DNA of 64,000 bases from an uncultured Lachnospiraceae bacterium. Lineage in GTDB: Bacteria; Bacillota; Clostridia; Lachnospirales; Lachnospiraceae. The notes beneath the pieces were generated by a model. That model did no database searches and was not told the origin of the DNA. It saw only the letters and a program-made list of their open reading frames with translations. A program made the position numbers and the translations under genes. Shown here piece by piece: positions 1 to 64,000 of this stretch (the first letter of the stretch is position 1; every line of letters starts with the position of its first letter). Location: NCBI GenBank assembly GCA_902796595.1, contig CADBPM010000110.1, positions 1 to 64,000 on the forward strand. Direction: 5' to 3'.

Positions 1-87
1 TCAGCGCAGCTGATACAGAAAATTATAATTAAACTTTTGCGAAGCGAAAGCGCCAAGTATCAGCGCAGCTGATACAGAAAATTATAA
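1..87. repeat. Tandem hairpin-bearing direct repeat
   Basis: The same 28 bases occur at 1-28 and 60-87. Each copy carries a small palindrome (TATCAGC, loop GCA, GCTGATA). Between the copies lies a second small hairpin (CTTTTGC, loop GAA, GCGAAAG). The first copy is cut by the window edge, so the array may continue upstream. No gene is visible here. The function is unknown; it resembles extragenic palindromic repeats. Confidence 0.7.
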
Positions 88-151
88 CACCGGTGGTAAT
101 TGTGCTTTTGTAAGTAAAAGCGTATTAAAAGCAAGTTTCAAGGAGGAGAAT

Positions 152-223
152 ATGACTTTTAAAAGTGTATCAAGGGTAATGTCAGTTGTTTTAGTTGCCT
201 GTGTGGTTATGGGAACTAAATAG
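152..223 (+). pseudogene. Truncated signal-peptide-like ORF (23 codons)
   Basis: A strong Shine-Dalgarno (AAGGAGG, about 140-146) precedes an ATG at 152. The reading frame encodes a short basic start (MTFKSVSR), then a hydrophobic stretch (MSVVLVACVVMG), and stops at 221-223. This looks like the first part of a secretion signal whose mature protein has been lost. The next open frame encodes the tail of an unrelated glycosidase, so I read the pair as debris from a recombination or deletion. It could still be translated as a tiny peptide. Confidence 0.45.
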
Positions 224-510
224 AAGATGAGCTTCTTGTGGGAGAAAGCATAATGGTCGCACCGATATGCAGGCAGAATACAACAGGCAGGAATGTTTAT
301 CTGCCGGAAACCATGAAAATGTTACGCTTCAGGGCTTATGACGATTATGATGAAGAGGTTCTTGAGGCGGGAGATTATTATGTGAGAGCAGGTTTAAATG
401 AGGTACTTGTATTTATAAGACCAGGAAAGTCTCTTGTGATCGCTAAACCGGGAGTCAGTGCGGAAAAGACGATAAAGACTCCGGAAATATTTAAAAATAT
501 TGTTTTTTGA
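220..510 (+). pseudogene. C-terminal remnant of a GH31-type alpha-glycosidase
   Basis: The frame is open from 220 to the stop at 510 and encodes about 96 residues. It begins with a sequence (DELLVGESIMVAPI) that resembles the GH31 motif after the catalytic barrel. It continues through VYLPE and a beta-rich tail with VFIRPGKSLV, as in the C-terminal domain of alpha-xylosidases and alpha-glucosidases. The catalytic barrel with its two aspartates, normally 400 or more residues, is missing. The first start codon inside the frame is a GTG at 238 without a convincing ribosome binding site. I call it a decayed gene fragment; family membership is recognised from memory, not from an alignment. Confidence 0.6.
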
Positions 511-540
511 CAGTTTTTATCAAGGTGGCAGGCTTATTTT

Positions 541-575
541 TATCGCAGCATCATGTTTTGTATGGTGCTGCGATA
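541..575. other. Stem-loop, 14-bp stem
   Basis: TATCGCAGCATCAT at 541-554 pairs with ATGGTGCTGCGATA at 562-575 with one G-U pair and a 7-base loop. No T-run follows on either strand, so it is not a textbook intrinsic terminator. It sits just after the GH31 remnant. Confidence 0.5.
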
Positions 576-602
576 AATCGTATTAAAAGAAATAATCAAA
601 CA

Positions 603-623
603 GGGGGTCAAGCCCCTTTTTTT
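603..623 (+). terminator. Putative intrinsic terminator before the fructokinase gene
   Basis: Four G (603-606) can pair with four C (613-616), followed directly by seven T. The stem is short but GC-only. It would end transcription coming from the GH31 remnant side. Confidence 0.5.
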
Positions 624-763
624 ATTTTTGATAAAGTGGTATACTGATAAAAGATTGTGCAAACAGGGCTTCAAAGTAAGCGGGAACTACGGCACCCCAT
701 GGCTGTTTATCTGGTTTATAGGGCTGTTTGCGGGAAAAAGATATAAAACAGGAGAATATGAAC

Positions 764-1693
764 ATGAGATTAGGCGGATTAGAGGCAGGCGGTACAAAGA
801 TGGTACTCTCTGTCGGAGATGAGAGTGGAGAGATATTTGCACAGACCTCATTTTCAACAGGAAAGCCGGAGGATACTGTGCCACAGATGTTAAAGTGGTT
901 TTCGGTAAGAAATATAGAAGCATTGGGAATAGGTACGTTCGGACCTGTTGACGTAAATCCTGAATCACCAACTTATGGAAGCATTCTTGAGACACCAAAG
1001 CTTGCGTGGGCTCACTTTGATTTCCTTGGTGCATTTAAGAACGGCATCACTGATAATGAGACCGGCGAATATATTCAGGGTCTTAAGATCCCAATGAAGA
1101 TTGATACAGATGTCAATGGTTCATGTCTTGGCGAGATGACATTCGGCTGCGCTAAGGGACTTGATTCGGTTCTTTACCTTACAATCGGTACAGGTATCGG
1201 AGCAGGTATTTCAATCGATGGCAGACTTGCACATGGTATGCTTCATCCAGAGGCAGGTCATATTTCAGTATTAAAGCATCCTGATGACAAAGGAGAGAGC
1301 ATTTGCCCGTTCCATCCGAACTGTCTTGAAGGTCTTGCAAGTGGTCCTTCAATTGAGAAACGTTGGGGCAAGAAGGCAGTTATGCTTACAGATAATGATG
1401 AAGTCTGGAAGATAGAAAGCTTCTATATTGCTCAGGCACTTGTCAATTATATATACACCGTTTCTCCGCAGAAGATCATTCTTGGCGGTGGTGTTATGCA
1501 TCAGCAGAAGTTATTCCCACTTATCCGTAAGCAGGTGGTTGAAATGCTTGGCGGATATATCAAGACACCTGAGCTTACAGACATCGATAATTACATTGTG
1601 CCAAACAGTCTTGATGATAATCAGGGTATTCTTGGTGCTATGCAGCTTGGCTATGAGGCTGCTGTAGCAGAAGGTCTTGTTGATGACCATTAA
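764..1693 (+). CDS. scrK: Fructokinase, ROK family
   Basis: Predicted cytosolic sugar kinase that phosphorylates fructose (perhaps also mannose) with ATP. The N-terminus has the ROK phosphate-binding pattern LGGLEAGGTK, and the middle has GIGAGISIDG followed by GHISVLKHP. A zinc-binding cluster with cysteines and histidines (CPFHPNCLEG) is typical of ROK kinases, as is the late ILGGGVMHQ motif. About 309 residues is normal for the GmuE/ScrK subgroup. I chose ATG 764 because AGGAG (750-754) is 9 bases upstream; ATG 758 in the same frame would be only 3 bases away. It lies alone between a terminator and purA, without a PTS or sucrose gene nearby, so the physiological sugar is inferred. Confidence 0.85.
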   Translation: MRLGGLEAGGTKMVLSVGDESGEIFAQTSFSTGKPEDTVPQMLKWFSVRNIEALGIGTFGPVDVNPESPTYGSILETPKLAWAHFDFLGAFKNGITDNETGEYIQGLKIPMKIDTDVNGSCLGEMTFGCAKGLDSVLYLTIGTGIGAGISIDGRLAHGMLHPEAGHISVLKHPDDKGESICPFHPNCLEGLASGPSIEKRWGKKAVMLTDNDEVWKIESFYIAQALVNYIYTVSPQKIILGGGVMHQQKLFPLIRKQVVEMLGGYIKTPELTDIDNYIVPNSLDDNQGILGAMQLGYEAAVAEGLVDDH

Positions 1694-1831
1694 AACATGA
1701 ATGTAATCTGTCTTTGTACAGGTTCATGCCGGATAATGGCTGTCCCTTGGTGTATTTCAACGAAAGACCCCAAGGCGGCCTGCCGGTGATATAAGTTTCA
1801 AATAAACATTTTTTCCAGAGAGGTTTTTAAA
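1694..1831 (+). other. Intergenic leader between fructokinase and purA
   Basis: 138 bases with two possible stem-loops: CATGAA near 1697 with TTCATG near 1722 (inner CTGT/ACAG), and CCTTGG near 1745 with CCAAGG near 1770. No T-run follows either. I recognise no purine riboswitch core. A ribosome binding site (GAGAGG) precedes purA. Confidence 0.35.
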
Positions 1832-3109
1832 ATGGTAAGAGCAATAGTTGGTGCTAACTGGGGCGATGAAGGAAAAGGCAAGATTACAGATATGCTTGCA
1901 GCAGATTCTGATATTGTAGTCAGATTTCAGGGTGGAAGCAATGCAGGTCATACTATAGTCAATCATTATGGTAAATTTGCACTTCACCTTCTTCCTTCCG
2001 GTGTATTCTATGATCATACCACAAGTATACTTGGTAATGGCGTGGCATTGAATATACCTTTTTTTATCAAGGAACTAAATTCCATAACTGAAAAGGGAGT
2101 TCCAAAGCCTCATATTCTTGTTTCAGACAGGGCGCAGGTGCTTATGCCTTACCATATCTTGCTTGATCAGTATGAAGAGGAACGTCTTGGAAAGGCTTCT
2201 TTCGGCTCTACTCAGTCCGGTATAGCGCCATTTTTCTCAGACAAGTATGCAAAGATCGGTATTCAGGTTTCAGAGCTTTTTGATGAAGAAGTTCTTAAGG
2301 ATAAGGTAGAGAAGGCGATTGTAAAGAAGAATGTCCTTATGGAACATTTATACCATAAGCCACTGCTTGATAAGGATGAGATTCTTGAAACTCTTCATGA
2401 ATACAGAGACCTTATAGCTCCTTATGTTGCTGATACAGCTTTATTTATACAGGAGGCTCTTAAGCAGGGCAAGACTGTTCTTCTTGAAGGTCAGCTAGGC
2501 ACTCTCAAGGATCCTGATTTTGGTATCTATCCTATGGTTACATCATCTTCACCTATTGCTGCATATGGTGCGATCGGTGCAGGACTTGCACCATACGAAA
2601 TAAAGGATATAATTACTGTAGTAAAGGCATATTCAAGTGCTGTCGGCGGCGGCGAATTTGTCAGCGAGCTTCATGGAGCAGAGGCAGATGAACTCCGCAA
2701 CAGAGGCGGTGATGGCGGTGAATATGGTGCAACAACAGGAAGACCAAGACGTGTAGGCTGGCTTGATACTGTTGCTTCACGTTACGGTGTAAGAATGCAG
2801 GGAGCTACAGAAGTAGCATTTACTGTACTTGATGTACTTGGATACCTTGATGAGATCCCGGTATGTACAGGTTATGAGATCGATGGCAAGGTAACAGAGG
2901 ACTTCCCTGTTACTGTTAAGCTTAAGAAGGCAAAGCCTGTATATGAGAAACTCCCAGGATGGAAGTGTGATATCCGTGGGATCAAGAAGTATGAGGATCT
3001 TCCTGAAAATTGTAGAAAATATATCGAATTTGCGGAAAAGAAGATAGGAGTACCTATTACTATGATAAGTAATGGTCCTGGCCGCGAGGATATTATCTAT
3101 AGAAAATAA
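1832..3109 (+). CDS. purA: Adenylosuccinate synthetase
   Basis: Catalyses the GTP-dependent joining of IMP and aspartate, the first committed step from IMP to AMP, in the cytosol. The N-terminus shows the GDEGKGK phosphate loop, followed by GSNAGHT. Later come GSTQSGIAP, the IMP-contacting region GGGEFVSEL and the guanine-binding end near ISNGPGR. The length (425 residues) is normal. A GAGAGG ribosome binding site precedes ATG 1832. The partner enzyme purB is in the same window at 54880 but not in the same operon. The gene ends 28 bases before the next reading frame, which suggests co-transcription with the uncharacterised cassette that follows. Confidence 0.96.
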   Translation: MVRAIVGANWGDEGKGKITDMLAADSDIVVRFQGGSNAGHTIVNHYGKFALHLLPSGVFYDHTTSILGNGVALNIPFFIKELNSITEKGVPKPHILVSDRAQVLMPYHILLDQYEEERLGKASFGSTQSGIAPFFSDKYAKIGIQVSELFDEEVLKDKVEKAIVKKNVLMEHLYHKPLLDKDEILETLHEYRDLIAPYVADTALFIQEALKQGKTVLLEGQLGTLKDPDFGIYPMVTSSSPIAAYGAIGAGLAPYEIKDIITVVKAYSSAVGGGEFVSELHGAEADELRNRGGDGGEYGATTGRPRRVGWLDTVASRYGVRMQGATEVAFTVLDVLGYLDEIPVCTGYEIDGKVTEDFPVTVKLKKAKPVYEKLPGWKCDIRGIKKYEDLPENCRKYIEFAEKKIGVPITMISNGPGREDIIYRK

Positions 3110-3137
3110 AAAGACAAAAGCAGGCGGGAACAGATAT

Positions 3138-6100
3138 ATGGAACCTAAAATAGCAAACTTCTCAAGAGAATCTTTCAGATACGCTATGCCGCATCTGAAA
3201 GTCTCACCTGCCGGACTTACGATAGATGTCCAGACCGGTAACACTGTTACCGGTTCTTTTCTTCTTGAATCGGAGTCGGGTAAGGATGAGGAAATCAGAG
3301 CATATATAACAGTGCATGACTGCTATATGTCTTTGAATACTGAGTCCTTTGCTGCATCAAAGAAGCTGGTATCATGGATATTTGATGCCGGTACTCTTGC
3401 TGCAGGAACTTCATATAGCGGATATATCTCTGTTATTTCCGACCATGGGGAAACAGAGATTCCTTATAATGTAAATGTTACGGAGAAAAGTGTAATTACA
3501 GACGAAGGCGAGATCTCGGATCTGTTTCAGTTTTCTGCATTTGCAATGAAGCATTTTAACAAGGCTGCTGAAATCTTTTGTGACAATAGCTTTAAGGGAA
3601 TCTTTCTTGAGGGAAAGGAACATGAGAGAAATCTTTGGCAGAGTCTTAGAAATGATCCTGACCACGAACATGCTCTTGATACATTTCTTTGCGCCGACAG
3701 GAAGAAGTTTCCTGTGAGACTTTTTACAGAAAAAAACAGATATGAATTTCACCTTTCAGAAAGACCTATAGAAGATAAGATACTTCTTGAAAAAAGCACA
3801 TGGGGATGGTGTGGTGCAAGGATAAAGACTTATGGTGACTTCATCGAGTGTGAAAAGAATATTATAAATTCCGATGATTTTGATGAAGATACCTGTGAGA
3901 TAAAATTTCAGGTAAATCCGCTTTGTACCAGCGCTGTAAGAGATTCCGGCAAAATAGTGATCGAAAATGCGCTTGACAGGATAGAGATACGGATTGACCT
4001 TATAAATGTAACAAGGAATGATCATTTTTTTCAGACAAAGAAACGTAGATTTCAAAATTATAAAAAGGCTGTTCTAAGCTATGCAAATCTCAAGATGGGT
4101 GAAATAGAGATTGACGAGGCGATGGCTGAGATAAGGTCGTGTCTTTACGGCATAGATCCTGAGGGCAGGGATTCGCTTGGCGAACTTGTTGAAATTTATC
4201 TTGAGGGACTTAGCGGAAAAAAGGACAGTGCGTCAGAAAGATTTCTTGAAGTTGAAAAGAATGGCATAAATATCGGATTGTATGATTTTATCGAATATCT
4301 TCTTACTGAGGATGAAGAGGTAAGAAAAAAAGATATCGATGAGGTATATGATCTTGCATGTACTGGCATAAAATGGCAGGATACATTATTATATATCAAT
4401 ATGGATCGGAAGATAGCGGATGATCCTGCAAGAAAGATTGAGGAGCTTTCCAAGTTATACGATAAAGGCATAAGAAGTCCATTTATCTATATAGACACAC
4501 TCCTTACATTCAGAAATGAAGTGGATGCTTTTAAGAGCTTGGGAGGGCTTGAAAAGCATGCTTTTGCATATGCAGCAAGACATGAATATTTTACAGATCC
4601 GGATCTTGTAGAAAAATATGTTTGTTTTGCCACTGAAATAAAGGAATACGATCCTCTTATCTTAAGCACGCTTTGTTATATATATGATATTTTAACAACT
4701 GAAGAAGTGCTTTTTGCAATAGATACGCAGATAATACTAAGAGGCTATCAGAAGAGAGAAGACCATAAATTTTTAACAGAGGGTGTCAAGGAGGGACTAA
4801 GGATCACCGGAATATATGAGGCATATTTTTCAACATTCAACGCCAAGGAAGAGGAACTTCTTCCGGAAACATTCATGTATTTCAGGTATGATGATCCTGC
4901 CGCAGTAAGTGACAAGGCAAAGTTGTTTGCTTATATAGTTGATCACAAGGATGATGGTGAAAATTACAGATTTTTTGTAAATAGGATCAGAGATTTTGCA
5001 GGAGAAGAACTGAAAAAGGGAAATGTTTCAGATGATCTGATCACCATTTACAGGGATTGTATAAAGGATCATGATTTTCTTTCTGCAAATGCGGAATATC
5101 TTGTAAATGTGCTTTTTAAGGCAAGAATATTTTTAATGGACGGTAATTTTTCAAAGATCAAGGTATTTCCGGATGAACTTAAAGACCCGGATGAATATAT
5201 GCTTCAGGGCAGGATCAACTATGTGGATGTCTATGGTGACGATTCGATCGTAATGCTTGCGGATGACGAGGAAAGGCTGTATCCGCTGGAAAATTGTGGA
5301 GATTTGACTAAGCAGTTTACACCTGCTGCACATCTTGATGAATGTCTGAATTCCGGGAGCAGAGATATCAGGCTTCTTTGCGAGACTGTTTATGAAAGTG
5401 AGAAGCTTCACAGAAATATATCTGATAAGATAGGCGTGTTTACGGATATTCTTAAAAGCAACAGACTTTCAGAGGGCTTTAAGCTTTTCATCGCAGGGAG
5501 GATGATAAACCATTATTATGATACATACGACGGGGTTATGCTTGAAAAGCTTCTTTCTGTGTATGATCTTTATGGCGTAGACAGGAAGGACGGCGAAAAT
5601 CAGGCAAGGCTTATTTTAACCAGAAATATGTATCCTCTTGGGATAAGGGCGGTTAAATACCTTGGACCGGAAAATGTGGAAGCCAAGTTCATCTTAAGGA
5701 TCGTGGAGCAGATGCTTGATGATGAGAAGGGCAGAGACAGTTCTTTTCTTGATGCTATGGCATATTTTCTGATGAAAGAAAAAAAGGCATCAGACAAGGT
5801 ACTGATCTGGCTCAGGGAACATCATGAGGGAAGTCTTACGGAAATGACAGAGCTTTTTGAAATACTGAATGAAAAAGGTCTGATGACGGAGGACTACAGT
5901 GCAAAGCTCATAGAGCAGATTCTTTTTACAGAGGAGTTCCCGGCTATTACAGGAGAAATTTACAAGGCTTATGACCATAAAAGTGATGATATCCTTGCAA
6001 GAGCAATGATAAATTATGTATCATACAGATATCTGCTTCGTGACAGAGAACCTGAAAGTGAGTTTGTTTCTGGGATAAGGGATCTTGCACTTGATGGGAA

Positions 6101-6713
6101 TGACAGGCTTCATGTGCTTACATATCTGAAGATCCTCTCTTCAAAAAATACACTTACAAGCAGCGAACGTGAGTTTACTCTTGTTATGCTTGCAAGGCTT
6201 ACAGAAGAGGGTGTGATCCTGCCGTTTTTTAAGAGATTTATTGGAAAATGCGATGTTCCTGCTGAAATAATAAACAGGACTTTTGTGCTTTTTACAGCAG
6301 ATGAAGAGGCGAATGTTTCAATACATTACAGAACATATACCCGCAGCAGGACTGAAGCTTCTTATACTACTGAATATATGAGAAATATTTATAAGGGACT
6401 GTTTATAAAGGAATTTCTTATTTTTGATGATGAAAATGTTCAGTATTATATAACTATCGATGATGAGGAGGAAAAGTCTGAAAGAGTAGCTGAAAGCGGT
6501 TTGCTTGAATTTTTGCCGTCTGACAGCATGATAGATGATGGAGGAAGCCTGTTTACTCAGCTAAATTCCGTTTTTATAGCTGAAGATTTCAGCGATGGTA
6601 CATCTTTCAAAGAGTATCTGCTTAAATATATAGTTGATAAAAATATGATAGGAGACCTTTTTAAAGTGTCTATGAGTGAAACAGAAGAAACAGGAGATAC
6701 AGGAAATGAGTGA
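3138..6713 (+). CDS. Large cytosolic Ig-like/alpha-solenoid protein, DUF5717-type, function unknown
   Basis: 1191 residues without signal peptide or membrane segment. Residues about 15-120 read as a beta-sandwich: alternating hydrophobic strands, a phrase like SPAGLTIDVQTGNTVTGSF, and a turn near GTSYSGYISV. A second beta-rich domain spans roughly 190-300. Residues 310-1050 are almost entirely amphipathic helices of the TPR/solenoid kind. The C-terminus (about 1060-1190) returns to a compact mixed fold. From memory it matches DUF5717, a Lachnospiraceae family of unknown role. I start at ATG 3138 because upstream codons overlap purA. It overlaps the next gene by 8 bases, so the two are probably translated together. 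A scaffold role for the ATPase-like neighbour is inference. Confidence 0.8.
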   Translation: MEPKIANFSRESFRYAMPHLKVSPAGLTIDVQTGNTVTGSFLLESESGKDEEIRAYITVHDCYMSLNTESFAASKKLVSWIFDAGTLAAGTSYSGYISVISDHGETEIPYNVNVTEKSVITDEGEISDLFQFSAFAMKHFNKAAEIFCDNSFKGIFLEGKEHERNLWQSLRNDPDHEHALDTFLCADRKKFPVRLFTEKNRYEFHLSERPIEDKILLEKSTWGWCGARIKTYGDFIECEKNIINSDDFDEDTCEIKFQVNPLCTSAVRDSGKIVIENALDRIEIRIDLINVTRNDHFFQTKKRRFQNYKKAVLSYANLKMGEIEIDEAMAEIRSCLYGIDPEGRDSLGELVEIYLEGLSGKKDSASERFLEVEKNGINIGLYDFIEYLLTEDEEVRKKDIDEVYDLACTGIKWQDTLLYINMDRKIADDPARKIEELSKLYDKGIRSPFIYIDTLLTFRNEVDAFKSLGGLEKHAFAYAARHEYFTDPDLVEKYVCFATEIKEYDPLILSTLCYIYDILTTEEVLFAIDTQIILRGYQKREDHKFLTEGVKEGLRITGIYEAYFSTFNAKEEELLPETFMYFRYDDPAAVSDKAKLFAYIVDHKDDGENYRFFVNRIRDFAGEELKKGNVSDDLITIYRDCIKDHDFLSANAEYLVNVLFKARIFLMDGNFSKIKVFPDELKDPDEYMLQGRINYVDVYGDDSIVMLADDEERLYPLENCGDLTKQFTPAAHLDECLNSGSRDIRLLCETVYESEKLHRNISDKIGVFTDILKSNRLSEGFKLFIAGRMINHYYDTYDGVMLEKLLSVYDLYGVDRKDGENQARLILTRNMYPLGIRAVKYLGPENVEAKFILRIVEQMLDDEKGRDSSFLDAMAYFLMKEKKASDKVLIWLREHHEGSLTEMTELFEILNEKGLMTEDYSAKLIEQILFTEEFPAITGEIYKAYDHKSDDILARAMINYVSYRYLLRDREPESEFVSGIRDLALDGNDRLHVLTYLKILSSKNTLTSSEREFTLVMLARLTEEGVILPFFKRFIGKCDVPAEIINRTFVLFTADEEANVSIHYRTYTRSRTEASYTTEYMRNIYKGLFIKEFLIFDDENVQYYITIDDEEEKSERVAESGLLEFLPSDSMIDDGGSLFTQLNSVFIAEDFSDGTSFKEYLLKYIVDKNMIGDLFKVSMSETEETGDTGNE

Positions 6714-7965
6714 TGACAGGATTCTTGCAGGCATGGATGTCTGCAGTGACTTTACTCAGATAACTTATTTTTCAAAAAAGACAGCTTCTCCTGAATCATT
6801 GTCTCATGACCAAAGTGAGGAACAGTATCTTATTCCTACAAGGCTTGCACTTAAGCTTGCAAAACATGAATGGATAATAGGTGATGATGTAATTGAAGCT
6901 CTGAATGAAGACACTGAAGATGTTGAAGAAGTGGAAGATCTGTTAAAGAGAGTTGCCGAGGGCAAGATGATAACAGTTGCCGGTGATGAATTTGAGAGCG
7001 GACATATTTTACAGATATTCTTACGCAGGGTCTTTATGGTCCTTAGAAACTATAATCCGTATGCATCAGTAGAGTATGTGGTATTTACATCGGATATAGT
7101 TTCGGAAAACTTTGCAAATGTGCTTCATGATGCTCTTGCCAGATTCGGGATAGATAAAGACAGACATGCTTTTATAAGTCATGAAGAAGCTTTTATAGAT
7201 TATACCATTCATCAGAGAAGAGAAATGTGGATGAATGAAACTGCTCTCTTTGAGATAGGAGACAGTGGTTTAAATGTCAGTTTTCTTTCGATAAGCAAGG
7301 ATACTGATCCTATGGCTGCGGATATTGAAAAAAAGGTATATGATGAGCTTACAACAGATATGGTGAAAAATGACAGGATACGAGCAGCAGGGACTTTCAG
7401 GACTTTGGCAGAGGCTGCGATGCTCGATAAGAATATTTCAACCATATATGCCGTCGGAAGGGGCTTTATTACAGATTTTGCAGACGAGGAGCTCGGAAAC
7501 CTATCAACCGGAAGAAATGTATTCAGAGGACAGAATCTTTTTGCAAAGGGAGCATGTTATCTTGCTCATGCAAAAAGCCGCGGTGAAAATGAAAAATTTA
7601 TCTTTTTTGACGACGAGAGAATAAGAACCGGAATTTCGGTAATGGTTGAAGATAACGGCAGGCAGGCAGAAGCCGTTCTGGTAGAACCTGCAAAACTTTG
7701 GTTTGATGCTGAATGTGATAGAGATATAATAGTTCAGTCTGAGGAAGAGCTTACGTTTCAGAGAAAAGATTTTATCACAAAAAAGGTGGAAAGACGCTTT
7801 ATCTCGCTGGCGGGGCTTGAAGCAGGAATGGACGGACTTACAAGACTTCGGGTATCAGTCAGGTTTGCCAGTCGCGATGTATGTATAATAAGAGTTAAGG
7901 ATATGGGATTTGGAACTTTTGTTCCAACAACCAACAGAGTATGGGAGATAAGATGGGAAAAGTGA
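6706..7965 (+). CDS. Hsp70/actin-fold ATPase-like protein, DUF5716-type, function unknown
   Basis: 419 residues. The N-terminus (ILAGMDVCSDFTQITYFSK) follows the phosphate-1 pattern of Hsp70/actin ATPases. Then come YLIPTRLAL and EWIIGDD, like the early strands of DnaK. Residues about 180-205 (TALFEIGDSGLNVSFLSI) occupy the phosphate-2 place. Residues about 246-256 (IYAVGRGFI) resemble the adenosine motif, followed by an AKGACYLA helix. The last 130 residues are beta-rich, in the place of the Hsp70 substrate-binding domain. Several canonical glycines and threonines are replaced, so ATP hydrolysis is uncertain. ATG 6706 overlaps the upstream stop. From memory it belongs to DUF5716. It may be a dedicated chaperone or a cytoskeletal ATPase. 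Confidence 0.75.
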   Translation: MSDDRILAGMDVCSDFTQITYFSKKTASPESLSHDQSEEQYLIPTRLALKLAKHEWIIGDDVIEALNEDTEDVEEVEDLLKRVAEGKMITVAGDEFESGHILQIFLRRVFMVLRNYNPYASVEYVVFTSDIVSENFANVLHDALARFGIDKDRHAFISHEEAFIDYTIHQRREMWMNETALFEIGDSGLNVSFLSISKDTDPMAADIEKKVYDELTTDMVKNDRIRAAGTFRTLAEAAMLDKNISTIYAVGRGFITDFADEELGNLSTGRNVFRGQNLFAKGACYLAHAKSRGENEKFIFFDDERIRTGISVMVEDNGRQAEAVLVEPAKLWFDAECDRDIIVQSEEELTFQRKDFITKKVERRFISLAGLEAGMDGLTRLRVSVRFASRDVCIIRVKDMGFGTFVPTTNRVWEIRWEK

Positions 7966-8795
7966 TCCTTTGCAAGGGCAGAGTGGCAGAAAAACCATTT
8001 ATAATTCCTTTGAGTGGGCGAGAGCTGTATTCCATTGAAGAAATATGTTATTATGTATACAATAATATATATAGTATAGACATAGGTTTCTTTTCGGATG
8101 AGTTACTGGAATTTATAGAAAAGGACCTTGATCTTCCGGAAATCGCAGATGAATTAAGAGACCTGCTTGAATCGGGACATGTTTTGAGAAATGTTGTTAC
8201 AGCGCTTCTTTTATCATGTGATCTGTATAACAGGAAGGAAACGGAAGAACTGATATTACTTATGAACAGACTTTCCGGCATGAGCGCATGGCAAAAGAGG
8301 GCTCATATCGGATATGAGTTTTTAAGAGAAGGACAATATATAAAAGCACTCAGGCATTTTAGAGGAATTCTTAAATTTGAAGATCTGAACGAAAAAGACT
8401 ATGGCGATGTGCTTTTTGCAATAGGCTGTACGCTAGCACATACAGCAAGCTACAGGGAGGCAGCAGATTGCTTCTACAAGTCATATCTTCATGGCAGGAA
8501 CAGAAAGTCTCTTATTTATACGCTACTGTGTTTTAAACTTGGTGATCTTGGAAAGCAGTTTAATGAGCAGGTGGGAAGCCTTCCAAAGGACGACCCTGCT
8601 GTACTTGAAGCAGAAAAGATCTGGGATGAAGCAAGAAAAAAGGCAGAGGATTCTGTGGAGTACAGAGATGTAAGCAAGCTGCTTGATGGAGTTTCGGGAG
8701 AACATGCAAGGGAATACAGGAGAGGTATTGCAGAAAAACTTCAGGATTTGAAGGAAGAATACAAAAGAGGGGTAGAGAATGGGCCTGTTTCATAG
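7953..8795 (+). CDS. TPR-like hypothetical protein of the DUF5716/DUF5717 cassette
   Basis: 280 residues, soluble, no known catalytic motif. The first 40 residues form a small beta-rich start with a REL-Y-S-I-E-E-I-C-Y-Y-V-Y-N pattern. Residues about 110-215 contain helix pairs spaced like tetratricopeptide repeats, for example the stretch around GQYIKALRHF and SYREAADCFYKSYL. The C-terminus is a charged helix. ATG 7953 has GGGAG 5 bases upstream, better than ATG 7941. It overlaps the preceding gene by 13 bases and the next by 17, so all four genes appear translationally coupled. A role as adaptor between the ATPase-like protein and the membrane partner is inferred. Confidence 0.7.
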   Translation: MGKVILCKGRVAEKPFIIPLSGRELYSIEEICYYVYNNIYSIDIGFFSDELLEFIEKDLDLPEIADELRDLLESGHVLRNVVTALLLSCDLYNRKETEELILLMNRLSGMSAWQKRAHIGYEFLREGQYIKALRHFRGILKFEDLNEKDYGDVLFAIGCTLAHTASYREAADCFYKSYLHGRNRKSLIYTLLCFKLGDLGKQFNEQVGSLPKDDPAVLEAEKIWDEARKKAEDSVEYRDVSKLLDGVSGEHAREYRRGIAEKLQDLKEEYKRGVENGPVS

Positions 8796-9945
8796 AAAAA
8801 AGAAAAAGAATGAGACGGAAGAAAATAAAGAATTCAATGAGGCAGCAGGCATAAAAACTGAAAGTGAGCTCGTTCTTTCAGAAGATAACCATAAGGAATA
8901 CATACGGAGTGCCTGCGAGAGTATTTCAAGAGCCAAAGGCGAGATACTTGCAGCAAAAGAAGAATACAGCGAAGTAAATAATTATCTCAATGATACAGAA
9001 ATGATAGAAGATCTTCCGGACGATAAAGGGGCGGAGTTAAAGGAGACGGCAGACCACATGCTGTCTTTAAAGATCGACCTTGACAGTCTTGATAAAAAGA
9101 AAGCTAATATCTCTCAGTTTCAGTACCAGTCGATCATGAGATATGAAGACGAGATTCCTAAGGGTATTGAAAAAATGAAGAAGGACGAAAATTACCTGAA
9201 TCTCATAAAGGGCGATCTTATGAAGCTTTCTGACGAGCATGAAAAGATCAGTCGTGACACGAAAGAGGAGAATGAGAGAAGGCACTTTCTTCGCAGGTTT
9301 TCAGTATTTGCCAGTGCTGTTATAATTGTAATGCTTATAGTCTACTTCACACTTTATGTTGTATATGAAATAGATCTTACAAATGCCTTTATATTTACTA
9401 TTGGCGGAGCAATGCTCATGATCATCTATCTTTTCTTTGAGTCTGAGCGAAATAAAAAGGCTATACAGCTTAATGCCGCAAAGATGAAGAAACTTGTAAA
9501 CCTTACAAATACTGTAAAGATAAAATATGTCAATCAGGCAAATGCAGTTGATTTTGTAAGAGATAAGTATAATGTAAATTCTGCAGATGAACTGGAGTAT
9601 CTTTGGGGCGAATATGTTCAGATGAAGGATGATGAAGGAAAAAAGAGAAAGACAAGTGCTACGTATGATTTTTATTCATCAAAACTTACAGATATACTTA
9701 AAGAGGCGAGGATAAATGATCCTGATATCTGGCTCTATCAGGTAAATGCGATAGTTGATCACAAGGAAATGGTAGAGATAAGGCACAGGTTAAATGTAAG
9801 AAGACAGAAAATAAGAGAGACAATAGAATTAAATACCAAGCTTATTGAGGCGGAGACAGCAAAGATTCATAAGTTCAGGAGTGATTTTCCAGATGAAAAG
9901 GGACTTGTGAATACGATGATGGACACATATAGAATATTAGTCTGA
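8779..9945 (+). CDS. Coiled-coil protein with a two-helix membrane hairpin, function unknown
   Basis: 388 residues. The N-terminus is strongly basic (MGLFHRKKKKN) and then acidic. Residues about 40-165 are heptad-rich helix. Two hydrophobic segments follow at about 174-195 and 203-219, separated by a short acidic loop. The remaining 170 residues are again charged helix, so both ends should lie in the cytoplasm. It is the last gene of the four-gene cassette and overlaps its predecessor by 17 bases. aroC follows 12 bases after the stop. I know no named family; it plausibly anchors the other three soluble products at the membrane. Confidence 0.7.
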   Translation: MGLFHRKKKKNETEENKEFNEAAGIKTESELVLSEDNHKEYIRSACESISRAKGEILAAKEEYSEVNNYLNDTEMIEDLPDDKGAELKETADHMLSLKIDLDSLDKKKANISQFQYQSIMRYEDEIPKGIEKMKKDENYLNLIKGDLMKLSDEHEKISRDTKEENERRHFLRRFSVFASAVIIVMLIVYFTLYVVYEIDLTNAFIFTIGGAMLMIIYLFFESERNKKAIQLNAAKMKKLVNLTNTVKIKYVNQANAVDFVRDKYNVNSADELEYLWGEYVQMKDDEGKKRKTSATYDFYSSKLTDILKEARINDPDIWLYQVNAIVDHKEMVEIRHRLNVRRQKIRETIELNTKLIEAETAKIHKFRSDFPDEKGLVNTMMDTYRILV

Positions 9946-9957
9946 CAGGAGGGGGAA

Positions 9958-11088
9958 ATGCCTGGATCGGAATTTGGTACGTTGTTTCATGTTAGCACTT
10001 TTGGTGAATCACATGGATGTGGGCTTGGAGTTGTGATAGATGGATGTCCTGCAGGACTTTCTCTTAGTGTGGATGATATCATGCCTTATATGAGGAGAAG
10101 AAAACCGGGGCAGGGCGCTTTCACAACTGCAAGAAATGAGGGAGATGAAGTAGAGATCTTGTCGGGGGTTTTTGAGGAAAAGACACTTGGAACACCGATC
10201 GCTCTGCTTGTAAGAAATAAGGATCAGCATTCATCTGATTACGGGAATATAAAAGATATATACAGACCGGGTCATGCGGATATGACCTTTGACAAAAAGT
10301 ACGGTATCAGAGACTACAGAGGTGGTGGGCGGTCAAGCGGCAGAGAGACGCTTGCCAGAGTTGCAGCCGGCGCAGTTGCAGCAAAGCTTTTATCAGAATT
10401 TGGTATTGATGTTATATCTTTTACAAGAAGCATCGGAGAGGTTGAAATAGACGAGAGATACTTGAATCCTTTGGAAAATAAAGTGAGCAGGGATAAAGTG
10501 ATGCAAAGCCCGCTCTACATGCCGGATGAGGATGCAAGTGCCAAAGCAATGAAACTTATCGGCGAGTACAGGAGAAACAAGGATTCTGTAGGCGGCGTGG
10601 TTGAGATACATGCGACAGGGCTTCCGGTGGGACTTGGAGAGACAGTTTTTGAAAAAATAGATGCAAGACTTTCGGCTGCTCTTTTTTCTGTCGGGGCTGT
10701 CAAGGCGGTTGAGATAGGAGACGGTATAAAGTCAAGTTTCTATGCAGGCAGTGAAAATAATGACGGTATGACGAATCTCTTTGGTGATATCTCAAAGACG
10801 TCGAATCATGCCGGAGGATGTCTTGGTGGTATGACTGATGGAAGTATGTTGGTAGCAAGAGCATATTTTAAACCGACACCATCCATAGCTCAGACTCAGC
10901 TTACAGTTGATAAAAACGGCAATGATGTTTCCATAAATATAAAGGGCAGGCACGATCCGGTAATAGTACCGCGCGCAGTTGTTGTTACCGAAGCCATGGC
11001 AGATCTTGTTTTAGCGGATCTGCTCATGCAGAATGCAGTTAGCAGGCTTGACAACCTGAAAAAAATATATACAGAACAGGGAGAATAA
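9958..11088 (+). CDS. aroC: Chorismate synthase
   Basis: Converts 5-enolpyruvylshikimate-3-phosphate to chorismate, the last common step of aromatic amino-acid synthesis, using reduced flavin. Family signatures visible are the start FGTLFHVSTFGESHG, the central DYRGGGRSSGRETLARVAAGA and the late DGMTNLFGD-like flavin region. 376 residues is the usual length. A strong AGGAGGGGG lies just ahead of ATG 9958. It follows the uncharacterised cassette by 12 bases and precedes the aminopeptidase gene by one base, so it is probably in the same transcript. No other shikimate gene is in the window. Confidence 0.95.
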   Translation: MPGSEFGTLFHVSTFGESHGCGLGVVIDGCPAGLSLSVDDIMPYMRRRKPGQGAFTTARNEGDEVEILSGVFEEKTLGTPIALLVRNKDQHSSDYGNIKDIYRPGHADMTFDKKYGIRDYRGGGRSSGRETLARVAAGAVAAKLLSEFGIDVISFTRSIGEVEIDERYLNPLENKVSRDKVMQSPLYMPDEDASAKAMKLIGEYRRNKDSVGGVVEIHATGLPVGLGETVFEKIDARLSAALFSVGAVKAVEIGDGIKSSFYAGSENNDGMTNLFGDISKTSNHAGGCLGGMTDGSMLVARAYFKPTPSIAQTQLTVDKNGNDVSINIKGRHDPVIVPRAVVVTEAMADLVLADLLMQNAVSRLDNLKKIYTEQGE

Positions 11089-11089
11089 A

Positions 11090-12880
11090 ATGACTATTAA
11101 AGAAAAACTCGCTTCACTTCGCGAGAATATGAAAAAAGCCGGTGTGGATGTATACATGATACCGACGGCTGATTTTCATGATTCAGAATATGCAGGTGAA
11201 CATTTTGCTGCAAGAAGATTTATGTCGGGCTTTACCGGTTCGGCTGGCACTCTTGTAGTTACAGCTACTAAGGCTGCCTTATGGACAGACGGAAGATATT
11301 TTCTTCAGGCTGAAAAGCAGCTTAAGGATACCACTATTGATCTCATGAAAATGGGTGAAGAGGGTGTGCCGAAGATTTCAGAGTACGTTTATGCAGAGCT
11401 TCCGGAAAACGGGACTTTCGGGTTTGATGGAAGAACCATAAGTGGTGAGACAGGCAGAGAATTTGAAAAGAAGATAGCTGATAAAAAAGGTAAGATTAAA
11501 TATGACGAGGATCTTGTAGACAGTATATGGACTGACAGACCGGAGATATCAGCAAGACCTGCATTTTTCCTTTCAGAAAAGTACAGCGGCAGAAGTGTTT
11601 CGGATAAGCTTTCCTTTGTAAGAAAGGCAATGAAGGAAAAAGAATGCAAAGCCTATATAATAACAAGCCTAGATGATATAGCATGGCTTTATAATATGCG
11701 TGGGGATGATGTTCCATGCAATCCTGTAGTAATGGCTTATACAGTTATTCTTGAGGATAAAGCTGTTCTTTTTTTGAATGAAAAAGTATTAAATGATGAG
11801 CTTAGAAATGAGTTTTCAAAGAATAACGTTGAAATAAGACCGTATGATGATATTTATGAATATGTAAAAGGTCTTAGGGACATAAATGTTCTTGCCGATC
11901 TTTCAAGAGTGAATTATACAATTGCAGGAAACCTTCCTGAATCGGCGAAGGTTAAGGATGAATTTAATCCGACTACACTTGAAAAATCTAAGAAGAATGA
12001 AACAGAGATTGAAAATATAAGAAAAGCACACGTTAAAGATGCGGTTGCGATGATCCATTTTATCTATTGGTTAAAGAAGCATATAGGTAAGGAAAATATC
12101 ACTGAAATGTCTGCAAGTGACTACCTTGAGGACAGAAGAAGAGAGCAGGAGGGCTTTATAGAAATTTCTTTTGATACTATTTCAGCTTATAATGAAAATG
12201 CTGCAATGCTTCATTATGAGCCATCAAGGGAAAATGACACCGAGCTTCATCCACAGGGATTTCTTCTTGTTGATTCGGGCGGTCAGTACTATGAAGGCAC
12301 TACAGATATTACAAGAACTATTGTACTTGGCGACCTTCCGGATGATTGGAAGAGAAATTATACTCTTACATTAAAAGGACATATAAATCTTGCAAATGCG
12401 AAGTTCTTATCCGGATGCAAGGGTACCAACCTTGATATCATCTGTCGTGAGCCTCTTTGGAAGATAGGTCTTGATTACAAGTGCGGAACAGGTCATGGTG
12501 TAGGATATTGCCTGAATGTACATGAGGCACCAAATGCCTTCCGTTGGAAGGAAAGAAAGGGGGACAATGCTGTCCTTGAAGTGGGAATGATAACAACTGA
12601 TGAGCCTGGTGTATATGTGGAGGGCAGTCACGGAATCCGTATTGAAAGCGAACTTCTTTGTGTAAATGCTGAGAAGAATGAGTATGGACAGTTCCTTGAA
12701 TTTGAAAATGTAACTTACGTGCCTATAGATAAAGAAGCTATAGATGTAAGATATCTCAGTGACGTTGATATTGATGAGATAAATGATTATCATAAGATGG
12801 TATATGATAAGATGAATTCATATTTTGAGGGTGAAGAGCTTGACTGGCTTAAGGATGCTTGTGCACCTTTGAGAAGATAA
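11090..12880 (+). CDS. pepP: Xaa-Pro aminopeptidase (aminopeptidase P, M24B)
   Basis: Cytosolic metallopeptidase that removes an N-terminal residue preceding proline. Two creatinase-like N-terminal domains (about 1-310) precede a pita-bread catalytic domain. Metal ligands are visible: the two aspartates in LLVDSGGQYYEGTTD, the histidine in GTGHGVGY, and the glutamates in TDEPGVY and GIRIESELL. 596 residues fits the long eukaryote-like subgroup with a C-terminal extension. The gene starts one base after aroC and is followed by a hairpin terminator at 12881. Ribosome binding site AGGGAG sits 6 bases upstream of ATG. Confidence 0.92.
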   Translation: MTIKEKLASLRENMKKAGVDVYMIPTADFHDSEYAGEHFAARRFMSGFTGSAGTLVVTATKAALWTDGRYFLQAEKQLKDTTIDLMKMGEEGVPKISEYVYAELPENGTFGFDGRTISGETGREFEKKIADKKGKIKYDEDLVDSIWTDRPEISARPAFFLSEKYSGRSVSDKLSFVRKAMKEKECKAYIITSLDDIAWLYNMRGDDVPCNPVVMAYTVILEDKAVLFLNEKVLNDELRNEFSKNNVEIRPYDDIYEYVKGLRDINVLADLSRVNYTIAGNLPESAKVKDEFNPTTLEKSKKNETEIENIRKAHVKDAVAMIHFIYWLKKHIGKENITEMSASDYLEDRRREQEGFIEISFDTISAYNENAAMLHYEPSRENDTELHPQGFLLVDSGGQYYEGTTDITRTIVLGDLPDDWKRNYTLTLKGHINLANAKFLSGCKGTNLDIICREPLWKIGLDYKCGTGHGVGYCLNVHEAPNAFRWKERKGDNAVLEVGMITTDEPGVYVEGSHGIRIESELLCVNAEKNEYGQFLEFENVTYVPIDKEAIDVRYLSDVDIDEINDYHKMVYDKMNSYFEGEELDWLKDACAPLRR

Positions 12881-12921
12881 AGTACTTGCCGGTCTTTGCA
12901 GTGCTTAACCGGCAGAGTACT
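12881..12921. terminator. Bidirectional hairpin between convergent genes
   Basis: AGTACT plus TGCCGGT (12881-12893) pairs with ACCGGCA plus AGTACT (12908-12921) with one bulged G. It separates the plus-strand aminopeptidase from the minus-strand DUF1653 gene. The T-run is poor, so termination is likely but not certain. Confidence 0.5.
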
Positions 12922-12936
12922 TAACCGACAGAAATA

Positions 12937-13530
12937 TCACATTTTTGTTCTGCCTTCAAAATGTATCCTTAATGAAATGTATTCGTCAATCCTGCGAATA
13001 TCTTCATCAAGATCTTTTTCTTCTGGTACAAGATCGAGCGACATGGCAATAGTATTTACCATTCGGCGGGTGAGTTTAGGAGCAGCTGCACGAAGTATCA
13101 TCCTTTTTTCTGAAAAATCATCGGTATCAAGAAACTGATGAAAAAGTTCATCGGCATCGAGCATGTCAAAGTGCGGTTTCGATGGTGTTTGTTCGTTTGC
13201 GGGCTCTACAGGTGTTACGGGATTTGAAGCGATAGGAGTTTTTTTGTCTGCGACTGGTGGTTGCGTTTCAACTTCCGCGGAAGTGCTTTTATTTATTTCA
13301 ACCCTTTCAAAACGCCACTTTGAAGTGACAAGAGGATACTTGCTGCGATCTACAGGACTTAAAAACATTGAGAGCGTTCTTGCATAAATGCCATAGTCGC
13401 CATAAAGAGCCTGATAGATGACAAGTTTTTCTCTGCTTTCAGTGTCTGTTGCAATTGCTATTATCTGGTACATGTTTCCCTTGAAATGGCGGTAGAATTC
13501 GCCGGGAGAGGGTATATCTCTTTTGTCCAT
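12937..13530 (-). CDS. DUF1653 domain protein
   Basis: 197 residues. The first 75 residues have the DUF1653 pattern: GEFYRHFKGNMYQIIAIATDTES, then a mid-domain VIYQALYGD and the end MFLSPVD. This small beta-fold family is usually alone or fused to other domains and has no proven function. The remainder is a proline-rich linker (about 85-125) and a helical C-terminus with arginines. A GAGG ribosome binding site precedes ATG 13530, and a clear promoter lies upstream. It is convergent with the aminopeptidase gene and divergent from the EAL-HDOD-like gene. Confidence 0.8.
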   Translation of the reverse strand: MDKRDIPSPGEFYRHFKGNMYQIIAIATDTESREKLVIYQALYGDYGIYARTLSMFLSPVDRSKYPLVTSKWRFERVEINKSTSAEVETQPPVADKKTPIASNPVTPVEPANEQTPSKPHFDMLDADELFHQFLDTDDFSEKRMILRAAAPKLTRRMVNTIAMSLDLVPEEKDLDEDIRRIDEYISLRIHFEGRTKM

Positions 13531-13569
13531 TTTTGTTACCTCGTCTTTATTTTGCGTTGACTTACCTGA

Positions 13570-13598
13570 ATTATACTACTAATCAGGTTTCTGTGCAA
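13570..13598 (-). promoter_or_regulatory. Sigma-A-type promoter of the DUF1653 gene
   Basis: On the minus strand TTGCAC (13598-13593) and TATAAT (13575-13570) are 17 bases apart, about 40 bases upstream of the start codon. Confidence 0.65.
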
Positions 13599-13624
13599 AG
13601 TAAAGTGAAGGGAATGTCTTTTTA

Positions 13625-13654
13625 TTGACTTTTATAGTACGAATGAGCTATAGT
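13625..13654 (+). promoter_or_regulatory. Sigma-A-type promoter of the EAL-HDOD-like gene
   Basis: TTGACT (13625-13630) and TATAGT (13649-13654) are 18 bases apart, and the ribosome binding site AAAGGAGAG follows at about 13677. It places the start of transcription after the upstream in-frame codons and so supports ATG 13691. Confidence 0.65.
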
Positions 13655-13690
13655 GTATATGACAAACTATACCTGAAAAGGAGAGAGCCT

Positions 13691-14911
13691 ATGCTAGCTA
13701 CGCTGAAACCAGTATTTGATAAGGATATGTCTGTACAGTGTTATTGTGTTATTGCACAGAGAGAAAATGTTCTTAAGAATATCATGCTTGTTGGGACTGA
13801 AAGTCTCGATATGGCAGCGAATATATTAGGTTTGGACATTGTCAACTCTCTTAGTACCAACACTTTTGATAAGAACCAGAAGGTCATTGTTAATGTAAAT
13901 AATATAGCGTTGTTTACTGATATCGAATCTCAGGTAAAGATTAGTCCTGATAAGATAGTTCTCATGCTTGATGGCAAGATGAATCCGGATGAGGCATATA
14001 TCAACAGACTCAAGACTCTCAAAAATGAAGGATACACTCTTGGAACAAGCGGTGTAACTAAGGACAATATAAAGAAGCTGGATCCAGTTCTGGATCTGGT
14101 TAATATTGTTGTTATTGATGATACTGAAGGGGATACAGCAGGTAAGGCAAAAAGGATCAGGGATAGTTATCATAATGTAACGATCATGGTTTCTAATGTC
14201 GCAAATCTTGAAGAACTGGAAGAGTTAAAAGATTGCGGCGAGTGTGAATATTATGAGGGCTCTTTCTATACTGTGCCTGTTTCTGTAAAAAAACATGAGG
14301 TTTCGCCTGTAAAGATGACCTATCTTAATCTTTTGAATTATGTTAACTCAAAAGACTTTGATCTGAAAAAGGCATCAGAGATAATAGGCCAGGATCCTGC
14401 TCTTGTTATTTCACTTATGAAAAAAGCAAATAGAAGAGCAAGGAATTCTGAGATAACATCTATTCCGAATGCGGCTGCAATGATGGGACAGGTTGATCTG
14501 CGCAGTTGGGCACATACAGCTATAACAAAGGAACTCTGTGCGGATAAACCAGATGCTCTTACAAGAATTGCGCTTATCCGTGCGAAATTTTTTGAAAATA
14601 TCGCAGGTTTTTTTGGACTTAGGGGCTTTTCATCTGAGCTTTTTCTTACAGGAGAGTTCTCTGTCCTTGATATTATGTTGGATGTGCCAATGCAGGATGC
14701 TCTTGATAAAGTACATGTTTCCGATGACATAAGACGAGTTCTTACAGATCATGACGGTCCTTTGTCTCCTGTATTTGATTTTGCACTTGCCTATGAGCAG
14801 GGAGACTGGCAGTATGTTGACAGAGAACTTTTGGTACGCAATATCAAGAGCGATGATATTCATAATGAGTATGTAAATGCACTTCAATGGTTCAAAGAAG
14901 CATTCAGGTGA
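13691..14911 (+). CDS. Degenerate EAL plus HDOD signalling protein (YuxH-like)
   Basis: 406 residues, soluble. The N-terminal half (about 1-200) has the size and strand pattern of an EAL domain, but the catalytic E-x-L and the DDFG loop are absent; the place of the lid loop reads YYEGSFYTVPV. The C-terminal half (about 205-400) matches HDOD, including the start KMTYLNLLNYVNS, an early helix ending DPALVISLMKKAN, and the region around AAMMGQVDLRSW. Such YuxH-type proteins are thought to be non-catalytic regulators. It has its own promoter. No c-di-GMP hydrolysis is expected. Confidence 0.75.
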   Translation: MLATLKPVFDKDMSVQCYCVIAQRENVLKNIMLVGTESLDMAANILGLDIVNSLSTNTFDKNQKVIVNVNNIALFTDIESQVKISPDKIVLMLDGKMNPDEAYINRLKTLKNEGYTLGTSGVTKDNIKKLDPVLDLVNIVVIDDTEGDTAGKAKRIRDSYHNVTIMVSNVANLEELEELKDCGECEYYEGSFYTVPVSVKKHEVSPVKMTYLNLLNYVNSKDFDLKKASEIIGQDPALVISLMKKANRRARNSEITSIPNAAAMMGQVDLRSWAHTAITKELCADKPDALTRIALIRAKFFENIAGFFGLRGFSSELFLTGEFSVLDIMLDVPMQDALDKVHVSDDIRRVLTDHDGPLSPVFDFALAYEQGDWQYVDRELLVRNIKSDDIHNEYVNALQWFKEAFR

Positions 14912-14964
14912 TTGGTGAGACCTGTCGCTCATGCAAAATTGCTACATACGGTGGATGAAGGCAA

Positions 14965-14979
14965 TATCGCATTGCGATA
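14965..14979 (+). promoter_or_regulatory. Small hairpin upstream of the 52-residue membrane protein
   Basis: TATCGCA and TGCGATA flank a single T, ending 10 bases ahead of the AAGGAG ribosome binding site (14990-14995). The segment after it (ACGACATGTTTAAGGAG) resembles the one before clpB (ACGACATTTAGGAGG). Confidence 0.4.
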
Positions 14980-15005
14980 CGACATGTTTAAGGAGTAAAT
15001 ATAAA

Positions 15006-15164
15006 ATGGAAGGTAATGAAAAGGCATATACATCTATGGGCTTTGCCGGAATAGTTGATATCGTTTTTGGCATAATAGTTACTGTAGTTGGTGTGATAGC
15101 TGGTACTTTTGTGATAGTATCGGGCGCAAAGCTTTTGAAAGACAGAAAGTCAGTGACATTTTAA
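15006..15164 (+). CDS. 52-residue single-span membrane protein
   Basis: ATG 15006 has AAGGAG 10 bases upstream. After a short acidic start (MEGNEKAYTSMG) there is one long hydrophobic span (about residues 14-41) rich in valine, isoleucine and glycine with small GxxxG-like spacing. It ends with GAKLLKDRKSV. The basic tail suggests an N-out, C-in orientation. No family name comes to mind, though similar tiny proteins are common in Lachnospiraceae. It lies between the HDOD gene and glmS and is followed by a repeat and a terminator. Confidence 0.65.
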   Translation: MEGNEKAYTSMGFAGIVDIVFGIIVTVVGVIAGTFVIVSGAKLLKDRKSVTF

Positions 15165-15180
15165 TTCCTTGTGCATTACT

Positions 15181-15283
15181 TATAGTAAGCGAAGAAAATA
15201 ATTGCGGATAGAGCTTGCTCTATCTAGCATTAATTCTCGGCGACGTTTATCGTAAACGAAATTACTTATTTCGCTTACGATAA
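15181..15283 (+). repeat. 103-bp intergenic repeat, copy A
   Basis: Matches the reverse complement of 38295-38397 with about nine differences in 103 bases. It contains two hairpins: a GATAGAGC/GCTCTATC stem near 15208-15225, and a 15-bp arm pair around 15249-15283 with loop TACTT. The joining segment AATTCTCGGCGACG is identical in both copies. In the second hairpin, a T-A pair here corresponds to a G-C pair in the other copy. Confidence 0.8.
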
Positions 15284-15301
15284 TTGATGTGAATAGGGAT
15301 A

Positions 15302-15345
15302 CCCCTTGCATTGACTGCTTTACAGTTATGCAGGGGGGCGTTTTT
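15302..15345 (+). terminator. Intrinsic terminator upstream of glmS
   Basis: CCCCTTGCAT (15302-15311) pairs with ATGCAGGGGG (15328-15337) with one G-U pair, followed two bases after the GC-rich stem by TTTTT. It ends the transcript of the small membrane protein; an attenuator role for glmS is possible but not shown. Confidence 0.7.
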
Positions 15346-15389
15346 ATGTAAAATATTTAGAATACTTAGAAAAAGAGAGATTTACGGAT

Positions 15390-17219
15390 ATGTGTGGAAT
15401 AATGGGATATACCGGAAATAATGATGCCAGGGAAATAATACTTAAAGGGCTTTCTGCTTTGGAATACAGAGGATATGACAGTGCCGGTATCGGTATATAT
15501 GATAATGCTACAGGTAAGGTCAGAGTTTCCAAATGTATTGGTAAAGTTAAAAATCTTGCATCTAAAGCAGAAAAGGAAAATATTTCCGGCTCATGCGGTA
15601 TAGGACATACAAGATGGGCAACACATGGCGGAGTTACTGAGGAAAATGCACATCCGCATCAGGTGGGAAAAGTTACACTTACCCATAATGGAATAATTGA
15701 GAACTACGAGGAACTTGCAAGTGAGTTTGGAATAGAAGAAAACCTCGTTTCTGAAACAGATACAGAGGTTGCATGCTCAGTTTTTAATCACTATTACAAC
15801 AAATATAAAGAGCCATTTAAGGCAATTTACAAGGCAGTAAAGTGCTTCAGAGGAACATTTGCATTTACGATAATTTTTGAAGATATTCCGGGAAAAATCT
15901 TTGCGGTCCGCAATGTAAGCCCTATTGTTGCAGGTAAAACAGAGCATGGTACCATGCTTGCATCTGACCTTACGGCTCTGTCTCTTTTTACCAAAGAATA
16001 TATGGTACTTGGTGAATATCAGATTCTTGTAATGGATAAGGATGGACTGGAGCTTTACAATATCCATGGAGAAAAACTTGATATAGAGTACCTTACTATA
16101 GACTGGGATATGGATGCGGCAACTAAAAAGGGATTTCCTTTTTATATGGAAAAGGAGATCAATGAGCAGCCTGAGGCATTCTTAAATACAGTAGAGCCTC
16201 ATTGTGTAAATGGACTTCCGGATTTTACCGAAGAAGGACTTACCGATGATGTTTTTAAAAAGTATGACAGGATATTTATAACTGCATGTGGAACTGCCAT
16301 GCATTCAGGGCAGGTAGGAAAAGGACTTATTGAACATCTTGCCCATATTCCTGTTGAAACAGAGATTGCCAGTGAATTTATTTATGGTGAACCTATACTT
16401 GATGAAAAAACACTTGTTATTTCTGTATCACAGTCAGGCGAAACAATAGATACCCTTACAGCCGTTCATAAGGCACACGAAGCAGGGGCAGATACACTTG
16501 GCATAGTTAATGTTCATGGTACTGCGATAGCAAGAGAAAGTGACTATGTTATATATACAAGCGCAGGTCCTGAAATTGCAGTTGCCAGTACAAAGGCATA
16601 TACAGTACAGCTTGCCGTATTTTACCTTCTTGCAGCCAAACTTGCACTTGTAAAAGGCAGGATGACCGAGGATAAGTGCAGAAGCTTTATGAAAGAGCTT
16701 ATGAGTGTTCCGGAGAAGATAAAGAAGGTTATTAAAGACAAGGATAAGGTACATAAACTGGCTACAAGAATAGTTGAAGCTAAAAATGTATTTATGCTTG
16801 GCAGAGGCCTTGATTACTATGCCATACTTGAAGGCTCTTTAAAGCTTAAGGAAGTATCCTACATACACAGTGAGGCGCTTCCTGCGGGTGAGATAAAGCA
16901 TGGAACTATAGCTCTTATTTCGGACGAGACTCCGGTTATACTTTCAGTAACTCAGGATAAGCTTGCCGCAAAGGAAATAAGCAATGCAAAAGAAGTAAAA
17001 AGCAGGGGAGCTCTTGTCATACTTCTTATCAAGGATGGCGTTGAACTTGAAAATGAAGATCAGTGGGATGCTGTATACAGGTTGCCTGCAGACAGTGATG
17101 AACTTATGATCTTCTCTGTAACAGTTGCACTTCAATTCATAGCATATTTTACGGCACTTGACCTTGGTCTTGATGTAGATAAACCGAGAAACCTTGCAAA
17201 GGTTGTCACAGTAGAGTAA
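15390..17219 (+). CDS. glmS: Glutamine-fructose-6-phosphate aminotransferase (isomerizing)
   Basis: Makes glucosamine-6-phosphate from fructose-6-phosphate and glutamine, the entry to cell-wall amino sugars. The N-terminus MCGIMGYTG exposes the catalytic Cys after Met removal; the glutaminase domain shows EYRGYDSAG and HTRWATHG. Two SIS sugar-binding domains follow (about 285-600), with CGTAMHSG and SQSGETIDT. The end DKPRNLAKVVTVE is the normal C-terminus. 609 residues is standard. I looked for a glmS ribozyme in the 225-base upstream gap and did not recognise one; the gap holds a repeat and a terminator instead. Confidence 0.96.
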   Translation: MCGIMGYTGNNDAREIILKGLSALEYRGYDSAGIGIYDNATGKVRVSKCIGKVKNLASKAEKENISGSCGIGHTRWATHGGVTEENAHPHQVGKVTLTHNGIIENYEELASEFGIEENLVSETDTEVACSVFNHYYNKYKEPFKAIYKAVKCFRGTFAFTIIFEDIPGKIFAVRNVSPIVAGKTEHGTMLASDLTALSLFTKEYMVLGEYQILVMDKDGLELYNIHGEKLDIEYLTIDWDMDAATKKGFPFYMEKEINEQPEAFLNTVEPHCVNGLPDFTEEGLTDDVFKKYDRIFITACGTAMHSGQVGKGLIEHLAHIPVETEIASEFIYGEPILDEKTLVISVSQSGETIDTLTAVHKAHEAGADTLGIVNVHGTAIARESDYVIYTSAGPEIAVASTKAYTVQLAVFYLLAAKLALVKGRMTEDKCRSFMKELMSVPEKIKKVIKDKDKVHKLATRIVEAKNVFMLGRGLDYYAILEGSLKLKEVSYIHSEALPAGEIKHGTIALISDETPVILSVTQDKLAAKEISNAKEVKSRGALVILLIKDGVELENEDQWDAVYRLPADSDELMIFSVTVALQFIAYFTALDLGLDVDKPRNLAKVVTVE

Positions 17220-17226
17220 TTGATAA

Positions 17227-18315
17227 ATGAAGAAATTTATAAAAGCACTTATATATGGAGATTCTATAACAAAGAAGTATCTTTGGGGCGTTCTGGGACT
17301 TTCGCTGCTAACAATAGTTTTTATTGTTGCGGCAGCAGCGACGCAGATTCTTGCACTTGGGATTCTCGGCGTATTTGCAGCATTTGCAGATATGCTCTGG
17401 ATCCAATCTATGACATTGCTTAACATAAAAGTAGCACCAAAGACAAAGGAAGAACGCGAGAAGGAAAAGGAAGAACAGAAGAAGGCAAAGACAACTGCCA
17501 AGGCAGAAAAAAAGGCTGAGGCAGAAGAGAAAAAGCGTATCGAGAAGGAAAAAGCTGATAATAAAGGCGCAGGAGATAAAAATAACATGTCGCCTTCAAG
17601 CTTTAACTCTATCAAGGATGAGGAAGAACTTGAAAAGCTTCTTACCAAGTACAAGGTGGGAGATAGAAAGCAGGTTGTAATAGATTCCTGTGATTCTTTT
17701 GGCGTATATGAAAGCCCTGCATATATATGGAGCGACAGGAGTAATTATTATCTGCTCATAATAGGACAGCCGGAAGGACCTATCAGGTTGAAATTTAACC
17801 TGCATGACAACATGAAGCTTTATTACAGCAGAGGAGTAAAATGCTCTCCGGCGGAAGAATACCGTGCATTTAAAAGACCTTCACTGGTTTCTTCGGTTTT
17901 CAACATGTTTCTTCCAGACTACTATCAGAAGAGAACTCCACAGGGGATAACATGGAACAAGAATCTGTACAGACTTGGAAAAGATATGTATTTTACAAAC
18001 AGGTCTGCAAAGAATGTATTTAATACCTTGGGAGCTTCCTTTGAAATGGAAGATGAGGCGACTATCGAGGAGACTCATGGCGGAGAATTTAAACAGGCGT
18101 ATAAGTTTAATATTCTTTGGCGTGATAACGTCCTTACCGATAAAGAATATCAGGAAAAGATAAATTTCCTTTTAAGCACTCTTGCAAAGAGCAATATCAA
18201 GACCGAAGCGTATGAAAAGATACTTGATCAGATGCTTGATTACAACTTTATAACAAGGGAATATGTTGACTATTACCTTAATTACAAGGCTAACTGGGAA
18301 ACGAAAAAATCGTAA
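17227..18315 (+). CDS. Membrane protein with long charged helix, function unknown
   Basis: 362 residues. Two hydrophobic segments at about 18-40 and 43-65 form a membrane hairpin. A highly charged Lys/Glu/Ala helix follows (about 75-115). The C-terminal 240 residues form a soluble domain with YESPAYIWSDRSNYYLLIIG and later aromatic-rich strands. It starts 7 bases after glmS and is probably co-transcribed with it. The hairpin at 18325 terminates it. I recognise no family; the soluble part does not show catalytic motifs I know. It resembles the general plan of the cassette protein at 8779 (membrane hairpin plus charged helix), but I see no sequence similarity. Confidence 0.65.
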   Translation: MKKFIKALIYGDSITKKYLWGVLGLSLLTIVFIVAAAATQILALGILGVFAAFADMLWIQSMTLLNIKVAPKTKEEREKEKEEQKKAKTTAKAEKKAEAEEKKRIEKEKADNKGAGDKNNMSPSSFNSIKDEEELEKLLTKYKVGDRKQVVIDSCDSFGVYESPAYIWSDRSNYYLLIIGQPEGPIRLKFNLHDNMKLYYSRGVKCSPAEEYRAFKRPSLVSSVFNMFLPDYYQKRTPQGITWNKNLYRLGKDMYFTNRSAKNVFNTLGASFEMEDEATIEETHGGEFKQAYKFNILWRDNVLTDKEYQEKINFLLSTLAKSNIKTEAYEKILDQMLDYNFITREYVDYYLNYKANWETKKS

Positions 18316-18324
18316 GCTTTTGAG

Positions 18325-18370
18325 ACTGCGTTATACTGCTTAGACAGTATAACGCAGTTCTTGTGTCTTT
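18325..18370 (+). terminator. Intrinsic terminator, 14-bp stem
   Basis: ACTGCGTTATACTG (18325-18338) pairs perfectly with CAGTATAACGCAGT (18345-18358), loop CTTAGA, followed by a T-rich tail. Confidence 0.75.
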
Positions 18371-18421
18371 AAAGACTAAAAATTGTAAGTTCTGTAGTCG
18401 CGAGGATACGCTCTCCTATCC

Positions 18422-18450
18422 TTGACAAAAAGAGTACCGATGTATACAAT
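18422..18450 (+). promoter_or_regulatory. Promoter of the citrate-synthase-like gene with palindromic operator
   Basis: TTGACA (18422-18427) and TACAAT (18445-18450) are 17 bases apart. The -10 overlaps the palindrome TGTATACA (18442-18449), which fits the TNGTNNNACNA-type sites of GntR/FCD regulators. A GntR/FCD gene lies directly downstream at 19946, so autoregulated control of this operon is a reasonable inference. Confidence 0.65.
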
Positions 18451-18503
18451 GTTTATTAACATTAAAATTCGTGCAACAGGTGACTTTTGAGAGGAGAGGA
18501 CCA

Positions 18504-19913
18504 ATGAACGAGAGGAAGGTATACAACAATCCACAGAATAATCTTCTTCAGTTGGAAGAGCACATGTATCCGCTGGTGGATGTAAAGGATCCTAATGTAT
18601 TTCACAATCTGTTTCCCTATGAGGAAATTCCTAAGATTGCCTTTAATGACAGGATTGTGCCTCACTGCATGCCAGATGATATCTGGATCACTGACACAAC
18701 CTTTAGAGACGGGCAGCAGTCGAGAGCTCCATATACATCTGAGCAGATTCTTCATATATATGACCTTTTGCATAAGCTTGGGGGACCAAAGGGTCTTATA
18801 AGAGAATCAGAATTTTTCCTTTATGATAAGAAAGACAGGGAAGCGGTTGAAAAGTGCCTTGAAAGAGGATACGACTTTCCAAGAGTTACAGCATGGATCA
18901 GAGCCAGAGAGGAAGACTTTGACCTTGTAAAGCAGATGGGTCTTGAAGAAACAGGCGTGCTTGTCTCATGCAGTGACTATCATATTTTTTATAAGATGCA
19001 CATGACAAGACGACAGGCGATGGACCATTACCTTAAGATGGTAAGAGCTATTCTTGAAAAGGGTATAAGAGCAAGGTGCCATCTTGAGGATATAACAAGG
19101 GCAGATATCTACGGCTTTGTTATCCCTTTCTGTCTTGAACTTATGAAGCTTAAGGATGAATATGGCATACCGGTAAAGATAAGAGTTTGCGATACCATGG
19201 GATATGGTGTTAATTTTGCCGGTGCCGTTATTCCAAGAAGTGTACAGGGGATTATTTATGGCTTGAGAGTGCATGCAGGCGTGCCAAGTGAATTACTTGA
19301 ATGGCATGGACACAATGATTTTTATAAGGCAGTTACAAATTCTACTACAGCATGGCTCTATGGTGCAAGTGGAGTAAACTGCTCTCTTTTCGGTATAGGA
19401 GAGAGAACCGGCAATACACCGCTTGAGGCGATGGTATTTGAGTATGCCCAGCTTAGAGGAACTCTTGATGGAATGGATACAAGGGTTATCACTGAGCTTG
19501 CCAAATACTATGAGAAAGAGATAGGATATGAGATTCCTGAGAGGACGCCTTTCGTCGGCAGGAATTTCAACGTGACAAGGGCCGGCGTACATGCAGATGG
19601 ACTTCTTAAAAATGAAGAGATATATAATGTATTTAACACGGCAAAGTTCCTTAACAGACCTCCGAGAGTTGCGATTTCAAATACTTCCGGAGTAGCAGGG
19701 ATAGCTCACTGGATAAACTCATACTATCATGTGCCTGAGGATGAAATGATCGATAAGAAGGCTGATATAGCTGTCAGGATGAAGAAATGGGTCGATGAGC
19801 AGTATGAGCATGGCAGAGTTACTGTGATTTCAGATAAGGAACTTGATGGCCTTGTTAGAGAAGAGGCAAAAAAAGAAAAATTAAATCTGGGAACACTTAG
19901 ATATGGAAATTAA
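18504..19913 (+). CDS. Re-citrate synthase-like DRE-TIM enzyme (homocitrate/isopropylmalate synthase family)
   Basis: 469 residues. The DRE-TIM signature is present: DTTFRDGQQ near the N-terminus, HLEDITRAD in the middle, and the metal-binding HGHND. GIGERTGNTPLEA follows. The LeuA regulatory domain seen in full isopropylmalate synthases is not recognisable at the C-terminus. The N-terminal extension and phrases such as WITDTTFRDGQQ are what I remember of the Re-citrate synthases of Clostridium kluyveri and relatives. An isocitrate dehydrogenase gene in the window supports citrate synthesis. ATG 18504 has GAGGAGAGG upstream. Databases often label it 2-isopropylmalate or homocitrate synthase; only an assay settles the substrate. 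Confidence 0.65.
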   Translation: MNERKVYNNPQNNLLQLEEHMYPLVDVKDPNVFHNLFPYEEIPKIAFNDRIVPHCMPDDIWITDTTFRDGQQSRAPYTSEQILHIYDLLHKLGGPKGLIRESEFFLYDKKDREAVEKCLERGYDFPRVTAWIRAREEDFDLVKQMGLEETGVLVSCSDYHIFYKMHMTRRQAMDHYLKMVRAILEKGIRARCHLEDITRADIYGFVIPFCLELMKLKDEYGIPVKIRVCDTMGYGVNFAGAVIPRSVQGIIYGLRVHAGVPSELLEWHGHNDFYKAVTNSTTAWLYGASGVNCSLFGIGERTGNTPLEAMVFEYAQLRGTLDGMDTRVITELAKYYEKEIGYEIPERTPFVGRNFNVTRAGVHADGLLKNEEIYNVFNTAKFLNRPPRVAISNTSGVAGIAHWINSYYHVPEDEMIDKKADIAVRMKKWVDEQYEHGRVTVISDKELDGLVREEAKKEKLNLGTLRYGN

Positions 19914-19945
19914 ATAAAGTATGCTCCCAAGGATGATGGTGTTTT

Positions 19946-20635
19946 ATGGATAATTGTACTAATTCAGAGATAGGTCAAAGTCTGTCTGACAGATATTCCC
20001 TAAGGGGAAGAGTTTTCAATCAGATAAGGGATTCAATCCTTTCGGGTAAATATGCTGAGGGTGAAGAGTTAAGGGAAGTAATCATCGGCAAGGAGCTTGG
20101 TGTTTCAAGAACTCCTGTAAGAGAGGCACTAAGGCAGCTTGAACTTGAAGGGCTTGTGTCTATCATCCCTAATAAAGGGGCTTTTGTTACCGGCATAAGC
20201 ATGAAGGATATTGAGGATATATTTGTTATCAGGTCTTATCTTGAAGGGCTTGCGGCTGCGTGGGCATGTGATCATATAACCGAGGAGCAGCTCTCTGAAC
20301 TTGAAGAGAACGTATATCTTTCTGAATTTCATGTGGAAAAAGAGCATTATGATCAGGTTGTTGAGCTTGATTCCAAGTTCCATATCATTCTTTATGATTC
20401 ATGTGGCAGCAGAATGCTTGCAAAGCAGCTGAAAAATTATCATCAGTATGCCGAGCGTGTAAGAACAGTTAATCTTAACGCTAAGGAAAGAGCAAAGCAT
20501 TCTATGGGAGAGCACAAGGCAATCGTTGGAGCTATAAAGGCAAAGGACAAGGAACTTGCTCAGCAATGTGCGCATGAACATATAGAAGAATCTATAAAGA
20601 GAATGCAGTTTGCAGAAGATGCACATATGATATGA
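19946..20635 (+). CDS. GntR-family transcriptional regulator, FCD domain
   Basis: 229 residues. The winged helix-turn-helix (about 18-85) shows the classical GntR core: LREVIIGKELGVSRTPVREALRQLELEGLV. An all-helical FCD ligand domain follows (about 95-220), with metal-ligand residues likely in ELDSKFH and the final HKAI and HEHIEES helices. FadR-type FCD regulators usually bind organic acids and repress a neighbouring operon. It begins 33 bases after the citrate-synthase-like gene, so the two are probably one transcript. The TGTATACA palindrome at 18442 is the natural candidate operator. Confidence 0.88.
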   Translation: MDNCTNSEIGQSLSDRYSLRGRVFNQIRDSILSGKYAEGEELREVIIGKELGVSRTPVREALRQLELEGLVSIIPNKGAFVTGISMKDIEDIFVIRSYLEGLAAAWACDHITEEQLSELEENVYLSEFHVEKEHYDQVVELDSKFHIILYDSCGSRMLAKQLKNYHQYAERVRTVNLNAKERAKHSMGEHKAIVGAIKAKDKELAQQCAHEHIEESIKRMQFAEDAHMI

Positions 20636-20638
20636 TAA

Positions 20639-20667
20639 AAAAGCTGTAGGATATTCCGTCAGCTTTT
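20639..20667 (+). terminator. Weak terminator after the GntR gene
   Basis: AAAAGCTG (20639-20646) pairs with CAGCTTTT (20660-20667), with an inner GGA/TCC helix. The T-run is short. Confidence 0.5.
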
Positions 20668-20771
20668 GCGTTGCAAGATAATTTTTATATTTGTGAATTG
20701 TATAGTCTTGCAATTGAAGTATGAAAAGTGATACAGTGTTGGTAGACTTTAGAGTTTAGAGATTAGTAAAA

Positions 20772-20829
20772 CCTCAACCATCGTCTGTCGACGATGGTTG
20801 AGGCTACATCGTACCGCTTTGCGGCACGA
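20772..20829 (+). promoter_or_regulatory. Twin hairpins directly upstream of clpB
   Basis: Hairpin 1 has a perfect 14-bp stem (20772-20785 with 20790-20803, loop TGTC). Five bases later hairpin 2 pairs TCGTACCGC (20809-20817) with GCGGCACGA (20821-20829), one mismatch, loop TTT. The clpB ribosome binding site AGGAGG begins 6 bases after the stem. No CIRCE or CtsR box was recognised. It may shape clpB translation or be an extragenic palindromic element. Confidence 0.55.
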
Positions 20830-20846
20830 CATTTAGGAGGGTTGTC

Positions 20847-23474
20847 GTGAATACAGAAAAAATGACGGAAAAGACGATCGATGTCCTGCAAAGTGCAAAG
20901 AGCCTTGCGGATGGAAATCATAATCCGAACATTGAACAGGCTCATATCCTGTATGCCCTGATCACGCAGGAAAATGGACTTATAGGTGGGCTTCTTGATA
21001 AAATGCAGATATCAAGAACCAACTTTGAGGCTGAAGTTGGGCATGTGATCGATGGATATTCCAAGGTTACAGGAGGTTCGCTTAACAACGGGGGATTTTA
21101 TGTAAGTCGTGAGGCAGATGAGGCTCTTAATGAAGCTGAAAGTGAAGCCTCTAAAATGAATGATCAGTTTTTATCGGTTGAACATGTTCTGCTTGGGCTT
21201 TTGGATAAGCCTGACAGATATATTTCTGACATTTTTAAAAATTTCAACCTGACTAAAGATAGATTTTTAAAGGTACTCATGGAGGTTCGCGGCGACCAGA
21301 ATGTTACCAGTCAGAATCCGGAGGAGACCTATGATGTACTTAAAAAGTACGGGCAGGACCTTGTTGAAATGGCACGTGCAGGCAAGCTTGATCCTGTTAT
21401 CGGAAGGGATAACGAGATAAGGGATGCTATCCAGATCCTTTCAAGAAAGAGAAAGAACAATCCTGTGCTTATTGGCGCGCCTGGTGTTGGTAAGACGGCT
21501 ATAGCAGAGGGGCTTGCCCAACGTATAGTAAATGGAGATGTGCCAAACAGCTTAAAGGACAGGCTGATATTTTCACTGGATCTTGGTGCGCTTGTTGCCG
21601 GTGCCAAGTACAGGGGCGAGTTTGAAGAAAGATTCAAGGCTGTTTTAAATGCAGTAAAGAAAAGCGAAGGCAGGATAATTCTCTTTATTGATGAGCTTCA
21701 TACTATAGTCGGAGCCGGCAGGACAGATGGAGCAATGGATGCCGGCAACCTGCTCAAGCCTATGCTTGCAAGAGGAGAATTGCATTGTATCGGTGCGACA
21801 ACTCTTGATGAGTATAGAGAGTATATTGAGAAGGACGCTGCTCTTGAAAGACGTTTTCAGCCGGTTGTTGTTGATGAGCCGACAGTGGAAGATACAATAT
21901 CAATCTTAAGAGGCCTTAAGGAAAGGTATGAGGTCTTCCATGGTGTAAAGATACAGGATCAGGCACTTATTGCCGCGGCTACATTGTCAAACAGGTATAT
22001 ATCGGACAGATTCCTTCCTGATAAGGCAATTGACCTTGTAGACGAAGCATGCGCTCTTGTGCGTACTGAAATGGATTCGATGCCTTCTGAACTTGACGAT
22101 ATAAGAAGAAGGATCCTTCAGCTTGAAATAGAGCAGAATGCCCTTAAAAAAGAGTCTGACAAGCTTGCTATGGAGCATCTTGCCGACATAGAAAAGGAAC
22201 TTGCTGAACTTAGGAGCAAGTATGATGCCATGAAGGCAAAATGGCAGAATGAAAAAGACTCTATCGGTAAAGTTCAGAAACTCCGCGAGGAGATCGGACA
22301 GATCAATACAGAAATAGAAAAAGCTGAACGTGAGTACAATCTTGACAGGGCTTCCGAGTTGAAATACGGAAAACTTCCTTCACTTAAGGCAGAACTTGAA
22401 AAAGAGGAAAAGCTTGCAGATGAAAGGAAAGATTTTAACACAGATTCCCTTCTTCGTGACAGGGTTACAGAAGATGAAATCGCCAAGATAGTGGAGAGAT
22501 GGACAGGTATCCCTGTAGACAGGCTTGTTGAAGGAGAAAGAGACAAGATCCTCCACATGGAAGATATCCTTCACGAAAGAGTTATCGGACAGGATGAGGC
22601 TGTAAAGAAGGTCTCCGAAGCTGTAATGAGAAGCAGGGCTGGCATAAAGGACCCGAACAGACCGATAGGATCATTTATGTTCTTAGGACCTACAGGTGTC
22701 GGAAAGACAGAACTTGCAAAAGCTCTTGCAAGCTCACTTTTTGATGATGAAAAGAATATGATAAGAATTGACATGACTGAGTATATGGAAAAGTATTCAG
22801 TGAGCCGTCTTATCGGAGCGCCTCCTGGATATGTAGGATATGAGGAGGGCGGACAGCTTACAGAAGCAGTGAGACGTAAACCTTATTCAGTTGTTCTCTT
22901 TGATGAAATAGAAAAGGCTCATCCGGATGTCTTTAACATCCTTCTTCAGGTATTGGACGATGGACGTGTAACAGATTCACAGGGACGCACTGTTGATTTT
23001 AAAAATACTATCATCATACTTACGTCTAATCTCGGTTCACCATACATTCTTGAAGGTATTCAGGATGATGGTGAAATAAGTGAGGATGCAAGAAATCAGG
23101 TAGAAGAACTTTTAAAGAAGAGTTTCAGACCGGAGTTTCTTAACAGGCTTGATGAAATCGTGTTCTATAAGCCACTTGCCAAGGAAAATATAGGAAAGAT
23201 AGTAGATCTTTTGCTTAAAGACCTTAAGAGCAGACTTGCAGACAAGAATCTTTCTCTTGAACTCACAGATTCCGCAAAGGACTATATCATTGACAAGGGT
23301 TATGATGTGAATTACGGAGCAAGACCTCTTAAGAGACTTATCCAGAGCGAGGTTGAAACAGCAATTGCAAGAGAGATAATAAGCAAGGACCTTGTGTCCG
23401 GAACAAAGCTTGTTGTAGATTACAAGACTTCGGGGCTTAGTGTTTCAGAAGAAAATGTCCCGACTGAAAGCTGA
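20847..23474 (+). CDS. clpB: ATP-dependent disaggregase ClpB
   Basis: Hexameric Hsp100 chaperone that pulls polypeptides out of aggregates together with DnaK. The N-domain (about 1-145) is followed by AAA+ module 1 with GAPGVGKT and the [10 protein letters not shown] Walker B region. A middle coiled-coil (about 400-530) and AAA+ module 2 with GPTGVGKT and [12 protein letters not shown] come next. 875 residues is typical, and the coiled coil identifies ClpB rather than ClpC/ClpA. I use GTG 20847 because AGGAGGG is 7 bases upstream. The gene end overlaps the convergent dprA end by 38 bases. Confidence 0.95.
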
Positions 23475-24309
23475 AAGCCCTTGCAGTATTTTCATTTATA
23501 AGAGAGAGACACCCTAAATGATCAGGGTCAGATGCATTTTCAGGCATATAGGCATATACCTTATGTTTATAAGAAGTGGCTTCCTTTGCTGTGATAAGGG
23601 AGCCGCTTTTTCTTTTGGCAGCCGTTACAAAAAGGATGTCTGAAAGAGCAGCAATAAGGCGGTTCCTTTGTGGAAATGTAAAGGCTGAAGGTTTTGTTGT
23701 TGGCGGATATTCGCTTATTACAAGCCCGCTTTCAATGATCTTATCCATTAACTTTATGTGCTCTGACGGGTAGCATATATCCACACTGCATCCAAGAATG
23801 GCAATAGTAGGTATTTCCATCTTTATGGCTGCAGTATGAGCATAGGCATCCACGCCCTTTGCAAGACCGGAAATAATAGTGTGACCGCTTTCTGCAAGTT
23901 TTTGAGCAAGATTTACTGTGATATCGCGGGCATCACGGGTACATCTTCTTGAACCGACAATACCGGCTGTTTTTGTAAAATAATCTTTCTTAAAATTTCC
24001 TTTATAATAAAGAACAACAGGGGAGTCCGGAATATTTTGAAATTTTGAAATACAATTTCCGGAGATTATTGAAATTCCCGCTGCATTGCAATCTTCAAAA
24101 ATTTTGTAAGCGGGGGCAAGATCCTTTGAATTCAGGATATTGTCTGCTTTTATTCTTCCTATGCCTGAAATTTCCATAAGGCTTTCTGGTGGGGCAAGAT
24201 AGATATTTTTAGCTGTAATAAATTTTTTGAGAAGAAGCCCTGAAAGCTTCGGACCGATAGAATCTATCTGCGAGAGCCAGATTTTATAAATGATCTCATC
24301 ATCGTTCAG
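23437..24309 (-). CDS. dprA: DNA processing protein DprA, probable CTG start
   Basis: Loads RecA onto incoming single-stranded DNA in natural transformation. The Rossmann core is visible: GIVGSRRCT, ISGLAKGVDAYAHTAA, ILGCSVDICYP, SEYPP, FPQRNRLIAALSD and SGSLITAKEA. The first ATG (24177) would cut off most of the N-terminal SAM/HhH domain. The frame is open upstream to a CTG at 24309-24307, giving LNDDEIIYKIWLSQIDSIGP, a normal DprA beginning. GGAGGTGG sits 5 bases before the CTG, inside the end of comM. The CTG follows the comM TGA directly in the same frame, so reinitiation or readthrough is possible. The usual C-terminal winged helix is absent. Confidence 0.85.
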   Translation of the reverse strand: MNDDEIIYKIWLSQIDSIGPKLSGLLLKKFITAKNIYLAPPESLMEISGIGRIKADNILNSKDLAPAYKIFEDCNAAGISIISGNCISKFQNIPDSPVVLYYKGNFKKDYFTKTAGIVGSRRCTRDARDITVNLAQKLAESGHTIISGLAKGVDAYAHTAAIKMEIPTIAILGCSVDICYPSEHIKLMDKIIESGLVISEYPPTTKPSAFTFPQRNRLIAALSDILFVTAAKRKSGSLITAKEATSYKHKVYAYMPENASDPDHLGCLSLINENTARAFSFQSGHFLLKH

Positions 24310-25857
24310 TCAGACCACCTCCATTGTAAGATTATCGTTGTCAAGGTCGCGCATTGAAAGCGCTTTTTTAATATCACATTCATTTATATTTTCGGAATTT
24401 CTAAGGTCCGCGGCGGTCCTTGCAACTGTTAGAAGCTTCCTTATGACTCTGGCACTCCACCCTGCCTTTTTGCTTGCATTGGCAAGAAGGGTCATTGAAG
24501 AGGCATCAAGTTTGCAGAATTTGTCAATAAGAGAGCCGGATAATTCGGCATTGCAATTTACGCCAGGGATATCCTTGTAACGTTCCTGCTGTATAGCACG
24601 CGCTGCCTCGACCATGGCTCTTAGTTCAGCCGATGACGGAGAGGGCTTGGCATCAGCAAGTTCAAAAAATGAAACGGGATGTACCCATTTTTGAATATCG
24701 ATCCTGTCCATTAGAGGACCAGAGAGTGAACTTCTGTATTTTTGCACTTCATAATCGGTACAGCGACAGCGCTTATCAGGGTAATAACCGCATGGACAGG
24801 GGTTCATAGCCGCTACGAACATGAAACTGCTGGGATAAGTATTTGTGCCATGTACTCGCGAGATAGTGACGTACTTGTCTTCAAGGGGCTGGCGCAGAGC
24901 GTCAAGAGTCCTTCGTGAAAATTCAGCTATTTCATCAAGAAAAAGCACACCGTCATGAGACAGGGAAACTTCTCCGGGGATGGCACTTATCCCGCCGCCT
25001 ATCAGCGCATTTAACGAAGCGTTGTGGTGAGGTGCTCTGAAAGGGCGGTGTGTCATAAGAGAATGATTATCCTTTAAAAGCCCTGCAATGCTGTATATTT
25101 TGGTGACTTCCAGTTCTTCTTCCTCTGTCATGGAGGGAAGAATAGAAGGTATCCTCTTTGCTATCATGCTTTTTCCACAGCCCGGAGTTCCTATCATAAG
25201 CATATTGTGACCTCCTGCTGCGGCAAGAACTACCGCCTCGACAAGCTCCTCCTGACCTCTTACATCGTAAAAATCCGGCTGTGATTCCCTAATATCGGCT
25301 GTTTTTTCGCAGTTTTTGATACTCTCTTCATATTCAGGTATACTTGTTTTTCCTTCTAAAAAGGCAACTGTTTCCCTTAAATTTTTCATTCCATATATAT
25401 GAATTCCCTTGACAAGTCTTGCTTCGGGAAGATTTTCAAGCGGAACGATCACAGTTTTCATACCTTCTGCCTTGGCTGCTATTACCATTGGAAGAACGCC
25501 GCTCACAGGTCTGAGATTTCCGTTTAGGGAAAATTCACCTATAAGGACGTGCTCTGAAAGTGCGTGCGGGCTTATCTGACCTGATTCGGTAAGAAGTGAG
25601 ATCGCCATTGCAAGGTCGTAGTGAGCACCTCGTTTTTTTAAATTGCCGGGCGCAAGGTTTAGGATTACTTTTTGTGCGGGGATATAAAAGCCGGAAGAAC
25701 TTACAGCCGCAGTGACGCGGTCGGCAGACTCTTTTACAGCCTGATCCGCAAGACCTATTATAGTCATCATTTCGTGTCCCTTTAAAGCAAGGGCTTCTAT
25801 TTCTACTTTTACTGCATCCATACCTTGAATACAGTAGCTGATCGCTGTTGATGCCAA
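24310..25857 (-). CDS. comM: YifB/ComM family AAA+ ATPase (Mg-chelatase-like)
   Basis: 515 residues. An N-terminal Lon-like S5/chelatase domain (about 20-165) contains GLADQAVKESADRV and NLAPGNLKKRGAHYDLA. The AAA+ domain has GTPGCGKSM (Walker A), DEIAEFSRRTLDALRQPLE and NPCPCGYYPD. In Gram-negatives ComM promotes branch migration during transformation; the Firmicute role is less clear. It is co-directional with and touches dprA, consistent with a competence or recombination role. The start is TTG 25857 with AAGGAG 7 bases upstream. Confidence 0.92.
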   Translation of the reverse strand: MASTAISYCIQGMDAVKVEIEALALKGHEMMTIIGLADQAVKESADRVTAAVSSSGFYIPAQKVILNLAPGNLKKRGAHYDLAMAISLLTESGQISPHALSEHVLIGEFSLNGNLRPVSGVLPMVIAAKAEGMKTVIVPLENLPEARLVKGIHIYGMKNLRETVAFLEGKTSIPEYEESIKNCEKTADIRESQPDFYDVRGQEELVEAVVLAAAGGHNMLMIGTPGCGKSMIAKRIPSILPSMTEEEELEVTKIYSIAGLLKDNHSLMTHRPFRAPHHNASLNALIGGGISAIPGEVSLSHDGVLFLDEIAEFSRRTLDALRQPLEDKYVTISRVHGTNTYPSSFMFVAAMNPCPCGYYPDKRCRCTDYEVQKYRSSLSGPLMDRIDIQKWVHPVSFFELADAKPSPSSAELRAMVEAARAIQQERYKDIPGVNCNAELSGSLIDKFCKLDASSMTLLANASKKAGWSARVIRKLLTVARTAADLRNSENINECDIKKALSMRDLDNDNLTMEVV

Positions 25858-26049
25858 AAGATACTCCTTGAAAGTTTAGAATTTTTATCAGAGGCAGCAG
25901 ATCGCGTGTCTCGGATATAAGAAAGTTTACTGATACGATTATGACATTTAAAAGCGGATATTTCAATTAGACATTCTATACGAATCGAAGACCTTATTTT
26001 TGTGCAGTGTATATAAAAGACACATACAATAATTGTAAAGAACTTTTTC
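25858..26049. other. Intergenic gap upstream of comM
   Basis: AT-rich, about 190 bases. It holds the minus-strand ribosome binding site of comM next to 25866 and otherwise no gene or clear hairpin that I can see. A minus-strand promoter is expected here but none is close to consensus. Confidence 0.4.
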
Positions 26050-26078
26050 TTGACAAATGTATGCTTGAATGTTTTAAT
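26050..26078 (+). promoter_or_regulatory. Sigma-A-type promoter of tyrS
   Basis: TTGACA (26050-26055), 17-base spacer, TTTAAT (26073-26078). Transcription would start near 26085, just ahead of the T-box. Confidence 0.75.
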
Positions 26079-26087
26079 GATATTTAA

Positions 26088-26338
26088 CGACTATGAAGGG
26101 AAGAAGTAGCCTGTATATGTACCAACAGAGAGTTGCCGGAAGGTGAGAGGCGCAGGAAAGTTGCAGGTGAATACATCCTGGAGTCCCGCACCGAACGGTA
26201 TCAAGTAGGCTGTGGCGGGTATGCCCGTTATAGCGGTGGAAAGCAAGGCTTTCTGTTGAGGTGAGATTTTTCTCATGAATTAAGGTGGTAACACGGAGCC
26301 CATCCCTTCGTCCTTAAAGACAGGGGGTGGGCTATATT
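26088..26338 (+). promoter_or_regulatory. T-box riboswitch, tyrosine specifier
   Basis: The hallmark T-box sequence AAGGTGGTAACACGG lies at 26282-26296. Stem I contains GAATAC, whose TAC (26172-26174) is the tyrosine codon that pairs with uncharged tRNA-Tyr. Behind the T-box, AGCCCATCCC and GGGGGTGGGCT form the terminator stem (about 26296-26334), which competes with the antiterminator. The specifier agrees with the gene downstream. Low charged tRNA-Tyr should therefore raise tyrS expression. Confidence 0.95.
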
Positions 26339-26358
26339 ATTTACAGGGAGAAAAAATC

Positions 26359-27588
26359 ATGACAACTTACGAAGAGTTAAAGGCAAGAGGCCTTATTGCA
26401 CAGGTAACGAACGAAGAAGAGATCAGCAAGATGATCAATGAAGGAAAGGCAACTTTCTATATAGGCTTCGATCCTACAGCAGACAGTCTTCATGTCGGTC
26501 ATTTTATGACACTCTGCCTTATGAAGAGACTACAGATGGCAGGCAATAAACCTATCGCACTTGTTGGCGGTGGTACAGGTATGATCGGTGACCCATCAGG
26601 ACGTACAGATATGCGTTCTATGATGACAAATGAGCAGATCGATCATAACTGTGAGTGCTTCAAGAAGCAGATGAGCCGCTTCATCGAATTTGGTGAGGAT
26701 AAGGCACGTATGGTCAATAATGCGGATTGGCTTCGTGATGCAAAATTCATGGATTTCATGAGAGAAGTAGGTGTTCATTTTAACGTGGCAACCATGCTCA
26801 GATCCCGTGCTTACGAGAACCGTATGGCAAGAGAAGGCGGACTTACTTTCTTTGAAATGAGTTATATGCTTCTTCAGGCGTATGACTTCTATATGCTTTA
26901 CAAGAATTACGGATGTAATATGGAGTTCGGCGGTGATGATCAGTGGAGCAATATGCTTGCAGGTACAGAGCTTATAAGGAAAAAGCTCGGCAAGGATGCA
27001 CATGCAATGACTATCACCCTTCTTCTTAACTCAGAAGGAAAGAAGATGGGAAAGACAGTTGGCGGCGCAGTATGGCTTGATCCGAACAAAACTTCACCAT
27101 TTGATTTCTACCAGTACTGGAGAAATGTAAATGATGCAGATGTGATAAAGTGCATGAAGATGCTTACATTCCTTCCTCTTGAACAGATCGAGGAGATGGA
27201 AACATGGAAGGATGCCAAGGTTAACGAGGCAAAGGAAATCCTTGCATTTGAACTTACAAAGCTTGTTCATGGCGAGGAAGAGGCAAAGAAGGCACAGGAA
27301 GGCGCAAGAGCACTTTTTTCTGGAAACGGTAATACTGAAAATATGCCGACATATACTCTTAGCATGGATGATGCAAGAGACGGAGTTTTTGATATAGTTA
27401 CTATTCTTCATAAGTCGGGACTTGTGGGAACAAGGTCAGACGGAAGACGTGCCGTTGAGCAGGGCGGTGTTTCTGTTGATGGAGAAAAGGTTACAGATTT
27501 CAAGGCAACATTTACACCAGATGCAATTAAGGGAGAGGGCATTGTTGTAAAGCGCGGCAAGAAGAAGTTCTGTAAAGTAAATTGCTGA
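26359..27588 (+). CDS. tyrS: Tyrosyl-tRNA synthetase
   Basis: Class I synthetase that charges tRNA-Tyr. The HIGH motif reads HVGH in DSLHVGHFM, and the KMSKS loop reads KKMGKT. Tyrosine-binding residues lie in QAYDFYML and FGGDDQWSN. The C-terminal S4 RNA-binding domain (about 345-405) includes KSGLVGTRSDGRRAVEQGGV. 409 residues is standard. The gene lies 20 bases behind the T-box terminator, with AGGGAG before the ATG. It is a single-gene unit. Confidence 0.96.
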   Translation: MTTYEELKARGLIAQVTNEEEISKMINEGKATFYIGFDPTADSLHVGHFMTLCLMKRLQMAGNKPIALVGGGTGMIGDPSGRTDMRSMMTNEQIDHNCECFKKQMSRFIEFGEDKARMVNNADWLRDAKFMDFMREVGVHFNVATMLRSRAYENRMAREGGLTFFEMSYMLLQAYDFYMLYKNYGCNMEFGGDDQWSNMLAGTELIRKKLGKDAHAMTITLLLNSEGKKMGKTVGGAVWLDPNKTSPFDFYQYWRNVNDADVIKCMKMLTFLPLEQIEEMETWKDAKVNEAKEILAFELTKLVHGEEEAKKAQEGARALFSGNGNTENMPTYTLSMDDARDGVFDIVTILHKSGLVGTRSDGRRAVEQGGVSVDGEKVTDFKATFTPDAIKGEGIVVKRGKKKFCKVNC

Positions 27589-27663
27589 TAGTAAGACCAG
27601 ACCGCAGGTAACAGGTGAAACTGCATCGGGCTGCATGGCAGTACGATATTCCGGGGAGGGCGT

Positions 27664-29205
27664 ATGAAAAGAATTACTAAGAGATTGATCACAATGGCAC
27701 TTGTAACGGCGGCAGCGATGACGACCATGACGGTCAATGTTTATGCTGATTCTGCTGCGCCCGATGCCTTTGCTTTGTATGATAACGGACATTCGCTTGA
27801 AGGTCTTAGCAGTGTTGAGGCATTATTATATAATTCGCTTAAAGCAAAGCTTATTGCTATGGCTAACGGTTCGGGCAAGATCAAGACTAAAAATACGTCT
27901 GAAGGCAAGAAAAAATATATTTCAACCCAGGTTATAATAACGGAAAAGGAAGTAAACGGTATCTGGAACCTGAATGGAAAAAACATCAGGACAGTGATAA
28001 AGAGACTGATAGATACCTGTCCTTATGCGTTATACTGGTTTAATACTACAGAGGGATATAGCGGGAGCCTTTACGGAGATACGATCACTATAAGTTTTAT
28101 TGTCGGCAGTGATTATGCAGTGACCGATGGCAATTCTTATTATAAGTATTGCCTTGATCTTAATGCGGTAAAAAGAGCCAAAAAAGCGGTAAGTAATGCA
28201 AGAGCCATTGTTGCGGTGAATGCAGGCAAATCTGATTATGAAAAAATGCAGGCATATCTCTTTGCTATTGAAAATGCCAATACATATAATTCAGATGCTG
28301 CATTATATATAAATAATACTGTGAAGATAGACCCTTGGTCTTTTGTCAGTATCCTTGACAATGCTCCTGCAACAAATGGTGTCTGTGAGGCATACGCCAA
28401 GGCATTTAACCTTTTGTGTGATCTGTCGGATTTCAGCTCGCCTCAGGTGAAATCTTATATCGTTTCAGGAAATACGCCCGGAGCACACATGTGGAATATC
28501 GTCACTATGGGCGATGGTAAGAACTACCTTGTGGATGTGACAAACTGTGATGATGCAAGTGTAGGTGCACCGAACAGGCTTTTTCCGGGTCCTGATGGAG
28601 TTGTTCCGGTCGGAAGTGTTGCCGGAGGGTACACATTTTATATAGATGAGGCAAATGATGCAAGTTATGCGTACGATGCAGATACGAAGGCACTTTATGG
28701 GACCGGAGCTGATTCTGTATTAAATCTTTCAACTACCCGTTATGATCCGTCAACGTCTGGAGTTTTTACAGGAAAAACTACTTTAGAAGATAAGAAAGAA
28801 GAAGCGACATCTGACAAAAACAGTGAAACAAGAGCTTCAGAGACAGAAAATAAGGAAGCGGTCAAAGAGGAAGTAAAGGATAACAGCAAGGAAGCTTCCG
28901 AAAATGAAGTTAAAGCAAAAAAAAGCAAAACTGTAAAAAAGTCAGAGAAAAATAAGGTTACACTTAAAAAGAACAGCCTTTCTCTTAAAAAAGGAAAGAC
29001 TTACACAATTGTATTTAGTAAAGAGACGGATAAGTCCATTATAAAAAAGATTACTTACAGTTCTTCTGATAAAAAGATTGCTGATGTTGCTAAAGCAGGC
29101 AGGATAAAGGCTGTAAAAAAAGGAACGGCTATAATAAGTGTAAAAGTGAAATTTATTGATAATACAACAAAAACACTTAAAGTAAATGTGAGAGTAACTA
29201 AATAG
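27664..29205 (+). CDS. Secreted transglutaminase-like protein with BIG2-like repeat
   Basis: 513 residues. A signal peptide occupies about 1-29 (basic start, hydrophobic core, cleavage after VYA). The transglutaminase-like/Cys-peptidase core shows the catalytic Cys in NGVCEAYAKAF, the His in AHMWNIV and the Asp in LVDVTN. A charged, threonine/serine-rich linker (about 375-430) follows. The last 80 residues resemble a bacterial Ig-like (BIG2) domain with LKKGKTYT and SSSDKKIADV. A strong GGGGAGGG lies before ATG. Such proteins are exported proteases or cross-linkers of the cell surface; the substrate is unknown. No sortase motif is seen. Confidence 0.8.
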   Translation: MKRITKRLITMALVTAAAMTTMTVNVYADSAAPDAFALYDNGHSLEGLSSVEALLYNSLKAKLIAMANGSGKIKTKNTSEGKKKYISTQVIITEKEVNGIWNLNGKNIRTVIKRLIDTCPYALYWFNTTEGYSGSLYGDTITISFIVGSDYAVTDGNSYYKYCLDLNAVKRAKKAVSNARAIVAVNAGKSDYEKMQAYLFAIENANTYNSDAALYINNTVKIDPWSFVSILDNAPATNGVCEAYAKAFNLLCDLSDFSSPQVKSYIVSGNTPGAHMWNIVTMGDGKNYLVDVTNCDDASVGAPNRLFPGPDGVVPVGSVAGGYTFYIDEANDASYAYDADTKALYGTGADSVLNLSTTRYDPSTSGVFTGKTTLEDKKEEATSDKNSETRASETENKEAVKEEVKDNSKEASENEVKAKKSKTVKKSEKNKVTLKKNSLSLKKGKTYTIVFSKETDKSIIKKITYSSSDKKIADVAKAGRIKAVKKGTAIISVKVKFIDNTTKTLKVNVRVTK

Positions 29206-29212
29206 GTAAAAG

Positions 29213-29244
29213 ACGGGACGGGGTAAAAGCCGTCTCGTTTTTTT
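29213..29244 (+). terminator. Intrinsic terminator
   Basis: ACGGGACGG (29213-29221) pairs with CCGTCTCGT (29230-29238), one G-U pair, followed by a run of T (29238-29244). It ends the transglutaminase-like gene. Confidence 0.85.
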
Positions 29245-29264
29245 GAGATATCCTCTTTAACGAC

Positions 29265-29293
29265 TTGATTCTTAAATAAATTTATGGTAAGAT
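29265..29293 (+). promoter_or_regulatory. Sigma-A-type promoter of the EIIC-EAL operon
   Basis: TTGATT (29265-29270), 17 bases, TAAGAT (29288-29293), about 68 bases upstream of ATG 29362. Confidence 0.6.
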
Positions 29294-29361
29294 GAAAATT
29301 TAGGAAATAAGATTTTTATCCTAAATAAAATAATTTAGTTTACTGTAAATTAGGAGAGAAA

Positions 29362-31524
29362 ATGAGTAACATCAATGGATATAAAAAGGTAATATACCAA
29401 TGCTGCGATAAGCTGGATTCGTTACCTATGATCAATGCTATTCATGAAGCGCTTAAACTATCGATGCCATTTTGTGGTATTGGTTTTGTCTGCTATCTTC
29501 TGTCGGGGGCTATGGGCACTGCCGGAGGATATTCAACCGGAAGAGTTGTTGATTTTGCTAAATATATAGTAGCAAGAATCGGAGAAGTTGCATTTATAGC
29601 GGTAAGTATTGTTATTACCCTTAGTATAGTAGAAAGATATATTACAGAAAAAGACAGAAATAATCATTTGCTCAGTTCAACGGGAATGGTAACTGCGTTG
29701 GTTAATTTTATTATCTTTACCGGTGTTGATGAGACAACAAATAATCTTGGCTTTCTTAGTATGATGGGTGTTCCTGTTGCTATGATATCGGGCATGTTTA
29801 CAGCAAGGCATCTTTGGGTCATTTACAATAAAATGCCGGCGGTAAAAAACAGAGAGCAAGGTGTTGCTGCAGGTAAAAGGCTGATGCTCAGAGCGGGTCT
29901 GCCATCTGCATTGCTTACAGTTGTTATTGCGTTTATTACCGAGATGTTCGTAGAATTTGTTACAGATGGTAAAATGCTTCATGATCTTGTTATCAAGGTA
30001 TTAAATATAGGGCTTATTTTCGGGAAAAAGCATGTTATCCTGAACGAGGCTTTTTTTGTTGTGTACAGGCATATACTAAATTTGCTCGGAATAAATTCCG
30101 AGATGATCTTAGCTAAGATGGAATCGGAACTCATGCCATATAAGATGGCAATAAATGGGATAATTCCTAAGACAAATTTTTTTTCGATCTTAAGTGTTGC
30201 TTCGACAGGTATGACGGCTTTTACGCTGGCAGTGGCAATAATGATTTTTTCTGAGCATAGCTATAAGAAGAATTATGCCGCAGCGGGGCTTTTTCCGGCA
30301 GTCTGTGCTGTGCCTGAATTTGTAATATATGGATTAAAAATTGTATTAAACCCTATATATGTACTTCCATACATTACAGTTCCTCTCATAAATTATTTTA
30401 TGTATTATGGAGTGACATCTGCGGGAATAATTGAGGATACTGTTATTGGAGCAAAGAGCAAGCAACTGTTTGTACTGTTAGGCTTTGCGGCAGGCGGGAA
30501 TGTCCAATTCTTATTTGTAATTGTTCTTATTGTGATAGATGTGCTTATTTTTGCGCCTTTTGTTAAAATGCATGACGAGTATGAGAATTATTACCATGCA
30601 AAGCATACTGATGAGATAGTGAGCATTGTAAGGGAATGTTCGAAAATGGGAAGACAGTTTTCTGTAACAAAATTGAATTCTGCCAACTATTTAACAGCCG
30701 ATTTTCTTATAAATACTTTGAGAAATGCAGTGAAAAATGAGTCTCCGATCACATTATTCTTCCAGCCGATCGTGGACAGTGAAGGAAGAGTTTATGCTGC
30801 CGAAGGAACCTTATACTGGAACGCAAACAGAGGTGCAGGGTATGTACTGGCTCCTATGGCATTTTCTTTTGCCGAAGCAGGCGGTTTCCTTAGAGAAATG
30901 CTCGAATTCATATTTGATGATGCAGTAAAGAAACTCAGATGGCTGCAGAATGCTAATGTAGAGGTGGCGATAGGCATAAATCTTACGGAAAGATCCTTCA
31001 TGGTTGATGGTATTGTTGACCTTCTTGATGGGTATGCAGTAAAATATGAGGTAAAGAGAGAACTTATAGCTCTTGAGATTTCAGAAACTGATGCAATGGC
31101 TCTTTCTGTGGACAAGTATCAGAAACTGCAGAACTTTAAGAACAGGGGATATAAGATAATTCTGGATTCGTATGGCGGAGGGCATCCTTCATCAAGATAT
31201 CTGCAGTTCGAGCTGTTTGATGGAATAAAGATAGGCGGAGACCTTGTAAGAGATATAGCAGATCCGGAATTTAGAAAATCAAATGCATTACTTATATCAG
31301 GAATTATAGGCATAAGCAAAAAGTTCGGTTTTTTTGTTGCAGCGGAACATATCCAGGATGAGCAGCAGAGAAAAGTGCTTGAGGAACTTGGAGTGAATTA
31401 TTTTCAGGGACCTGGATTACAGGGACCTATGGATCCAGATACATTTGAAAATTATATGCTTGAAAATATGGTCGCCAACAGAGACTTTGATGTGAATGGC
31501 GACGGTCAGGAAAGACAGCAATGA
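29362..31524 (+). CDS. PTS EIIC-like membrane domain fused to a degenerate EAL domain
   Basis: 720 residues. The first 410 contain about ten hydrophobic segments in the order of a lactose/cellobiose-type EIIC permease, with the domain typical NEAFFVVYRHI and GIIPKTNF regions. No EIIA or EIIB domain or gene is present. The C-terminal EAL-like domain (about 465-705) reads EGTLYW where EAL is expected. The DDFG loop is DSYG, and the metal-binding KxD site reads IKIGG. FQG near the end is kept. Loss of metal ligands argues against phosphodiesterase activity; I expect a membrane sensor that binds c-di-GMP or a protein partner. It overlaps the next gene by 4 bases. Confidence 0.8.
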   Translation: MSNINGYKKVIYQCCDKLDSLPMINAIHEALKLSMPFCGIGFVCYLLSGAMGTAGGYSTGRVVDFAKYIVARIGEVAFIAVSIVITLSIVERYITEKDRNNHLLSSTGMVTALVNFIIFTGVDETTNNLGFLSMMGVPVAMISGMFTARHLWVIYNKMPAVKNREQGVAAGKRLMLRAGLPSALLTVVIAFITEMFVEFVTDGKMLHDLVIKVLNIGLIFGKKHVILNEAFFVVYRHILNLLGINSEMILAKMESELMPYKMAINGIIPKTNFFSILSVASTGMTAFTLAVAIMIFSEHSYKKNYAAAGLFPAVCAVPEFVIYGLKIVLNPIYVLPYITVPLINYFMYYGVTSAGIIEDTVIGAKSKQLFVLLGFAAGGNVQFLFVIVLIVIDVLIFAPFVKMHDEYENYYHAKHTDEIVSIVRECSKMGRQFSVTKLNSANYLTADFLINTLRNAVKNESPITLFFQPIVDSEGRVYAAEGTLYWNANRGAGYVLAPMAFSFAEAGGFLREMLEFIFDDAVKKLRWLQNANVEVAIGINLTERSFMVDGIVDLLDGYAVKYEVKRELIALEISETDAMALSVDKYQKLQNFKNRGYKIILDSYGGGHPSSRYLQFELFDGIKIGGDLVRDIADPEFRKSNALLISGIIGISKKFGFFVAAEHIQDEQQRKVLEELGVNYFQGPGLQGPMDPDTFENYMLENMVANRDFDVNGDGQERQQ

Positions 31525-32345
31525 ACGAATATGAGACATATATTTTTGACCTTTACGGCACTTTGATAGATGTGCGTACAAACGAATGGTCAGATGCCTT
31601 TTGGAAGAAGATGGCAAACCTTTATTCCGGACTTGGCGCAATTTATTCAGACAGGGGCTTTAAGGAAGAATTTAATAAGGTTATAAAAGAACAGGAAGAA
31701 AGAATAAAAAAAGAGGAACATATTGATTATCCCGAAGTTGATCTCGGCGAAACTTTTAAGGAGCTTTTGTTTCGTGGAGAGAAAACGGAAAATTTTTTTG
31801 AAGAGGGAAACACAGAGTATTATCCGGTGAGAGACCTTACATTGCTTTCTGATAAGGAACTTAGGGCTGTGATACAGGTTATAGGGCAAAGCTTCAGAGT
31901 CATAAGCAGGACTAAAATGAAAGCCTACAAGGATACCATCCCTGTTCTTTCCACTCTTAAGAAAAATGGAAAGAAGATTTACCTGCTTTCAAATGCCCAG
32001 ACCATTTTAACCAGACCTGAAATGAGTTTGTGTGGACTTATGCCATATTTTGACGGAATATATATTTCTTCTGAACAAAGGGTAAAGAAGCCGGATAAGG
32101 AGTTTATGGAAAAGCTTATCAGAGAATTTTCCATAAAAAGAGAAACGGCAGTCATGATAGGTAACGATATGGTAGCCGATATGGGAATTGCAGCCAAATG
32201 CGGGATCGATGGCATGTTTGTAAACACATTCGGCTGGGATGAAAAAGAGACTAAGCTTCACATGAAGGAAATGTGGAAAGAGACCGGAACAAGGATGAAA
32301 CCTGTAAGAATGCTTATGGATGGAAGATTAAGAGGTATATTGTGA
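31521..32345 (+). CDS. HAD-superfamily hydrolase
   Basis: 274 residues. Motif I is DLYGTLID, motif II LLSNAQ, motif III the lysine in KKPDKEF, and motif IV GNDMVADMGIA. The long helical cap between motifs I and II (about 20-130) makes it a subtype IA enzyme. The second aspartate of the usual DxD pair is a tyrosine (DLYGT), as in some dehalogenase-like members, so the phosphatase role is not certain. It is coupled by ATGA to the upstream sensor gene and by GTGA to the downstream deaminase-like gene. A nucleotidase function matching the deaminase is inference. Confidence 0.8.
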   Translation: MNEYETYIFDLYGTLIDVRTNEWSDAFWKKMANLYSGLGAIYSDRGFKEEFNKVIKEQEERIKKEEHIDYPEVDLGETFKELLFRGEKTENFFEEGNTEYYPVRDLTLLSDKELRAVIQVIGQSFRVISRTKMKAYKDTIPVLSTLKKNGKKIYLLSNAQTILTRPEMSLCGLMPYFDGIYISSEQRVKKPDKEFMEKLIREFSIKRETAVMIGNDMVADMGIAAKCGIDGMFVNTFGWDEKETKLHMKEMWKETGTRMKPVRMLMDGRLRGIL

Positions 32346-34795
32346 CTTATTTTACTTACTTTTTTTTAGACAAAGAAAAGGATATCATTGTTAATTTATA
32401 CAGGGATAAGGAGGATCTTTTCTACGAACTTGAGACTCCTAATCATTCGAGCGGTAATCTTATAAAAAACCTTGCTAAACTTTGCGATCTTCCTCTCACT
32501 CAAAGAGAGGACGGCCTTTTTGTGATTCGTGGAGAAATACCATGCTATATTGATGGTAACAACGAGGAAGTTTATATATTCAGGCTTGCAGGAACGAAGG
32601 TTGCAAATGTATATCCGGATGGCAGGGTTGAAATGAAAGCGTCGATACCGGCTATTTCAAAGATATTTATGAGTCAGACAAAGGACTATACTCTGGATGC
32701 GTCAAAGACCATATTCAAGACCTATATTCCTAAAAAGTATAAATTCAGGTCGGATCTTCATACCCACATGAACGCAAACCTTGCTCCGGATATTCTTATC
32801 GCATTAGGTATAGCGCATCAGATCAGGTATCCATATTATTATGTAAAAAAACTGGAACTTAAATTAACTGACAGGCAGCTTGAAGAGGTGCTTGCAAGGA
32901 GAGAAAAGGTTGCAAAGCAGTTTGTTGACTCGCCTCTTAAGGGAAAGTATCTTGACAGAAGGATAAATGACAACACCTTTATAAATTTTGCTGATCTTAT
33001 TCTTAATAACCTTGATAACGCAGAGGAAAATATTGTTAAGATAAGGACTTCTCTTACCATCTTGAAGGATGGGCAGGCTGTATTTACCAATCTTGAAAAA
33101 ACATATCTCTACAGGTATGTTTTCTGCAAGGGAGCCGAGAGTGAGGCAAAGATAAGTCTTCATTCCATTGACATGATCCCTGACAGGGATATAAGGGTAT
33201 ACCTTAAGAAGATGCTTGAAGACAGGGAAAATGTCGATTTTGCAGATAATACTATTTATAAGGACCTTCTTTTGTGGATCGCAAGAAGCTATCAGACTAG
33301 AGGTGTAGTATATACCGAGATAAGTGATACTACTCTTGTAAAGAAATATGAATCTCTTCACATGCTTAAAGAGGTCCATGAGGTTATGCCTGCTATTTAC
33401 AAGGAAACCGGTGTTATGATAAGGTTTCTTGCAGCAATGAGAAGGATTCCGCTTACTATTGTAAAGGATGCGGTCACACCGGCAGATTACCTGAATCAGA
33501 ATTTGCAGGTATTAAGAGCAGTTGCCTACGATCCTTATGTGGCAGGGTGTGATTTTATCGGTGAAGAGATAAATGACATTATTGAATTGAAACCTCTTTT
33601 TAAGGAAATAGTAAAGATAGCAGCAAAAATTCCAGGTTTTGTCATAAGAGTTCATGCAGGTGAAAATGACAGCCTAAAGGATAATATTTCACACAGTATC
33701 GAGTGCGTGAGAAATTCTCTTGCGCCGGGGCAGCAGATGCCGCACATGAGAATAGGACACGGTCTTTATACTTATGGGCTGTCTACTAAAAAGGGAAAAA
33801 ATATTTTAAAGGCTATAAAAGAAAACAATATAGTCCTTGAATTTCAGCTTTCAAGTAATGTAAGACTTAATAACTTAAGCGGGCTTACTGACCATCCTTT
33901 AAGACAGTACCTTAAGACAGGCATCATGTGTGTTCAGGGAACAGACGGAGCGGCGCTTTACGGCACAGACTCTATTGATGAGCAGCTCTCTCTTGAAAAG
34001 CTTTTGGATCTTACAGAAGAAGACCTTGCAAAGATGAGGGAAGCCGAGGAAAAGGTAATAAGCTATAGCATGGAGGATTATAGTCGTAAAAAGCTTGAGC
34101 TTGAAGCCATGCTTAAAGGAAAAGACCTTGAAGATGTTTTTCTTGCTAAAATGGAGGAAGGCGAGGTGAATTACCGCAAGGTTGTTATAAGAACAAATAA
34201 GTCTTATGATGCCTATGCCGAGCTGCAGGAAAGGATAGTTGAACTTCCATGGGACAGAGTGCCTGTTGTGCTTTGCGGCGGAAGTTTCAACACGGATAAG
34301 AGAATTACAAAAGTTACGGAAGAGGGCAAAAGACAGCTTGAAAGCCTCATGGAAAGTCTTGATCCGGAAGAAGCATTCTTTGTTATAGGGCATAGACTTC
34401 AAGGGTATGAAAAATATCTGGTGGAACATAATGATAAGCACTTTCAGATATATTCCTTTGTACCTAAGAAAATAAGCCTTGCGGAAAAGAAGAAACTGCA
34501 TGAAAGCGGGGTATTTATCAGAGTTTCAACAGAAAGCGAAGGTATGGGCATATACAAGAGCTTTAATTATGAGATTTTTGAAAGAAGACCTTCTGTTTTT
34601 GTTGGCTTTGATGGAAATTCTGCTGCTGCCAATCTTATTCAGGAAGCAAGAAACGGAAAGGGTAGTGCCGGCATTTTTATCTGGAAGAGGGCAAGGACCC
34701 TGCAAACAAAGGCAAAGTCGATCACAGGTTATGTTCATTGGTTTGATGAGGAAAATGATCTTGGAAAGCTTGTGAAGGAGTATAGAAGTAAATAA
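32342..34795 (+). CDS. Adenosine-deaminase-like protein with extra N-terminal domain and Rossmann-like C-terminal domain
   Basis: 817 residues, about 2.5 times a normal adenosine deaminase. An N-terminal domain (about 1-130) precedes the amidohydrolase barrel. Metal and catalytic residues are in place: HTH at 140/142, HAGE near 438, GHG near 473 and the aspartates of the GTDGAALYGTD stretch near 535. The tail (about 635-817) begins with VVLCGGSF and later has FVGFDGNSAAANLI; it looks like a SLOG/LOG-type Rossmann domain. GTG 32342 is chosen because it overlaps the HAD stop as GTGA with AAGAGG upstream. It probably deaminates adenosine or a related nucleoside; a sensing role for the tail is inference. 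Confidence 0.75.
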   Translation: MTYFTYFFLDKEKDIIVNLYRDKEDLFYELETPNHSSGNLIKNLAKLCDLPLTQREDGLFVIRGEIPCYIDGNNEEVYIFRLAGTKVANVYPDGRVEMKASIPAISKIFMSQTKDYTLDASKTIFKTYIPKKYKFRSDLHTHMNANLAPDILIALGIAHQIRYPYYYVKKLELKLTDRQLEEVLARREKVAKQFVDSPLKGKYLDRRINDNTFINFADLILNNLDNAEENIVKIRTSLTILKDGQAVFTNLEKTYLYRYVFCKGAESEAKISLHSIDMIPDRDIRVYLKKMLEDRENVDFADNTIYKDLLLWIARSYQTRGVVYTEISDTTLVKKYESLHMLKEVHEVMPAIYKETGVMIRFLAAMRRIPLTIVKDAVTPADYLNQNLQVLRAVAYDPYVAGCDFIGEEINDIIELKPLFKEIVKIAAKIPGFVIRVHAGENDSLKDNISHSIECVRNSLAPGQQMPHMRIGHGLYTYGLSTKKGKNILKAIKENNIVLEFQLSSNVRLNNLSGLTDHPLRQYLKTGIMCVQGTDGAALYGTDSIDEQLSLEKLLDLTEEDLAKMREAEEKVISYSMEDYSRKKLELEAMLKGKDLEDVFLAKMEEGEVNYRKVVIRTNKSYDAYAELQERIVELPWDRVPVVLCGGSFNTDKRITKVTEEGKRQLESLMESLDPEEAFFVIGHRLQGYEKYLVEHNDKHFQIYSFVPKKISLAEKKKLHESGVFIRVSTESEGMGIYKSFNYEIFERRPSVFVGFDGNSAAANLIQEARNGKGSAGIFIWKRARTLQTKAKSITGYVHWFDEENDLGKLVKEYRSK

Positions 34796-34816
34796 GGACT
34801 AGCCGACCATGCAATC

Positions 34817-34872
34817 GCTCTTGCGATGGCAGGCTCTGTGTATTATCAGACAAAGTCTGATAATAAAATAAA
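34817..34872 (+). repeat. Dispersed hairpin repeat, copy 1
   Basis: Similar to 60986-61042. Both have GCTCT-GCGATGG followed by an 11-bp stem with a 3-base loop. Here TATTATCAGAC pairs with GTCTGATAATA (loop AAA). The A-T pair in the stem (CAGAC/GTCTG) corresponds to a G-C pair in the other copy, a compensatory change. Confidence 0.6.
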
Positions 34873-34916
34873 GACCACCGTTTGGTGCAATGGATGCAGC
34901 ATACGGTGGTCTTTTT
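34870..34916. terminator. Bidirectional terminator between the ADA-like gene and proC
   Basis: AAAGACCACCGT (34870-34881) pairs perfectly with ACGGTGGTCTTT (34903-34914). T-runs follow on the plus strand (TTTTT) and, read on the minus strand, a T-rich TTTATTTTATT. Confidence 0.85.
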
Positions 34917-34926
34917 ATGCAAGGTC

Positions 34927-35712
34927 TTATGAGTTCATTATTGTGTCTATTGCCTCTATACAGGTACTTCTGAAACCGTTCTTTTCTAAAGAGGAAACTC
35001 CCTTTATCGTGGTTCCTGCGGGAGAGCAGACAGCATCTTTTAAAATGCCCGGATGTTTTCCGGTATTTAACTGCAAGCTTGCTGAACCCTTTATCATGGC
35101 TGATACAAGCCTGTATGCCTGTTCTCTTTTAAGTCCATACTTTACGCCGGCATCCCCGAAGGCTTCTATCATGAGGTCTATAAAGGCAGGTCCGCATCCG
35201 GTAAGAGTTCCTGCTATTCCCATGAGTTTTGACGGGATAACTTCAACAAGACCGGAAGCAGAGAAGAGTTTTTTTACAAACTGGAGATCCTTTTCTTCAA
35301 GTGAATTTTTTTCTTCAAAAAGGACAACGCCTTCATTTACACACAGCGGAGTGTTGGGCATGATGACCTGAATCCTTGTGTCTGGAAGAAGAGAACTCAA
35401 AAAATCATAGTTACAGCCTGCCGCAATTGATACAAGAGCCTTGCCTTTCAGGGTATCAATCGAGTCGCTTATAGCATCTTTTATCTGATACGGCTTGCAT
35501 GAAAGAATTATAAGGTCTGATCTTTCACAGACTTCTTTATTGGACGAGCAGACTGTAAAGCCAATTTCATCGGCATTTTTTTTAAGCTTTTCTGTATCAG
35601 GGGCGTAGGCAAATACTGTTTCTTTTGAAACCGAACCTGAGGCATAAAAGCCCCTAAGGATTGCCTGCCCCATGTTCCCCATTCCTATAAAACCTATTGT
35701 TTTTATCTGCAT
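34927..35712 (-). CDS. proC: Pyrroline-5-carboxylate reductase
   Basis: Reduces P5C to proline with NAD(P)H, the last step of proline synthesis. The N-terminus shows the Rossmann phosphate loop GFIGMGNMGQAI. Family residues follow: MPNTPLCVNEG, GTLTGCGPAF and the C-terminal CSPAGTTIKGVSSLE. 261 residues from ATG 35712; a TTG at 35724 in frame is less likely because it overlaps the icd stop without a better ribosome binding site. It lies 8 bases after icd on the minus strand, so the two form an operon linking 2-oxoglutarate, glutamate and proline. Confidence 0.93.
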   Translation of the reverse strand: MQIKTIGFIGMGNMGQAILRGFYASGSVSKETVFAYAPDTEKLKKNADEIGFTVCSSNKEVCERSDLIILSCKPYQIKDAISDSIDTLKGKALVSIAAGCNYDFLSSLLPDTRIQVIMPNTPLCVNEGVVLFEEKNSLEEKDLQFVKKLFSASGLVEVIPSKLMGIAGTLTGCGPAFIDLMIEAFGDAGVKYGLKREQAYRLVSAMIKGSASLQLNTGKHPGILKDAVCSPAGTTIKGVSSLEKNGFRSTCIEAIDTIMNS

Positions 35713-35720
35713 TTGATGCC

Positions 35721-36932
35721 TCAATCATACATTGCTTCAAGATTGGCTCTTACAGACTTTATGAAGTCTTCTGTGCCAAGTTCGGTAACGTTTCTGCTTG
35801 TAGTTATAAGAGCAAGGTCCTTTGTCATTTTACCTGATTCTACAGTTTTTATCGTTGCTTTTCTGAGATTTTCACCAAAAGTTATAAGGTTAGGGAGCTT
35901 GTCGAGTTCACCTCTCTTTATAAAAGCACCTGCCCATGCAAATATAGTGGCTATTGAATTGGTTGAGGTAGCCTCTCCATTAAGGTGCTTGTAGTAATGG
36001 CGCTGTACAGTTCCATGGGCTGCTTCATATTCCCATGCACCCTTTGGTGATACAAGGACAGAGGTCATCATGGAAAGAGAGCCAAAGGCCGTGGCAAGCA
36101 TATCACTCATAACGTCACCGTCATAGTTCTTACATGCCCAGATAAAGCCGCCTTCAGAGCGGATAACTCTTGCAACAGCATCATCTATAAGCGTGTAGAA
36201 ATAGGTTATTCCCGCCTCGCTGAACTTTTTATGGTATTCTTTATCATATATTTCCTGAAAAATATCTTTGAAGGTATGGTCGTATTTTTTTGAAATGGTA
36301 TCCTTACTTGCAAACCAGAGGTCTTGCTTAAGTTCGAGAGCGTAGTCAAAGCAGGCATGGGCAAAGCTTTCTATTGAGCTGTTCAGGTTGTGCATGCCTT
36401 GGATCACACCCGGACCATCAAATTCGTGAATAGTTTCACTTGATTTTGTGCCGTCTTCACCTGTAAAAACAAGTTCTGCCTTGCCCTTGCCAGGTACCTT
36501 CATTTCAACCGCCTTATATACATCACCGTAGGCGTGACGGGCAATGGTTATAGGCTTTTTCCATGTGCGGACATAAGGCTCAATGCCCTTTACAAGGATA
36601 GGAGCCCTGAAGACGGTGCCGTCCAGGATGGCTCTGATCGTGCCGTTTGGACTTTTCCACATTTCTTTTAGGTCATATTCTTTGACTCTTGCAGCGTTTG
36701 GAGTTATAGTGGCGCATTTTACAGCAACACCATATTTAAGAGTGGCATTTGCACTGTCCACTGTGACCTGATCATTGGTCTTGTCCCTATATGGGAGTCC
36801 TAAATCGTAGTATTCGCTCTTAAGGTCTACGAAAGGATTTATCAGTTCATCTTTTATCATCTGCCAGATTATTCTGGTCATTTCGTCTCCATCCATTTCA
36901 ACAAGGGGGGTAGTCATTTGTATTTTTTCCAT
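35721..36932 (-). CDS. icd: Isocitrate dehydrogenase, NADP-type, eukaryote-like subfamily
   Basis: Oxidative decarboxylation of isocitrate to 2-oxoglutarate. 403 residues. The start [17 protein letters not shown] and the substrate segment [16 protein letters not shown] are those of the eukaryote-like (subfamily II) IDH. The late [11 protein letters not shown] provides the NADP-contacting residues. ATG 36932 has AGGAGAG 8 bases upstream. Together with the citrate-synthase-like gene at 18504 it gives two of three steps from oxaloacetate to 2-oxoglutarate; no aconitase is in the window. proC follows on the same transcript. Confidence 0.95.
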
Positions 36933-37076
36933 GCGAATCTCTCCTTTTTCTTAAATCTTTTGTTGTTTATTGTATCATCTGGATATGTCGGATGATATAA
37001 TTTTAAGTGTAACACATTGAGAATAGATTTGAAAGTTGAAATAACATCTATGCTATATGAGAATAGCAGCAAAAAT

Positions 37077-37105
37077 TTGATTATAAATCTTTTTTTTGGT
37101 ATCAT
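37077..37105 (+). promoter_or_regulatory. Promoter of the GNAT-trmO pair
   Basis: TTGATT (37077-37082), 17 bases, TATCAT (37100-37105), about 35 bases upstream of ATG 37140. Confidence 0.55.
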
Positions 37106-37139
37106 TGATAGGAAATTTTAAGAAGGGAAAGATGAAAAT

Positions 37140-37610
37140 ATGAAAATTCGTAATGCAGAGCGAAAGGATATAGACAAGCTTTTGAAGCTTTTGTCTGAGG
37201 TGTTGGAAATCCATGCGCAGATAAGACCGGATATCTTTGTTTCTGGAACGAGTAAGTATACAAGAGAAGAGCTTGAAAGCATGGTAGATGATGCGAACTG
37301 CCTTATTTATGTGGCGGCAGATGATAATGATGAGGTAATAGGGTATGCTTTCTGTCTCATAAGGAAACCGCAATTTACCAACAATATGGTGCAGCATTGC
37401 AACTTGTTTGTAGACGATCTTTGTGTTGAAGCAGGACATAGAGGACAGCATATAGGTGAAAAGCTTCTTGACTACGTTAAAGCTGAAGCAAGGAGAATGG
37501 GGTGCTATGAAGTCACACTTGCTGTCTGGGCAGGAAATGATAGGGCTGAAGGCTTTTATGACAGGATGGGTTTCAAGACAAAAGAGAGGATAATGGAGTA
37601 TATTTTGTAA
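37140..37610 (+). CDS. GNAT-family N-acetyltransferase
   Basis: 156 residues. The acetyl-CoA binding motif A reads VEAGHRGQHIGEKLLDYV, and the C-terminal strand pattern ending NDRAEGFYDRMGF is typical. The acceptor is not predictable; motif order resembles the RimI/AAC branch. AAGAAGGGAAAG lies ahead of ATG 37140. The stop codon is directly adjacent to the trmO start, so the two are co-translated. Confidence 0.85.
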   Translation: MKIRNAERKDIDKLLKLLSEVLEIHAQIRPDIFVSGTSKYTREELESMVDDANCLIYVAADDNDEVIGYAFCLIRKPQFTNNMVQHCNLFVDDLCVEAGHRGQHIGEKLLDYVKAEARRMGCYEVTLAVWAGNDRAEGFYDRMGFKTKERIMEYIL

Positions 37611-38288
37611 ATGAACATTGAGCCGATTGCAAAAATATATACTGACTTTGATGATAAATTTGGGATTCCAAGGCAGAGCGGGTTGGTGCCGGAGCTTAGG
37701 GCAAAGATTGTATTTGAACCAGCCTACAGAAATCCGGACGCGCTTAAGGGACTAGAGGGTTTCTCATACCTTTGGCTTATATGGGAGTTTTCCAAAACTC
37801 ATACAGATAGCTTTAAGGCGAGTGTCAGACCGCCAAGGGTTGGCGGAAATGGACACATGGGCGTATTTGCTACAAGAAGCCCCTACAGACCGAATTCTTT
37901 GGGCTTATCTTCTGTGAAACTACTAAATGTAGTTACTGGGTCTGATGAAGGACCGATTCTCATAGTCGGGGGAGCGGATATACTTTCAGGGACTCCTATA
38001 TATGATATAAAGCCATATTTACCTTATGCGGACAGTCATCCGGATGCGCTTTCAGGATTCGCAGGGGAGATAGGCGACTACAGACTTGAGGTTATTTTTG
38101 AAAATGAAGGAGAACTTGCAAAACTTCCGCCTGAATTACAGAAATCGTTAATTGGAGTGCTTGCGGAAGACCCTCGCCCTTCCTATCAAAAAGGAGATCA
38201 GGAGAGGATATATGGCATATCTTTTGCTGGTTTTGAGGTGAAATTTAAGGTTGTTGACAGACAACTTCAAGTTGTGTCTGTTGAGTGA
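37611..38288 (+). CDS. trmO: tRNA (N6-threonylcarbamoyladenosine37-N6)-methyltransferase
   Basis: 225 residues of the TsaA/YaeB/TrmO family, which methylates t6A37 of certain tRNAs with S-adenosylmethionine. Visible markers are FGIPRQSGLVPE, GFSYLWLIWEF, PPRVGGN, GVFATRSPYRPNSLGLS and DIKPYLPYADS. The C-terminal segment AEDPRPSYQKGD is also typical. ATG 37611 follows the GNAT stop without a gap. A 103-bp repeat begins 7 bases after the stop. Confidence 0.92.
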   Translation: MNIEPIAKIYTDFDDKFGIPRQSGLVPELRAKIVFEPAYRNPDALKGLEGFSYLWLIWEFSKTHTDSFKASVRPPRVGGNGHMGVFATRSPYRPNSLGLSSVKLLNVVTGSDEGPILIVGGADILSGTPIYDIKPYLPYADSHPDALSGFAGEIGDYRLEVIFENEGELAKLPPELQKSLIGVLAEDPRPSYQKGDQERIYGISFAGFEVKFKVVDRQLQVVSVE

Positions 38289-38294
38289 TACAAC

Positions 38295-38397
38295 GTAGCG
38301 TAAACGAAATAAATAATTTCGTTTACGCTAAACGTCGCCGAGAATTATTGCTGGATAGAGCAAGCTTTATCCGCAATTATTTTCTTCACTTACTATA
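38295..38397 (-). repeat. 103-bp intergenic repeat, copy B (inverted relative to copy A)
   Basis: Reverse complement of 15181-15283 with about nine differences. The 15-bp hairpin TAGCGTAAACGAAAT / ATTTCGTTTACGCTA (38297-38331) is perfect here. The other hairpin uses GGATA-AGC / GCTCTATCC flanked by ATTGC/GCAAT. It lies between trmO and nrdD and is not part of any reading frame. Confidence 0.8.
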
Positions 38398-38460
38398 AAT
38401 TCAAGAAAAATTAAGATATATTGTATTTTAAAGAGAACGAGGATGAGTTCATTTTCCCCC

Positions 38461-38489
38461 TTTACAAATTTTTTTGCCTGTGCTATGCT
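38461..38489 (+). promoter_or_regulatory. Putative promoter of the nrdD leader
   Basis: TTTACA (38461-38466), 17 bases, TATGCT (38484-38489). Transcription from here would give a leader of roughly 300 bases before nrdD. Confidence 0.5.
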
Positions 38490-38494
38490 AATAC

Positions 38495-38790
38495 AAGATA
38501 TAGTGGTGGAATACTTCTGACTACCACCATATATTGCAAATAGTCAAACTTGATGCTTTTTACATTTAAGTTGTTAGACTATTTATACAGCACAAAAAGG
38601 TACTTGACATGGCGCGTTTATGGTGGCTTCAACACCATAAACGACAAAGTAAACTTTTTGAATAGTCAGAAAATTCTAAACTTAAAAAGCCATCTTCAGT
38701 GAAGCAGTCAGCAGTCTTTTTTGGAGAGATGTTTTACTGCAGACCATAGTTCTTATGGGTATCTGAGAATCGGGCTTTCAATATTAAAAG
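38495..38790 (+). ncRNA. Structured nrdD leader, possible regulatory RNA
   Basis: Three helices are visible. P1: TGGTGG (38504-38509) with CCACCA (38524-38529). P2: AAATAGTC (38538-38545) with GACTATTT (38577-38584), plus AACTT/AAGTT. P3: an extended stem from AAAAAGG-TACTT (38594-38605) to AAGTA-AA-CTTTTT (38647-38659), with a perfect inner GTTTATGGTG/CACCATAAAC hairpin. A second AATAGTC at 38661-38667 can also pair with GACTATT, so P2 has a rival. I do not recognise a known riboswitch class. No ribosome-bound gene is seen in this 514-base gap. Confidence 0.45.
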
Positions 38791-38802
38791 GGGTGTGTAG
38801 AA

Positions 38803-41049
38803 TTGAAAATCATTAAGCGTAGCGGTAAAGAAGATATCTTTAATGGCGAAAAGATAATTGTTGCCGTGACCAAAGCAAACGCAGAAGTCCCTGAAGATCA
38901 GAGACTTTCAGATGAGGAGATCAAAGGAATTGAGGCAAGAGTTGAGCATATCTGCGAGACAGCGGGTAGAGCTCTTTCTGTTGAGGAAATTCAAGACAGC
39001 GTTGAAAATGAGATAATGGAGACCGGCAACCATGATGTTGCAAGAAAGTACATTACCTACAGATATAAGCGTGCACTTGTTCGTAAGGCAAATTCTACAG
39101 ATGACCAGATCCTTTCACTTATCGAACGTGATAACGAAGAGGTTAAACAGGAAAATTCCAATAAGAACCCTGTAGTAAACAGTGTCCAGCGTGATTACAT
39201 GGCTGGTGAGGTAAGCAAGGACATTTCAAAGAGAATGCTCCTTCCGGAAGATATCGTAAAGGCTCATGACGAGGGTATAATCCATTTCCACGATATGGAC
39301 TATTATGCTCAGCACATGCACAACTGCTGCCTTGTCAACCTTGAAGACATGCTTCAGAACGGCACTGTGATTTCTGAAACACTTATCGAGCGTCCACATT
39401 CATTTGCTACAGCATGCAATATCGCTACTCAGGCTATCGCTCAGATCGCATCCAACCAGTACGGCGGTCAGAGTATCACACTTTCACATCTTGTACCATT
39501 TGTACAGGTTTCTCGTGAGAAGTACCGTAAGGCGGTTACAAAAGAGTTTGCCGAGGCAGGACTTGAACTTGATACTGAAAAGATCGATCAGATCGCAGAG
39601 ATGCGTGTGCGTGATGAGGTAAAGCGCGGTGTTCAGGTTATCCAGTATCAGGTCATAACACTTATGACGACAAACGGACAGGCACCATTTATAACTGTAT
39701 TCATGTACCTTGACGAAGTGCCTGAAGGGCAGACCAGAGACGACCTTGCAATGGTTATCGAGGAAATGTTAAAGCAGAGAATGCAGGGCGTTAAAAATGA
39801 AAAGGGTGTGTGGATCACTCCCGCCTTCCCTAAGCTTATTTATGTACTTGATGAAGATAATATCAGCAAGGACAGCAAGTATTTCTATCTGACAGAACTT
39901 GCTGCTGAATGTACAGCAAAGCGTATGGTCCCTGATTACATTTCTGCAAAGATGATGAAGAGGGATAAGGGCGATGTTTACCCATGTATGGGGTGCAGAA
40001 GTTTCCTTACACCTGACCGCTTTACAGACAACAGGGTTGGAAATATTGCTTATGCGAAGAATTATGATAAAAAGAAGCATAAGTATTATGGACGTTTCAA
40101 CCAGGGTGTCGTAACCATAAATCTTGTTGATGTAGCATGTTCAAGTAATGGCGATGAGGAAGAGTTCTGGAAGATCCTTGATGAAAGACTTGAACTCTGT
40201 CACAAGGCTTTAAGATGCCGCCACGAGAGACTTCTTGGTACGCCTTCAGATGCTGCTCCTATCCTTTGGCAGTATGGTGCTCTTGCAAGACTTAAGAAGG
40301 GCGAGACTATAGACAAGCTTTTATTTGACGGATATTCAACAATTTCACTTGGCTATGCAGGACTTTATGAAATGACGCTTTATATGAAGGGAGTCAGCCA
40401 TACGGACCCTACCGGAAAGCCATTTGCACTTGCAGTTATGCAGAAGCTTAATGATAAGTGCGCTGAATGGAAGAAGAGCGAGAATATTGATTATTCTGTA
40501 TACGGCACACCTCTTGAATCAACTACATATAAGTTTGCAAAGTGCTTACAGAAGCGTTTTGGCAAGATCAAGGATGTGACTGACCACAATTATATAACCA
40601 ATTCTTACCATGTAAATGTAAGAGAGAATATTGATGCGTTTGATAAGCTTGGTTTTGAGTCAGAGTTCCAGAGACTTTCACCGGGCGGTGCTATAAGTTA
40701 TGTGGAAGTTCCAGCCATGACATCAAACATCCCTGCAGTTATTTCTATAATGCAGTACATTTACGACAATATCATGTATGCGGAACTCAATACAAAGTCT
40801 GACTATTGCCAGTGCTGCGGTTACAATGGAGAAATTCAGATAGTTGCGGATGATGATGGAAAGCTTGTATGGGAATGTCCAAACTGCGGCAACAGAGATC
40901 AGAACAAGATGAACGTTGCCCGACGTACCTGTGGCTACATTGGAACACAGTTCTGGAATCAGGGTCGTACCCAGGAGATTAAGGACAGAGTCCTTCATAC
41001 CTCAGAAGCAGTAGTGAATGGTGTAACAACCAAAATAAGACCTATGTAA
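38803..41049 (+). CDS. nrdD: Anaerobic (class III) ribonucleoside-triphosphate reductase
   Basis: Makes deoxyribonucleotides from ribonucleoside triphosphates with a glycyl radical. The N-terminal ATP-cone (about 1-90) begins KIIKRSGKEDIFNGEKI. The catalytic barrel contains HFHDMDYY-like and MGCRSFLTP regions. The C-terminus has a zinc site with CQCCG and CPNCG and the radical-glycine loop RRTCGYIG. 748 residues is normal. The start is TTG 38803 with AAGGGG upstream. The activase gene nrdG lies 2.7 kb downstream, separated by three unrelated genes. Confidence 0.96.
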   Translation: MKIIKRSGKEDIFNGEKIIVAVTKANAEVPEDQRLSDEEIKGIEARVEHICETAGRALSVEEIQDSVENEIMETGNHDVARKYITYRYKRALVRKANSTDDQILSLIERDNEEVKQENSNKNPVVNSVQRDYMAGEVSKDISKRMLLPEDIVKAHDEGIIHFHDMDYYAQHMHNCCLVNLEDMLQNGTVISETLIERPHSFATACNIATQAIAQIASNQYGGQSITLSHLVPFVQVSREKYRKAVTKEFAEAGLELDTEKIDQIAEMRVRDEVKRGVQVIQYQVITLMTTNGQAPFITVFMYLDEVPEGQTRDDLAMVIEEMLKQRMQGVKNEKGVWITPAFPKLIYVLDEDNISKDSKYFYLTELAAECTAKRMVPDYISAKMMKRDKGDVYPCMGCRSFLTPDRFTDNRVGNIAYAKNYDKKKHKYYGRFNQGVVTINLVDVACSSNGDEEEFWKILDERLELCHKALRCRHERLLGTPSDAAPILWQYGALARLKKGETIDKLLFDGYSTISLGYAGLYEMTLYMKGVSHTDPTGKPFALAVMQKLNDKCAEWKKSENIDYSVYGTPLESTTYKFAKCLQKRFGKIKDVTDHNYITNSYHVNVRENIDAFDKLGFESEFQRLSPGGAISYVEVPAMTSNIPAVISIMQYIYDNIMYAELNTKSDYCQCCGYNGEIQIVADDDGKLVWECPNCGNRDQNKMNVARRTCGYIGTQFWNQGRTQEIKDRVLHTSEAVVNGVTTKIRPM

Positions 41050-41056
41050 TACGATA

Positions 41057-41087
41057 AAACCCCTGCCTTTTTCTCAGGCAGGGGTTT
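41057..41087 (+). terminator. Intrinsic terminator of nrdD
   Basis: AAACCCCTGCC (41057-41067) pairs perfectly with GGCAGGGGTTT (41077-41087) around a 9-base loop. Confidence 0.8.
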
Positions 41088-41141
41088 ATGTGTAAAGACC
41101 TTTTGATAGAAAGCAATCAAATTGACATTTTTGAACTTAAT

Positions 41142-41182
41142 ATGCTCTGCAAATATACGGTTTGTAGGGCATTTTTATTTTT
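41142..41182 (+). terminator. Second terminator-like hairpin in the nrdD-NUDIX gap
   Basis: ATGCTCTGCAAA (41142-41153) pairs with TTTGTAGGGCAT (41161-41172) through two G-U pairs, followed by TTTTATTTTT. It is 55 bases after the nrdD terminator and could end a very short transcript or back up the first one. The rest of the 282-base gap shows no gene. Confidence 0.55.
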
Positions 41183-41331
41183 ACACAATAAGCCCATGAT
41201 AAGCAGCAAAAGACTTTAGCCCTTATCTGTGGTTTACAAATGCCGCCATGTGGTATAAACTTAATATAATTAAAGATGATTATTACAGGAAATGTGGCAG
41301 AGGTTTGACCGCAGGAAAGTGAGGCTTAGGT

Positions 41332-41751
41332 ATGAGAGCAGAAAGATCGTGTGGAGGGGTAGTTCTAAGAGAAAATGATGATGGCTGTGAGTGTCTTCTT
41401 ATAAGGCAGATTGGCGGTGACTGGGGTTTTCCCAAAGGGCATATTGAAAAGGGTGAAAGTGAACTGGAGACAGCCGCAAGGGAGATAAAAGAGGAAACGG
41501 GGATAGTTGCTGAACTTGACCCTGAGTTTAAAAGCGAGATAATGTACCATTTGACTCCTAATATAGTAAAAAATGTGGTTTATTTTCTTGGAACTAAGCC
41601 ACAGGGAGCTGAACGACCTCAGGAAGCAGAGATTATGGAAGTGAAGTGGGCAAAATTAGAAGAGGCAGAGCAGCTTATTACTTATGAACAGGTTAAAAAT
41701 GTGATGAGAGAAGCGGTGAACTATTATAGAAAGATAAGTATTAAGGGTTGA
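41332..41751 (+). CDS. NUDIX hydrolase, Ap4A-pyrophosphatase-like
   Basis: 139 residues. The NUDIX box is complete: G-HIEKG-E, then RE and EETGI (GX5EX7REUXEEXGU). The N-terminus SCGGVVLRE and the proline-containing WGFPKGH resemble diadenosine tetraphosphate hydrolases. Substrate assignment is by resemblance only. It is a separate unit between nrdD and the ABC exporter, whose promoter overlaps the end of this gene. Confidence 0.85.
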   Translation: MRAERSCGGVVLRENDDGCECLLIRQIGGDWGFPKGHIEKGESELETAAREIKEETGIVAELDPEFKSEIMYHLTPNIVKNVVYFLGTKPQGAERPQEAEIMEVKWAKLEEAEQLITYEQVKNVMREAVNYYRKISIKG

Positions 41752-41776
41752 CAGTACAGCTCAATTATTGTATAAA
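41748..41776 (+). promoter_or_regulatory. Strong sigma-A-type promoter of the ABC exporter
   Basis: Consensus TTGACA (41748-41753), 17 bases, TATAAA (41771-41776), 34 bases upstream of ATG 41810. The -35 overlaps the NUDIX stop codon. Confidence 0.8.
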
Positions 41777-41809
41777 AAATGAAACTAATTTCAAAAAGGA
41801 GATTGAGAC

Positions 41810-42595
41810 ATGAATGAAAGAACTGCCCTGTCAGCAGAGCACCTTGTGAAAAAGTTCAAGGTTTCGAAAAAGCAGCAGAAGATTAATAAGTCAGATGTAA
41901 AGGAAATCACAGCTGTAAATGATCTCTCTGTTGAGCTTAACAAAGGGGAGATTTATTGCCTTCTTGGAACCAACGGTGCAGGAAAGACTACGACACTTCG
42001 TATGCTTTCTACGCTCCTACGACCTACTGAGGGTGATATCCACATAGGTGAGGACAGCCTTTGGAAGGATGAGAACAAAAGTCGCAGCAAGATTGGTTTT
42101 CTTACGGGCGAGCTTAAGCTTGATGATGCCTATACGCCGGAGTATCTTTTTTCTTATTTTGGCAAGCTCTATAAGCTTTCCGATGAAAAGATAAAAGAAA
42201 GAAGAGATGAACTTTTCGCCGAATTTGGCATAGATAAATATGCCGAAGTCATGGTGAAGGACCTTTCAACCGGAATGAAGCAGAAGGTAAGCATTGCTAT
42301 AGCCCTGATACATGATCCGGAGATAATCATTTTCGACGAGCCTACCAATGGTCTTGATATCATAGCGAGCAGGGAAGTTGTAAATATCCTGAAACAGCAG
42401 AAGGAACGCGGAAAGTGCGTTATCGTTTCAACTCATATTTTTGACATCGTCACAAAACTTGCGGACAGAGTTGGCATTATGCACAATGGAAAGCTGCTTG
42501 CAAGTGATGAGTATAGTGTGCTTACTGCTGATTGTGATATTGAAGACGCCTTCTTTAAGGCAATCAATGAGTCAAAAGAAGGAGAGAAGGCATGA
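41810..42595 (+). CDS. ABC transporter ATP-binding protein, NatA-like
   Basis: 261 residues. Walker A is GTNGAGKTT, the signature LSTGMKQK and Walker B IIIFDEPTNGLD, followed by the His switch VSTHI. An insertion of basic residues (about 15-33) between the first strands is notable. It pairs with the ABC-2 permease that starts at 42592 with a 4-base overlap. The pair resembles NatAB sodium exporters, but other efflux substrates are equally possible. AAAGGAG precedes the ATG. Confidence 0.88.
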   Translation: MNERTALSAEHLVKKFKVSKKQQKINKSDVKEITAVNDLSVELNKGEIYCLLGTNGAGKTTTLRMLSTLLRPTEGDIHIGEDSLWKDENKSRSKIGFLTGELKLDDAYTPEYLFSYFGKLYKLSDEKIKERRDELFAEFGIDKYAEVMVKDLSTGMKQKVSIAIALIHDPEIIIFDEPTNGLDIIASREVVNILKQQKERGKCVIVSTHIFDIVTKLADRVGIMHNGKLLASDEYSVLTADCDIEDAFFKAINESKEGEKA

Positions 42596-43710
42596 GCGAT
42601 ATTTTAACCATTGTAAAGAAGGAATTATATAAATACTGGGTAAATAAGAGAACTCTTTTCACAGTTGTTCTTTTTCCGGGTCTTATGATTTACGTTATGT
42701 ACAGTCTTATGGGAAGCTTTGCGGGCGATGCAATCAAAGGAATGGTCGGCTCTCCGGTGGTATACGCAGTGAATGCACCCCAGACTTATGTTGAGGCGTT
42801 TAAGGCATCCGGAATAGAGGTAAGAGAAACCGGAAATAAGGATGAAGCTTTAAATAAAGTCAAGTCGGAGGACAGTTCATCGGCATTTATTTTTGATAAA
42901 AGTGATAGAGGTATAAATATCACTGCATATTACGATTCGGAGAAAACGGCATCTGCAGGCGGTCTTTCCACTGCTCAGTCTATAATAACTGATGTCTCTA
43001 TGCAGATTGCAGGCGTGAATGTGACTGTAGAGGATATAGGTGAAAAGAAGACAAATCCGGGCATGGCGATCATGGTTAAAATGCTTCCTTTCCTTATCCT
43101 TATGCTTCTTTTCTCTTCAAGCATGTCACTTGCGGCAGAATCTATTGCGGGTGAACGTGAAAGAGGAACTTTTGCAACACTTATGATGACTCCTGTAAAG
43201 AGGACAAGCATTGCATACGGCAAGGTCATTTCTTTAAGTGTAATGGGTATTCTTTCCGGAACAGTGAGTTTTCTTGGTATAGTCCTTTCTATACCGAAAC
43301 TTATGGCGATGGGAGAAGACGCCGAGCTTAAGATAGAGATTTCACCGGCGGGCTACCTTGTACTTTTTCTTGATGTCATACTTATAGTTTTACTTGTTAT
43401 GGCAGTGATGGCACTTGTTTCCTGTCTTGCCAAGACCGCAAAGGAAGCGGGAACAATGTTGTCTCCATTTACAATAGTCGGTGCTATGGTAGGAATTTTA
43501 TCTATACTTGAGAATGGCGCAGCAGTGCCTGTTTACAAGTATTTTATTCCTGTATACAACAATGTTCTTGTCATGACCGGAGCTCTTGATGGGAAAATTG
43601 ATATTTCAGGGCTTCTTATAACTGCAGGCGTTGATATAGCTGTCACAGTTGCTCTTGTTTTATCAATGGGCAAAATGTTTAAGAGCGAGAAATTTATCTT
43701 TTTGAGTTAA
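42592..43710 (+). CDS. ABC-2 type permease, NatB-like
   Basis: 372 residues. One N-terminal membrane span (about 20-42), a large extracytoplasmic loop (about 45-160), then five or so further spans between 165 and 365. This is the usual plan of NatB/YhgE-type ABC-2 permeases. The ESIAGERERGTF phrase after the second span is a coupling-helix motif shared by the family. Translationally coupled to the ATPase gene upstream. It precedes nrdG by 18 bases, so nrdG may ride on this transcript. Confidence 0.87.
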   Translation: MSDILTIVKKELYKYWVNKRTLFTVVLFPGLMIYVMYSLMGSFAGDAIKGMVGSPVVYAVNAPQTYVEAFKASGIEVRETGNKDEALNKVKSEDSSSAFIFDKSDRGINITAYYDSEKTASAGGLSTAQSIITDVSMQIAGVNVTVEDIGEKKTNPGMAIMVKMLPFLILMLLFSSSMSLAAESIAGERERGTFATLMMTPVKRTSIAYGKVISLSVMGILSGTVSFLGIVLSIPKLMAMGEDAELKIEISPAGYLVLFLDVILIVLLVMAVMALVSCLAKTAKEAGTMLSPFTIVGAMVGILSILENGAAVPVYKYFIPVYNNVLVMTGALDGKIDISGLLITAGVDIAVTVALVLSMGKMFKSEKFIFLS

Positions 43711-43728
43711 TGATTTAGTGGAGTTTTT

Positions 43729-44256
43729 ATGCATTACGGACAGATTTTTAAGGCAGATACGGCAAATGGTGTAGGAATGAGAGTAAGCCTCTTTGTCTCA
43801 GGTTGTACAAACCATTGCGAAGGGTGTTTTCAGCCTGAAACGTGGGATTTCAACTACGGACTTCCTTACACCAAAGAAACAGAGGATTTAATTGTAAATG
43901 AGGTGGCAAAGCCTTTTTATGAGGGTCTTACTGTACTTGGCGGAGAGCCGATGGAGCCGGAAAACCAGGAAGAGGTCATGAAACTTGTAAAAAGGGTAAG
44001 AAAAGAAGCACCCGAAAAGACTATATGGATCTATTCGGGTTTTACTTACGAAAAAGATCTTTATAAGGGCTGCCGTAAATACACTGAATTCACAGATGGT
44101 ATTCTTGATAATATTGATATCATGGTGGATGGAAAATTTGTCCTTGCTCAAAAGAATATCACTTTAAATTTCAGGGGTTCCGAAAATCAGAGGATAATTG
44201 ATATGAAGGCAACGAGAGAAAAAGGTGAGGTTGTTTTATCCCCTTTGAACGACTGA
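43729..44256 (+). CDS. nrdG: Anaerobic ribonucleotide reductase activating protein (radical SAM)
   Basis: 175 residues. The radical SAM CxxxCxxC is CTNHCEGC, followed by QPETWDF and the GGEPM motif. It installs the glycyl radical on NrdD using S-adenosylmethionine and a 4Fe-4S cluster. Length and the C-terminal IDGKFV-like region (IMVDGKFV) are normal. It lies 18 bases after the ABC permease and is separated from nrdD by the NUDIX and ABC genes. A strong terminator follows. Confidence 0.94.
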   Translation: MHYGQIFKADTANGVGMRVSLFVSGCTNHCEGCFQPETWDFNYGLPYTKETEDLIVNEVAKPFYEGLTVLGGEPMEPENQEEVMKLVKRVRKEAPEKTIWIYSGFTYEKDLYKGCRKYTEFTDGILDNIDIMVDGKFVLAQKNITLNFRGSENQRIIDMKATREKGEVVLSPLND

Positions 44257-44343
44257 GAAATCATTGAAACTTACAATAATTGTAATTATTTCACAAAAAT
44301 CTATTTTTTTCGTTGAAATGCATAATTTAAGAGTTCTAAATTC

Positions 44344-44376
44344 TACGCATCCGTCAATAGACGGGTGCGTATTTTT
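44344..44376 (+). terminator. Intrinsic terminator of nrdG
   Basis: TACGCATCCGTC (44344-44355) pairs with GACGGGTGCGTA (44360-44371), one G-U pair, loop AATA, then TTTTT. The remaining gap to 44511 is AT-rich and holds an AAGGAGG ribosome binding site. Confidence 0.9.
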
Positions 44377-44511
44377 ATGTTAAGATAATGCCTGTTTGTT
44401 ACAGGGGTCTGAAAAAGAAATCATTATGAATTAAATCTATGCATAATCCGTTCGGATATTCATTGCAAAGCAGACCTATTCTATAGTTCTTGTTCAAGGA
44501 GGATATGATCC

Positions 44512-47500
44512 ATGTATAAAGATGACAGAAAAAATGCGAAAGTCATAAAAAAACTGATGACCGGCGTGCTTGCTTTTGCAGTGGCAGCAGGCAGTATCAT
44601 AGGGATTCCAAGATTGGGGGCGCGAACGTACGCAGATGAATTTGTACCTGAAAGAACAGCTGTTGTAAAAGCGCCAGACCCAAGGGCTTTTGCAGCAAAA
44701 TCTTCTGATGAAGCAATTTATAAACCGCAGAACAGCAACCCTACAGGAAAGAGCAACGGTTTTATACTGGGGTATGAAGCGATAAGACAGGGAACTTACA
44801 AGACCTTTTTATTACCAGTGGATACATGGTCACCATGGATAGATATTACAGAAGATTTAAAGAAGTTGCCTGTAAGTGCTGTTGAAGGAGATAATACTAA
44901 AATTACTTTTAGTGGAATAAAGAGCGCTGTAAATAATCTTGAAAACTCATTTACTGCAAAAGAAAAGGCTTTGAATCCAGATAATAAAATATGGCTTGAC
45001 ACAGGAAAGGGCCTGGTGGACTGGCAGGATGGAAATGCATCGTCCTTTTTTAGAGGCCTTTGCAAAGCTGTTAATGGTGTTAATAATGGGGTTTTTATAA
45101 GTGATTTTTCCTACTCGATGTCAGATTATTATGAAAATACAAATGATATGAATAATATTACAATTACTCATATTTATTATATTAATTATCTTGCGAAGGC
45201 AGAAGGAAGAAAACCACTGTATGCATATTCCGAAAAAGGTTGGAAAGCGGGAGGTAAGTATGGCTCATTTTCAGCATATCAAAAGCCGTCAACACTCGAA
45301 TGGATATGCCTTGATCCTAATATGAGAAATAAAAAGGGGGATTATAAATGGATGAATCCAGGTGGCTATGTACTCCCTGCATTTGTTTTTAACGGACGCC
45401 CTGTTATGGCTTCGGCAAAGGGGATGGAGACGGGACCGACCATGAAAAGCTTTTCTGACCTTAAAAATGCGGCAGTAACTGTTGTAGACAGTAGCATAAA
45501 GTTCTCGGATATCAAAATGAAAAATGCAGTCATAAGAGGGGCAAAAGCAGGAGAAACATATAGTATCCCTTATGACAGTGCAGATGCAGGAACATACATA
45601 AGTACTGTAATCTATGATGCAGATGGAAGTGAACTTTTCTATGGAAGACTTGAAAAAGCAAATGAAAAGGGAGGTAGTGCAAAACTTGTAATGCCAGAGC
45701 TTCCTGATCCGGAGAGAGACTATACAATGGCTGTTTTTGCAGAGAAAGCAAATGGACTTATTGCGGATAAATGCAGTGAGCCTGTGTATTTTACGATTTC
45801 TCATGGTGCATCCGTTAAAGAATTGCAAGAGAGAGCAGATGAACTTTCTGCAAAGATAACAGGCTATGATAAAAAGATAGCAGAGATAAACGAGCAACTT
45901 GCCGCAGAAAACAGTTTACATGCTAAGGAAGTAGATGAACTTAATGAGTCTATTAAAACAGGCAATGCGGAACATGCAAAGGAAGTGGATGAGCTTAATA
46001 AAAAAAGAGAAGAGATAGAAAAGACTCTGCAGGAAGTAAATTCGCAGATTGCTGCTATAGCTGGAGGAGAAAATATCTCTGGTGAGGAAGGGCTTTCAAG
46101 AATAGCCGAGAAAATAGAGAACTTAAAGGGAGAAGTTGCAAGCGAAACTAAGAAGGCAGATGACCTTATGGTTGAGCTTGACAGGGAGAAAAGGAGAGCT
46201 GATAAGGCAGAAAACGATTATACAAGGGAAAAGGATAGAGCAGATAAGGCAGAAAGCAATCTTGAAAGAGTGGAAAAGGAAGCAACTGACAGGGCTTTAA
46301 AGGCAGATGAAAAGATTGCTGCTCTTAAAATGGAACTTGAAGGACTGAATAACAGGATAACAGAAATAAGCGGAAAGCTTAAAGAGTCAGAGAAGACCAT
46401 TACTGAGGTAAATGAGAAATTTGATGCTGTAGCTAAAGAAAATGATGGACTTAGAGGTGAAAATGAGAAGCTTTCCGAAGAAACCTCTAAAAAGAGTGAT
46501 ATTATAAAAGAAAAGGAGGCTGCTTTAAATGAACTTGCGGCCTTAAAGCAAAGTCTTGAAAATGATAAGGCGGAGAATGCAAAGAAAATTGAAGAACTTG
46601 ACAGTACAAGAAAGAAAATAGCTGCTGAATTGGAGACGATAACCCGCAAACTATCTGAAAATGGCGGAAAAGGCAGCGCTTCGGGCAGTAATGATGTAAA
46701 AAGTGATATTGCCGGTGAAGAGGGATTAAGCTATATAGAAAAAAGAGTAGACGAACTGCTCAAGAAGACACAGGAAAAAACTGAGGAAGCCAATGAGCTT
46801 GGAAAAAGTGTTGAGAATTTCAACAAGACGATTGATGATCTTAGAAAAACACTAAAAAATGCCGGTATTGAAGGTGATGATATAACTGAAGCGGTCAATA
46901 AACTTGTTGAAGAAAGAAATAAAGCAAAGGATGAAAAGATAGCAAATGCAGATAATGATAAGGAGATCCTTGCTATTCGCGAAAAATATCAGCAGGAAGT
47001 ATCAAAACTGAATGAAACGGTGGCAAGACTCAATAAGGAGCTTATTGAAGAAAGAAACAAAAATTCAATACTAAGAGCTGATATTGCAGGAAATAACGCC
47101 AGCACTGGAGCGATAAAGAATGCAAATGAGATGCTTGCTAAGGACAATAAGACTTTAAATGAAGGAAACAAGACTCTTGCTTTAAAAAATTCGGAACTTG
47201 AAAATAACAATAAGGCATTAAAAGAAAAGAACGAAGGTCTTGAGAACACCAACAGGGAACTTGCAGAGAAAAACAGCAAACTTATAAGCGACAACAGGAC
47301 GCTTTCTGAAAAATGTTCTAATGATACAGACACAAGGGATAAACTTACAAAAGACAATAAGCAGCTAGTGAAGGAAAATAGGGAATACAGATCTTCACTG
47401 AAGGCAGTTCAGAAGCAATATAAGCTTTTGAAGCAAAAGGTAGGGAAGTTAGACAATAAGAATAAGAGTTTTGCGGCAGAGAATAAGGCTTTAAGGAAGA

Positions 47501-48153
47501 GACTTGCGGTCGCAGAAAAGAAAAATAATATCAGAGAAAAAAAGCCCAGTGTGAAAGAAGTGGTGAAGTATGTCACCGTTCCTTCTTCTGTCACCTATGA
47601 TACAGCCCCAAAAGAAAACCTGATAACAGGTAAGATGGCTACGATAAAGGATGATGCTGTGTCTGTTGCTGAAAATGAAGCAGGCAAGTCTTCTGAAAAG
47701 AATGTAAGTACAGTATCAGCAAAAACTGATAGTAAGAGCACAGAAGACGTTATTTCTGAAAAGGAGACAGACCTTGACAGGGAGAATCCTGTGGCAGAGA
47801 CAGCAACCTATTATGATTATGATGCGATGCCGGAATCTGGCAATTATGACGAAGATGAATACATAGTTAAAGATGAAAATACAAGTGAAAGCGCCATAAA
47901 TGCAGGAGAGAATGCAAGTCCTTCGGGTATAGAGGGGAAAGGAAACTACACTGATGAAAATGGAGAAGTGATTCCGGTTGATTTTGAGGATGATACTGCA
48001 AATGCTTCTGAAAGAGAGATGAGCAGAGGTGTAGATACGGTAACTGTATTTATGATAATTCTTCTTATGCTTATCTTTGTATGCTGTGTTTTAGCAATAA
48101 TAAGGCTGTTGAATGGAAATAAGAATAAGAGCAATAAGTCCGGCAGAAGGTAA
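44512..48153 (+). CDS. Giant membrane-anchored extracellular coiled-coil protein, function unknown
   Basis: 1213 residues. A signal sequence or N-terminal span (about 13-38) is followed by a globular region of about 390 residues with many aromatic and glycine residues. Residues about 430-1010 are almost continuous heptad coiled coil rich in Lys, Glu, Asn and Asp, interrupted by three glycine-containing hinges that repeat the phrase GxEGLSxI. An acidic, Ser/Thr-rich linker leads to one C-terminal span (about 1174-1198) and a basic tail (GNKNKSNKSGRR). The protein should be a long stalk with its head outside the membrane. No enzyme motif is seen. A prepilin peptidase gene follows 12 bases later. 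Confidence 0.7.
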   Translation: MYKDDRKNAKVIKKLMTGVLAFAVAAGSIIGIPRLGARTYADEFVPERTAVVKAPDPRAFAAKSSDEAIYKPQNSNPTGKSNGFILGYEAIRQGTYKTFLLPVDTWSPWIDITEDLKKLPVSAVEGDNTKITFSGIKSAVNNLENSFTAKEKALNPDNKIWLDTGKGLVDWQDGNASSFFRGLCKAVNGVNNGVFISDFSYSMSDYYENTNDMNNITITHIYYINYLAKAEGRKPLYAYSEKGWKAGGKYGSFSAYQKPSTLEWICLDPNMRNKKGDYKWMNPGGYVLPAFVFNGRPVMASAKGMETGPTMKSFSDLKNAAVTVVDSSIKFSDIKMKNAVIRGAKAGETYSIPYDSADAGTYISTVIYDADGSELFYGRLEKANEKGGSAKLVMPELPDPERDYTMAVFAEKANGLIADKCSEPVYFTISHGASVKELQERADELSAKITGYDKKIAEINEQLAAENSLHAKEVDELNESIKTGNAEHAKEVDELNKKREEIEKTLQEVNSQIAAIAGGENISGEEGLSRIAEKIENLKGEVASETKKADDLMVELDREKRRADKAENDYTREKDRADKAESNLERVEKEATDRALKADEKIAALKMELEGLNNRITEISGKLKESEKTITEVNEKFDAVAKENDGLRGENEKLSEETSKKSDIIKEKEAALNELAALKQSLENDKAENAKKIEELDSTRKKIAAELETITRKLSENGGKGSASGSNDVKSDIAGEEGLSYIEKRVDELLKKTQEKTEEANELGKSVENFNKTIDDLRKTLKNAGIEGDDITEAVNKLVEERNKAKDEKIANADNDKEILAIREKYQQEVSKLNETVARLNKELIEERNKNSILRADIAGNNASTGAIKNANEMLAKDNKTLNEGNKTLALKNSELENNNKALKEKNEGLENTNRELAEKNSKLISDNRTLSEKCSNDTDTRDKLTKDNKQLVKENREYRSSLKAVQKQYKLLKQKVGKLDNKNKSFAAENKALRKRLAVAEKKNNIREKKPSVKEVVKYVTVPSSVTYDTAPKENLITGKMATIKDDAVSVAENEAGKSSEKNVSTVSAKTDSKSTEDVISEKETDLDRENPVAETATYYDYDAMPESGNYDEDEYIVKDENTSESAINAGENASPSGIEGKGNYTDENGEVIPVDFEDDTANASEREMSRGVDTVTVFMIILLMLIFVCCVLAIIRLLNGNKNKSNKSGRR

Positions 48154-48165
48154 AAGAGGAACTCT

Positions 48166-48687
48166 ATGAATGGTGTATTTGGAAAGGATGAAAGACATAA
48201 GACAATAGCAACATTACTGATTTTAATACTGCTATGCTTAGGCATAGCACTTAAATACAGAATTTCTGCTGATACACATCTGCTTTTGCTCTTTACGATC
48301 ATGATTTTTGAAATCGGAGTTGTTGACAGGAAATATATGGTCATACCGGATAAGCTTTGCATTATGATATTTATTCTGGGCATAATAAGGAATTTTATGA
48401 ATCTCAGGCTTATTAAAGAAAGCCTGTCTGCTGTGTGTGTTTTCGGCGTTATTTTTACTGCTATATATCTTCTAACCAAAGGAACCATGATAGGCGGCGG
48501 AGACGTGAAGTTTGTTTCTGCTGTTGGGCTTTTTATCGGGTTTTCAAGGCTTACAGAGGCTTTAATGCTTGGATGTGTGATCTGTATTGTAGTCTGTCTG
48601 GTTGAAATATGCTGCTATCGTAAAAAAAGACCCTTTGCCTTTGGTCCGTATATTGCGACAGGTATTTATCTTGCTTTGTTAATGTAG
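48166..48687 (+). CDS. Prepilin-peptidase-like protein (A24 family), single catalytic domain
   Basis: 173 residues and about six hydrophobic segments. The two catalytic aspartates are recognisable in VVDRKYMVIPDKL and GGGDVKF. The N-terminal methyltransferase domain with CxxC pairs found in PilD is absent, as in CpaA/FppA-type enzymes. These cleave class III leader peptides of type IV pilins, tad pilins or competence pseudopilins. No pilin gene is in the window. Being 12 bases behind the giant coiled-coil gene suggests one transcript; a shared surface-structure role is inferred. Confidence 0.78.
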   Translation: MNGVFGKDERHKTIATLLILILLCLGIALKYRISADTHLLLLFTIMIFEIGVVDRKYMVIPDKLCIMIFILGIIRNFMNLRLIKESLSAVCVFGVIFTAIYLLTKGTMIGGGDVKFVSAVGLFIGFSRLTEALMLGCVICIVVCLVEICCYRKKRPFAFGPYIATGIYLALLM

Positions 48688-48697
48688 CTTAAATTCG

Positions 48698-48726
48698 TTG
48701 ACGCGGGTGAACAAGTGTATTATACT
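48698..48726 (+). promoter_or_regulatory. Sigma-A-type promoter of the PilZ-FliK pair
   Basis: TTGACG (48698-48703), 17 bases, TATACT (48721-48726), 75 bases upstream of ATG 48801. Confidence 0.7.
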
Positions 48727-48800
48727 TTACATTAAGAGCATGATTGTTATTGTAGTTGTTAAAGTTATTCAGTCCAAAACTATGAATCCGGGGTGGCATT

Positions 48801-49154
48801 ATGGAAAAGAGAAAGTATAAGAGAATACCTGTAAAGCTTGATCTTGAGATATCATCTCTCTTCAGGCAGGACAATGAACAGATAGCAAATGTTGATGCAC
48901 CGATTGATGTTATCAATATATCAAGAGGCGGGATTGGCTTTATAAGCAACAGGGAACTTCCAATCGGTTTTTATTTCAACGCAAGGATACAGCTTAATAA
49001 TGATGATGCGGAATCAGCTTTCTACTGTGTAGTGGAGATAATAAGACGACAGCCGGCAGAAGGCGGCAGGATAGAGTATGGATGCCAGCTTATAGGCTTT
49101 CCGCCAGTGCTCAATTATATATTTGATGATCTTGAAAAGGCAGGAGCAGTTTAA
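48801..49154 (+). CDS. PilZ-domain c-di-GMP receptor
   Basis: 117 residues, one domain. Both c-di-GMP binding elements are present: RxxxR in KRKYKRIPV and D/NxSxxG as NISRGGIG. The beta-barrel pattern fits a single PilZ domain. It has its own promoter. The next gene encodes a FliK-like flagellar protein, starting 63 bases later, so c-di-GMP control of motility is plausible. Two GGDEF proteins in the window could supply the ligand. Confidence 0.88.
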   Translation: MEKRKYKRIPVKLDLEISSLFRQDNEQIANVDAPIDVINISRGGIGFISNRELPIGFYFNARIQLNNDDAESAFYCVVEIIRRQPAEGGRIEYGCQLIGFPPVLNYIFDDLEKAGAV

Positions 49155-49217
49155 ATGTGAGACCCGGAACATCGCTTTAATACGGTGTTCCGGGGTTTTG
49201 ACTTTAAGGAGGTTTTT

Positions 49218-51218
49218 ATGCCTATTGACATACGCAGGATCAATTCGGGACAGAATAATCTTAATGGAAATCAGCCATCTATAGATACAGGCAGGACTGA
49301 GGAAGTATCAAGGACTCAGGGAACTTCCTCATCCAGTGTAAATTATGGGGCTTTAAAAGAAGGGCAGGTTTTCAGTGGTCAGGTGACAAATATAACTCCG
49401 GACAGGGTCACTATTGAGCTTAAAGGGGGAGAAACTCTCGAGGCAAGATATGATTCAAAAAGTGAACTGGTCATAGGAGATGGTGCGAGATTCAAGGTTA
49501 TAAGCAATGATAATGGAACTATCGTGCTTAAGGCAATGAACAGTTCGAGCAGCATTGACTCGGCAGTTTTAAAGGCACTTGAAGCCAACGATATGCCTTA
49601 TACTGAGAGAAATGAGGAGCTGATATCTTCACTCTTGAAGAATGAATTTCCGGTTAACAAGCAGATGGTTAACAAGATCCTTACCCAGTCACTTATGAAT
49701 CCGGATATTTCGCTTAAGAACCTTGTTACAATGAACAAAATGGGACTTCCTATAGAACCGGAAACAACAAGGATGTTTGAAAATTATTCAAATGCCAACG
49801 GTGATATAACTCCGGTCGTAAAAGATACTTTTAATGATATGTTGTCCATGATAGATGGCTTGCTCTCGGATGGGTATACAGATGAGGCTTCTGCATTCGC
49901 CGGACAGACGTTGGATATACTTAATATCGGAGAAGGCGGAAGTACAGATTTTTTAAATATTCTTGAAGATGGAAGCGTTATATCTGAAGGTGAGATTACA
50001 ACGCCTGACAACTTAAGGGAATTTCTTTCAGAGGTATTTTCAAAGGAAGAGGCAGGAGAAGAGGCTTTATTATTTCTTAGAGACAATGTAACAGGTGAGA
50101 ATGAGGGAAGACTTGAAGAAAAACCTGCTTTAAAAGAAGGAGAAGCAAACAGCGCAAATGTTCTGTCTACTGGGGAGGAGAATGCGGGAATTCCTATAAC
50201 AGGAGATACCAGGCTTGCCAAGGTGTTTACAGATGTAGAACGTCTGGAGATTTTTTCTCTTTTTGAAAATTCTGATAATGCAGATGCCGGTGAACTTCAG
50301 AAATTGCTTAAAGGGTCTATTAGCATGGAGGATTTCACGGAACTTCTAAAGACTCTACCTGACGAAGCAAAGAAATCTGAGCTGCCTGAAACATTGAAAA
50401 ACTTTGCAAAGAATGTTTCAACAAGCTTTACTGAAAATGAGAATTTAAGGGAAATAATGCCTAAGGAGGCAACGCTTGCCGGTGAAGCAGATGCTTTAAG
50501 CAATCTCCTTAAGAGCGGAAAGCTCACAAAAGACCAGATAAGCGGGGTTCTTCACTCAAAGGATTTTACAAGAACTCTTAAGGCTTTGCTGTATTCTGAT
50601 TGGACACTGGCGCCTGAAGAATTAAATAAAAATGCTATAAAAGAGCTGTATGACAGGGTTCAGAGACAGAGTTTAGCTATAGAGACGGCAGCAGGCAAGG
50701 CTGTTGCAAGCGGCTTGCTTGATAATAATGCATTGAAACAGGATATGGGGAACATGAACCAGAATCTTAATTTCATGCATATGTTAAACAACCTTATGAC
50801 TTATGCCCAGCTTCCTGTGCGTATGACGGGACAGACTGCCGCAGGCGACCTGTATGTATATCATAACAGGCACAGAGGTAGACAAAATCTGTCGGAAGGG
50901 GTGTCCTGTCTTCTTCATCTTGATCTGAGCCACCTTGGGGCAATGAATGTAAGGATAGAGATGAAGGGGGTGAATGTCACCTCTAAGTTTTATCTGGATG
51001 ACAAGGAGAGTGCAGATCTTATAGCGTCGCATCTTCATGAACTTGATGAGATCATATCAAAGCATGGCTTTGTTGCAAGCAGTTCTGTTGTTAAAAAGAA
51101 TGACAGAAATGATGTTTTTGCAAGGGAGGGTGGTCAGGCAGATTTTATCAAGGATTTTGTAGAAAGGGAAATGCCGGAAGGCAGATTTACAAGATACACT
51201 TTTGATATGCGTGCATAG
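49218..51218 (+). CDS. FliK-like flagellar hook-length control protein
   Basis: 666 residues. A polar Asn/Ser/Thr-rich start (about 1-60) and a small beta domain (about 45-100) precede a long helical, acidic middle. The C-terminal part (about 530-620) carries the FliK-C type pattern: GDLYVYHNRHRG, LLHLDLSHLGAMNVRIEM and a last helix with LHELDEIISKHGF. In FliK this domain contacts FlhB to switch export substrate. No other flagellar gene is present, so the assignment rests on the C-terminus only. ATG 49218 has AAGGAGG 6 bases upstream. Confidence 0.65.
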   Translation: MPIDIRRINSGQNNLNGNQPSIDTGRTEEVSRTQGTSSSSVNYGALKEGQVFSGQVTNITPDRVTIELKGGETLEARYDSKSELVIGDGARFKVISNDNGTIVLKAMNSSSSIDSAVLKALEANDMPYTERNEELISSLLKNEFPVNKQMVNKILTQSLMNPDISLKNLVTMNKMGLPIEPETTRMFENYSNANGDITPVVKDTFNDMLSMIDGLLSDGYTDEASAFAGQTLDILNIGEGGSTDFLNILEDGSVISEGEITTPDNLREFLSEVFSKEEAGEEALLFLRDNVTGENEGRLEEKPALKEGEANSANVLSTGEENAGIPITGDTRLAKVFTDVERLEIFSLFENSDNADAGELQKLLKGSISMEDFTELLKTLPDEAKKSELPETLKNFAKNVSTSFTENENLREIMPKEATLAGEADALSNLLKSGKLTKDQISGVLHSKDFTRTLKALLYSDWTLAPEELNKNAIKELYDRVQRQSLAIETAAGKAVASGLLDNNALKQDMGNMNQNLNFMHMLNNLMTYAQLPVRMTGQTAAGDLYVYHNRHRGRQNLSEGVSCLLHLDLSHLGAMNVRIEMKGVNVTSKFYLDDKESADLIASHLHELDEIISKHGFVASSSVVKKNDRNDVFAREGGQADFIKDFVEREMPEGRFTRYTFDMRA

Positions 51219-51253
51219 GGATACTTGGGGAGCATTGGAAAGGATGAAGGATA

Positions 51254-51318
51254 CCCCATGCATGTAAAATCGCTTTCAGCGATGCATGGGGCTGCGAGGC
51301 ATCCCTACGGGATGTCTC
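51254..51318 (+). terminator. Twin hairpins after the FliK-like gene
   Basis: Hairpin 1: CCCCATGC (51254-51261) with GCATGGGG (51284-51291), enclosing an inner ATCGCT/AGCGAT stem and a 5-prime bulge. Hairpin 2: GAGGCATCCC (51296-51305) with GGGATGTCTC (51309-51318), loop TAC. No T-run follows. They lie before the leuS promoter, so they belong to the upstream transcript. Confidence 0.55.
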
Positions 51319-51323
51319 AGGTC

Positions 51324-51352
51324 TTGACCAGACGAAAACACCTTGCTATAAT
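51324..51352 (+). promoter_or_regulatory. Sigma-A-type promoter of leuS
   Basis: TTGACC (51324-51329), 17 bases, TATAAT (51347-51352), 47 bases upstream of ATG 51400. The short leader leaves no room for a T-box. Confidence 0.75.
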
Positions 51353-51399
51353 TAAAAACTGAGTGTGTCATTCAAATTTTAATAAATAAAGGACTTAAA

Positions 51400-53841
51400 A
51401 TGAGCGAGAAGAGAGAATACGATCCAAATGTGATCGAGCCAAAATGGCAGAAATACTGGGAAGACAATAAAACATTCAAGACAGATGTCTGGGATTTTTC
51501 AAAGCCTAAATATTATGTGCTTGATATGTTTCCTTATCCGTCAGGAGTAGGTCTTCATGCAGGACATCCTGAAGGCTATACTGCTACCGATATAACAGCG
51601 CGTATGAAGAGAATGCAGGGATACAATGTTCTTCATCCTATGGGATATGATTCCTTTGGACTTCCTGCAGAGCAGTTTGCTGTTCAGACAGGGCATCATC
51701 CTGCAGAATTTACAGATAAAAATATACAGACATTTACAGCACAGTTAAAGGAGCTTGGCTTTGACTATGACTGGTCAAAGCTTATAAAGACTTCTGACCC
51801 GAATTTTTACCATTGGACACAGTGGATCTTTAAACAGCTCTATCTTGCAGGCTATGCAAAATATGTTGATATGCCTGTAAACTGGTGCGAAGAATTAGGT
51901 ACAGTTCTTTCAAATGATGAAGTTATAGATGGCAAGAGTGAACGCGGCGGTTATCCTGTAGTCCGCAAGAATATGAAACAGTGGGTTATCGATCAGCCAG
52001 CTTTTGCAGAGGAACTCTTAAAGGGTCTTGATGAGATCGACTGGCCTGAATCAACAAAGGAAATGCAGCGCCACTGGATCGGTAAGAGTGAAGGCGTTGA
52101 GGTTGATTTCAACATTGTTGGCGGCGGAAAGTTTACCATATTTACAACCTGTATCGAGACGATCTTTGGTATTACATTTATGGTTCTTGCACCTGATGGA
52201 GATTTGGTTAAGGAACTCATGCCTCGCATACAGAATAAGGACGAGGTAAATGCGTATATTGCAGAGACCGCAAAGAAGAATGATATGGACCGTACTGAAC
52301 TTAACAAGGGTAAGTCCGGCTGTCCTCTTGAAGGAATCTATGCAGTGCATCCTCTTACAGGAAAGGAAGTTCCTGTATATATCGGCGATTTCGTTCTTGC
52401 AAGCTACGGTACAGGCGCAGTTATGGCAGTTCCTACACATGACCAGAGAGATTTTGAATACTCCGAAGCACATAATATAGAGCGTATTCAGGTTATAGAT
52501 GGAGAGGGCGTCGATGTAAGCAAGAGTGCTTTTGAGAAGCAGGATTATCTTAAAAATCCGGAAAAATTCCATCTTATAAATTCAGGTGATTTTGATGGTC
52601 TTGATATAACCGAGGCAAAGAAGGCAATCACGGATAAGCTTGTTGAAATGGGTATCGGCCGCAGAAAAGTTAATTATCATTTTAGAGATTGGATATTTGC
52701 AAGGCAGAGATATTGGGGTGAACCGGTTCCTATGGTTCACACAGAAAGCGGTGAGATACACCCACTTGATGATGATGAACTTCCTCTTGAACTTCCTGTT
52801 CTTGAAGATTATAAGGGCAAGAACGGCAAGGCACCTCTAGAAAATGCCGAAGAATGGAAACATTATGATAAAAATGGCGTGAAGGGGATTCGTGAAACAA
52901 GCACAATGCCTGGTTCAGCAGGTTCTTCATGGTATTACTTAAGATATATCGATCCGGATAATCAGAATGAACTCGCAGACAAGAAGCTTCTTGAGCACTG
53001 GATGCCGGTCGATCTTTATATCGGTGGACCAGAGCATGCTGTAGGACATCTTATGTATTCAAGGATATGGAATCGTTTCCTTTATGATAAGGGAATTTCA
53101 CCTGTAAAGGAACCTTTTAAGAAACTTGTACATCAGGGCATGATCCTTGGAAGCAACGGAATCAAGATGGGTAAGCGTTTTCCTGAATTTGTTGTAAATC
53201 CTTCTGATATAGTAAAGAAGTACGGTGCAGATACTTTAAGGCTTTATGAAATGTTCATGGGTCCTCTTGAAGCCAGTAAGCCATGGAGTGATCAGGGTGT
53301 TGAAGGCGCAAGAAAATTCATAAACAGAGTATGGAATTACCTTACTGATATGGAATTTGTAAGTGATGCAGAAGGTAAGGAAGAACTTGAGAAGGTCTAC
53401 AATGAGACTGTAAAGAAGGTAACAGAGGATTTTGAAGTCCTTGGATTTAATACAGCTATAAGCCAGATGATGATTTTTATAAATGCAGCTGTAAAAGCAG
53501 GACATTGTCCTCGTGAGTATGCAGAAGGCTTTATTAAGCTTCTTAATCCTGTCTGCCCTCATATTACGGAAGAAATGTGGCAGATGTACGGTCACAATGA
53601 GAGCATTGCTTACGAAAAATGGCCTGAATATGATGAAGAAGCTCTTAAATCTGATACAGTTGAAATAGGTGTTCAGGTTAAGGGAAAGGCAAGAGGTGTT
53701 ATTGAGATCAGTGTTGATGCTGACGAAGAAACAGCTGTTGCAGAGGCAAGAAAAATCCCTTCAGTAGAAAAGGCTATTGATGGCAAGGAAATCAGAAAAG
53801 TCATTTTCATAAAGGGCAAGATATTAAATATAGTAGTATAA
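51400..53841 (+). CDS. leuS: Leucyl-tRNA synthetase
   Basis: Class I synthetase, 813 residues. The HIGH-like motif is LHAGH in PYPSGVGLHAGHPEGYT. The CP1 editing domain (about 225-400) includes the threonine-rich FTTCIETIFGIT and the GTGAVMAVPTHDQRDFE loop. The KMSKS loop reads KMGKR. The C-terminal anticodon-binding and ZN-less tail are normal. Unlike tyrS it has a short leader without a T-box, so regulation must differ. A hairpin at 53847 follows. Confidence 0.96.
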   Translation: MSEKREYDPNVIEPKWQKYWEDNKTFKTDVWDFSKPKYYVLDMFPYPSGVGLHAGHPEGYTATDITARMKRMQGYNVLHPMGYDSFGLPAEQFAVQTGHHPAEFTDKNIQTFTAQLKELGFDYDWSKLIKTSDPNFYHWTQWIFKQLYLAGYAKYVDMPVNWCEELGTVLSNDEVIDGKSERGGYPVVRKNMKQWVIDQPAFAEELLKGLDEIDWPESTKEMQRHWIGKSEGVEVDFNIVGGGKFTIFTTCIETIFGITFMVLAPDGDLVKELMPRIQNKDEVNAYIAETAKKNDMDRTELNKGKSGCPLEGIYAVHPLTGKEVPVYIGDFVLASYGTGAVMAVPTHDQRDFEYSEAHNIERIQVIDGEGVDVSKSAFEKQDYLKNPEKFHLINSGDFDGLDITEAKKAITDKLVEMGIGRRKVNYHFRDWIFARQRYWGEPVPMVHTESGEIHPLDDDELPLELPVLEDYKGKNGKAPLENAEEWKHYDKNGVKGIRETSTMPGSAGSSWYYLRYIDPDNQNELADKKLLEHWMPVDLYIGGPEHAVGHLMYSRIWNRFLYDKGISPVKEPFKKLVHQGMILGSNGIKMGKRFPEFVVNPSDIVKKYGADTLRLYEMFMGPLEASKPWSDQGVEGARKFINRVWNYLTDMEFVSDAEGKEELEKVYNETVKKVTEDFEVLGFNTAISQMMIFINAAVKAGHCPREYAEGFIKLLNPVCPHITEEMWQMYGHNESIAYEKWPEYDEEALKSDTVEIGVQVKGKARGVIEISVDADEETAVAEARKIPSVEKAIDGKEIRKVIFIKGKILNIVV

Positions 53842-53846
53842 ACTTT

Positions 53847-53873
53847 AAGCGTCACTGCATAGCAGTGGCGCTT
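53847..53873 (+). terminator. Hairpin after leuS
   Basis: AAGCGTCACTGC pairs with GCAGTGGCGCTT around loop ATA, one G-U pair. The T-run is missing, so it is a weak terminator candidate. Confidence 0.5.
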
Positions 53874-53916
53874 ATTAAAACAGGATAATACTGATTATTG
53901 CAGCAAAGGAATATAC

Positions 53917-54768
53917 ATGGCAGATTTAAGATTTGAATTTACAGATGCAATCCGTGATCTTGTAGAACAGGCAGCTATCAATGGAAATAAGCTTAATGTT
54001 TCGGATGTTGATGATTATTTCTATGATATGAACATGACAAAAGACCATCTTTCGCATATATATGCCTATCTTTTGGCATCCGGGATCAAAATTGATGGTC
54101 TTCTTGAAACGGATGATATCTTAAAAGAGAAGATTGCATTTATGGATGCGGCAAAAGACCAGCTCGAAGCGGCAGCTTTCAACGGGATAAAAGATGGTGC
54201 CCGTGACAGGAAAGAGGAGAGAGCAAAGAGTGAAGCCGGTGATGATACTAAGATTGTAAAACTTTTTAGAGAAGAGCTTGGAGCTATAAAGAAACTTTCT
54301 CCTTCAGAAGAAAGAAGGATGATCGATAATATTGTTGCAAATGAAGGGGATGTGGCTTTAAGAAATTCTTATATAGAAAGAAAACTGCATGATGTTGTAA
54401 GGATAGCAGAAGAATACAATGTATACGGCGAGTATCTTGAGGAACTTATTGAAGAGGGAAATGTAGGACTTACTCTTGCTGTCATGGAAACAGAAGAATT
54501 AAAAGTTGCAGAAGACCCTGTAGCTTTTATTGAAAGTAAGATTGCAGATGCGATGCAGGAGTATATTGATAACGAGCTTACCAGTGAAGATCAGGGAAAT
54601 GCCATGGCTGCAAAGGTTAATTTTATTTCTGATGCGGCAAAAAAGTGGAAAGAAGAAAATGGAGATTCACCAAGTCTTGAACAGCTGGCAGGCTATACCA
54701 ACTTGACAGTTGATGAATTAACTGATATTATAAACTTAGCTTCTGATAAACTAAAGACTGATAAGTGA
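53917..54768 (+). CDS. Degenerate sigma-70-like protein without region 4
   Basis: 283 residues. Residues about 6-55 read like sigma region 1.1 (NGNKLNVSDVDDYF and HIYAYLLASGIKI). Residues about 108-180 follow region 1.2 to 2.2 of RpoD: VKLFREELGAIKKLSPSEERR, then EYLEELIEEGNVGLTLAV. The region 2.3-2.4 aromatic and basic residues that melt and read the -10 box are not present. A region 3-like helix pair (about 245-275: PSLEQLAGYTNLTVDEL) ends the protein; region 4 is absent. It may bind core RNA polymerase without directing a promoter. It is a single gene between leuS and purB. Confidence 0.65.
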   Translation: MADLRFEFTDAIRDLVEQAAINGNKLNVSDVDDYFYDMNMTKDHLSHIYAYLLASGIKIDGLLETDDILKEKIAFMDAAKDQLEAAAFNGIKDGARDRKEERAKSEAGDDTKIVKLFREELGAIKKLSPSEERRMIDNIVANEGDVALRNSYIERKLHDVVRIAEEYNVYGEYLEELIEEGNVGLTLAVMETEELKVAEDPVAFIESKIADAMQEYIDNELTSEDQGNAMAAKVNFISDAAKKWKEENGDSPSLEQLAGYTNLTVDELTDIINLASDKLKTDK

Positions 54769-54879
54769 TACTTATAAGTAATGCTTATAAGGTTGTTTCA
54801 AGTCACTGAATTGTGTCATGTCTTATGATGCGAGGATAAATGCGTTTCAGCCAATCAAGCAGAGGCGAAGGAGATAATT

Positions 54880-56316
54880 ATGTCAGATACAGATCGTTAC
54901 ATCAGCCCTTTAGGTGAGCGTTATGCCAGCCGTGAAATGCAGTTCATTTTTTCTGAGGACAAGAAGTTCCGTACATGGAGAAGACTTTGGATCGCCCTTG
55001 CGGAGAGTGAAAAAGAACTCGGACTTAATATTACAGATGAGCAGATAGAAGAGCTTAAAGCTCATAAAGATGATGTCAATTATGAGGATGCAAGAGAGAG
55101 AGAGAAGAAAGTCCGCCATGATGTTATGAGTCATGTGTACGCATACGGACTTCAGTGCCCTAATGCCAAGGGTATCATTCATCTTGGTGCAACCAGCTGT
55201 TATGTAGGAGACAATACCGATATCATAATCATGACAGATGGTCTTAAACTTATAAGAAAGAAACTTCTTAATGTAATGAATGAGCTTGCAAAGTTTGCAG
55301 ATGCCAATAAGAATCTTCCAACGCTTGCATTTACTCATTTTCAGCCGGCTCAACCTACTACAGTAGGAAAGAGAGCGGCTCTCTGGCTTCAGGATCTTTA
55401 CCTTGATTATCAGGATGTTACTTATATTCTTGATAATATGAAGCTTTTGGGCAGCAAGGGAACTACAGGAACTCAGGCAAGCTTTATGGAGCTTTTTGAT
55501 GGTGATGAGGAGAAAGTAAAGAAAGTAGATGAACTTATTGCCGAAAAGATGGGATTTTCAGGCTGTCTTCCTGTTTCGGGTCAGACTTATACAAGAAAGA
55601 TAGATACAAGAGTAGTCAATGTTCTTGCAGGAATAGCTGCCAGTGCTACCAAATTTTCAAATGATATCCGTCTTCTTCAGCATCTTAAGGAAATAGAAGA
55701 GCCATTTGAAAAAAATCAGATTGGATCTTCTGCTATGGCATACAAGAGAAATCCTATGAGATCCGAGCGCATAGCTTCGCTTGCGAGATATGTGATGGTG
55801 GATGCACTGAATCCGGCAATTACCAGTGCCACACAGTGGTTTGAAAGAACTCTTGATGATTCTGCAAACAAGAGACTTTCTGTACCGGAGGCTTTTCTTG
55901 CTGTAGATGGCATACTTGACCTTTATCTTAATGTTGTTGATGGCCTTGTTATTTATCCAAAGGTTATTGAAAAGCGTCTTATGTCAGAGCTTCCATTTAT
56001 GGCTACAGAAAATATCATGATGGATGCTGTTAAGCGTGGCGGTGACAGACAGGAACTTCATGAGAAGATAAGAGTGCTTTCAATGGAAGCAGGTAAAAAT
56101 GTGAAGGAAAAGGGTCTTGAAAATAATCTTCTTGAACTTATAGCGGCTGAACCTGCATTTGGTGTTACCTTTGAGGAATTAAAAGAGCACATGGATCCTC
56201 ATAAATATACCGGCAGAGCGGCAAGTCAGGTTACAGATTTTCTTAATGAGGATATCTTACCTTTACTTGAAGCCAATAAAGAGGAACTTGGTCTTTCGGC
56301 TGAGATAAATGTATAA
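54880..56316 (+). CDS. purB: Adenylosuccinate lyase
   Basis: Cleaves SAICAR and adenylosuccinate to release fumarate, acting twice in purine synthesis. The fumarase-superfamily signature is present as GSSAMAYKRNPM. The HLGATSCYVGDN segment and FTHFQPAQPTT with its histidines are also seen. 478 residues is the longer, eukaryote-like form. GAAGGAG precedes ATG 54880. It ends in a strong terminator shared with the convergent GGDEF gene. Confidence 0.95.
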   Translation: MSDTDRYISPLGERYASREMQFIFSEDKKFRTWRRLWIALAESEKELGLNITDEQIEELKAHKDDVNYEDAREREKKVRHDVMSHVYAYGLQCPNAKGIIHLGATSCYVGDNTDIIIMTDGLKLIRKKLLNVMNELAKFADANKNLPTLAFTHFQPAQPTTVGKRAALWLQDLYLDYQDVTYILDNMKLLGSKGTTGTQASFMELFDGDEEKVKKVDELIAEKMGFSGCLPVSGQTYTRKIDTRVVNVLAGIAASATKFSNDIRLLQHLKEIEEPFEKNQIGSSAMAYKRNPMRSERIASLARYVMVDALNPAITSATQWFERTLDDSANKRLSVPEAFLAVDGILDLYLNVVDGLVIYPKVIEKRLMSELPFMATENIMMDAVKRGGDRQELHEKIRVLSMEAGKNVKEKGLENNLLELIAAEPAFGVTFEELKEHMDPHKYTGRAASQVTDFLNEDILPLLEANKEELGLSAEINV

Positions 56317-56324
56317 ACAAAGAA

Positions 56325-56358
56325 ATGAGATAGCACGATGTGCTATCTCATTTTTTTA
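56325..56358. terminator. Terminator between purB and the convergent GGDEF gene
   Basis: ATGAGATAGCAC (56325-56336) pairs perfectly with GTGCTATCTCAT (56340-56351), loop GAT, followed by TTTTTTT. The stop codon of the minus-strand gene lies within the right arm. Confidence 0.9.
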
Positions 56359-57883
56359 ATGTAAGGAATATATTTTGCTTGCCGGATTCTTCGGGAGCTA
56401 TTTCGTCATAAGAATATTCGTCAATAACGTATCCGTCTTTACCCTTTCTCTTGTTTCTGTATAAATTGACATCTGCATCGCGCAAGAGGTCCCATGACCT
56501 TATATCCCCGTCCGGAACCAGATATGAAATACCCTGTGATATGGTAATTGTCTTTTGGTTTGGCGAACCGGTATGAGGAATACAAAGATCCTTGACAGCA
56601 TCCTGCAGCTTTTTAGCAAATTCCTCTATCTCAGTCACACTCATATCTGTAAGCAATACGATAAATTCATCACCGCCGTATCTTGCGGGATAAATATTGA
56701 CACTTGAAAAGGATTTGAGACAAGTAGCAATTTTAGTGAGGCATGTATTGCCCTTTAAATGACCGTAAGTATCGTTGTAGCTTTTAAAATTGTCAAGATC
56801 GAAGAAATCAACTCCAATGAGCTTTTTGTTTTTGTAGGCATAATTAAATTTTTCTTCAAAAGTAGCATTAAAACCGAATCTGTTTGCTATACCTGTAAGC
56901 TCATCGGTACTTGCCTTTACTTTAAGACGTTCATTTTCAAGTATGAGTTCGCCCTGCTTGTGCTTTATATTTTCAAAAGAAAGGCGGAAATCAAGGGCTG
57001 CAAGTTCATTTGCTCTGTTAGTTTCCAGCGCAAGCTGCTCATATTCATATAAACGCTTTAATGCAGGGTAGAGATTATCTATATCATTTATTTCATTGTA
57101 ATATCTGCACAGAATCTTGGTAAGAAAAAGGTTCTGAGAATCGATATTCATAGGCTCTATAATTTCTTTGAAGATATCGTAAGCGCGGATAAAATCCTCA
57201 TATCTTCCAGTGACAAGAAGAAAACGCAAAAAGGACTGAAAATCATCACTGGAAAGCAGTGGGGCGGTGCAATTGCTGATATAGTCTATTTCGTAATCTA
57301 TATATTGCTTTGCCTTCTCCATATCTTTTACTTTATCGTAGTATTTTGCAAGAAAAAGATAGGTTGAAGCATTGACAAAATCATTTTTATGAGGTAGTGA
57401 AGACAGCTCGTTTGCAATCGGCGCAGCTTCATCTAAATTTCCGGTTTCAATCAAACATGAACCAAGAGAAGACTTATCGAGAATAAGTATCTGTCTTGTT
57501 TCTGCATCATCTATATCAGTAAGGAGTTCTATGCTTTGCCTGAAAAAATCTTCTGCAGTGGCATATCCTTCTGTATTGACAAGGAGAGAACCGATATTTG
57601 AAAAAAGTTTACCCTCATATATCGGCATGTTGTAACGTCTGCTTGCCTCAATCCCGTCGGAAAGATGGTCGAGCGCCAGAGGGTAATTGCCCTTTATTGT
57701 GAAGAGACTCCCAAGTATGGTGTATATCATAACTGAAAGATACTCTGCATCATCTTCTAATCGGCATAGTAGCTGTTTGAAATCATTTATACTCTGTTCG
57801 ATAGCCCCTTCAGTTGCCTGTACTTTTAATCGTTCGATGATTTTACAGGCTTCTTTGGAGTTGTAAAGCTTTTCTTCGAGCAA
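56348..57883 (-). CDS. TPR-GGDEF diguanylate cyclase (second of pair)
   Basis: 511 residues. Residues about 1-330 are TPR-like helix pairs; residues about 340-490 form a GGDEF domain. The active-site loop reads RYGGDEFIVLL, and DELTGIANR precedes it as expected. An RxxD inhibitory site five residues upstream is missing (the place reads around SVNI). No membrane segment or signal peptide is present. I use TTG 57883 with AGGGGAGG 6 bases upstream; it overlaps the preceding gene by 58 bases. It probably makes c-di-GMP in response to a protein partner bound by the TPR array. Confidence 0.85.
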   Translation of the reverse strand: MLEEKLYNSKEACKIIERLKVQATEGAIEQSINDFKQLLCRLEDDAEYLSVMIYTILGSLFTIKGNYPLALDHLSDGIEASRRYNMPIYEGKLFSNIGSLLVNTEGYATAEDFFRQSIELLTDIDDAETRQILILDKSSLGSCLIETGNLDEAAPIANELSSLPHKNDFVNASTYLFLAKYYDKVKDMEKAKQYIDYEIDYISNCTAPLLSSDDFQSFLRFLLVTGRYEDFIRAYDIFKEIIEPMNIDSQNLFLTKILCRYYNEINDIDNLYPALKRLYEYEQLALETNRANELAALDFRLSFENIKHKQGELILENERLKVKASTDELTGIANRFGFNATFEEKFNYAYKNKKLIGVDFFDLDNFKSYNDTYGHLKGNTCLTKIATCLKSFSSVNIYPARYGGDEFIVLLTDMSVTEIEEFAKKLQDAVKDLCIPHTGSPNQKTITISQGISYLVPDGDIRSWDLLRDADVNLYRNKRKGKDGYVIDEYSYDEIAPEESGKQNIFLTLKK

Positions 57884-59586
57884 CGAAGGCCTCCCCTCTT
57901 TATAAGCTTATCAGTGGTCAGTTCAAAATAGGCTGACACCATTTCTATATTTCCTCTGCAGATTTCCTTCACGTCATAGAGAGACTGGTCTGCAGCATAA
58001 AGGTAATCCCATGACCGGTTGCGCGGCTCAGGTATTGAATTTCTGACTCCCTGTGATACCGAAAGAGTACCTGAACTTGTGGCGTAGTGAGTTATGCCAC
58101 AGCTTCTTACAGCTGTACGCAACTTTTCACAGACAGATAATATTTCAGAATCTGACATATCCACAAACAACATTATAAATTCATCGCCGCCATAGCGCCC
58201 GCAGAATATTTTTTCACTGCTGAAGGAATTCATAGCTGCTGCAACCGCCTTGAGAGCGGAATCACCATTCTGATGACCATACCTGTCATTGAATTGCTTG
58301 AAATAGTCTACATCAATTATAGAAAGTCCAAGATTCAATTTCTTCTCATAGCAATATTCTATCTTCAATTCAAGAATGTCCTGCATTTTAGAATAGTTGT
58401 ATAAGCCGGTTAATGAGTCAGTCTCTGATTCAATAGTCAGAGCGTCAATTGATTCCTTTATTCTTTTGCTGTTGTTTGACAGCAGATTCATGCGTATACG
58501 GTATTTTACAGCATACTGGTTTAAAAGCCTTAAGGTAGAATCTCTTGTTTGTATATATTTGTAGTAATCAAACAGGGCTGAATCATATTCATTGGTGAGC
58601 CCGTTTTTCTGATAGTACATAAGCTTAAAAGGCATAACAGGAAGCATGGCTGATGAAATGATATCCTTTGCAAGAGTAGTCTCACAATATTCTATCAGAT
58701 GGATCATTTCATCATATTCATCGATTGCCATCAGTATTGCACAGAGTTCAGGCATGTAATCTATCAGGTGATAGGAAACGCGTGAAGAAAGTATTGTTTT
58801 TGTAAAGCTTTCAAGTGCAGGACGAAAAGCCGGATCTCTGGTTCTCTGAAGGTAGGTCAGTGTAACAAATTGAAGATTCAAAGAAGCTATCGAATAGGTG
58901 GACTTTTCTTCAAATTTCCTTGCTGCTAAAATTAAAGAATAAGCATCGCTAGGCTTGTTCTGATTTATAAGACAGTTAGCCTTTGAAGAAAGGATCCTCG
59001 CTCTGAATGCCCCGTCTGATATAAGTGAACCTTCCTGATCCGCAAGATCTGCTGTACAGAGGTCAAGGTTTTTTAAGGAAAGGTCGTAAAGAGACTCTGC
59101 CTTTTTGTATGCGCCAAGCCTTGCATACATATCACCGGTACTTTCATAAATATGAGAAAGAGTTGCCATAAGACCATGTTTTAAGCAAAGCTCAGATGCT
59201 TCTACAGCATTTTCAACTGCAAGACTGAGACTGCCCTGAACGCTTGATATGTTGGCAAAGTGTTCGAGCGTTGTGGCTAAGAGGCGATATAGGTTATTTT
59301 CTTTTAGAAGCCTGACTGTTTCATAGTGCATATCAATAAGCGAAGAGACCTTTCCCTTCGCAAAGTAGCACTCCTCAAGATAGCACATTGCATGTGCAAG
59401 CAGTTCAGAATCCCCGTTTTTTTCAGCTATGGCTTTTTCCTTAAGACATAGCTCTTCACAGCGGGAATTGATAGAATTATATTCCGAGACGGGCAGTCCT
59501 TTGTAATAGATCGCACGTCGACTGTTTTCTATTTCTTTCATCAATGTCTTTACATTGATATCGCAATTTTCACTACTGGTCATCAT
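57826..59586 (-). CDS. TPR-GGDEF diguanylate cyclase (first of pair)
   Basis: 586 residues. A TPR-like N-terminal region (about 1-400) precedes a GGDEF domain (about 410-560). The loop RYGGDEFIMLF is intact and DSLTGLYNY marks the beginning of the domain. No RxxD I-site is seen (the place reads around SSEK), so feedback inhibition is not expected. The protein is soluble and shares domain order with its downstream neighbour, so the pair looks like a tandem duplication that has diverged. ATG 59586 lies behind a promoter at 59708. Confidence 0.85.
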   Translation of the reverse strand: MMTSSENCDINVKTLMKEIENSRRAIYYKGLPVSEYNSINSRCEELCLKEKAIAEKNGDSELLAHAMCYLEECYFAKGKVSSLIDMHYETVRLLKENNLYRLLATTLEHFANISSVQGSLSLAVENAVEASELCLKHGLMATLSHIYESTGDMYARLGAYKKAESLYDLSLKNLDLCTADLADQEGSLISDGAFRARILSSKANCLINQNKPSDAYSLILAARKFEEKSTYSIASLNLQFVTLTYLQRTRDPAFRPALESFTKTILSSRVSYHLIDYMPELCAILMAIDEYDEMIHLIEYCETTLAKDIISSAMLPVMPFKLMYYQKNGLTNEYDSALFDYYKYIQTRDSTLRLLNQYAVKYRIRMNLLSNNSKRIKESIDALTIESETDSLTGLYNYSKMQDILELKIEYCYEKKLNLGLSIIDVDYFKQFNDRYGHQNGDSALKAVAAAMNSFSSEKIFCGRYGGDEFIMLFVDMSDSEILSVCEKLRTAVRSCGITHYATSSGTLSVSQGVRNSIPEPRNRSWDYLYAADQSLYDVKEICRGNIEMVSAYFELTTDKLIKRGGLRCSKKSFTTPKKPVKSSND

Positions 59587-59707
59587 GATGATTTAATATA
59601 AGAATATATTCCTTCTGGTTATACCAAAAAAAGAAAAGATAAAACCTATTTTGCTTTTTCTTTGAAAACAGGGCATTTCAACCATGTGTTCAAAATGCTT
59701 TTTATTT

Positions 59708-59736
59708 ATTATATAGTAAAAATAACGTATTATCAA
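59708..59736 (-). promoter_or_regulatory. Promoter of the GGDEF pair
   Basis: Minus strand: TTGATA (59736-59731), 17 bases, TATAAT (59713-59708). It lies about 120 bases before the start codon at 59586. Confidence 0.65.
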
Positions 59737-59769
59737 TAGTAAAAAGTCAAATTTGTAATTACTCTTATG

Positions 59770-59798
59770 TTGAAAAATTATCCTCATTGGGATATTAT
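59770..59798 (+). promoter_or_regulatory. Promoter of leuB
   Basis: TTGAAA (59770-59775), 17 bases, TATTAT (59793-59798). It overlaps upstream in-frame codons of the leuB frame, which supports the later start at 59830. No leucine T-box is visible. Confidence 0.65.
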
Positions 59799-59829
59799 TG
59801 GACAAAAGAAAAAGAGACAGGAGGTTATT

Positions 59830-60915
59830 ATGGGAAAATATAATATAACACTTATTCCTGGAGATGGAATCGGACCTGAAATAGTAGGGGAGGCTGTTAA
59901 GATACTTGACGCAGTTTCGGCGAAATATTCGGTCGGTTTCAATTATACAAAGATCCTTATGGGCGGGTGCTCTATAGATGAATATGGAGTTCCGCTTACG
60001 GATGAGGCACTTGAAACAGCAAAAAAATCTGATGCGGTACTGCTTGGTGCGGTAGGTGGAAATACAGATACATCACCATGGTACAGGCTTCCGCCTGAAA
60101 GGCGCCCTGAAGCAGGGCTTTTGGCAATCAGAAAGGGGTTAGGCCTTTATGCCAATCTTCGTCCGGCACTTCTTTTTGACGAACTGAGAGCCTCATGCCC
60201 TCTCAAGGAGTCTGTAGGAGAGAAGGGTTTTGACTTTGTAATAATGCGCGAGCTTACGGGCGGGCTTTATTTTGGCGACAGATATACTGTTGTTGAAAAT
60301 GGCAAACGCAAGGCGGTAGATACACTTACATATACAGAGGATGAAATAAGAAGGATCGCAGTAAGAGCCTTTGAAATTGCAAGGAAGAGGAGAGGGAAGG
60401 TTACAAGTGTAGACAAGGCTAATGTCCTTGATTCTTCAAGACTCTGGAGAGCAGTTACAGCCGAAGTGGCAAAGGATTACCCTGACGTAGAGCTTTCAAA
60501 CATGCTTGTTGACAACTGCGCTATGCAGATAGTAAAAGATCCGGCTCAGTTTGATGTCATTTTAACCGAAAATATGTTTGGAGATATTCTTTCGGATGAG
60601 GCAAGTATGGTCACAGGTTCACTTGGAATGCTGTCAAGTGCCAGTCTTGGAGCGGGAAAATTCGGTCTTTATGAACCAAGTCATGGTTCTGCGCCTGATA
60701 TAGCCGGAAAGAACGAAGCAAACCCGATTGCAACTATTATGTCTGCTGCTATGCTTCTTCGTTATAGCTTTGATATGAATGATGCGGCTGATGATATAGA
60801 AAACGCTGTAAAGAAGGTACTTAAATCCGGTTACAGGACGGGGGATATATATTCAGATGGAACTAAGAAGTGCACCTGTACAGAGATGGGAGATCTTATA
60901 AAGGAAAATCTTTAA
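59830..60915 (+). CDS. leuB: 3-isopropylmalate dehydrogenase
   Basis: Oxidises and decarboxylates 3-isopropylmalate in leucine synthesis, NAD-dependent. 361 residues. The start [13 protein letters not shown], the substrate-binding [15 protein letters not shown] and the [11 protein letters not shown] region are typical. The late [14 protein letters not shown] binds NAD. ATG 59830 has GACAGGAGG upstream. ilvD follows 136 bases later with its own promoter. leuA, leuC and leuD are not in the window. Confidence 0.95.
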
Positions 60916-60934
60916 AGGATAACGTAAAAGAATA

Positions 60935-60962
60935 TTAACTTTTGTTGCGAATGTGTTATAAT
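60935..60962 (+). promoter_or_regulatory. Putative promoter of ilvD
   Basis: TTAACT (60935-60940), 16 bases, TATAAT (60957-60962). The leader of about 85 bases carries the dispersed hairpin repeat copy 2. Confidence 0.55.
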
Positions 60963-60985
60963 ACTTAAAGCAGTTAAATTATTAT

Positions 60986-61042
60986 GCTCTCGCGATGGTC
61001 GGCAGAGTGTATTACCGGACTCTGTCCGATAATACAATATAA
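60986..61042 (+). repeat. Dispersed hairpin repeat, copy 2 (ilvD leader)
   Basis: Related to 34817-34872. TATTACCGGAC (61010-61020) pairs with GTCCGATAATA (61024-61034), one mismatch, loop TCT. It ends 6 bases before the ilvD ribosome binding site, so it lies within the presumed mRNA. Confidence 0.6.
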
Positions 61043-61051
61043 GGAGAATTT

Positions 61052-62725
61052 ATGAAAAGTGATAATGTGAAAAAGGGTATGCAGCAGGCTCCTTCACGAA
61101 GCCTGTTTCATGCACTTGGATTTACTAAAGAAGAAATGGAAAAACCTCTTGTAGGAATTGTTAGTTCTTACAATGAGATAGTTCCGGGACATATGAATAT
61201 AGATAAGATCGTAAATGCGGTAAAGCAGGGAGTCTCTGAGGCAGGCGGCGTTCCGGTCGTTTTTCCGGCAATTGCAGTATGCGATGGCATTGCAATGGGA
61301 CATATCGGTATGAAATATTCTCTTGTTTCAAGAGATCTTATCTGTGATTCTACAGAGGCAATGGCTATAGCACATCAATTTGATGCTCTTGTCTGTGTAC
61401 CGAATTGTGATAAAAATGTGCCGGGCCTTCTTATGGCAGCAGCGAGACTTAATATCCCTACTGTATTTGTATCCGGCGGACCAATGCTTGCAGGTCATGT
61501 AGGGGGAAGGAAAAGAAGTCTTTCATCCATGTTTGAGGCAGTTGGCTCGTATGCTGCAGGGACAATGACAGAAGAAGATGTTGATGAATATGTAAATAAA
61601 GTTTGTCCTACATGTGGTTCCTGCTCTGGTATGTATACGGCAAATTCCATGAACTGTCTGACAGAAGCGATAGGAATGGGACTTAGAGGAAACGGAACCA
61701 TACCTGCTGTATATTCTGACAGACTTATTCTTGCAAAGCATGCGGGAATGGCAGTAATGGACATGCTTGAAAAGAATATAAGACCAAGGGATATTATGAC
61801 TAAAGAGGCATTTGTAAATGCACTTACAGTCGATATGGCACTCGGATGCTCCACAAATACTATGCTTCATCTTCCGGCAATCGCAAATGAAGCAGGTATC
61901 GAGCTTGATATGGAAATGGCGAATGCTATAAGTGATAAGACACCTAATCTCTGCCATCTTGCACCTGCAGGTCCTGCCTATATAGAGGAGCTGAATGAAG
62001 CCGGCGGCATTTATGCGGTCATGAACGAACTTTCGAAAAAGGGGCTTCTCAATCTTTCCTGCATGACTGTTACAGGCAAGACGGTGGGAGAAAATATCAA
62101 GAATGTGCATAATCTTAATCCTGAGATCATAAGACCTGTAGATGATCCATATATGCCAAATGGAGGTATTGCGGTTCTTAAAGGCAACCTTGCTCCTGAT
62201 ACAGGTATAGTCAAGAGAAGTGCAGTGGCTCCTGAAATGCTTAAGCACAGCGGTCCTGCAAGAGTATTTGACTGTGAAGAGGATGCGATTGCTGCTATTG
62301 AGGGCGGAAAGATAAAGGCTGGAGATGTTGTTGTTATCCGCTATGAGGGACCGAAGGGTGGTCCTGGTATGAGAGAAATGCTCAATCCTACATCTGCAAT
62401 AATGGGAATGGGGCTTGGTTCGACAGTTGCACTTATTACAGATGGACGCTTTTCCGGTGCAAGCCGCGGCGCAGCCATAGGACATGTTTCTCCGGAGGCG
62501 GCAGTCGGCGGACCTATCGCACTTGTACATGAAGGGGATATCATTGATATTGATATAAATAATAATGCTCTTAATCTGAGAGTTTCTGATGAGGAACTTG
62601 CAGCAAGAAGGAAGGAATGGAAACCAAGAACTCCTTCAGTGACAACAGGTTATCTTGCCAGATATGCAGCAATGGTTACAAGCGGAAATAAGGGAGCAAT
62701 CTTAAAAATTCCCGAAAATGATTAA
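61052..62725 (+). CDS. ilvD: Dihydroxy-acid dehydratase
   Basis: Dehydrates dihydroxy-isovalerate and -methylvalerate in valine, isoleucine and leucine synthesis. 557 residues. The iron-sulfur ligands are in CDKNVPG and [35 protein letters not shown] is the family signature near the C-terminus. AAGGAG lies before ATG 61052. ilvB begins 16 bases after the stop, so both are one transcript. Confidence 0.96.
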
Positions 62726-62741
62726 AAAGAGAGGGCTTGAT

Positions 62742-64000
62742 ATGATTTTAAACGGTTCACAGATTTTAGTTGAGTGTCTTAAGGAACAGGGTGTTGATAC
62801 TATTTTCGGTTATCCTGGCGGAGCTATCCTCAATCTCTATGATGAACTTTATCGTCATAGTGATGAGATAAAGCATATACTTACAAGTCATGAGCAGGGA
62901 GCTGCTCATGCAGCAGACGGCTACGCAAGGGCAACAGGAAAAGTTGGTGTCTGCCTTGCTACAAGTGGTCCGGGAGCAACAAATCTTGTTACCGGAATAG
63001 CAACAGCTTATATGGATTCAGTTCCACTTGTCGCTATTACAGGAAATGTAGGTACAAGTCTTCTTGGAAAGGATTCTTTTCAGGAGGTTGATATCGCTGG
63101 TGTGACTATGCCTATTACAAAGTACAGCTTTATTGTTAAAGATGTAAATAAGTTGGCTGATACAGTAAGAAGAGCCTTTAAGATTGCAAGGTCAGGAAGA
63201 CCGGGGCCTGTCCTTATCGATATAACAAAGGATGTTACTGCAAACAAGTGCGAATATATAGCTAAAGAGCCAGAAAAAGTTGAAGCAAGGGAAAACAAGT
63301 GTGATGATAAATGCCTTGATGCGGCTGTTTCCATGATAGAGGAGTCAAGCGAACCTGTTATCCTTGTCGGCGGCGGTGCAACTATCTCCTGTGCAGATAA
63401 ATGTGTAAGAGAACTTGCAGAAAAAATGGATGCACCTGTTTGTGATTCTCTTATGGGTAAGGGCGTATTTCCAGGAACTGATCCACGCTATATGGGCATG
63501 ATAGGAATGCATGGCACAAAGACGGCAAATCGTGCAGTGACGGAATGTGATCTTCTTGTTGTGCTTGGAGCAAGGTTCTCAGACAGAGTAACAGGCAATA
63601 CTAAGACATTTGCAAAGAATGCAAAGATCCTTCAGATTGATATAGATCCGGCTGAGGTAAATAAGAATGTCAAGGTGGACAATTTCCTTGAAGGGGATGT
63701 AAAGGAAGTAGTATCTGCTATACTAAGGAAACTTTCAAAGCAGAATCACAGCGAGTGGATCAAGAAGGTTGAGGACTTTAAGGCAAAGAACCCGTTAGTA
63801 TATCATGAAGATCAGATGACAGGTCCTTACTTTATAGAGGAACTTTACAAGCTTACAGAGGGGGATGCCATAATCACAACTGAGGTCGGTCAGCATCAGA
63901 TGTGGGCTGCTCAGTTCTATAGGTATAAGAAATCCCACCAGTTGCTCACATCAGGCGGTCTTGGAACTATGGGTTATGGTCTTGGCGCTTCGATCGGAGC
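62742..64000 (+). CDS. ilvB: Acetolactate synthase large subunit (cut by window end)
   Basis: First common enzyme of branched-chain amino-acid synthesis, using thiamine diphosphate. The visible 419 codons include the N-terminal GYPGGAILNLYD, the catalytic glutamate in HEQGAAHAADGYARATG, and the central FAD-type domain with LGARFSDRVTGN. The window ends in the start of the thiamine-binding domain near LGTMGYGLGASIG, so the last roughly 140 residues are missing. AGAGAGG precedes ATG 62742. A small subunit gene (ilvN) is not visible. Confidence 0.95.
   Translation, partial: MILNGSQILVECLKEQGVDTIFGYPGGAILNLYDELYRHSDEIKHILTSHEQGAAHAADGYARATGKVGVCLATSGPGATNLVTGIATAYMDSVPLVAITGNVGTSLLGKDSFQEVDIAGVTMPITKYSFIVKDVNKLADTVRRAFKIARSGRPGPVLIDITKDVTANKCEYIAKEPEKVEARENKCDDKCLDAAVSMIEESSEPVILVGGGATISCADKCVRELAEKMDAPVCDSLMGKGVFPGTDPRYMGMIGMHGTKTANRAVTECDLLVVLGARFSDRVTGNTKTFAKNAKILQIDIDPAEVNKNVKVDNFLEGDVKEVVSAILRKLSKQNHSEWIKKVEDFKAKNPLVYHEDQMTGPYFIEELYKLTEGDAIITTEVGQHQMWAAQFYRYKKSHQLLTSGGLGTMGYGLGASIG

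Follow-up and report, generated by a model that had tools for sequence, protein, structure and literature searches.

A reduced DUF5716/DUF5717 cassette of Lachnospiraceae and its origin in a multi-Hsp70 operon

The four-gene cassette (genes A to D) that begins at position 3138 of the window, by which we mean the whole 64,000-nucleotide stretch of DNA analysed here, is with high confidence what remains of an operon encoding several Hsp70s. Computation shows that the DUF5716 gene B is of Hsp70 ancestry, has lost its nucleotide chemistry and has kept its SBD-β, that it stays linked to genes A and C, and that the other Hsp70s have been lost. We give a probability of roughly one half to a fuller reading, in which the cassette is a reduced, ATP-free remnant of a multi-Hsp70 machine and B would be a scaffold-bound peptide binder resembling Ssz1. 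The mechanistic part of this reading, ATP-independent peptide binding by scaffold-bound B, is drawn by analogy and we put it forward tentatively, at less than even odds.

The cassette and its genomic setting

We confirmed four ORFs in the window (Table 1) overlapping by 8 bp (A/B), 13 bp (B/C) and 17 bp (C/D), recovering the coordinates and overlaps given in an earlier note on this DNA. That note had also named the first two genes as DUF5717 and DUF5716, and both assignments hold above the curated Pfam cut-offs. Gene A matches PF18984 (DUF5717_N; E 1.3e-159, 533.3 bits against a cut-off of 25) and PF18983 (DUF5717_C; E 6.8e-54, 183.5 bits against 25), and gene B matches PF18980 (DUF5716_C; E 3.9e-78, 262.9 bits against 34.7). 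A and B are thus full members of Pfam families that carry no function.

Gene A is predicted to encode a PapD/ASH-like Ig domain at its N-terminus and then a long helical solenoid, in keeping with the solenoid scaffold proposed earlier. AlphaFold2 modelled residues 1-338 with a pLDDT of 61 (about 70 over the Ig domain), and the best Foldseek matches of the Ig domain were HYDIN, the SPD-2 domain of CEP192 and SbsC. The products of C and D match no Pfam family above cut-off. C aligns with a TPR protein (393 aa) from the larger operon described below (TPR_2 2.2e-21 in that protein), which supports its earlier description as TPR-like. D has hydrophobic segments at residues 169-201 and 198-222, and such adjacent pairs recur in all 26 family D proteins examined; its description as a coiled-coil protein with a two-helix membrane hairpin is retained here as that of a predicted membrane protein.

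Table 1. Features of the cassette and its neighbours in the window
Feature	Position	Strand	Basis or remark
purA, upstream neighbour, 28 bp 5′ of gene A	1832..3109	+	Lineage-specific, outside the conserved unit
Gene A, DUF5717 protein, 1191 aa	3138..6713	+	PF18984 and PF18983; predicted scaffold
Ig-like (PapD/ASH-type) domain of gene A, residues ~19-126	3192..3515	+	AlphaFold2 and Foldseek; low-to-moderate confidence
Gene B, 419-aa DUF5716 protein, a pseudo-Hsp70 (degenerate, lidless)	6706..7965	+	hhalign, tree, catalytic residues lost
Eroded NBD of B, residues 1-298	6706..7599	+	Phosphate-1/-2, Lys/Glu/Thr and subdomain IIB lost
SBD-β-like domain of B, residues 299-419, no alpha lid	7600..7962	+	Structural match
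Gene C, 280-aa TPR-type adaptor, own conserved N-terminal domain	7953..8795	+	Alignment with full-operon TPR protein
Gene D, 388-aa coiled-coil protein, two-helix membrane hairpin	8779..9945	+	Hydropathy; in several relatives a homologue is the last gene of the full operon
Membrane hairpin of D, residues ~169-222	9283..9444	+	Hydropathy
aroC, downstream neighbour, 12 bp 3′ of gene D	9958..11088	+	Lineage-specific

In the window's family, which by its size and Pfam taxonomy is most likely Lachnospiraceae, DUF5716 occurs in 293/299 genomes, nearly always in single copy, and was confined to that family in a phylum sample of 398 (which included one other genome of the order). DUF5717_N was found in 94 of 196 genomes of the order; outside the order, a phylum sample of 348 held none above the cut-off and a class sample of 291 gave one sub-threshold match only. 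A gene-neighbourhood survey bore out the adjacency seen in the window: A, B and C are contiguous and co-directional in 61/61 family loci, with median gaps of 16 and -4 bp, a figure that may be lower in divergent members because most of the loci had been picked for a high DUF5716 score. D follows A-B-C in 26 of these loci and is missing in 35.

The same loci define the setting of the cassette. An aminotransferase-like gene (AT) lies upstream in 32 of the 61 and valS downstream in 7. The purA and aroC flanks on which the earlier note remarked are present in the window but do not form a conserved context (8/61 and 2/61, respectively), and we rejected purA-aroC as the conserved setting. The suggestion that the cassette is core rather than mobile agrees with its distribution and gene order and with a plasmid search, which returned no match to it. 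A mobile-element or phage origin was also rejected. We found no relatives of the cassette in viral contigs; five phage-database matches came from human faecal samples, and the three inspected (L129, L130 and L131; GenBank MT835486, MT835988 and MT835719), filed as 'Bacteriophage sp.', carry A-B-C-D, one of them with valS, and so look like bacterial DNA. A back-translated peptide search of named genomes gave one related locus. No CIRCE or CtsR operator was found upstream of the cassette, the best CIRCE match having 6/18 mismatches, and heat-shock control by HrcA/CtsR was rejected.

Judged from sequence identities, the cassette evolves fast although it is near-universal in the family. Identity to the relative L006 is 91% for purA, about 64% for C and for aroC, 53.6% for B, 51.9% for D and 41.5% for A. 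Two genomes depart from the usual arrangement: G543 (68% complete; L200) has gene A without an adjoining B, and G847 (L199), which is classified in a different family of the order, has a reduced A-B-C that nests in the window's family in both trees, for which transfer, misbinning or classification are alternative explanations. Elsewhere in the window, a T-box leader is located at 26084-26318 (Rfam RF00230, 114.7 bits).

Hsp70 ancestry of gene B and the full operon of sister families

Using hhalign, we matched B to Hsp70s, including the DnaK of the window's own genome, at 99.4% (E 1.5e-21; columns 3-418 against 19-520), a match that covers the whole length of the protein, NBD and SBD-β alike. 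A direct phmmer search of the gene B product against solved structures gave no match and a family profile was needed; the family DUF5716 profile matched DnaK alone (E 7e-4). This DnaK-only result among solved structures is also what bears on a closer kinship with the actin-like ATPases MreB, PilM and FtsA, the NBD model being too poor to compare folds. The Hsp70/actin relationship that the earlier note had seen in this protein is read here as Hsp70 descent.

Other families of the order carry an eight- to nine-gene operon containing relatives of the cassette, in the order A(N)-A(C)-Hsp70-1-GrpE-like-Hsp70-2-Hsp70-3-Hsp70-4-C-D. The split A genes encode about 400 and 900 aa, followed by Hsp70-1 (~559 aa), Hsp70-2 (412-535 aa), Hsp70-3 (~546 aa), Hsp70-4 with its vWA domain (~692-725 aa) and the TPR protein C (~387 aa); the GrpE-like protein mostly has 560-645 aa. 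In one complete copy (L088), Pfam recognizes HSP70 in Hsp70-1 (1.8e-77), GrpE at residues 510-642 of the GrpE-like protein (1.4e-14), HSP70 together with DUF5716_C in both Hsp70-2 (1.9e-16 and 1.8e-25) and Hsp70-3 (2.5e-57 and 1.2e-10), HSP70 (2.5e-95) and VWA in Hsp70-4, and TPR in gene C (2.2e-21). The SBD-α lid is absent from all operon Hsp70s, and in Hsp70-4 the vWA domain stands in its place. The ancestral flanks are a CobD/HisC-like aminotransferase and valS; as AT and valS flanks are common to the full operon and the loci of the window's family, the two occupy the same chromosomal site.

Trees built with FastTree nest the family's DUF5716 within the position-2 Hsp70s. Position 3 is the sister group of these, the clade of position 2, position 3 and the family having support 1.0, and G694, a carrier of the full operon, is the closest sister lineage of the family. 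This placement was repeated in a second tree, and the gene A tree agrees (0.996). The family DUF5716 profile ranks the position-2 Hsp70s top (up to 333.8 bits), position 3 next (about 100) and then positions 1 and 4. On the strength of these profiles and trees, we take DUF5716 to be orthologous to Hsp70-2, the degenerate member of the full operon's Hsp70 set.

The canonical Hsp70s of positions 1, 3 and 4 are missing from the window's family, as is the GrpE-like gene. Position 3 diverged before the family did, so its absence there is best read as loss. A search of the window's genome for Hsp70-type proteins found dnaK and an MreB-type match only, and GrpE genes number two in 9/9 full-operon relatives tested and one above cut-off in each of 21 genomes of the window's family. 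Computation shows that the family's ancestor possessed four Hsp70 paralogues, one of them by then catalytically dead and one fused to vWA, alongside a DUF5717 scaffold, a giant GrpE-like exchange factor, and TPR and membrane coiled-coil proteins.

Several relatives differ in detail. DUF5717 is a single gene in the window's family and usually two adjacent genes elsewhere in the order; it is fused again (1326-1329 aa) in some relatives among L086-L101, a case of gene fusion or fission inside a single Pfam model. G694 (L086) has the full set with a GrpE-like protein of 279 aa, and its TPR gene and vWA-type Hsp70 gene are each split in two; this suggests a lineage partway through decay, unless assembly errors are the cause. 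In G871 the operon is dispersed, with Hsp70 and GrpE-like members still present. At L171:900-6892 in that genome, the GrpE-like gene and the degenerate Hsp70 face, in convergent orientation, genes for GAP1-N2 and a double GTPase; the adjacency is not repeated in other genomes of its family, where GAP1-N2 lies elsewhere.

Erosion of gene B

Residue losses in B were scored on 22 aligned family members at ten sites in E. coli DnaK numbering (D8, T11, T12, K70, E171, D194, G196, G197, T199 and D201). K70, E171 and T199 are replaced in 22/22, and the phosphate-1 and phosphate-2 loops are lost along with these catalytic Lys, Glu and Thr residues. In the B protein of the window, D11 is kept, and S14/D15, L80, H159, G185-D-S-G188 and N190 stand in place of T11/T12, K70, E171, the GGGT loop and D201 of DnaK. 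K70, T12, E171, T199 and D201 are gone in all or nearly all of position 2 and the family; the Hsp70s of positions 1, 3 and 4 retain the DnaK residue at all ten sites wherever their sequence covers them. The fold claimed for B in the earlier note is right, but the Hsp70/actin phosphate and adenosine motifs that it names are eroded.

Subdomain IIB is the DnaK lobe on which GrpE acts. In the family, a median of 34.5 of 105 residues is left across DnaK 186-290, about 70 having been lost, and the position-2 Hsp70s of the full operon retain this subdomain. Decay looks stepwise, with catalytic residues apparently going first and subdomain IIB later. As the family has neither subdomain IIB nor the GrpE-like gene, the two losses coincide. 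B also lacks the SBD-α lid, with a median of 5.5 residues after SBD-β compared to 144 in DnaK.

AlphaFold2, run on B from a two-sequence alignment, gave a pLDDT of 41.9 overall and about 70 over residues 299-419, and left the NBD unresolved; because this half of the model is poor, any residual nucleotide binding is judged from sequence. Residues 299-419 match the SBD-β of BiP (Z 9.6, rmsd 2.9, 103 residues), DnaK (Z 9.2) and Ssz1 (Z 8.5; structure 6sr6 is among the matches), and in the model SBD-β is the best-kept fold of B. DUF5716 identity within the family is mostly 20-30%, and R380, D399, G401 and G403 of B are invariant in the family alignment.

A possible ATP-free peptide binder and its alternatives

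We propose that, once the dedicated Hsp70s and the GrpE-like gene had been lost, the retained A and C would hold B as a scaffold, as their gene order suggests. Where D is kept, in under half of loci, it would anchor this complex at the membrane's inner face. The membrane-anchored assembly envisaged earlier stands to the extent that D is a predicted membrane protein; with D missing from most of the loci surveyed, anchoring is not universal and the membrane step cannot be general. As in Ssz1, the lidless SBD-β of B, assumed by analogy to bind peptide, would engage segments of clients or partners weakly, with rapid exchange and no need of ATP. B may keep hold of clients or place them ready for a partner acting downstream, possibly the housekeeping DnaK. 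Interaction among A, B, C and D is suggested by gene order only.

The model for this proposal is yeast Ssz1 of the ribosome-associated complex, which has no lid and does not hydrolyse ATP, yet is an active low-affinity chaperone that binds substrate via its SBD-β (PMC7083937). B is likewise lidless and, by its residues, non-hydrolysing. In contrast to B, Ssz1 retains ATP binding and a J-protein partner; B has lost subdomain IIB, and Pfam finds no J-domain partner in the four cassette proteins or the full operon.

Compared to the Hsp70/DnaK (PF00012) and GrpE (PF01025) families, B is a divergent Hsp70 without catalytic residues, subdomain IIB or lid; the ancestral operon combines canonical Hsp70s with a GrpE-domain protein, and differs in that all its Hsp70s are lidless, one bearing vWA instead, and in the 560-645 aa length of the GrpE-like protein in most genomes. 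The domains are all known, but as Hsp70/GrpE systems both the machine and the de-energised remnant seem to be new. A literature search, with most subscription journals outside its scope, found no description of DUF5716, DUF5717 or such an operon, and the Hsp70 origin of DUF5716 and the wider operon are apparently undescribed. We think it fairly probable that they represent a hitherto undescribed chaperone class, widespread in the order, of four tandem lidless Hsp70s (one dead everywhere, one with vWA), driven by a giant GrpE-like factor and carried on a DUF5717 scaffold; the largest family of the order would have reduced it to a de-energised, near-universal core of dead Hsp70 and scaffold. Two function-less families found in almost all members of a major gut family gain an identity here, as Hsp70 descendant and scaffold, and their unknowns become testable because they are tied to an operon with recognisable biochemistry. 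The cassette is a clear natural case of an Hsp70 machine that kept a non-catalytic subunit while its ATPases, the gene for its exchange factor and, in the surviving Hsp70, the exchange lobe were lost together. It can serve to test how Hsp70-type complexes act when ATP is not used.

B might instead be a building block that binds no clients, with A-B-C-D forming a membrane-associated structural or positioning complex comparable to those of the actin-fold proteins PilM or FtsA. The complete loss of nucleotide chemistry, the fast divergence within the family, the PapD/ASH-like domain of A and the membrane hairpin of D all fit such a role. However, the best-kept fold is the client-binding SBD-β with its four invariant residues, and DnaK is the sole profile match among solved structures, so we consider a purely structural role rather unlikely. 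Less probable still is that B serves as an adaptor or co-chaperone of the housekeeping DnaK, which would replace the lost canonical Hsp70s while A and C bring clients. A, B and C were kept when the dedicated Hsp70s and GrpE-like gene went, dnaK and grpE are still in the genome, and Ssz1 itself cooperates with the canonical Hsp70 Ssb (PMC7083937), but the four proteins contain no J-domain or known DnaK-binding motif and the upstream region has no CIRCE or CtsR site.

The active, ATP-driven Hsp70/actin-like chaperone of the earlier note draws on an Hsp70 homology that does span the NBD. With nucleotide-binding and catalytic residues (K70, E171 and T199 among them), both phosphate loops and the exchange lobe, subdomain IIB, gone in all 22 aligned members, we regard it as very improbable. 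A defence or conflict role is hardly credible, even though the parts list (Hsp70, GrpE, Ig/FNIII and TPR, vWA) resembles that of the GAP1-N2 GTPase systems, which use HSP70, GrpE and FNIII/TPR proteins (Kaur et al. 2020, PMC7159879). Unlike those systems, which are defined by a GAP1-N2 protein and a TRAFAC GTPase, the operon here is conserved without a GTPase or GAP1. PADLOC gave no match to a known defence system, and GAP1-N2 is absent from the window's genome and from 14/15 full-operon genomes first tested; where present, it lies apart from the operon genes except in one genome (G871). The cassette, for its part, occupies a fixed chromosomal site and is inherited vertically and near-universally.
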